Shown here: positions 1 to 23,240 of the stretch, piece after piece
Layout of the letters: every line of letters starts with the position of its first letter
How positions within the stretch are numbered: the stretch's first letter is position 1
IMG/VR virus record: IMGVR_UViG_3300042691_002404
Location: 1 to 23,240 of that record
Direction: 5' to 3' (one strand)
DNA length: 23,240 bases
Origin: a virus
Notes under the pieces: model-generated
Databases searched by the model: none
Seen by the model: the letters and a program-made list of their open reading frames with translations, nothing else
What the model was told of the DNA's origin: nothing
Translations under genes and position numbers: made by a program

Positions 1-30
1 TTTGTTTTTAATTTAAACCTTTTATTTTTG
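1..30 (+). promoter_or_regulatory. Bacteroidota-type promoter for the first gene
   Basis: A -33 TTTG (1-4) is followed after 18 bases by a perfect -7 TAnnTTTG box, TATTTTTG (23-30). The bases before the -7 box, CCTTTTATTTTT, match the promoters at 12316-12346 and 17777-17807, so this is a recurring phage promoter type. A start site near 36 would give a leader of about 24 bases before the ATG at 60. The TTTG lies at the window edge, so sequence further upstream cannot be judged. Confidence 0.7.
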
Positions 31-59
31 GTCTAGTTATTCACTTAAACACTAACCCA

Positions 60-326
60 ATGAATTACGAGCAAGACAATTATTACGACCAAGAAGTGCA
101 ATTTGAGTACGAAGGCAAAACGTACTATTGGCAAGGCGACTACACGGTTACCAACTGGGGCGACGACGAAAGCGAGTACGCGCCAGCATATGGCGAGGTT
201 GAGGTATCGATTGACCACACGGCCAGCCTTTCGTACAACGACGAAACAACCGACGAAGTAATTGAGGTAAAGCCAAGGCCAAGTTTATTGGCAGAATTAG
301 AAATTGAAATTGAACGAAACCTTTAA
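60..326 (+). CDS. Small acidic hypothetical protein (88 aa)
   Basis: I do not recognise this protein. It is 88 residues long, strongly acidic, and rich in Tyr, Glu and Asp (for example NYYDQEVQFEYEGKTYYWQG near the N-terminus). The alternation of aromatic and charged residues in the first 60 residues suggests a small beta-rich fold, and the C-terminus (LLAELEIEIERNL) looks helical. It has no signal peptide or membrane segment. The ATG at 60 is the first in frame after the promoter at 1-30, and the next gene starts 12 bases after its stop, so it is probably the first gene of the recombination operon. An acidic phage early protein could be a DNA mimic, but nothing here shows that. Confidence 0.7.
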   Translation: MNYEQDNYYDQEVQFEYEGKTYYWQGDYTVTNWGDDESEYAPAYGEVEVSIDHTASLSYNDETTDEVIEVKPRPSLLAELEIEIERNL

Positions 327-338
327 AACTAAACACCT

Positions 339-881
339 ATGAAAGAATTAGTAAAAATCCAGGCGGAATTGAAAGCGCCTAAGAATCAATTTAACTCTTT
401 TGGAAAGTATAAATACCGATCTTGCGAGGATATCCTAGAGGCCGTTAAACCTTTGCTGCTAAAGTACGAATGCACGCTAACACTACACGACGAAGTTAAA
501 GAAGTCGGCGGCTTGGTATTTATCGAGGCAACGGCCAGCATTCAGAAAGATTTGGAAGGCCGCACGGTTACCGCTCAGGCTGGAATTGATATCAACCGCA
601 AAGGTATGGACGTGGGGCAGTCATTTGGTGCGTCAAGCAGTTATGCGCGGAAATATGCACTCTCGGGCCTCCTTTTAATCGAAGATAGCCACTTGGACCC
701 AGACGCAAGTAATGACCACACGCCAAAGCAACCGATTAAGGTAGCGCCAACCGAGGAGCAATTTGCTTACATCGTTCGCTATTTAAATGGAACGGACGCA
801 CAACGCAAACAAGCGCTTGAGGCAATGGCAAAGTACAATTTTAACAGAGATCAGCAAGACACTTTAGACGGACTTATTTAA
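339..881 (+). CDS. erf: ERF family single-strand DNA annealing protein
   Basis: This is an ERF superfamily recombinase, like the P22 Erf protein, which anneals complementary single strands during phage recombination and genome circularisation. The family core is clear: the N-terminal KNQFNSFGKYKYRSCEDILEAV (about residues 15-36) and the hallmark glycine/serine stretch GQSFGASSSYARKYALSGLLLI (about 93-114), followed by the acidic DSHLDPDAS. At 180 residues it is a typical length, with a variable, probably DNA-binding or protein-binding C-terminal part. The ATG at 339 is preceded by AAACACCT, a context also seen before the gene at 2133. Its stop overlaps the next start (TAATG), pointing to translational coupling with the Gp157-like gene, a usual partner of phage annealing proteins. 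Confidence 0.92.
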   Translation: MKELVKIQAELKAPKNQFNSFGKYKYRSCEDILEAVKPLLLKYECTLTLHDEVKEVGGLVFIEATASIQKDLEGRTVTAQAGIDINRKGMDVGQSFGASSSYARKYALSGLLLIEDSHLDPDASNDHTPKQPIKVAPTEEQFAYIVRYLNGTDAQRKQALEAMAKYNFNRDQQDTLDGLI

Positions 882-1366
882 TGGCAAATTTATACGAAAT
901 AACAAGGGACGCGCTAGAGTTGGCGTCCCTACTTGAGACCGAGGAACTAACGCCAGAATTAGAGCAAGCGTTAGTAATTAATCAAGAGCAATTGCAAGTA
1001 AAGGCTGGCAACTATGCCAAGGTAATCGCTAACATCCAGAGCGATGCAGACGCAATCGACAACGAAATTAAGCGTTTAAAGGTAATGAAAGAAAGCAAAG
1101 AGCGAGCAATTGACCGGTTAAAAAGCGCGGTTAAAAACGCAATGCTGGTAAGCAACATCGAAAAGATAGAGTCGCCTTTATTTAAACTAAGCATTCGCAA
1201 AAGCGAGGCGGTCGAAGTTCAAATTGTTGAGGCTTTGCCAGGCGCTTTTATAAACGTTAAAAACGTGGTTACCGCTGACAAGGTAGCAATTAAAGAAGCC
1301 ATCAAGCGAGGCGAATACGTTACTGGCGCCAGATTAATTGAAAACTTTAACCTCCAAATAAAATGA
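881..1366 (+). CDS. Siphovirus Gp157-like protein
   Basis: This protein resembles the Siphovirus Gp157 family, originally linked to phage resistance in Streptococcus thermophilus and usually found beside annealing proteins and SSB genes. The pattern is diagnostic: an N-terminal helix with MANLYEITRDALELASLL, a long charged coiled coil (about residues 40-95, including DADAIDNEIKRLKVMKESK), and a beta-rich C-terminus with KIESPLFKLSIRKSEAVEV followed by an ADKVAIKEAIKRGEYVTGARL helix. At 161 residues it is of normal length. It starts in the stop of the ERF gene and overlaps the next gene by 4 bases. Its exact biochemical role is not established; an accessory role in recombination is inferred from position. 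Confidence 0.87.
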   Translation: MANLYEITRDALELASLLETEELTPELEQALVINQEQLQVKAGNYAKVIANIQSDADAIDNEIKRLKVMKESKERAIDRLKSAVKNAMLVSNIEKIESPLFKLSIRKSEAVEVQIVEALPGAFINVKNVVTADKVAIKEAIKRGEYVTGARLIENFNLQIK

Positions 1367-1566
1367 AACAAACTGCAGTCGATTGGCTATTTGAACAACT
1401 ATGGGAAAAGCCAAAAGATAAATTCGAATGGAATAGTATTTTAAAAAAAGCAAAAGAATACGAAAAAAAACAAGTAAAACACGCTTTCGAAATTGGTTTT
1501 ATTTCTAATTCCTTAGGATGGGATTTTATAAAAGTTTTTAACAGATATTTTAAACAAAACTTCTAA
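1363..1566 (+). CDS. Hypothetical protein (67 aa)
   Basis: This is a small basic protein with an N-terminal MKQTAVDWLFEQLWEKP and a Lys/Glu-rich middle (KKAKEYEKKQVKHAFEIGF). Short proteins beginning KQTAVxWL with a KAKEMEK-type helix are, from memory, common and uncharacterised in Bacteroidota phages and flavobacteria. It is probably all-helical, and no catalytic motif is visible. It overlaps the preceding gene by 4 bases (ATGA), so it is likely translated from the same message. Its base composition is more AT-rich than the two upstream genes. The function is unknown. Confidence 0.75.
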   Translation: MKQTAVDWLFEQLWEKPKDKFEWNSILKKAKEYEKKQVKHAFEIGFISNSLGWDFIKVFNRYFKQNF

Positions 1567-1581
1567 AACAAATTAAATACT

Positions 1582-1600
1582 TAGGGACAATTTGTCCCTA
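1582..1600. promoter_or_regulatory. Perfect 19-base palindrome, possible operator
   Basis: TAGGGACAA, one T, then TTGTCCCTA form a 9-bp perfect inverted repeat around a single central base, in the gap between the genes ending at 1566 and starting at 1624. A one-base loop cannot form as such, so as RNA it would open to a shorter stem of 6-7 bp. No T-run follows immediately, so it does not look like an intrinsic terminator. The symmetry fits a binding site for a dimeric repressor; the XRE protein encoded at 6913 is a possible but unproven candidate. Confidence 0.5.
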
Positions 1601-1623
1601 TAAAAAACTAAAAAATAAGTAAA

Positions 1624-1761
1624 ATGAGATACTTAGGCAAACAAATACAAAGACCTGGAGACCTTGCGCCAAAAGGCGTTAGATCAACTTATCAAACTGA
1701 AAAATTACCTTTTAACGAAACATTTGAGCGTTTATGGCTGCTAACAAATTCGAAAAAGTGA
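1624..1761 (+). CDS. Small hypothetical protein (45 aa)
   Basis: The reading frame begins MRYLGKQIQRPGDLAPKGVR and ends with LWLLTNSKK. It has no recognised domain. It fits a real gene because it fills the gap between neighbours, starts after an A-rich leader (AAAATAAGTAAAATG), and overlaps the next gene by 28 bases, as is usual in this crowded region. The composition (basic, with Gly and Pro) suggests a short nucleic-acid or protein-binding peptide, but this is only a guess. An alternative is that the frame is incidental and the segment is the leader of the 1734 gene. Confidence 0.5.
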   Translation: MRYLGKQIQRPGDLAPKGVRSTYQTEKLPFNETFERLWLLTNSKK

Positions 1762-2075
1762 GCGTAATGGTTCGCGACTTGTATCTAGACGGATACACTA
1801 AAACCAGTATAAGCCAAGCGCTGGGTTTAACTGTCAATCAAGTAGGCTATATACTTTACACGTTGCTAAAACTGCACGTTAAAGCGCCGCGAAAAATGAG
1901 CAGCACAAACCTAGTCGAATCGATGCCTAAACACCTAGTTAACCGAGTAATTACTTTGGCATCGTGGGGATATAATAATAAAGAAATTGCCGAGGACACG
2001 CGCTTGCCTTATAACCGCGTTCACGTTCTGGTCAAAGAGGCAACTCATAAAGATTTAATAAAAAAATTAGTTTAA
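1734..2075 (+). CDS. Protein with two helix-turn-helix-like repeats (113 aa)
   Basis: Two segments look like tandem helix-turn-helix units: about residues 14-41 (LYLDGYTKTSISQALGLT, then VNQVGYIL) and about residues 76-103 (ASWGYNNKEIAEDTRLPYN, then RVHVLVKEA). Each has the short helix, turn, and recognition-helix spacing of sigma-70 region 4 or resolvase-like HTHs, with an I-x-x-x-L/T-x-L-x-x-N-x-V pattern. This suggests DNA binding, either as a small regulator or a terminase-like DNA recognition protein. The ATG at 1734 lies inside the end of the 45-aa gene, so translation is probably coupled. It is followed by a promoter that starts a new unit at about 2115. Confidence 0.7.
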   Translation: MAANKFEKVSVMVRDLYLDGYTKTSISQALGLTVNQVGYILYTLLKLHVKAPRKMSSTNLVESMPKHLVNRVITLASWGYNNKEIAEDTRLPYNRVHVLVKEATHKDLIKKLV

Positions 2076-2079
2076 ATAT

Positions 2080-2109
2080 TTTGCTATTCTTATTTATTGT
2101 TTAGATTTG
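2080..2109 (+). promoter_or_regulatory. Bacteroidota-type promoter
   Basis: TTTG at 2080-2083 and a perfect -7 box TAGATTTG at 2102-2109 are separated by 18 bases, just after the stop of the preceding gene. The predicted start near 2115 gives a short leader before the ATG at 2133. This promoter would drive the row of small genes up to 3343. Confidence 0.7.
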
Positions 2110-2132
2110 CTAAACATTTAACCAAAACACCT

Positions 2133-2234
2133 ATGAAAAAAGCAATTAAGATTACCGGAAAAATCCTTTACACAATTCTAGCCTTTGCGCCAATATTTGC
2201 GCTTGGCTACTTACTAGGACTAAAACTACTTTAA
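2133..2234 (+). CDS. Single-pass membrane mini-protein (33 aa)
   Basis: A 33-residue frame reads MKKAIKITGKILYTILAFAP then IFALGYLLGLKLL. Residues 10-31 are almost entirely hydrophobic and would span the membrane once, with a positively charged N-terminus. It is too short for most gene finders, but it sits 18 bases after a good promoter, has the same AACACCTATG start context as the ERF gene at 339, and its stop lies 4 bases before the next start. Such phage peptides can act on host membrane proteins; the role here is unknown. Confidence 0.6.
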   Translation: MKKAIKITGKILYTILAFAPIFALGYLLGLKLL

Positions 2235-2238
2235 ACCT

Positions 2239-2529
2239 ATGGAAACTTTTAAAATTAAAACCAGACAAGTCGTTAACTCGGAATTTGAGTTACCGCAGTA
2301 TTTTAAAGTTGGGGACCTAAATTTTATTAAGGTATTAAATGAGCAAATGCATTTGCACGTTAGCAAACAAGACTGGCGCGCTGATCTTTACCCAGACATT
2401 AAGTTAAAGCCAAATAGAGTATTGTATTGGTTTGAAACTCACGACTGGACAGAAATAACAGAGGACGAATTTTTAACCGCTTACTTTGAGACTAAATATT
2501 TAATCGAAAAAACCGCTATAATTTTATGA
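2239..2529 (+). CDS. Hypothetical protein (96 aa)
   Basis: I do not recognise a family. The protein is mildly acidic, with alternating hydrophobic residues in the first 70 positions (FKVGDLNFIKVLNEQMHLHV, then DLYPDIKLKPNRVLYWFETH) suggesting beta strands, and an amphipathic C-terminal helix (EDEFLTAYFETKYLIEKTA). No catalytic motif or membrane segment is visible. It follows the membrane mini-gene by 4 bases and overlaps the next HTH gene by 4 bases (ATGA), so it belongs to the same transcript. Confidence 0.7.
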   Translation: METFKIKTRQVVNSEFELPQYFKVGDLNFIKVLNEQMHLHVSKQDWRADLYPDIKLKPNRVLYWFETHDWTEITEDEFLTAYFETKYLIEKTAIIL

Positions 2530-2729
2530 AACCAGAAAGTCAAAACGCACTAATTAAAGGCTGGCTATTAAACGGCTATTCTATTACGCCAATGGAGGCG
2601 CTTAATATGTTTGGTTGTTTCCGCTTATCCGCTCGCATTGCGTGCCTACGCGAGGAAGGTATGGCAGTTGTTACCGATATGGTAACTATTAACGACAAAC
2701 GCGTTGCACGTTACTATTTACAGAAATGA
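2526..2729 (+). CDS. Helix-turn-helix domain protein (67 aa)
   Basis: This is a compact winged-helix/HTH protein. The segment GYSITPMEALNMFGCFRLSA, followed by RIACLREEG, is typical of the small phage and Bacteroidota 'helix-turn-helix domain' (HTH_39-like) family, in which the stretch TPxEALxxFGCFRLxARIxxLR is characteristic. The remainder (VVTDMVTINDKRVARYYLQK) would form the wing. It probably binds DNA as a small regulator or excisionase-like factor. It overlaps both neighbours by 4 bases. The family match is strong, but the target is unknown. Confidence 0.82.
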   Translation: MKPESQNALIKGWLLNGYSITPMEALNMFGCFRLSARIACLREEGMAVVTDMVTINDKRVARYYLQK

Positions 2730-2854
2730 GAAGCAAGTATATTTTAAAGGTTAGCGCTGGAGAGTACCGCGCTGACTCTTTGTTTAAGTTAATTGTGGAG
2801 GTGCTTTCGCATCGTTTTTATCACCTTAGAAAGCACGGCAAATGGATGGATTAA
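2726..2854 (+). CDS. Small hypothetical protein (42 aa)
   Basis: A short frame reads MRSKYILKVSAGEYRADSLF and continues to a basic C-terminus HRFYHLRKHGKWMD. It overlaps the HTH gene by 4 bases (ATGA) and the next gene by 13 bases, so it fits perfectly into a chain of overlapping genes. It is basic, with several aromatic residues. No domain is recognised. It may be a short DNA- or RNA-binding protein. Confidence 0.55.
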   Translation: MRSKYILKVSAGEYRADSLFKLIVEVLSHRFYHLRKHGKWMD

Positions 2855-3216
2855 CAAAAGAGCAAATCGTTCGAGAGTTGCAATTTAGGGCAACTCAGAA
2901 ATATCTAATTTACTTGGCGCTCCAGGAGATTATGCTAGATAATTACGAGGATTGCACGTTTTTAAAGCATTATGACCACGACCTAACTGTAAAGCATAAA
3001 AACATAATTAACTCGTTAAAGCGTAACGCAACGAAAGCGTTTAGATTTCTTGAAGGTTACGACGAAGGCGAAGCGACTATTAAGCAGTTTCACGATTTCG
3101 TAAAACTATTTGAACGCATCCACGAATCTATTGACTTGGGCGGCTCAGTATATACCGATTGTCTGGCAGCCGTTGAACAAATAATAAACAATTATGAGAA
3201 GGCCAGTACTAACTGA
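2842..3216 (+). CDS. Hypothetical helical protein (124 aa)
   Basis: I do not recognise it. The whole sequence has helical periodicity: LTKEQIVRELQFRATQKYLI at the start, then VKHKNIINSLKRNATKAFRF in the middle and QFHDFVKLFERIHESIDLGG further on. It could be a small four-helix bundle. No signal peptide, membrane segment or metal-binding motif is evident. It overlaps the genes on both sides, placing it in the operon driven from 2080. Its location just upstream of the replication module suggests an early function. Confidence 0.7.
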   Translation: MDGLTKEQIVRELQFRATQKYLIYLALQEIMLDNYEDCTFLKHYDHDLTVKHKNIINSLKRNATKAFRFLEGYDEGEATIKQFHDFVKLFERIHESIDLGGSVYTDCLAAVEQIINNYEKASTN

Positions 3217-3343
3217 AGACGAAAAACAATTGATCTTTGAAATGTGGCAAGACAGAACGCCAACCAAGGTAATTGCGATTAAATTAAACAGGACTTACGC
3301 TTGCATTTATTTTCAACTAAAGAAACGCTATTTAGTTGGATAA
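3194..3343 (+). CDS. Small HTH-like protein (49 aa)
   Basis: The frame reads MRRPVLTEDEKQLIFEMWQD, then RTPTKVIAIKLNRTYACIYF and QLKKRYLVG. The pattern, an acidic first helix, then PTKVIAIKLNRTYACIYFQL as a turn plus recognition helix, is that of a sigma-70 region 4 or homeodomain-like HTH. It overlaps the previous gene by 23 bases. Its last codons (GTT GGA TAA) contain the -33 box of the next promoter, so coding and regulatory sequence are shared. A small DNA-binding protein is likely, though the short length limits confidence. Confidence 0.6.
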   Translation: MRRPVLTEDEKQLIFEMWQDRTPTKVIAIKLNRTYACIYFQLKKRYLVG

Positions 3344-3363
3344 TTTTAAAAGCGTTATATTTG
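3336..3363 (+). promoter_or_regulatory. Promoter of the structured RNA / initiator gene
   Basis: TTG (3336-3338) and a perfect -7 box TATATTTG (3356-3363) are 17 bases apart. The element is nearly the same, over 28 bases, as the one at 6869-6896: both begin TTGGATAATT, contain TTAAAAG, and end TTATATTTG. Transcription would start near 3369-3371, exactly at the base of the first stem of the RNA described below. Confidence 0.75.
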
Positions 3364-3370
3364 TTCATCG

Positions 3371-3457
3371 AGTAATTTTTGAGGTGAGAGGCAAAAATTA
3401 TTCCATAGGTTAACTAAACCTAACCCCGGCAGTCTCTCACCTGTTGGGGTTTTTTAT
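3371..3457 (+). ncRNA. Structured RNA with two mutually complementary loops
   Basis: The segment folds into three hairpins. Hairpin 1 pairs 3371-3381 with 3392-3402 (11 pairs, one G-U) around a 10-base loop AGGTGAGAGG. Hairpin 2 pairs 3406-3411 (TAGGTT) with 3417-3422 (AACCTA). Hairpin 3 pairs AACCCC (3422-3427) with GGGGTT (3446-3451) and is followed by a T-run, as in an intrinsic terminator. Its 18-base loop contains CTCTCACCT (3434-3442), the exact complement of AGGTGAGAG (3382-3390) in loop 1, so a 9-10 bp kissing-loop or pseudoknot is possible. The promoter puts the transcript start at the foot of hairpin 1, so an RNA of about 87 bases with its own promoter and terminator is predicted. 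It may be a free small RNA or the attenuating leader of the initiator gene starting at 3463. I know of no named RNA family that it matches. Confidence 0.65.
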
Positions 3458-3460
3458 TTT
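3422..3460 (+). terminator. Terminator-like hairpin directly before the initiator start codon
   Basis: AACCCC (3422-3427) pairs with GGGGTT (3446-3451), followed by six T (3450-3455), an A and four more T. The stem is short (4-6 bp) and the loop long (18 bases), so it is weaker than the terminator at 14313. The ATG of the initiator gene begins only 3 bases after the T-rich stretch, so termination here would silence that gene. This fits attenuation. Confidence 0.55.
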
Positions 3461-3462
3461 CA

Positions 3463-4224
3463 ATGAAAAAAGAAGCGTATTACTTTTCGCACGACGCGAA
3501 CGCCAAAGACGACCCGAAAATACTTCGGCTAAGAATGGAATTAGGCTGGGAAGGTTACGGTCTTTTTTGGGCCTTAATTGAACTGCTAAGAAATGAAAGC
3601 GACCATAGGATGCGAACGCATTGCAAAAGCATTGCATTCGCATTGCAAACGCAAGAAGAAACGATTAAAAAGATTATTAACGACTTTGATTTATTCGTAA
3701 TTGAGGAAGAATATTTTTGGAGCGAAAGCCTTTTAAAACGTATGGAATTGAAAGAGGAACGCTCAGAAAAGGCCCGAGAATCGGCCAAAAAACGCTGGAA
3801 TAAGGATATTGATGCGAACGCAATGCGAACGCATAGCGAACGCAATGCGGATGCAATGCAATTAAAGGAAAGGAAAGGAAAAGAAATAAAAGAAATTAAA
3901 GAAAAAGAAAGTAAAATAAATGAGGATTCACATAATGCAATTTTTCGAGAATTATGGAATAATAGGATTTGGTTGGAAGGTTTAGCAATGACTTGGAAGG
4001 CCGATTTAAAAGAAGTTCAAAACCATTTAAATACCTTTAGGCAAGAATGTATTTTAAAATCCGATTACAAGGAAAACGAGAAACTTGCCAAGGAGCATTT
4101 TTTTAACTGGGTAAAACGAGGCAATCCAATACCTAAACAAGAAAGCAGTAAAGAAAATATTTTTGATAAAATTTACCGCGATATGATGAAAGAAAAAGAG
4201 CAACTAAAACAAAGCGAACAATGA
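3463..4224 (+). CDS. Replication initiator (Lin1244/Lin1753-like, DUF4373, DnaD-like)
   Basis: The N-terminus, AYYFSHDANAKDDPKILRLR then MELGWEGYGLFWALIELLRN, is the signature of the Lin1244/Lin1753-like N-terminal domain (DUF4373) found in phage DnaD-type replication proteins; it is a winged-helix domain (about residues 1-90). A hydrophilic linker follows (SAKKRWNKDIDANAMRTHSE, then Lys/Glu-rich), and then a C-terminal domain with AKEHFFNWVKRGNPIP (about 210-225), usual in the same group. The expected role is origin binding and recruitment of the host helicase through a loader. The gene carries two arrays of 11-bp DNA repeats and an AT-rich purine tract, a probable origin. The gene has no Shine-Dalgarno sequence and starts 3 bases after a terminator-like T-run, so it is probably regulated by the RNA before it. 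The next gene overlaps by 4 bases. Confidence 0.85.
   Translation: MKKEAYYFSHDANAKDDPKILRLRMELGWEGYGLFWALIELLRNESDHRMRTHCKSIAFALQTQEETIKKIINDFDLFVIEEEYFWSESLLKRMELKEERSEKARESAKKRWNKDIDANAMRTHSERNADAMQLKERKGKEIKEIKEKESKINEDSHNAIFRELWNNRIWLEGLAMTWKADLKEVQNHLNTFRQECILKSDYKENEKLAKEHFFNWVKRGNPIPKQESSKENIFDKIYRDMMKEKEQLKQSEQ
3609..3652 (+). repeat. Iteron array 1: four 11-bp direct repeats
   Basis: Four consecutive 11-base units read GATGCGAACGC, ATTGCAAAAGC, ATTGCATTCGC and ATTGCAAACGC (3609, 3620, 3631, 3642). They share the pattern nWTGCnnnnGC, and GCATTGCA recurs three times at exactly 11-base spacing. Eleven is not a multiple of three, so the repetition is in the DNA and not in the protein (RMRTHCKSIAFALQTQ). 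One helical turn per unit fits initiator binding on one face of the helix. Confidence 0.75.
3811..3865 (+). repeat. Iteron array 2: four 11-bp direct repeats plus a degenerate fifth
   Basis: Units GATGCGAACGC (3811), AATGCGAACGC (3822), ATAGCGAACGC (3833) and AATGCGGATGC (3844), then a decayed AATGCAATTAA (3855). The first unit is identical to the first unit of array 1, and the consensus AWTGCRAACGC is shared, in the same orientation, 158 bases downstream. An A/G-rich, AT-rich tract (about 3864-3924) follows directly, as in the lambda origin inside gene O, where iterons are followed by a strand-asymmetric AT-rich unwinding region. Confidence 0.78.
3864..3924 (+). other. AT-rich purine tract, candidate DNA unwinding element
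   Basis: About 60 bases consist almost only of A and G on the + strand, with scattered T and no C, immediately after iteron array 2. It encodes a Lys/Glu-rich linker (KERKGKEIKEIKEKES), so it could simply reflect a charged linker. The position next to the iterons and the strand asymmetry resemble the region opened by the initiator in lambdoid origins. The role is inferred. Confidence 0.5.
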
Positions 4225-4850
4225 AAGCAATAATAGTAAAACACCTAAAAAAGATGGAGTTTGTTTGTGGTCTAAAGCAATTTAAGGAATACAAAGAGCA
4301 AGACGCGACCGAGTTAATTAACTGCCTAAATGATCTATTTAAAAAATTTGGCTGGATGACCGAGGAAAGAGTAGACTACATTTTACAGGCTGGAATGCGG
4401 GGCCAGTACGGCGACTTTTACCACGTTAACGAAAAGACGGTTAACGGCTGGATTAACCAGTATTACCAGCATCACCAAAGCCAAATCGTTATGGAAATCC
4501 AAAACCTCCACAACAAAGACCGAGAACAATCCCCAGAGGAAATTGCGCACTGGAATGAAATCGGAAAGCAGACGTTTAAAGACAACTACCAGCACGCAAA
4601 AGAAACTGGGACTTGCAGACACTTAGCAGAGTGGGGAGTTTATTGGTTTAACCGATTCCAAGAAAAAGGCATTTTAAAACCTTGGTTGTTTAACGTTGAG
4701 GAAATCGAGCAAGACGTTCGCAAAGAATTGCGGTTAACTAGCAGATACGTTGAAGAGTCAACAGTTGGCGCCAAAACAAAAAATAAGATTTGGAAATTGT
4801 TTATTTTGGATTCGATTAAAGAGAATAAAAAACTCGACGAAATTATATGA
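4221..4850 (+). CDS. Hypothetical replication-associated protein (209 aa)
   Basis: I do not recognise a named family. The protein is 209 residues, mostly helical and charged, with many Gln, Glu, His and aromatic residues (AGMRGQYGDFYHVNEKTVNG then WINQYYQHHQSQIVMEIQNL). No Walker motif is visible, so it is not an AAA+ helicase loader of the DnaC type. It overlaps the initiator gene by 4 bases and the methyltransferase gene by 4 bases (ATGA). A gene in this position often encodes a second replisome-organising or helicase-loading protein; I infer a link with replication from position alone. Confidence 0.65.
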   Translation: MKAIIVKHLKKMEFVCGLKQFKEYKEQDATELINCLNDLFKKFGWMTEERVDYILQAGMRGQYGDFYHVNEKTVNGWINQYYQHHQSQIVMEIQNLHNKDREQSPEEIAHWNEIGKQTFKDNYQHAKETGTCRHLAEWGVYWFNRFQEKGILKPWLFNVEEIEQDVRKELRLTSRYVEESTVGAKTKNKIWKLFILDSIKENKKLDEII

Positions 4851-6055
4851 GGCACGGCTCTCTTTTTTCTGGTATTGGCGGCTTTGACCTAGCCTCTGAG
4901 TGGATGGGTTGGGAAAACGTTTTCCATTGCGAATGGAACGAATTTGGACAGAAAGTATTAAAACATTATTGGCCTAAAGCAATTACATACAATGACATTA
5001 CCAAAACAGACTTCACTATTCACAGAGGATCAATCGACATTATTACAGGAGGATTCCCTTGCCAACCCTACTCAATGGCTGGAAAACGACTCGGAAAAGA
5101 AGACGAGCGCCATCTTTGGCCAGAAATGCGTCGAGCAATTCGAGAAATTCGACCGACCTGGGTCGTGGGCGAAAACGTTTTCGGCCTTGTTAATTGGAAT
5201 GGAGGGATGGTCTTCGAAGAGGTGCAGGCTGATTTGGAGGCTGAAGGGTACGAAGTACAAGCGTTTGTTCTTCCTGCTGCAAGCGTCAACGCGCCACACA
5301 AAAGGGAACGAATCTGGATTGTTGCTCACTCCAAATCTTGTACAGATAGCGGAAACTCCAGAGAAGTATCAAGAGAGGCAAAAGAAGAGGACAGAGAATG
5401 GACTGAATCAAGCACCTCATCCAAACAACAAATACAACTGCCTACTGAGCCAAGTACTTTATTCGGGAATGTTACCAACTCCAACTGCAGTACAGAGAGA
5501 CCATCCAGAGAGAGTGGAGGAATTAAAGAAAACTGGAGCAGAAACAATTCACAGTCGGAAAAATGGAGAATTAAGGCCGAACTCGATAATAGATTATATG
5601 AATTTTCACAATATGCTTCCGACTCCGAACTCAAGGGATTACAAAGATGCTCAGAGTCCAGAGAAATACGAAGCGAGAAAGGAGAAATGGGCGGAAAAAG
5701 GAATAAACTTGCAACTCAGTTTACCTCAATATCTAACGAATCAAATTTTGCCCACTCCAACAACTCACGACTCAAAGCATTCTCAATTCAAAAGCCCGAG
5801 TTGGCAGAGGAGAATAGATCAACATCACCTAGCGGAAACAGTTCTAGATTCATTTGTGGAGGATTACGATGGGAAACCTTCCCAATTAGCGCCCCAATTT
5901 GTGATGGAAATGATGGGATTTCCGCCAGATTGGACGGCATTACCTTTTCTAAATGGCGAAACGAATCAATCAAAGCCGGAGGAAACGCAATCGTCCCTCA
6001 AGTAGTGCATCAAATATTTAAAGCAATCGAACAATACAACAACTTAAACAAATAA
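4847..6055 (+). CDS. DNA (cytosine-5-)-methyltransferase
   Basis: This is a C5-cytosine methyltransferase that transfers a methyl group from SAM to cytosine in a target DNA site. Motif I is at residues 7-13 (FSGIGGF), the catalytic PCQ of motif IV at 71-73 (Cys72), ENV of motif VI at 109-111, motif VIII around 151-159 (HKRERIWIV), and motif X near 370-388 (GNAIVPQ at 379-385). The C-terminal stretch before it (GGLRWETFPISAP and GNDGISARLDG) is typical of this enzyme group. Residues about 165-340 are a Ser/Asn/Glu-rich region with four HSx/NSx/DSx-type segments, unusually low in hydrophobic residues. That region is also read in a second frame (4992-6005). No restriction enzyme gene is adjacent, so it is a solitary methylase, probably protecting phage DNA from host restriction. 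Confidence 0.92.
   Translation: MRHGSLFSGIGGFDLASEWMGWENVFHCEWNEFGQKVLKHYWPKAITYNDITKTDFTIHRGSIDIITGGFPCQPYSMAGKRLGKEDERHLWPEMRRAIREIRPTWVVGENVFGLVNWNGGMVFEEVQADLEAEGYEVQAFVLPAASVNAPHKRERIWIVAHSKSCTDSGNSREVSREAKEEDREWTESSTSSKQQIQLPTEPSTLFGNVTNSNCSTERPSRESGGIKENWSRNNSQSEKWRIKAELDNRLYEFSQYASDSELKGLQRCSESREIRSEKGEMGGKRNKLATQFTSISNESNFAHSNNSRLKAFSIQKPELAEENRSTSPSGNSSRFICGGLRWETFPISAPICDGNDGISARLDGITFSKWRNESIKAGGNAIVPQVVHQIFKAIEQYNNLNK
4992..6005 (+). CDS. Overlapping frame inside the methyltransferase gene (337 aa)
   Basis: An uninterrupted 337-residue frame lies wholly inside the cytosine methyltransferase gene, shifted by +1. It looks like a real protein: an N-terminus with MTLPKQTSLFTEDQSTLLQE, a conserved-looking WAKTFSALLIGMEGWSSKRC block followed by LIWRLKGTKYKRL (about 58-91), four LTP/LPTPT-type segments (for example MLPTPTAVQRDHPE and MLPTPNSRDYKDAQ), and a C-terminal LAPQFVMEMMGFPPDWTALPF (about 299-319). 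From memory, proteins with this set of motifs are widespread in Bacteroides and phage genomes, often annotated loosely as methyltransferase, and lie with a cytosine methylase in the same arrangement. It has no methylase motif of its own. The ATG at 4992 is assumed. The function is unknown; it may be a partner of the enzyme. Confidence 0.72.
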   Translation: MTLPKQTSLFTEDQSTLLQEDSLANPTQWLENDSEKKTSAIFGQKCVEQFEKFDRPGSWAKTFSALLIGMEGWSSKRCRLIWRLKGTKYKRLFFLLQASTRHTKGNESGLLLTPNLVQIAETPEKYQERQKKRTENGLNQAPHPNNKYNCLLSQVLYSGMLPTPTAVQRDHPERVEELKKTGAETIHSRKNGELRPNSIIDYMNFHNMLPTPNSRDYKDAQSPEKYEARKEKWAEKGINLQLSLPQYLTNQILPTPTTHDSKHSQFKSPSWQRRIDQHHLAETVLDSFVEDYDGKPSQLAPQFVMEMMGFPPDWTALPFLNGETNQSKPEETQSSLK

Positions 6056-6060
6056 AAAAA

Positions 6061-6360
6061 ATGGAAGCAATTTACGCTGGAACTGCAAAGATAGTTCCAA
6101 CCAAATTTGGAGAAATGACTAAGGTGAGTTTTAACAGAACGGACCTAGAGAAAATGGTTAAATTCCTAAACGAAAACGATACTGAGTGGATTAACTTGGT
6201 GATTAAAGAGAAAAAGGAAAAGCAACCTGGCAAGCCAACGCATTACTTGCAAGTCGATGACTGGAAACCGACCGCGGTAAAGGAAAAAAACGAGTTTGTT
6301 TCAGCAGTTTTTAAAAAGCAAATGAATCAAGAATATGAAAAAGAGACTTTGCCTTTTTAA
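6061..6360 (+). CDS. Small protein with an SSB-like C-terminal tip (99 aa)
   Basis: The protein begins MEAIYAGTAKIVPTKFGEMT, has a beta-rich first half, and ends EYEKETLPF. An acidic tail ending in LPF is the tip by which bacterial and phage single-stranded DNA-binding proteins recruit partners (Bacteroidota SSBs end in DDLPF). The body is about 90 residues and has several basic residues (KEKKEKQPGKPTHYLQVDDW), compatible with a small OB fold, although I cannot confirm one. It follows the methyltransferase gene and precedes the RusA-like resolvase, consistent with a role in recombination or replication. A hypothetical protein with a chance LPF ending remains possible. Confidence 0.6.
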   Translation: MEAIYAGTAKIVPTKFGEMTKVSFNRTDLEKMVKFLNENDTEWINLVIKEKKEKQPGKPTHYLQVDDWKPTAVKEKNEFVSAVFKKQMNQEYEKETLPF

Positions 6361-6511
6361 GCCAAGCCAAGAAAATCTATTTAGCATCGTTAACACGGTG
6401 CTAAGTGTTTTCGCTTTAATGCATTTTAAAATGCCGTTTGGCTTTTTGTTTATGGTCTTGGTTGCATTGTTTACAATTGCAATGGATCAAGTTTACAAAG
6501 CCTGTAAATGA
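6335..6511 (+). CDS. Small membrane protein (58 aa)
   Basis: The frame MKKRLCLFKPSQENLFSIVN continues with TVLSVFALMHFKMPFGFLFM and VLVALFTIAMDQVYKACK. Two hydrophobic stretches (about residues 16-29 and 33-50) with a positively charged N-terminus and C-terminus suggest a two-helix hairpin in the inner membrane. It starts inside the end of the SSB-like gene and its stop overlaps the start of the resolvase gene (ATGA), so it fits the coding chain and fills an otherwise empty 147-base gap. The function is unknown; its place among DNA-processing genes gives no hint of lysis. Confidence 0.6.
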   Translation: MKKRLCLFKPSQENLFSIVNTVLSVFALMHFKMPFGFLFMVLVALFTIAMDQVYKACK

Positions 6512-6849
6512 TTAGTTTTAAACTAAACGAAAAGCCTTTAAGCGTAAACCTAGCCTGGCAAGGGAAGCGCTTTAAATCGCCAGCATATAAGAGTTATCAG
6601 GAGGCAATGCTTTTATTAATGCCAAAGGCTAAGATTGACGCAGAGCAAATGCTTAGGATTGAGTTTTTTTTCGGCTTTAGCAACAAGGCAAGCGACCTCG
6701 ATAACCCGGTAAAACTCCTTTTGGATATTGCGCAAAAAAAGTACGGCTTTAACGACAAAAACGTTTTTGAGTTGAACGTCCGCAAATGCATTGTAAAGAA
6801 AGGCGAGGAATTTATACAAATGGGAATTTACCCTTTATTACCTTTTTAA
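6508..6849 (+). CDS. rusA: RusA-like Holliday junction resolvase
   Basis: This is a RusA family endonuclease that cuts four-way DNA junctions arising during phage replication and recombination. The family's metal-binding and catalytic segment is evident: FFFGFSNKASDLDNPVKLLLD (Asp63, Asp65, Lys69, Asp73) and the GFNDKNVFEL stretch (Asp83), matching the Asp70, Asp72, Lys76 and Asp91 pattern of E. coli RusA. At 113 residues it is of typical length for the small, homodimeric enzyme. The start overlaps the stop of the membrane protein gene. Its work fits with the ERF annealing protein at 339. No terminator follows; the next promoter is 20 bases after its stop. Confidence 0.9.
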   Translation: MISFKLNEKPLSVNLAWQGKRFKSPAYKSYQEAMLLLMPKAKIDAEQMLRIEFFFGFSNKASDLDNPVKLLLDIAQKKYGFNDKNVFELNVRKCIVKKGEEFIQMGIYPLLPF

Positions 6850-6868
6850 ACAAATTATCTGTTTTTGA

Positions 6869-6896
6869 TTGGATAATTATTTAAAAGTTATATTTG
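6869..6896 (+). promoter_or_regulatory. Promoter of the XRE regulator gene
   Basis: TTG (6869-6871) and a perfect -7 box TATATTTG (6889-6896) are separated by 17 bases. The sequence closely repeats the promoter at 3336-3363, of equal length and both beginning TTGGATAATT, so the two units are probably expressed together. A start near 6902 leaves a leader of about 10 bases before the ATG at 6913. Confidence 0.75.
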
Positions 6897-6912
6897 CAGA
6901 AACAACAACAAA

Positions 6913-7116
6913 ATGAGTTTAGAAGAGGGTCGACTAATTAGACAAGCACGAAAGCGCAGCGGATTTACGCAAATAGATTTAGCGGATAAAATTGGGATTA
7001 GTTTCCAGCCTATTAACAGAATAGAGAATGGATTTGAAAGCGTTTCCCTACACAACTTGCGGCTTATTTGCGAGGCTATTGGATTAGAGGTAATAATTCA
7101 GAATAAGAATGCCTAA
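6913..7116 (+). CDS. XRE family helix-turn-helix transcriptional regulator
   Basis: A 67-residue Cro/C1-type DNA-binding protein. The XRE fold is clear across the whole sequence: LIRQARKRSGFTQIDLADKI (helices 1-2) and GISFQPINRIENGFESVSLH (helix 3, the recognition helix, and helix 4), then LRLICEAIGLEVII. This is the core domain with no extra oligomerisation domain, so it probably acts as a dimer. It is transcribed from its own promoter with a very short leader. It may regulate the promoters at 3336 and 6869 or bind the palindrome at 1582; this is not demonstrated. A HipB-like antitoxin is unlikely, as no toxin gene is adjacent. Confidence 0.85.
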   Translation: MSLEEGRLIRQARKRSGFTQIDLADKIGISFQPINRIENGFESVSLHNLRLICEAIGLEVIIQNKNA

Positions 7117-7360
7117 AGGATTGCCGAAAAGTAAATTAGATTATTCGCTGGAGATTCGTTACCGCTTACGGGATGGCAATTGGAGCGAGTGGAATAACAA
7201 AGGCAAAGGATGCTTTACTAGCATTGAAGTTGTGCAGCGTCAAATTAGACTGATTGCCGCGGCTTACCAAGGTCGAGAAAAAGAGGTAAGGTTTGAGCAT
7301 AACGGTAAACTTTGCGACTTTGCTGGAAACGTTACAAATGCAGTAATAAAATTAATTTAG
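7109..7360 (+). CDS. Hypothetical protein (83 aa)
   Basis: A small basic protein overlapping the XRE gene by 8 bases. It begins MPKGLPKSKLDYSLEIRYRL and has a Trp-rich patch (DGNWSEWNNKGKG) followed by a probable helix (SIEVVQRQIRLIAAAYQGRE). No family recognised. The alternation EIRYRLRDGNWSEW, then a helix, then EVRFEHNGKLCDF, suggests a beta-alpha-beta arrangement. It lies between the regulator and a terminator, so it ends that transcription unit. Confidence 0.65.
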   Translation: MPKGLPKSKLDYSLEIRYRLRDGNWSEWNNKGKGCFTSIEVVQRQIRLIAAAYQGREKEVRFEHNGKLCDFAGNVTNAVIKLI

Positions 7361-7391
7361 TGTTTTTTTGGGTTTATGTTTTGTAGTAAAG

Positions 7392-7418
7392 CCTTGTCCA
7401 ATCGGGCAAGGTTTTTTT
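7392..7418 (+). terminator. Intrinsic terminator
   Basis: CCTTGTCC (7392-7399) pairs with GGGCAAGG (7404-7411), 8 bp with one G-U pair, around the loop AATC, then seven T (7412-7418). It ends the XRE-containing unit. Confidence 0.88.
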
Positions 7419-7420
7419 TA

Positions 7421-7428
7421 TAACTTTG
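7421..7428 (+). promoter_or_regulatory. Possible -7 promoter box before the SAM methyltransferase
   Basis: TAACTTTG is a perfect TAnnTTTG box placed directly after the terminator T-run and 14 bases before the ATG at 7443. No TTTG is found at the usual 17-19 base distance upstream, where the terminator stem lies, so the call is tentative. Confidence 0.42.
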
Positions 7429-7442
7429 GAAAAATTAGAAAT

Positions 7443-8003
7443 ATGAAAATAAACGAATTAGGTTACTGGGAAACAACCGACGCAACCGGACACATTCACG
7501 ACCGCAGTCTAGCCAATGCGCTTACCCAATATCTTTTGGACAATGGAATTAAAACAGTTGTCGATTTTGGTTGTGGAATGGGTGATTATGCCAAGGCGTT
7601 TAAGGCTGCTAATTTGGCCGTTGAGGCGTTCGATGGCAACCCGAATACGGAAACGCTATCGGAGGGAATTGGACGCGTCCTAGACCTCTCAAAACCTTTC
7701 TATTTAAAAAAGAAGTTTGACGCGGTCCTGTCTTTAGAGGTTGGCGAGCATATTCCAGCCGAGTTTGAGGATCAGTTTATTGATAATATTACCAAGCACG
7801 TTAAAAATACGCTTATTATTTCGTGGGCAATTGAGGGCCAAGGCGGAAGCGGACACGTTAATTGTAGAAATAACGACTACATTATTGGCCAAGTAACAGA
7901 ACGAGGCTTTAAATACAACGAAAAGGCAAGCAATGATCTAAGAAAGGCGGCAACCAATGCGTCTTGGTTTAGTTACACTTTGCTTGTTTTTGATAAGGTC
8001 TAG
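7443..8003 (+). CDS. Class I SAM-dependent methyltransferase (186 aa)
   Basis: Motif I is VVDFGCGMGDYAKAF (about residues 40-54), with an acidic residue after the next strand (EAFDGNP), and motif IV-like FDAVLSLEVGEHIPAEF (about 91-107). The following LIISWAIEGQGGSGHVNCRN (about 127-146) is a conserved-looking block seen in small Bacteroidota and phage methyltransferases. The substrate cannot be read from the sequence; no DNA-base methylase motif (DPPY, PCQ) is present, so a sugar, lipid or small-molecule substrate is more likely. I chose the ATG at 7443 over 7368 because the upstream extension runs through the terminator hairpin. The gene has its own unit, with terminators on both sides. Confidence 0.82.
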   Translation: MKINELGYWETTDATGHIHDRSLANALTQYLLDNGIKTVVDFGCGMGDYAKAFKAANLAVEAFDGNPNTETLSEGIGRVLDLSKPFYLKKKFDAVLSLEVGEHIPAEFEDQFIDNITKHVKNTLIISWAIEGQGGSGHVNCRNNDYIIGQVTERGFKYNEKASNDLRKAATNASWFSYTLLVFDKV

Positions 8004-8023
8004 CAGTCGCTGGACTTTTTTTT
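7998..8023 (+). terminator. Intrinsic terminator overlapping the stop codon
   Basis: GTCTAGC (7998-8004) pairs with GCTGGAC (8009-8015), 7 bp with one T-G wobble, loop AGTC, then eight T (8016-8023). The TAG stop (8001-8003) is inside the stem. It separates the methyltransferase from the packaging genes. Confidence 0.85.
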
Positions 8024-8054
8024 ATCTTTACTTGGATAAACAAATATTTGCAAG

Positions 8055-8315
8055 ATGGCAAACGGACACGGAGGAGCAAGACCCGGAGGAGGTCGACGAC
8101 CAAAAGCGGACGAAATTAAAATTATAGAGCAAATGGATGCGATTGCCGTTCCAGAGGACGCTTGGCAAGCGCTTTGGAACCGTTGTAAAGACGGCGACAT
8201 TCAAGCAATAAAGACCTGGTTAAATTACCGCTTTGGAATGCCTAAGCAACAGATTGACGTTACTACGCAAGGCGACAAGGTAACTCCGCCAATAGAATGG
8301 CTTAAAGGCAAGTAA
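8055..8315 (+). CDS. Terminase small subunit-like protein
   Basis: The N-terminus GGARPGGGRRPKADE is the Gly/Arg/Pro-rich start found in many phage small terminase and DUF5681-like proteins, and the helices AIAVPEDAWQALWNRCKDGD then IQAIKTWLNYRFGMPKQQ fit a short DNA-recognition subunit. The small subunit recognises the packaging site and regulates the large subunit. At 86 residues it is short. It directly precedes the large terminase gene (TAATG overlap), which is the strongest support. A weak promoter-like sequence (AATATTTG, 8043-8050) precedes it. Confidence 0.77.
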   Translation: MANGHGGARPGGGRRPKADEIKIIEQMDAIAVPEDAWQALWNRCKDGDIQAIKTWLNYRFGMPKQQIDVTTQGDKVTPPIEWLKGK

Positions 8316-9526
8316 TGGAGGCAATCAAACTGCTAGACAAATACCAACCGCTTTTTTATGAGCAACCGGAAACGCGTTACTATCTAGTAACTGGCGGGCG
8401 TGGCTCCGGTAAGTCGTGGACGTTGTCTATGTTTTTGCTTAACCTAACTTACGAGGAAGGGCACGTTATACTATTTACCCGCTGGACGCTAACGAGTGCG
8501 TTTATTTCGATTATCCCCGAATTCATCGACAAAATCGAGTTAATGAATAAAGAAAGCGACTTTGAAATTACGCAAAGCGAAATAATTAACAAGGTAACCG
8601 GCTCAAAAATTCTATTTCGAGGCATAAAAACCAGCCAAGGCACGGCAACCGCTAACCTAAAATCAATTGCTGGAGTAACTACTTGGTTACTAGACGAAGC
8701 CGAGGAACTGGTTGACGAGGATATTTTTGACCGCATCGACTTATCTGTTAGGGCCGTAGACAAACCAAACCGCGTTTTGCTAGTAATGAATCCAGCAACC
8801 AAAGAGCATTGGGTTTATAAACGATTCTTTGAGGATTACGGCGTTAATTCTGGCTTTACCGGAGTAAAAAACGATTGTACTTACATCCATACAACCTATT
8901 TAGACAACATAGACAACCTTAACCCAACAGTTATAAACCGATTTGAGGCAATGCGGCAACGGAATCCAACCAAGTACAATCACATTGTTATGGGCGCCTG
9001 GATGGATAAAGCCGAGGGAGTTATTTTCGAAAACTGGAAAATTGGTAATTTCGATACGGCTTTACCTTTTGGTTTTGGGATGGACTTTGGTTTTAGCATT
9101 GATCCAACGACATTGGTAAAGGTAGCCGTCGACGAAGACAACGGATTAATCTATTGCGAGGAATGCTTTGCCGAGGTTGGCCTTACAACTAGCGACATTG
9201 CAAAGCGCATTGGCAAACATTGCCAGCCTAACGAAATGATTGTAGCAGATAGCGCGGAGCCAAGGCTAATAAACGAGGTTTACAATATGGGTTTTAATAT
9301 TATCCCTTGCACAAAAGGGCCAGACTCAGTACGTTATGGCATAAAAAAAATGCAAGACTACCAGATTGTTGTAACCGCTGAAAGCAAGACGATAATTAAA
9401 GAATTAAACAACTACGTCTGGAACGATAAACGCAGCGACACGCCAATTGACGATTATAACCACACGATTGACGCAATACGTTACGCATTCGATAAACTCA
9501 AAGCCAATGATTTTTGGCACGTTTAG
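8315..9526 (+). CDS. terL: Terminase large subunit
   Basis: This is the packaging motor ATPase and nuclease. Walker A is GGRGSGKS (residues 27-34), Walker B is WLLDEAE (124-130) with the catalytic Glu in DEAE, and the coupling motif LLVMNPA follows (155-161). The RNase H-like nuclease domain starts at about 250 with FGMDFGFSIDPTT (Asp257), IVADSAEP (Asp312) and DDYNHTIDAIRYAFDKL (Asp386 of the third acidic motif). This is the Terminase_3/PBSX-type layout. The length, 403 residues, is normal for this group. It translocates the genome into the prohead through the portal encoded next, and cuts it. Start overlaps the small-subunit stop. Confidence 0.95.
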   Translation: MEAIKLLDKYQPLFYEQPETRYYLVTGGRGSGKSWTLSMFLLNLTYEEGHVILFTRWTLTSAFISIIPEFIDKIELMNKESDFEITQSEIINKVTGSKILFRGIKTSQGTATANLKSIAGVTTWLLDEAEELVDEDIFDRIDLSVRAVDKPNRVLLVMNPATKEHWVYKRFFEDYGVNSGFTGVKNDCTYIHTTYLDNIDNLNPTVINRFEAMRQRNPTKYNHIVMGAWMDKAEGVIFENWKIGNFDTALPFGFGMDFGFSIDPTTLVKVAVDEDNGLIYCEECFAEVGLTTSDIAKRIGKHCQPNEMIVADSAEPRLINEVYNMGFNIIPCTKGPDSVRYGIKKMQDYQIVVTAESKTIIKELNNYVWNDKRSDTPIDDYNHTIDAIRYAFDKLKANDFWHV

Positions 9527-9557
9527 GTTATCCAATGATTTTTTTATATTAATATCC

Positions 9558-9565
9558 TATTTTTA
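9558..9565 (+). promoter_or_regulatory. Possible -7 box before the portal gene
   Basis: TATTTTTA followed by CAAAAAAAG matches the -7 region of the promoter at 12339-12346 (TATTTTTACAAAAAAG), 19 bases before the ATG at 9584. The -33 TTTG is not present at the usual distance, so a promoter is possible but weak. Confidence 0.35.
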
Positions 9566-9583
9566 CAAAAAAAGACGCACGGA

Positions 9584-10963
9584 ATGAATTATATCGACCG
9601 CATCAAATCCCTAGTTGGACTTAATAAAAAGGACGCAACATATTTAAACGCCGTATTTCCCTATTTGGGTAACAACGTAATCTGGACGGCGCCAACAACG
9701 CAAAACTTTGTCGAAAAAGGTCTTTACCTTAACTCAGACCTTTACTCGATTATAAACCTAATCGTAAACAAGTTGTCAGCGGCTCCGCTTATTACTTACG
9801 AAATCAAAGACGAAAAGGCATTTAAATATTACAAGTCAATGAGCGGAACAATGCCAAACTCTGGCGCCAAATGGTCCGCTGAAAAGTTGCGCACTAAGGC
9901 AATGGAAGAGGTTAATATTCCTGAATTAGACCGATTGCTAAAGAAGCCTAACGAATTCCAAACGTGGGACCTCTGGTTAAAAGAAATTGCAGCCTTTAGA
10001 TTGATTACCGGCAATGCTTATATGTACGGCGCAAGACGTGGAGACCAACCTAACGCTCCAATTATTGCGCTTTATTCTTTGCCGTCTCAGTATATGGAAA
10101 TTATTTCCGGAGGACTAAACCAGCCAATTAAGGAGTATCGTTTAACTTACAACGGTTACGAGCGCATCGATGCCAAAAATGTTGGACACTTAAAGAATTT
10201 TAATATTAGTTACCAGGCTGGCACGGCAAACCATCTTTATGGCGCCTCACCTTTACGCTCCGCGGTTCGTGATCTAACCACGTCAAACGATGGAAAGCAA
10301 GCGCTTTTAAGTATGCTCCAAAATATGGGAGCGCGTGGTATACTAACGGGAGACGGAAGCGTTAACATTACACGCGAGCAAGCGCAAGGCTTAAAAGAGG
10401 ATTACGCGCACAATTACCAAGGATCAAACAGAGCGGGCGACGTAATCATTACGCCAGCCAAATTGTCTTGGGTGCAGATGGGAATGAATGCCGTTGATAT
10501 GTCTATTATCGACACGCAAAAAGTAATTTTACGCTCTTTGTGCCGCGTTTACGGCGTCGATGCAAAACTACTTGGTGATACTGAGGCAAGCACGTTTAAT
10601 AATACCGAGACGGCTTACAAGGCCCTAATTAATAACGTTGTGCGTCCGTTGCACGTTGAGATCAGAGACGTACTAAACAACTGGCTTTTGCCAAGTTACG
10701 GCAAAAACAACTACTTTGTCGATTTCGATTATATGGCCTATCCGGAAATGCAAGACGATATGGACAAACTTGTTCAGCAATTGTCTGCGGCTTACTGGTT
10801 AACGCCTAACGAGAAACGTACGGCAATGAATTACGGAGTTTACGAGAATGAGTTAATGAATAAGCCATTTATTCCACAGGGTTTAATGACCTTGGACGAA
10901 TACGGCGCGCAACCAGTTGACAACATAGACAACGTGGGAGACTATGCCGAAACCAACGCGTAA
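9584..10963 (+). CDS. Portal protein (HK97 family)
   Basis: The protein forms the dodecameric ring at the capsid vertex through which DNA passes. It has the HK97/SPP1-like portal pattern: an N-terminal VWTAPTTQNFVEKGLYLNSD-type region (the first residues here read IWTAP), LYSIINLIVNKLSAAP, then the core with the conserved FRLITGNAYMYG (about 144-155), a hinge with GHLKNFNISYQAGTANHLYG, and the helical C-terminal crown with TFNNTETAYKALINNVVRPL (about 340-359), the usual LLNNxxxPL-type stem. At 459 residues it is of expected length. A gap of 57 bases with a possible promoter precedes it, and the minor head gene overlaps its end by 20 bases. Confidence 0.92.
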   Translation: MNYIDRIKSLVGLNKKDATYLNAVFPYLGNNVIWTAPTTQNFVEKGLYLNSDLYSIINLIVNKLSAAPLITYEIKDEKAFKYYKSMSGTMPNSGAKWSAEKLRTKAMEEVNIPELDRLLKKPNEFQTWDLWLKEIAAFRLITGNAYMYGARRGDQPNAPIIALYSLPSQYMEIISGGLNQPIKEYRLTYNGYERIDAKNVGHLKNFNISYQAGTANHLYGASPLRSAVRDLTTSNDGKQALLSMLQNMGARGILTGDGSVNITREQAQGLKEDYAHNYQGSNRAGDVIITPAKLSWVQMGMNAVDMSIIDTQKVILRSLCRVYGVDAKLLGDTEASTFNNTETAYKALINNVVRPLHVEIRDVLNNWLLPSYGKNNYFVDFDYMAYPEMQDDMDKLVQQLSAAYWLTPNEKRTAMNYGVYENELMNKPFIPQGLMTLDEYGAQPVDNIDNVGDYAETNA

Positions 10964-11732
10964 GGAAATTGCTTTAGCCAATCAATTAGATGCTTTGCAA
11001 AGGCGTTACGAGAGGCGATACGAAAAGCAGATTTACACGGCTTTAAAGAAGCAATTAAAGCCTTATTTGGACGCAATTAAAGAGGCGCCTGGTAATATAA
11101 ACGAGTTCGACCTAATTAGTCCAGCGCCATTGGCTGACGTATTAGAAGACCTTTACGTTACCGCTGGCGTTGCGTATGCGGACGCAATGTATAACGCAAT
11201 ACAACCGCCAACAAAAGCAACTAAAGAAGCGTTACGCGCTGGATGGCGTGACTTTATGCGACGCTTTGCCGTGGTTAATATAACCGGTTTACTGCTAGAC
11301 ATTAATAAAACCTCGCGAGACATTATCCAGCGAATAGTTACTATTGGCTTACGAGATGGCAAAGGGGTTCCAGACATTGCGCGAAGCATAGAGCAAAGCG
11401 TTGGCGCCATATTTACTAACCGCTCCAAATTGATTGCACGAACTGAAATGGTAAAGGCAACCAACACGGCCGCAATGGAATCATCTAAAACCTCGGATTT
11501 TATGTACGAAAAGAAATGGCTGCCAGCCACAGATTTGCGTACGCGTCCAGATCATAAAGCAATGCTAAATTCTGAATGGATACCTTTTGACGCAAAGTTT
11601 ACAGTTGGAGGTTATGAAATGGACAGGCCAGGCGACTCAACAACTGCGCCAGCCTCGCAAATTTGCAATTGCCGTTGCAAGGTTGTCTTTAGATTAATGC
11701 GAGACGTTGACGGATTACCAATTCGTAAATGA
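10944..11732 (+). CDS. Minor head / Mu gpF-like head morphogenesis protein
   Basis: The protein resembles the SPP1 gp7/Mu gpF head morphogenesis family, which helps assemble the portal-containing vertex and is packaged in the prohead. The family's C-terminal segment is clear: LIARTEMVKATNTAAME (about 161-177), KKWLPATDLRTRPDHKAMLN (about 190-209, the R-TRPDH block), and the Cys/His-rich end CNCRCKVVFRL. The N-terminal 150 residues are long helices (ANQLDALQRRYERRYEKQIY). It starts inside the portal gene, a usual arrangement, and overlaps the next gene by 4 bases (ATGA). Confidence 0.88.
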   Translation: MPKPTRKEIALANQLDALQRRYERRYEKQIYTALKKQLKPYLDAIKEAPGNINEFDLISPAPLADVLEDLYVTAGVAYADAMYNAIQPPTKATKEALRAGWRDFMRRFAVVNITGLLLDINKTSRDIIQRIVTIGLRDGKGVPDIARSIEQSVGAIFTNRSKLIARTEMVKATNTAAMESSKTSDFMYEKKWLPATDLRTRPDHKAMLNSEWIPFDAKFTVGGYEMDRPGDSTTAPASQICNCRCKVVFRLMRDVDGLPIRK

Positions 11733-12307
11733 TTGCAAAGGTTATTAATTTGGATTCACGCCGTGATAAATGGCGCGCGTGCGAAATGGAGTTAGGGCCG
11801 CATTTTGAACTTGAGCGCGTTTCGGCAATACGCCACGAATGGGGATGGGTTGGCCTAGCCAAAACATTTAATAAAATATTTGCAGAGGCCGAGGGCGACG
11901 TTTTAATTTTTGAAGACGACGCAACATACCGCGGTTGGGTAACTAATCTTTTAAACGCAATTAAGGATTTGCCGCAAGGCTGGGAAATGTTAATGCTTGG
12001 CGCCAACATTAAAGACCAAAGGATTGACAGGATAAACAACACGTTGGCCAGAACGTACGGCGCCTGGACAACTCACGGCATTTACTATTCTCACAAACTT
12101 TGCAAAGAGTTATCAAACCTAGAGTTTAGCGTTCCAATAGACGAATATTTTAGGACTGTTGTACATCCACGCGGCAACAGTTACGTCGTTTACCCGTTCC
12201 TAAGTTACCAGCGTCCGAGCGAGTCAGATATAGAAGGCGGCTTTAAAGATTACACTAATTTATTTTATCAATCCGAGGAAAGAGTTGGCTATTTTGTAAA
12301 CCAGTAA
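11729..12307 (+). CDS. GT25-like glycosyltransferase within the head module
   Basis: The protein looks like family 25 glycosyltransferases (LPS sugar transferases): AKVINLDSRRDKW at residues 3-15 is the diagnostic VINLDxRxDRW start, followed by ELERVSAIRHEWGW, and the acidic motif FEDDATY (61-67), where the EDD (62-64) should bind metal and the nucleotide sugar. The C-terminal part, PIDEYFRTVVHPRGNSYVVY, also fits. At 192 residues it is shorter than many members. It has no signal or membrane segment and would be cytoplasmic. It lies between the minor head and prohead protease genes and is transcribed with them, so it may glycosylate a virion protein or a host surface molecule. The acceptor is unknown. 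A terminator and a strong promoter follow. Confidence 0.76.
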   Translation: MIAKVINLDSRRDKWRACEMELGPHFELERVSAIRHEWGWVGLAKTFNKIFAEAEGDVLIFEDDATYRGWVTNLLNAIKDLPQGWEMLMLGANIKDQRIDRINNTLARTYGAWTTHGIYYSHKLCKELSNLEFSVPIDEYFRTVVHPRGNSYVVYPFLSYQRPSESDIEGGFKDYTNLFYQSEERVGYFVNQ

Positions 12308-12330
12308 TTTATTGGTTTGCTTTTTTTTTT
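12298..12330 (+). terminator. Hairpin with T-run after the GT25-like gene
   Basis: AAACCA (12298-12303) pairs with TGGTTT (12313-12318), with a loop of 9 bases that includes a further possible internal pairing, then GC and ten T (12321-12330). The stop codon (12305-12307) is inside the loop, and the right arm doubles as the -33 box of the next promoter. The stem is AT-rich, so its strength is modest. Confidence 0.6.
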
Positions 12331-12346
12331 ATCCCTTTTATTTTTA
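12316..12346 (+). promoter_or_regulatory. Virion-module promoter before the protease gene
   Basis: TTTG (12316-12319) in the context GGTTTGC, 19 bases, then TATTTTTA (12339-12346) in the context CCCTTTTATTTTTA. It matches the promoter at 17777-17807 (also GGTTTGC, 19 bases, CCTTTTATTTTTA) and, in its -7 half, the one at 1-30. The last base of the -7 box is A instead of G. It starts transcription of the protease and capsid genes about 10 bases before the ATG at 12361. Confidence 0.7.
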
Positions 12347-12360
12347 CAAAAAAGAGACAG

Positions 12361-13074
12361 ATGATTTACAAGAATATAAGCAGCGGAATTATCGAAGACG
12401 TAGACGACGTTAAAGGAATCGTTACGGGTTACTTTTCCGCGTTTAATAACATTGACTCGGACGGCGACGTTATCGTTTCTGGCGCATATAAAAAGACCGT
12501 AGCGGAAAACGGGCCAATGGGACGCAACCGCATTATGCACTTGCTCCAACATAATCCTCTTATGCCATTGGCTAAACCAATGGAATTAATCGAAGACGCT
12601 AAAGGATTGCGTTTTGTTTCTAAAATTACAGAGACCAGTTACGGCAAAGACGTAATTAAACTATATGCTGAGGGCGTATTTAACGAGCATTCTGTTGGCT
12701 TTGAAATTGTAAAGAGCGACAATAAAGCGGGATACCGCGAAATTAGAGAAATTAAACTTTGGGAAGGTTCGACTGTTACTTGGGGAGCCAATGCTAACAC
12801 ACCAATCGAATCGATGAAAAGTTGGGATAAGCCAAAAAGCGAAGATATGATTGCAAAAATGTGCAACCTTATCCGCAAAGGCGATTTAACTGACGAAAGT
12901 TTAATAACTTTGGAAATTGCATTAAAGCAAATCGAACAACATTTAAAGTCCTTGCATTTAGACCCAGTTACGCAAGAGGAATCCGGCGCAAGTCAATTCA
13001 TAATTGAGCAAGACCCGAGTTTGGCAATGGCTTTAGAGTTTGAATATTTACCTAAACTTAAAAAATTTATTTAA
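12361..13074 (+). CDS. Prohead maturation protease (S78/HK97 family)
   Basis: This serine protease removes the scaffold-like parts of head proteins during maturation. The U35/S78 motifs are visible: GYFSAFNNIDSDGDVIVSGA (about 23-42), the catalytic histidine in HLLQHN (His64), and the catalytic serine in FNEHSVGF (Ser111). The length, 237 residues, fits, with a C-terminal tail of variable helices. It is placed between the minor head and capsid genes, as expected. A strong promoter lies immediately upstream, and the capsid gene starts 7 bases after its stop. The protein probably cleaves the N-terminal coiled coil of the capsid protein. Confidence 0.92.
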   Translation: MIYKNISSGIIEDVDDVKGIVTGYFSAFNNIDSDGDVIVSGAYKKTVAENGPMGRNRIMHLLQHNPLMPLAKPMELIEDAKGLRFVSKITETSYGKDVIKLYAEGVFNEHSVGFEIVKSDNKAGYREIREIKLWEGSTVTWGANANTPIESMKSWDKPKSEDMIAKMCNLIRKGDLTDESLITLEIALKQIEQHLKSLHLDPVTQEESGASQFIIEQDPSLAMALEFEYLPKLKKFI

Positions 13075-13081
13075 CAACAAA

Positions 13082-14284
13082 ATGGAAGCAATTAAATCAC
13101 AATTGGACTCTGTATTGGCTAAATTGGAAGGCAATGAAGCGTTGATTTCCGACGTTAAGTCAATGAAAGAAGCGGGTGAGGAATTCAGAAAGAATTTGAC
13201 TCAAGAAACCGCAAAACTAAACGAAAAAGCAACTTCGCTACAGGCTCAACTTGACCAAGTAGACGCAAGAACGCAAGCGGGTTTCGCAAGCGCACAGAAA
13301 GGTTATTCTTTCTCTAGCGAACTAGAGAAAGCATTTGCATCTGACGCTTTCGGAAACTACAAGAGCGGAAACGCTAACAAGGTAAAGTTGGACCTTGAAT
13401 TGAAGGGTGGCGATATGACAATTGCCAATTCTTATTCTGGCGAAGTTATCCCAGCGGACCGCGTTCCAGATTTGAAGTTTACTCCAAACAGAAAAGTAAA
13501 CGTTCGTCAGTTGTTGCCAGTTGGACAAACCTCTAGCAACCTTATCCGTTTCGTACGCGAGAGCGCTTACGATAACGCTGCGGTTCCAACTGCACAAGGT
13601 TCACCAAAGCCTCAATCTGATTTTGATTTGACCGCAGTAGATCGTTCTATCCGTACAATCCCTACTTTTATGAGATTGACTAAGGAGATGTTGGACGATA
13701 CTCCAGGCTTGATTGCTTACCTTTCTAGCCGTGCGCCAAGCAAACTTTTGAACGTTGAAGATACTCAAATCCTTTACGGGTCTGGAATCGGTCAAAACTT
13801 GCACGGTTTCGCAACTGACGGGTCTGCATATACAAACGTTTCTTTTGGTTCTACAATCAACAGATTTGACGTTTTGGCTGCTGCGGTTGTTCAAACAACC
13901 AAAAACGAATACGCTCCAAACGCGATTATGATTAACCCAACTGATTACTTGAGACTTGTTTCTACCAAAGAAACTGCTGGCGCTTATGTGTTGCCGTCTT
14001 ATGTGTCAATGTCTGGAGGTCAAATGTTCATTATGGGCGTTCCAGTTTACGCAATTAATGGCGTTGTTGCTGGCGATTTCTTCGTTGGAGATTTGGCGCT
14101 TGGTTCTCAGTTGTTCGTACGTCAGGGCATTACGCTTGAATTCTTTGAGCAGGATGCTGACAACGTAACTAAAAACTTTGTAACTGTACGCGTTGAGGAA
14201 AGAATTGCTTTGGCAGTTTACACTTCTCAGTCAATCGTTTACGGATCATTTGCTGCGGCTCTTGCATCTGGCTCTGGTAACTAA
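13082..14284 (+). CDS. Major capsid protein (HK97 family)
   Basis: This is the main shell protein. The N-terminal about 85 residues form a charged coiled coil (MEAIKSQLDSVLAKLEGNEA, through QETAKLNEKATSLQAQLDQV), the delta-domain used as an internal scaffold and removed by the S78 protease. The HK97 fold follows, with the N-arm and E-loop about 110-190 (RQLLPVGQTSSNLIRFVRES and AVPTAQGSPKPQSDFDLTAV), then LLNVEDTQILYGSGIGQNLHG and the A-domain with AIMINPTDYLRL. The start at 13082 follows the protease stop and an ACAACAAA leader; the upstream in-frame ATG at 13040 lies inside the protease gene. Its codon choice differs from its neighbours (more TTG, CGT, TCT and GGT and fewer TTA and CTA), as expected for the most abundant product. 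A strong terminator follows. Confidence 0.94.
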   Translation: MEAIKSQLDSVLAKLEGNEALISDVKSMKEAGEEFRKNLTQETAKLNEKATSLQAQLDQVDARTQAGFASAQKGYSFSSELEKAFASDAFGNYKSGNANKVKLDLELKGGDMTIANSYSGEVIPADRVPDLKFTPNRKVNVRQLLPVGQTSSNLIRFVRESAYDNAAVPTAQGSPKPQSDFDLTAVDRSIRTIPTFMRLTKEMLDDTPGLIAYLSSRAPSKLLNVEDTQILYGSGIGQNLHGFATDGSAYTNVSFGSTINRFDVLAAAVVQTTKNEYAPNAIMINPTDYLRLVSTKETAGAYVLPSYVSMSGGQMFIMGVPVYAINGVVAGDFFVGDLALGSQLFVRQGITLEFFEQDADNVTKNFVTVRVEERIALAVYTSQSIVYGSFAAALASGSGN

Positions 14285-14312
14285 TTTCATAGGTTAGTTT
14301 TAGTTGAAAATT

Positions 14313-14340
14313 CCCGCACTATTGTAGTGCGGGTTTTTTT
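14313..14340 (+). terminator. Strong intrinsic terminator after the capsid gene
   Basis: CCCGCACTA (14313-14321) pairs with TAGTGCGGG (14325-14333), 9 bp perfect, with loop TTG, then seven T (14334-14340). This is the best terminator in the window and would raise capsid expression over the downstream genes. Confidence 0.95.
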
Positions 14341-14387
14341 ATTTATTTAAAAATCAATAGGTTTACTAAAACCAAAGCAAAAAATTT

Positions 14388-15374
14388 ATGAATGTAGTTT
14401 TTTTTGTACACGCGTGGGCGGGAACGCATAACTCGGGCGCCGAGTGGACCGTTCAGCACTACGCCAAATTTTTGCATCAAAAGGGATGCAGCATCGAGGT
14501 AATTTTACCAGAAAACCAGATTTATCCAGACGGCGAAAAGTTTGCGTTTATAAAATTTATAACCGGCTATTATTCCAATGAGTTTTTTTTAGCGCTAAGT
14601 AATGCCGACGTTGTCTTTACCCATTTAGATAATACAGGCGTTGCAATTAATTGGGCAAGGCATTTTAAAAAGCATTTGATTTTCCTTAGCCACAACGACC
14701 ACGATTACAGAATTGTGAGAGCAAGGCAAGCCAATATTTCGGTTGTTTATAACAACAAAGCAAACGAGAAAAACGTAGGCGGTGGTCCTTATCCTAACCC
14801 GTCAATTGTTTGCAAACCTCCGATTTTCCCAGACGACGTAAAATATAACCGCAAGCACGGGCAGAACGTTACGCTTATTAATTGCAACGAAAACAAAGGA
14901 GGCAAAATACTGGTGGAACTTGCCAAGCGATTGCCTAAAATTAAATTTCTTGGTGTGCTAGGTAGTTACGGCGAGCAGATAATTGACGACACTTATAAAA
15001 ATTTAAAGTACGTTCCGCAAACGCCTGACATTCATTTGATTTATGGCAAGTCTAACATTGTTTTAATGCCAAGCGATTACGAGAGTTACGGACGTGTAGC
15101 GTTAGAGGCGGCTATTAATCGGCTGCCAGTTATTTGCACGCCAACAGACGGATTAAAAGAATGCCTTGGCGCCGCTGGTCTTTACTTTGACCGCGAAGAC
15201 ATTGACGGAATGGCTAAGAAAATCGAGGAATTAATGACAGACGAAATTCTTTACGACTTTCACCAAAACATTATGCGCAACTTGGCAGACGAACGGCTAA
15301 AATACCAAGACCAAGAATTGGAAGCATTTTATACCTTTATCGTTGACAAAGCAAAACGAGATTATAATGAGTGA
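14388..15374 (+). CDS. GT4 family glycosyltransferase
   Basis: This is a GT-B fold glycosyltransferase of the GT4 kind. The N-terminal domain reads MNVVFFVHAWAGTHNSGAEW, with the glycine-rich HNSGAEWTVQHYAKFLHQKG (about 14-33) near the donor site, and the C-terminal domain has SDYESYGRVALEAAINRLPVI, with the E(x7)E motif at Glu232 and Glu240 that contacts the nucleotide sugar. At 328 residues it is slightly short for the family. No membrane segment is present. It lies between the capsid gene terminator and the head-tail connector, 100 bases after the capsid stop, with the connector gene overlapping by 8 bases. With the GT25-like gene, it is the second glycosyltransferase among virion genes. 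The acceptor, virion or host, is unknown. Confidence 0.84.
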   Translation: MNVVFFVHAWAGTHNSGAEWTVQHYAKFLHQKGCSIEVILPENQIYPDGEKFAFIKFITGYYSNEFFLALSNADVVFTHLDNTGVAINWARHFKKHLIFLSHNDHDYRIVRARQANISVVYNNKANEKNVGGGPYPNPSIVCKPPIFPDDVKYNRKHGQNVTLINCNENKGGKILVELAKRLPKIKFLGVLGSYGEQIIDDTYKNLKYVPQTPDIHLIYGKSNIVLMPSDYESYGRVALEAAINRLPVICTPTDGLKECLGAAGLYFDREDIDGMAKKIEELMTDEILYDFHQNIMRNLADERLKYQDQELEAFYTFIVDKAKRDYNE

Positions 15375-15954
15375 TTTACTTTATACACCTAGCAACGGAT
15401 CATTTACTGGCTATTCCGTACAACTAGCAACTGGCGCAGTTACTGAGCCAATTACATTGCAAGAAGCAAAAGATTACGCGAGAATCGACGGCTTTAGCGA
15501 GGACGCATTAATTACTAGCCTAATAACAATGGCGCGCACACATTGCGAGTCGTATACTGGTAAATGCATTGTCCCTAAGACCGTAACTATTACCTCGTTT
15601 ACTTACCCATATCAATTCCAAATGCCTTACGGTCCGCTAACAAACGAGTTAAATATTAGTAAATGCGTAACGCTAGACCAAAACGGCGTTGAAACGCCAT
15701 TAACTTACCAGGTAAACGCTGGCTTGTTTCCAAAACTTGTAATTCTTGGCGGCGCTCAAAGTTACAAGTTTAAGTTGGTTTATACCGCTGGCTTTGGGGT
15801 TGTTCCAGAGGATATTAAACTAGCCATTAAAATGATGGTAAACACGCTTTACGAACGCCGCGAGGACTTTAGCGATTTACAGGCCATTGAGTCGCCTTTA
15901 GGTGTTAAAGCCTTGTTAATGCCATATAAAACTTATAACTGGTTTGGAGCGTGA
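15367..15954 (+). CDS. Head-tail connector (gp6-like)
   Basis: This belongs to the phage gp6/gp15-type head-tail connector family, a ring that binds under the portal. The usual layout is visible: EPITLQEAKDYARIDGFSED (about 24-43), SLITMARTHCESYTGKCIVP (about 48-67), a beta-rich middle, and a final helix LAIKMMVNTLYERREDF (about 155-171) with the conserved NTLYERRE. Length is 195 residues. I prefer the ATG at 15367 (MSDLLYTP) over 15343, because the latter adds eight residues wholly inside the glycosyltransferase gene and the 8-base overlap is more natural. Confidence 0.86.
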   Translation: MSDLLYTPSNGSFTGYSVQLATGAVTEPITLQEAKDYARIDGFSEDALITSLITMARTHCESYTGKCIVPKTVTITSFTYPYQFQMPYGPLTNELNISKCVTLDQNGVETPLTYQVNAGLFPKLVILGGAQSYKFKLVYTAGFGVVPEDIKLAIKMMVNTLYERREDFSDLQAIESPLGVKALLMPYKTYNWFGA

Positions 15955-16292
15955 GGACTAATAAGGAAATTAAAGCGGGCGATTTGCGGGAACGCATTTC
16001 GTTTTTAAATTCAAACCTTAGCGCAGACGGTTACGGCGGTTTTTATTCCGCGCCTGGTTTAGTTTATACTTGTTGGGCCAAAGTAACCAACTTGTCCGGA
16101 CGTCGTCAAAATTCCGAGGATCAAATGGTTATAAAAAACCAATGGGAAATAATTATAAGAGACAATCCTTTAGTTACACTTAGTAAGTCGATGCATATAA
16201 CTTATGCTGGTCAAACGTTTATAATCGACTCATTCATTGACGCGCTAGAATATGACCGAATGATTAGAATTATAGCAATGGAAAGGGAATAA
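15951..16292 (+). CDS. Head closure protein (gp16/SPP1-like head-tail adaptor)
   Basis: A 113-residue protein of the head-tail adaptor family that seals the filled head. The characteristic start AGDLRERISFLNSNLSADGY, with GDLRxRIxF, is followed by WAKVTNLSGRRQNSEDQMVI and the closing strand FIIDSFIDALEYDRMIRIIA, a small beta barrel. The start codon is GTG (15951), overlapping the previous stop in the sequence GTGA, which favours coupled translation. It directly overlaps the next gene by one base. Confidence 0.88.
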   Translation: MRTNKEIKAGDLRERISFLNSNLSADGYGGFYSAPGLVYTCWAKVTNLSGRRQNSEDQMVIKNQWEIIIRDNPLVTLSKSMHITYAGQTFIIDSFIDALEYDRMIRIIAMERE

Positions 16293-16735
16293 TGTTAAGT
16301 ATCGAATTTAATAAGCAAAGTTTAAACGCGTTTTACAAGTATTTAAAAGACTTGGAGGGCCAGGTTGCGGACTATGTTCGAGCGGAAATAGAGGACTCGA
16401 TGCTTTCAATTGAGACGGACGCGGCAAGCGACGTGCCAGTTGATACCGGAGCGCTAAAAAATAGCATACAATCAACGCCAATAAAGGCAACTAAAAACCA
16501 GATTACTGGAGGCGTGGAGGTTGGCGCTGAGTATTCGCCTTATATTGAGTTTGGAACTGGCAGCCGTGTAAAAGTACCTAACGAATTAAGCGATTTCGCG
16601 GCTCAGTACAAAGGTGCTGGAATTAAGGAAGTCAATTTACCAGCACGACCTTTCTTTTATCCGGCGGTATGGAAGCAACGCCAAGAATTGCCGAAAAATA
16701 TTGAGCGAACGTTAAAAAAATTATTTGAAAAATGA
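16292..16735 (+). CDS. HK97 gp10-like tail completion protein
   Basis: It carries the HK97 gp10 family signature, DVPVDTGALKNSIQST (about 49-64) and YSPYIEFGTGSRVKVP (about 84-99), followed by LPARPFFYPAVWKQ near the end. This protein joins the head-tail interface or the end of the tail tube. The length, 147 residues, is typical. TAATG joins it to the preceding gene, and the next start overlaps by 4 bases. Confidence 0.9.
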   Translation: MLSIEFNKQSLNAFYKYLKDLEGQVADYVRAEIEDSMLSIETDAASDVPVDTGALKNSIQSTPIKATKNQITGGVEVGAEYSPYIEFGTGSRVKVPNELSDFAAQYKGAGIKEVNLPARPFFYPAVWKQRQELPKNIERTLKKLFEK

Positions 16736-17163
16736 GAAATATTAAAGCATTTGTTCGCAAGGCTTACTGGCAAGCGCTAAACAATACGATTACTTATAAG
16801 GGGCAACCGGTCCCTTGTTACGATACTTTTGCGCCTGATAACGCGCCTTTTCCTTATATTTTAATTGGAAACCAGACGCAAGCGGACGACAAAGACAACC
16901 AGCAATATAATTACGTTACTACAATCGTTTTGGACGTGGTTACGGCGTCGATTGCTCCCTATGGTAGGTTAGACGCGGATAGCATAGCCGACTCAATACT
17001 GCAAGCCGTTTGCCTTTATCCAGAAAACTATTTGCTGCTAGACGTCGGCAAAATTGTAACCGCTAAACTTATCCAGCAAACTAGCCTTTCAAGTATTACC
17101 GACACTAACGTTGTACATCGGGAAATTTTAACGATTGAAAATTGGATTGATGGGCAAGGTTAA
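16732..17163 (+). CDS. Tail terminator-like protein (DUF3168-like)
   Basis: A 143-residue protein in the position of the tail terminator, which stops tube polymerisation and joins the tail to the head. The pattern VPCYDTFAPDNAPFPYILIG (about 24-43), then VTTIVLDVVTASI and a strand-rich end with HREILTIENWID, fits the DUF3168/gpU-like fold, where the phrase APFPYI is typical. The match is moderate because sequences in this group diverge rapidly. It overlaps the next gene by 14 bases. Confidence 0.72.
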   Translation: MRNIKAFVRKAYWQALNNTITYKGQPVPCYDTFAPDNAPFPYILIGNQTQADDKDNQQYNYVTTIVLDVVTASIAPYGRLDADSIADSILQAVCLYPENYLLLDVGKIVTAKLIQQTSLSSITDTNVVHREILTIENWIDGQG

Positions 17164-17614
17164 TGGATCAACGCTTTTCGTAATTGTTGGCGAGCAAATA
17201 ATTGCCAAGTCAAAGGCTTACCAACTTAGCGTTGAAATGGAAAAATTGGACTCTGTTTCCAACGCTAACGGAATGTTTACCGACCATATAAGCAAAATAG
17301 GGTCTTGGTCTTTATCGTCCGATGCGCTAACTATTTACGACGGCTATTCCTATGGCGACCTTTACGAGGTGTTTAAAAACAGGCAACGCGTTTGGTTGTC
17401 AATTGGCGCCGAGACGGATTACACTTTACTAGGTTTGGCAATGGTCGAATCGTTGACGAATTCCGCAGAAATGGAAAACGTTGCGAGTTACTCGATAAAT
17501 TTTCGCGGTGTTGGTGAGTTGTATCAATCAACTTTGCCAGCCGAGCGTTTTATTGTTGACGAATTATTCGAAAAAATTATTGATCAAGACTCGAATTATT
17601 TGATTTATACTTGA
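17150..17614 (+). CDS. Tail tube-like protein, paralogue 1
   Basis: This protein (154 residues from the ATG at 17150) resembles the tail protein encoded at 17838. Both begin GKxNGxxLxV, have LSVxxxxxD, then MFTDHISKIGSWSLSSDALT here against WADHIAGLRDWSVSTDGLVA there, and end with SAEMENVASYSINFRGVGEL here against SAEMEAAVTYSVEFTGKGPL there. This is the major tail tube fold. The start at 17150 matches the paralogue's MATTGKFNG alignment; the ATG at 17135 would add five residues inside the upstream gene. It has extra C-terminal residues (PAERFIVDELFEKIIDQDSN). It may be a minor tube or tail-tip-specific ring subunit, while the second copy is the main one. Confidence 0.77.
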   Translation: MGKVNGSTLFVIVGEQIIAKSKAYQLSVEMEKLDSVSNANGMFTDHISKIGSWSLSSDALTIYDGYSYGDLYEVFKNRQRVWLSIGAETDYTLLGLAMVESLTNSAEMENVASYSINFRGVGELYQSTLPAERFIVDELFEKIIDQDSNYLIYT

Positions 17615-17769
17615 TGGCAGATATTACCAAATGCAAACCGCAGCGCTGCAAATTAAAAAGCCTTTGCTTGCGCTACACAACACCGCCAACGGATTGGCAG
17701 CCATATTTTACAAAAGAGCCAAGCGAGCCGTGCGGGACTAAATGCGAAATGTTTAAGCCAAATAATTAA
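17614..17769 (+). CDS. Cysteine-rich mini-protein (51 aa)
   Basis: The frame reads MADITKCKPQRCKLKSLCLR, then YTTPPTDWQPYFTKEPSEPC and GTKCEMFKPNN, with five cysteines (7, 12, 18, 40 and 44), arranged C-x4-C-x5-C and C-x3-C. This suggests a small zinc-binding knuckle. Related short Cys-rich proteins occur, from memory, in Bacteroidota phages. The start overlaps the previous stop (TGATG). It lies between the two tail tube genes. It could be a small regulator or a DNA- or protein-binding factor. Confidence 0.62.
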   Translation: MADITKCKPQRCKLKSLCLRYTTPPTDWQPYFTKEPSEPCGTKCEMFKPNN

Positions 17770-17776
17770 TTATAGG

Positions 17777-17807
17777 TTTGCATTTATTTAAAGACCTTTT
17801 ATTTTTA
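17777..17807 (+). promoter_or_regulatory. Virion-module promoter before the second tail tube gene
   Basis: TTTG (17777-17780) in the context GGTTTGCATTT, 19 bases, then TATTTTTA (17800-17807) in the context CCTTTTATTTTTA. It shares spacing and flanks with 12316-12346. It lies 8 bases after the stop of the Cys-rich gene and would raise expression of the main tail tube protein, with a leader of about 20 bases. Confidence 0.7.
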
Positions 17808-17837
17808 AAAAAAAAATCGAATTAAACGCTCAAAAAT

Positions 17838-18260
17838 ATGGCTACAACTGGCAAATTTAACGGCACGCTCCTAAACGTTTACCTTGATAACGTTATGATT
17901 GGCTGCGCAACATCTTCTGAATTATCCGTAAACGTTGACCTTGCAGATGCAACTTGCAAAGACGACGGAGGTTGGGCAGATCACATTGCTGGCCTACGCG
18001 ATTGGTCAGTTTCAACTGACGGCTTGGTTGCATTTGACGATACCAACAACGTTGGCGACATTTACACGCTTTTGAGCGGTCGTACTGTTGTTGCTTTGAA
18101 ATTTACTACCAATGTAACTGGAGACTTGGTATTTTACGGAAACGCAAGCGTTGCATCTATTAGCGTCAGCGCTGAAATGGAAGCCGCAGTAACTTACTCC
18201 GTAGAATTTACCGGAAAAGGTCCTTTACTTAAAGCAACCGTAGTACCAGCAAGTACTTAA
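17838..18260 (+). CDS. Major tail tube protein, paralogue 2
   Basis: A 140-residue protein with the alternating-strand composition of siphophage tail tube subunits: MATTGKFNGTLLNVYLDNVM, LSVNVDLADATCKDDGGWAD, LRDWSVSTDGLVAFD, and the end SVSAEMEAAVTYSVEFTGKG. The phrase WSVSTDGLVAFDD matches those of TP901-1-like major tail proteins (a 'GxxDWSVSxDGLV' signature). As in the capsid gene, codons appear biased toward abundant forms. It has its own strong promoter, so this is probably the main tube subunit, stacked to form the tail. Confidence 0.87.
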   Translation: MATTGKFNGTLLNVYLDNVMIGCATSSELSVNVDLADATCKDDGGWADHIAGLRDWSVSTDGLVAFDDTNNVGDIYTLLSGRTVVALKFTTNVTGDLVFYGNASVASISVSAEMEAAVTYSVEFTGKGPLLKATVVPAST

Positions 18261-18279
18261 TTTTTGCTAACTTGCCCGT

Positions 18280-18645
18280 ATGAACTACACAGGCAGAACA
18301 ACAGTTAAAATAAATGGTGGCGCCTATCCTCTTAAATTTGGGATGGGCGCCTTAATCCATTTTAGCGAAACGCTCGGTTATGACGTCCAAGCGACGATTG
18401 AGCAACTAACAACGCCAGGCGTTGCACAAATTAAATCAATTGCAAAGTTTGTCTTTTCGGCTCTTTATGTGGAGGCGATTTACAAAGACAAAGAATTGGA
18501 TTTAACTTACGACGATATTTTGGACTGGGTCGATATGACCAGTCCGGAGGAACTTGGCAAGGTGATGCAAACTATTATGTTTGGCTTATCGGCAATTACT
18601 AAAGTAGACGTTCCAGAGCAAGAAGGCGGCTCAAAAAAAAAATAA
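18280..18645 (+). CDS. Tail assembly chaperone, G-like product
   Basis: The 121-residue protein (INGGAYPLKFGMGALIHFSE, YDVQATIEQLTTPGVAQIKS, IAKFVFSALYVEAIYKDKEL) corresponds to the gpG-type tail assembly chaperone that coats the tape measure protein. It ends in GGSKKK at a run of ten A (18633-18642). A -1 slip there leads into a second open frame, giving the longer GT protein. It lies between tail tube and tape measure genes, the usual position for G/GT genes. Confidence 0.82.
   Translation: MNYTGRTTVKINGGAYPLKFGMGALIHFSETLGYDVQATIEQLTTPGVAQIKSIAKFVFSALYVEAIYKDKELDLTYDDILDWVDMTSPEELGKVMQTIMFGLSAITKVDVPEQEGGSKKK
18633..18642 (+). other. Predicted -1 ribosomal frameshift site (run of ten A)
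   Basis: The G frame ends TCA AAA AAA AAA TAA. The downstream T frame is the -1 frame and is open through this point, so slippage on the A run joins them, as in the conserved G/GT frameshift of siphophages. No downstream stimulating hairpin was evident by eye. The T part begins ITFNEVWHYAIGELGLDP, protein-like from the first codon after the slip. Confidence 0.78.
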
Positions 18646-19004
18646 CATTTAACGAGGTTTGGCATTATGCAATCGGGGAGTTGGGACTTGATCCTAACTC
18701 CTTTTATTTTATGTCTTTTGCAGAATACCAGTCGATTGCTTACGGCCATCAAATGCGCGAAAGCAAACAGGAAAATTTGTTTAGATCACTTTGGGTGCAG
18801 TTAAACAACGTTAACGTTACCAAGAAAGGCGACCTAATTCGTAAGCCTGAAAAGTTCTGGAAGATTCCGCTATTGGATGCCAAGCCGGTTAAAATTCCAA
18901 CCAAAGCCGAGGTCGCTAAGGCATACGAAATTGGACTACAATGGCAAACGCTTAAATTTGAGGAAGAGGCCAACTTTGATACGATAACTAATAAAATACA
19001 ATGA
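18642..19004 (+). CDS. Tail assembly chaperone, T extension (GT made by -1 frameshift)
   Basis: This frame continues the G protein after a -1 slip at 18633-18642, giving a GT fusion of about 241 residues. The T part (ITFNEVWHYAIGELGLDPNS, then FYFMSFAEYQSIAYGHQMRE) resembles the tail chaperone GT-type C-terminal domain, with a W-x-x-A-x-x-x-L-G-L-xP segment. It has no ATG near its start: a TTG occurs only at 18681, after already protein-like sequence, which favours frameshift over independent initiation. In lambda, the GT form binds the tape measure and recruits tube protein. The end overlaps the tape measure start (ATGA). Confidence 0.8.
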   Translation: MTFNEVWHYAIGELGLDPNSFYFMSFAEYQSIAYGHQMRESKQENLFRSLWVQLNNVNVTKKGDLIRKPEKFWKIPLLDAKPVKIPTKAEVAKAYEIGLQWQTLKFEEEANFDTITNKIQ

Positions 19005-20956
19005 GCGCTAAATTAAACGTTGATATAGTCGCGCAACTAAAGGAGTTTAACAAGTCGATGACTGAGTTAAAATCTGAGGTTAACGACGTAAACAAAAGTA
19101 TAAGCCAAAGCAACGACGAAACGGTTAAGTCTACTAAGAAAATGGGCAGCGCCTTTTCTGAGGTTGGCAAAACAATGGCGGCGGTTTTCACGGTTGATTT
19201 GTTAGTAAATCTTGGCAAAAAAATCCTAGATACTACAGTTGAATTCCAAAAAATGGAGGCGGTTTTAACGACCGCTCTAGGTAGCAATTCAGCGGCAAAG
19301 GCTGCGATGGACCAAATCGTAAATTTTGCAAGTAGCACGCCTTTCCAAGTAAATGAGTTAACCGATGCGTTTGTAAAATTGTCCAACCGTGGATTTATTC
19401 CAACGATGGACGAAATGCGCAGAATGGGTGACCTTGCAAGTTCTGTAGGCAAATCTTTTGACCAGTTAACCGAAGCAATTCTTGACGCGCAAAGCGGTGA
19501 GTTTGAGCGTTTAAAGGAGTTTGGAATTAAAGCATCGGCGCAAGGAGACGTTGTACAATTCACTTTTAAAGGAATTACAACCGAGGTACAAAAATCCGAT
19601 AAAGCAATACAAGAATATTTATTGGGCCTTGGTAATTTGGAAGGCGTTGCTGGATCAATGGAGGCTATTTCCAAGACGACAGGCGGCCAGATTTCAAACT
19701 TAGAGGATAATATAACCCAACTATTTAAAAACATTGGAGACAGTTCTAGCGGCTTTATAAATTGGTTTATTAAGGACCTAAATAACGTCATTTCGACAAT
19801 GCGCAATTTTGGCGAGGTTGTCGAGTTAATGAACCCATTTAAAACGCTTTCTGAATCCTCAGAGGAGGCACGGACTTATCTTTTAAAGGTTAACGATTCA
19901 ACTGACGATTTACAAAGAACAATTAAAGACGTTGCAAGTGAATTTGATAATTTAGACGTCGCTACGTTAGAGGCTGGCACGTCGCAAACTCGTTTCTTAA
20001 ACGAAATGATTCGCTTAGGCCATACAGTTGAAGATTCAAAAGCATTATTCCAGACGTACGTTAAACTAAGAAAAGAGCAAGCGTCCTCTGAGGCAATGCT
20101 TGCAACTTCTACGTCGGCAACAACTGCAGCAACTAAGCAAAACACTGCGGAAGTAGAAAAGCAAGCGGCGGCAAGACAAAGAGCGCACGAACAAAGAATT
20201 AAGCAACTAAGAAAAGAAGCCGAAGAATTTCTTAAAAACCAAGACGCGACTCTTAAAAAGGTTGGAAGTCGAGACGCATTTGGTGGGCAGCCTACGGACG
20301 TATCTAAGCAAGTAACTCCGGAGCGTTTGGCAATGATTCAAAACGCATCGTCTAGCATTTTGGCAATGAATAAGCAAATCGCTGCAACGATGCCAGGTAT
20401 TATAATACCAGAAGACGCAATTGAAAGGCTTAACTTGGCGGCTGCGGCTCAAAGCCAAATGGCTTACGAGACTCAATTGGTAGCGCAAAATATGAATGCC
20501 GCTTTAATGGTTGGCGATATGTTTGGCCAGGCGCTTGGACAACTTGCTGAGACTGGAAAAATTAGTTTCCAAGGCATTTTTGACGCTTTAAAACAAATGG
20601 TTTTAAGGTTTGCGGCTGCTATTGCCGCAGCGATAACGTTAAACATTTTAACCGGTGGCGCGGTAATGTCTGCGGGTAAAGCCGCTGGCGCCAAAAGTGG
20701 TTTTGGAGCGCTTTTAAAAGGCGGGTCTAGTATGGGAATTGGTGGATTAACACCTTTTGCAAACGGCGGTATTGTCAGCGGACCAACGCCAGCCTTGGTT
20801 GGTGAATATACTGGAGCGCGAACAAATCCGGAAGTAATTGCGCCTTTGTCTAAATTGCAAAATATGATGGGCGGAAACGTTACCTTTACAATTAGCGGCG
20901 ACAATCTAGTTGGAACGCTTAACAGAGCAAACAAAACACGGGCGAGAAAATTCTAA
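19001..20956 (+). CDS. Tape measure protein
   Basis: The protein sets tail length and may help DNA delivery. It has an N-terminal coiled coil (NKSMTELKSEVNDVNKSISQ), a TMP-like core with MEAVLTTALGSNSAAKAAMD and ASSTPFQVNELTDAFVKLSN (about 84-130), helix-rich middle (AEVEKQAAARQRAHEQRIKQ), and near the end a hydrophobic segment (about 533-565, VLRFAAAIAAAITLNILTGG), followed by a Gly-rich tail with FANGGIVSGPTPALVGEYTG, typical of tape measures. At 651 residues it is rather short, which by the usual 0.15 nm per residue suggests a tail near 100 nm. It overlaps the chaperone gene by 4 bases. Confidence 0.9.
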   Translation: MSAKLNVDIVAQLKEFNKSMTELKSEVNDVNKSISQSNDETVKSTKKMGSAFSEVGKTMAAVFTVDLLVNLGKKILDTTVEFQKMEAVLTTALGSNSAAKAAMDQIVNFASSTPFQVNELTDAFVKLSNRGFIPTMDEMRRMGDLASSVGKSFDQLTEAILDAQSGEFERLKEFGIKASAQGDVVQFTFKGITTEVQKSDKAIQEYLLGLGNLEGVAGSMEAISKTTGGQISNLEDNITQLFKNIGDSSSGFINWFIKDLNNVISTMRNFGEVVELMNPFKTLSESSEEARTYLLKVNDSTDDLQRTIKDVASEFDNLDVATLEAGTSQTRFLNEMIRLGHTVEDSKALFQTYVKLRKEQASSEAMLATSTSATTAATKQNTAEVEKQAAARQRAHEQRIKQLRKEAEEFLKNQDATLKKVGSRDAFGGQPTDVSKQVTPERLAMIQNASSSILAMNKQIAATMPGIIIPEDAIERLNLAAAAQSQMAYETQLVAQNMNAALMVGDMFGQALGQLAETGKISFQGIFDALKQMVLRFAAAIAAAITLNILTGGAVMSAGKAAGAKSGFGALLKGGSSMGIGGLTPFANGGIVSGPTPALVGEYTGARTNPEVIAPLSKLQNMMGGNVTFTISGDNLVGTLNRANKTRARKF

Positions 20957-20959
20957 GCA

Positions 20960-23240
20960 ATGGCATACGGTCTAAAATATACAATACCTTTTAAAGATAT
21001 TGACGACTTTTCCAACGTTGTCGAAATATACCAAGACGGCTTTGTTGGCACGTCAACGGAATTAATTGCAACAGACGTACCAGCGACGCACACATACGAG
21101 CGCGAGGATAACGAAGACATTACGTCCAGCATTATGTCGGCCACGCTTACGGTTTCTTTTTATTCGACTGACGTTACCGATTTTAGAAATTTCTTTAGTT
21201 ACTCAGACCGCGAGTTTTTGGTTATTCACAAATTCCAAGGCGACGTTGTATTTAAAGGCTACTTGTTAAACGACATAACTGGCGAGCCATTCCAAGACCC
21301 GCCTTACCCGGTTGTCGTTACTGCGACCGACGGCTTGGCTCAATTAAAGGAAATTACTTTAACAGGCCCAAGCGTAGACACGGATTTAGGCGAGTTAATC
21401 TTTGACCAACTTAATACTCTAGACCTCGAGTTAGATTTTGAGATTTGTAACGACCTTTATGAGGGCCTTGTAATGGACAACACCAAGTCCATTTTTGCGC
21501 AAACTGTTGGCGAGAATTTGTTAGTCCAAGAGTTTACCTTTGACGAATTAGGTATTAACGCTTTCGATTTCTTGCTGGAGATTTGCAAAACAATGGGCTG
21601 GGTTTTGTTTCAAAGAAACGGCCGCTGGATTATTCAGCGTGCAATATCTAGAAACATTGACACGACAACGATTTACGTTCACGACTGGAATACCTACGCA
21701 GTAAAGGAAAGTTACCAAAATAACGCGGTCGATTCCGCTGAAACTTGGTATTTAAAAAGTATTACGGCTAATCCTTACAGAGGCATAGCATACGGCAACG
21801 GCAAATTTGTAGCCGTATCAAACGGCTCGTTTAGCATTATGCATTCAAACGACGGCGTAACGTGGACAAGCGCAACCGTTGGCTCCTTTGGTTTATCGGA
21901 CGTAATTTACGCAAACGGCAAATTTGTAGCGGTTGGAGGTGAGTTATCCGGAAGCACGTTAATAACAAATATTCAGGTTTCAACCGATGGCGTAACCTGG
22001 ACAAGGTATAATCCAAGTTTTCAGATACAATTAAAGGCCATAACCTACGGCAACGGCTTGTTTGTTGCAGTTGCTAATAGCGGCGCGGTGAATCGTTTGG
22101 CAACGTCGCCAGACGGCATAAACTGGACACAACGAACGCCAGCGGCAAACAATGATTGGCAATCTGTTGCGTATGGCAACGGCAAATTTGTTGCTATTTC
22201 TAGCAATGGAACCAACCGCACAATGTATTCGACCGATGGCATTAACTGGACAGGCATAGCGGTAACACCAAACTCCAACAGTATTATTTTTGCAGACGGG
22301 AAATTTACAACTGGCAAGAATTACTCAACTGACGGCATAACGTGGACAAATTCAACGCTGGAATTTTCGCCTTTTGGCATTGCTTACGGCAATGGCTTAT
22401 TTGTCGCCGTTGGTCAATCTTTAAGCAATAGAATAGCAATTAGCACGGACGGGATAACGTGGCAACTTGTTGCGGCGCCAGCATTGACAACGTGGACTTG
22501 CGTAGAGTATGGCGAGAGTAAATTTGTGGCTTTGGCCGACGATGGCGCTAATCGAATAATGGTTAGTTATTCCAATGAAGGCAACACGCCAGAAGTTGTT
22601 GGAGATCAAAACGGAGTAAATACAAAATGGATTCCGGTAAACGCTGACCAGTTGCTGCAATATCAAAGACCTATTAAAAAACTGACGTTAACGCAAGGCG
22701 ATTTGGGCCAGTCAATTGTTACCAATGGCGAATCGTTTAACGAGGATTCTTGGTTTTTGGAAGGGCCATATAAGCCTTACGACTGGACAATTACGCCAGA
22801 CGAAGACACGCCTATAATTCAAATATTTCCTAACAATATTCCGCAAGCAACTGGTTACGACAACGAGCAAGGTGTTAGTTGGGACATTAGATTTGTGCCA
22901 AACGGTGAGGAAACTGACCAGCCAATTACCTCTAAACCTGTTTTCCTGGACTTTGCTGGCTTGTCTTTGGATTTAGAAGTTGATATTGATTACTTGACTG
23001 CGGCTAGCGCTATGGCTATAGCAGTAAAGCACGTCGACTCAGGAGGAACTGACCGCTATTTAGGTACTACTTTAGTGGGTTCGTTTAACCTTTTGCAATG
23101 GGATGAGACCTATAATACTTTCGTCTACTATTCAACTAAAGACAACGATAAACGAAAGTTTAAATTAACTTCTTTTGTATTGCCAACGGCTGGCTTTTTG
23201 TCTGTTGAGTTAAAGTACTTTGGGCCAACTGGTAGCGCTA
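20960..23240 (+). CDS. Distal tail/receptor-binding protein with inserted beta-propeller (partial)
   Basis: The frame starts at the ATG at 20960, 3 bases after the tape measure stop, and stays open to the window edge (760 complete codons), so the gene is cut off. Its start (MAYGLKYTIPFKDIDDFSNV) and the block VVFKGYLLNDITGEPFQDPP, then YPVVVTATDGLAQLKEI, resemble tail-tip baseplate proteins of Bacteroidota phages that follow the tape measure. About residues 272-545 consist of seven imperfect repeats of the type YGNGKFVAV followed by STDGITWT, probably a seven-bladed beta-propeller, inserted into the scaffold. The scaffold resumes at about 555 with TKWIPVNADQLLQYQRP. The propeller is likely the part that contacts host glycans. 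Exact family assignment of the scaffold is uncertain. Confidence 0.82.
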   Translation, partial: MAYGLKYTIPFKDIDDFSNVVEIYQDGFVGTSTELIATDVPATHTYEREDNEDITSSIMSATLTVSFYSTDVTDFRNFFSYSDREFLVIHKFQGDVVFKGYLLNDITGEPFQDPPYPVVVTATDGLAQLKEITLTGPSVDTDLGELIFDQLNTLDLELDFEICNDLYEGLVMDNTKSIFAQTVGENLLVQEFTFDELGINAFDFLLEICKTMGWVLFQRNGRWIIQRAISRNIDTTTIYVHDWNTYAVKESYQNNAVDSAETWYLKSITANPYRGIAYGNGKFVAVSNGSFSIMHSNDGVTWTSATVGSFGLSDVIYANGKFVAVGGELSGSTLITNIQVSTDGVTWTRYNPSFQIQLKAITYGNGLFVAVANSGAVNRLATSPDGINWTQRTPAANNDWQSVAYGNGKFVAISSNGTNRTMYSTDGINWTGIAVTPNSNSIIFADGKFTTGKNYSTDGITWTNSTLEFSPFGIAYGNGLFVAVGQSLSNRIAISTDGITWQLVAAPALTTWTCVEYGESKFVALADDGANRIMVSYSNEGNTPEVVGDQNGVNTKWIPVNADQLLQYQRPIKKLTLTQGDLGQSIVTNGESFNEDSWFLEGPYKPYDWTITPDEDTPIIQIFPNNIPQATGYDNEQGVSWDIRFVPNGEETDQPITSKPVFLDFAGLSLDLEVDIDYLTAASAMAIAVKHVDSGGTDRYLGTTLVGSFNLLQWDETYNTFVYYSTKDNDKRKFKLTSFVLPTAGFLSVELKYFGPTGSA
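21770..22595 (+). repeat. Seven imperfect repeats encoding a predicted beta-propeller
   Basis: About 38-residue repeats, each with a G(N/D)GxFVAV-type strand and an Asp-box-like S-x-D-G-x-T/N-W turn: SNDGVTWT, STDGVTWT, SPDGINWT, STDGINWT, STDGITWT and STDGITWQ, and a last degenerate unit ending YSNEG. At the DNA level the units share stretches such as GGCAACGGCAAATTTGT and GACGGCATAACGTGGACA-like variants, so they arose by duplication. Confidence 0.78.

Follow-up and report, generated by a model that had tools for sequence, protein, structure and literature searches.

A replication origin most likely lies within a phage initiator gene of the Lin1244_N/DUF7833 type

Repeated DNA inside a coding gene may serve either the protein or the DNA, and the locus described here raises this question for a gene predicted to start phage replication: does it also contain the site at which its product acts? 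The gene lies in a 23,240-base virus record (IMG/VR IMGVR_UViG_3300042691_002404), analyzed at its full length and referred to here as the window. The window carries phage genes (Erf, Gp157, RusA, terminase, portal, and prohead protease); a glycosyltransferase-like gene (phrog_2170; 14388-15374, plus strand) stands among its structural genes. The open reading frame (ORF) at 3463-4224 (plus strand) encodes a 253-residue protein with an N-terminal winged helix (Lin1244_N), a disordered linker, and a C-terminal DUF7833 domain. It matches Lin1244_N (PF14297; E = 1.1e-13, 52.1 bits against a curated Pfam cutoff of 25), DUF7833 (PF25200; E = 1.1e-5 in Pfam), and, in PHROGs, phrog_2562, "replication initiation protein" (E = 1.1e-23), and 63 of 63 aligned initiator sequences match both PF14297 and phrog_2562. 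By Pfam and PHROG membership, the protein is a Lin1244_N/DUF7833 phage initiator. A PHROG named replisome organizer is matched by 8 of the 63 sequences, and a few relatives match "O-like" PHROGs, the latter matches not being assigned to a particular domain.

The AlphaFold2 model of the initiator, built from 63 sequences, has a mean pLDDT of 81. It contains a winged helix (helices at residues 18 to 44, 54 to 61, and 65 to 74, a β wing at 79 to 86, and a helix at 88 to 113), followed by a low-confidence stretch at residues 132 to 151 and then a small helical domain. A sequence search of solved structures gave no credible relative, and Foldseek gave no match to the model at E ≤ 0.001. The matches that VIA-align gave for the model are winged helices of a generic kind, the RepA_N initiators standing in the tied group; DnaD is not among the fold matches listed, an absence that carries no weight.

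The first-pass annotation of this DNA had pointed to eight direct repeat units within the gene, in two groups of four (3609-3652 and 3811-3854) with exactly 11-bp spacing and identical first units, and every one of these coordinates and identities proved correct. Array 1 (3609-3652, plus strand) consists of GATGCGAACGC (3609-3619), ATTGCAAAAGC (3620-3630), ATTGCATTCGC (3631-3641), and ATTGCAAACGC (3642-3652). Array 2 (3811-3859, plus strand) consists of GATGCGAACGC (3811-3821), AATGCGAACGC (3822-3832), ATAGCGAACGC (3833-3843), and AATGCGGATGC (3844-3854), followed by a partial unit, AATGC (3855-3859), which is the ninth of the set. The constant part of the repeats is GCAWWGC, followed by a variable 4-bp spacer; thus, the consensus AWTGCRAACGC represents the form that a looser motif takes in this phage. 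When we searched the whole window for GCAWWGC-N4-GCAWWGC with zero or one mismatch, matches fell only inside the two arrays, and the five two-mismatch matches elsewhere are close to chance (shuffle mean, 2.8). Near the 5' end of the gene, GACGCGAACGCC (3493-3504) resembles a degenerate single iteron; an exact GCAWWGC occurs within the first 105 nt in 16 of 83 homologues.

The arrays occupy different parts of the code. Array 1 encodes residues 50 to 63, which form strand β1, helix α2, and the turn before α3 of the predicted winged helix; α2 is the first helix of the helix-turn-helix (helices 54 to 61 and 65 to 74 in the model). Array 2 encodes residues 117 to 133 of the disordered linker, and the tract that array 2 flanks encodes the low-confidence stretch after it. 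This strand-asymmetric, AT-rich purine tract had likewise been noticed in the first-pass annotation, and we place it at 3860-3926 (plus strand), directly adjoining array 2. It is 88% purine and 79% A+T, has a 5-nt period, and holds the most purine-rich 60-nt segment of the 23 kb (54 of 60). Its low duplex stability ranks within the top 0.4% of the window, in which four or five other spots are less stable. The tract is probably a DNA unwinding element.

Such features could also belong to a regulatory site. The arrays might be operators at which the initiator or a phage regulator, bound inside the gene, blocks transcription or otherwise controls its own expression, with the origin located elsewhere. 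Initiators often regulate their own genes, array 1 lies near the 5' part of this one, and a leader that looks regulated (described below) already precedes it. However, operators would leave the conserved A-rich purine tract beside array 2 unexplained, and the motif has no copies near any promoter in the window. We therefore consider it unlikely that the arrays are operators in place of an origin, while noting that operator and origin roles can coexist.

We found that the region encoding the winged helix and the region encoding the linker of the same gene have, in total, 438 8-mers in common, versus 171 in synonymous shuffles, and that this sharing is significant (P ≤ 0.05) in 31 of 83 genes. 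Own pairs of array 1 and array 2 exceed all 2,000 permuted pairings, a comparison that includes genes with other words. Several lineages carry another word at both places (CAACAAGTGTTGAACAA in L153, GAACACTTGTTGA in L160, ATAACACTGTTA in L124 and L127, and TAGGGTGGCTAT in L139), and within the close family, L054 and L056 to L058 changed spacers in both arrays. Concerted change of the word at two distinct positions, with one inside a folded domain, is what would be expected if both were bound by a shared DNA-binding protein, and the encoded initiator is the natural candidate for the protein that reads both arrays. Sorting homologues coarsely by repeat word and recognition-helix residues revealed no clear code. 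The helical phasing of array 1 relative to array 2 gives an R of about 0.43 across 35 genes, a value confounded by shared ancestry. Matching copies of a rarer word (TAGCCACCC/GGGTGGCTA) occur in the winged-helix code and the linker of L139 and L155, a different iteron alphabet within this one family.

The lineage-specific words also bear on whether the arrays might act like a centromere or as a site for a host factor, serving partition, packaging, or DnaA-type initiation. Iterated sites are known to serve partition and packaging as well. However, the arrays lie inside the initiator gene in the homologues seen, their word differs from lineage to lineage, making a single conserved host factor less plausible, and no DnaA box lies near them, the sole strict match in the window being at position 21222. 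A site of this kind is, in our view, very improbable.

To assess whether selection acts on the DNA or on the protein, we compared 50 related genes from IMG/VR and scored synonymous identity, defined as the same codon where the amino acid is the same in a pair of genes. Synonymous identity was 0.92 in array 1, 0.93 in array 2, and 0.91 in the tract, versus 0.57, 0.64, and 0.70 in three other coding regions of the same genes. Amino acid identity was no higher in the arrays (0.85 and 0.83) than around them (0.93, 0.83, and 0.79). High synonymous identity without raised amino acid identity indicates selection on DNA, and we conclude that such selection acts in both arrays and in the tract. The first-pass annotation had read the out-of-frame 11-bp period of the repeats as pointing to selection on DNA, and the contrast in synonymous identity bears this out.

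These measurements leave little room for the idea that the repeats reflect protein selection, in which a low-complexity linker and a conserved helix have codons that repeat by chance. Similar residues are indeed encoded across homologues (ANAMRTH..., KEIKEIKE). Nevertheless, a period of 11 is out of frame, synonymous sites show much stronger conservation in the repeats than elsewhere in the gene, which already contradicts the idea, and the shared word changes together at both sites. Moreover, when synonymous codons were shuffled with the protein and codon usage kept, both arrays were never reproduced (0 of 5,000), neither the score of the second array nor the summed score was reached in 5,000 shuffles, and shuffling codon order gave a like result. 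We find this explanation hardly credible. Equally hard to credit are neutral tandem duplications left by replication slippage in a tolerant linker, a common source of direct tandem repeats in disordered linkers, given that array 1 encodes a folded helix in the AlphaFold2 model, that both arrays persist among homologues of about 35 to 45% protein identity in two phyla, that the cores resist synonymous change (which already contradicts slippage), and that control ORFs are without signal.

How widely is the DNA pattern kept? A search of sequenced genomes added 80 loci from Bacteroidota, Firmicutes, and some other bins, and we assembled a diverse set of 83 homologues thinned for similarity, with 160 other ORFs from the same loci as controls. 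An 11-nt period at P ≤ 0.01 was present in 33 of the 83 homologues versus 3 of the 160 control ORFs; although this is under half of the set, the exact core GCAWWGC is still found in 60 of 83 array-2 regions, compared with 37 of 83 array-1 regions and 3 of 83 3' control regions. Cores are mostly 11 or 22 bp apart, and the diverse homologues that carry them come from both Bacteroidota and Firmicutes. The 5-nt period of the tract recurs in 48 of 83 homologous genes (9 of 160 control ORFs). Enterococcus phage EF62phi and Lactobacillus phage LBR48 carry related repeats (GGATAGCAATGCTATAGC and AATAGCAATGCTATGGCAATGCC, respectively) at the position of array 2, standing before an A-rich tract. Array 1 varies more than array 2, and several relatives (L066, L069, and L071) lack it. 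The repeats thus persist across two phyla with extreme synonymous conservation, the opposite of a protein linker kept while its DNA repeats are lost.

Since relatives from two phyla keep the arrays and the tract at the DNA level, the gene most likely contains its own origin. We consider it very likely that this is the replication origin of the phage, bound by the initiator, with array 2 and the tract as its core and array 1 as an auxiliary site. At the level of sequence, the gene has the features of an iteron-type embedded origin, namely, tandem direct repeats under DNA selection and an adjoining AT-rich tract. GC skew is positive along nearly the whole window with no switch at the arrays and is thus uninformative on the origin.

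In the mechanism that we propose, the N-terminal winged helix of the initiator would bind the 11-bp GCAWWGC-N4 repeats. One unit is approximately one helical turn, so neighboring protomers would share the same DNA face. Once array 2 is filled, the adjoining A-rich purine tract would melt, and the replicative helicase would be loaded there by the C-terminal domain and the product of the next gene, or by host factors. Array 1 lies about 200 bp upstream, in the code for the DNA-binding domain. Because it is less constant and away from the tract, we assign it, with less confidence, an auxiliary or control role, which may involve cooperative binding, looping, or handcuffing and titration; the division of labor between the arrays should be read with the same caution. 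Some relatives have DnaB_2 or Phg_2220_C domains, suggesting that an N-terminal reader and its embedded site are combined with differing C-terminal domains.

The next gene (4221-4850, plus strand; 209 residues) overlaps the 3' end of the initiator gene and has no significant family match in Pfam, PHROGs, or a further search. Related phages have DnaC-like genes at this position, and in EF62phi and a Porphyromonas phage, the annotation of the gene after the initiator is that of a replication protein of DnaC type or a helicase loader. The position of the window ORF suggests that it encodes a helicase loader or another initiation partner. Farther downstream, two long plus-strand ORFs in different frames (4847-6055 and 4992-6005) overlap by 1,014 nt, an apparent case of dual coding, and both match DNA methyltransferase PHROGs (phrog_363, E = 1.6e-73; phrog_1008, E = 3.2e-17).

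Origins embedded in initiator genes are known from phages and plasmids. In phage lambda, the central part of the O gene contains iterons and an AT-rich tract (PMC7466680), and the window resembles it in having four or more direct iterons and such a tract midway through an initiator gene. The first-pass annotation had described the layout as that of the lambda O origin; this holds for the iterons and AT-rich purine tract in the linker code, but the window protein has no match to the lambda O family in Pfam or PHROGs, so "lambda-like" applies to layout only. The systems also differ in that units are 11 bp here and 18 to 19 bp in lambda and in that the window has an extra array upstream. The layout fits SPP1 gene 38 and the rep genes of pSK41-type RepA_N plasmids as well as it fits lambda O. 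In SPP1, oriL consists of direct repeats and an AT-rich unwinding element inside gene 38, which encodes the origin-binding protein (PMC6316719), an arrangement like that of the window; SPP1 differs in that its genome carries another origin, oriR, at a different location, whereas both arrays of the window share one gene.

The pSK41-type RepA_N plasmids have four Rep boxes located centrally in rep, which are bound by the N-terminal domain, while the linker is dispensable (PMC5703833). RepA_N initiators such as those of pSK41 and pTZ2162 resemble the window protein in having an N-terminal winged helix and boxes in the linker code of rep (PMC5703833, PMC7145576, PMC8129170). The RepA_N systems also have semi-palindromic direct repeats, a C-terminal domain that is apparently host specific, and a structured 5' leader that controls initiator expression, features for which the window offers apparent counterparts. 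RepA_N N-terminal domain structures (4pql, 4pt7, and 4pta) align over about 80 residues to model residues 1/4 to 89 with Z scores of 5.4 to 5.9, tied with unrelated winged helices, and RepA_N itself (PF06970) is absent both from the Pfam matches of the window protein and from the 25 of 45 families listed for 62 relatives. In contrast to the RepA_N plasmids, the window has 11-bp units and an additional array where the DNA-binding domain is encoded, the Lin1244 family belongs to Bacteroidota and Firmicutes phages and prophages, and the leader has self-complementary loops where an antisense RNA is known in RepA_N systems. To our knowledge, an array inside the code for the DNA-binding domain is known from none of the lambda, SPP1, and RepA_N models. 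The present module would work like the lambda O, SPP1 gp38, and RepA_N origins, a likeness that concerns layout and does not imply family membership. We found no paper on the origins of Lin1244/DUF4373-type initiators in the open-access literature, and although the arrangement is known from these systems, an embedded origin appears, within the searchable literature, to be undescribed for this family.

For widespread phage and prophage initiators of the Lin1244/DUF4373 type in Bacteroidota and Firmicutes, these data provide a candidate origin that can be tested to the base and on which phage-derived plasmids for Bacteroidota could be built. Since lineages differ in their repeat word, the family offers a natural series for the co-evolution of a winged helix and its DNA site, a case in which some of the site doubles as coding sequence for the domain that reads it.

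Upstream of the initiator gene, three conserved hairpins form a leader (3370-3456, plus strand) between a promoter-like box, TATATTTG (3356-3363, plus strand), and the initiator ATG. We take the box to resemble the TAnnTTTG -7 box of Bacteroidota promoters. It occurs twice in the window versus 1.5 times expected and so is not significant alone; by eye, similar TATATTTG or TATATTCG boxes stand before most related leaders. Hairpin H1 (3370-3403, plus strand; stem 3370-3381/3392-3403) presents the kissing sequence GTGAGAG (3384-3390) in its loop. H2 (3406-3422, plus strand; TAGGTT/AACCTA) is part of the predicted fold of the window leader. H3 (3423-3456, plus strand; stem 3423-3432/3441-3450 plus a T run) is terminator-like and ends just before the initiator ATG, and its loop, CTCTCAC (3434-3440), complements that of H1 over 7 bp.

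This loop-loop complementarity is found in 62 leaders (34 of 34 distinct ones), with five loop types. In the MAFFT alignment, the H1 loops of different types are offset by one column, and pairs were therefore counted with complementary 7-mers as anchors; 3 of 7 loop-loop pairs change on both sides among the 34 distinct leaders, with the anchoring guaranteeing pairing in the counted rows, and a complementary 7-mer pair is present in each of the 62 leaders tested. In the stems, RNAalifold shows 9 of 20 pairs to have changed on both sides. A covariance model finds the leader in distant relatives too, and no Rfam family exceeds its gathering cutoff in the window or nine relatives, the only hits being weak (E ≥ 0.055). 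Mapped onto the initiator tree, loop type changes 17 times against a minimum of 4, and close-neighbor initiators can have different loop types (L056/L057 and L045/L046; also L058). This pattern suggests the exchange of matched loop pairs between close relatives, as would be expected under RNA control of the incompatibility type.

The rep genes of RepA_N plasmids offer the nearest parallel to the leader: their 5' leaders adopt alternative structures controlled by antisense RNA (PMC8129170). By this analogy, we propose, as a proposal only, that the leader may act as an RNA control device; if so, phages would possess an RNA device for copy control. Our literature search on kissing-loop leaders in phages returned nothing relevant, and the leader RNA is apparently new to description. 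Tentatively, and with less than even confidence, we suggest that the parts together form an undescribed replication-control module: a DNA-binding domain partly encoded by its own sites (array 1), a second array and an unwinding tract in the linker code, a word that changes together at both arrays, and, beside a terminator, a new kissing-loop leader RNA whose exchangeable loop types might determine incompatibility or the specificity of superinfection in the manner of plasmid copy-control RNAs.

The leader also occurs away from the initiator gene. In two of the distant relatives, at L071:1160-1255 and L072:873-968, a leader of this kind with loops GAGGGA and TCCCTC precedes not the initiator but a 582-residue ORF, the translation of which, by eye, begins like a DnaG-type primase. 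In L070 and L078 to L080, it stands about 360 bp upstream of the initiator, before a small ORF that by eye has HNH-like residues.
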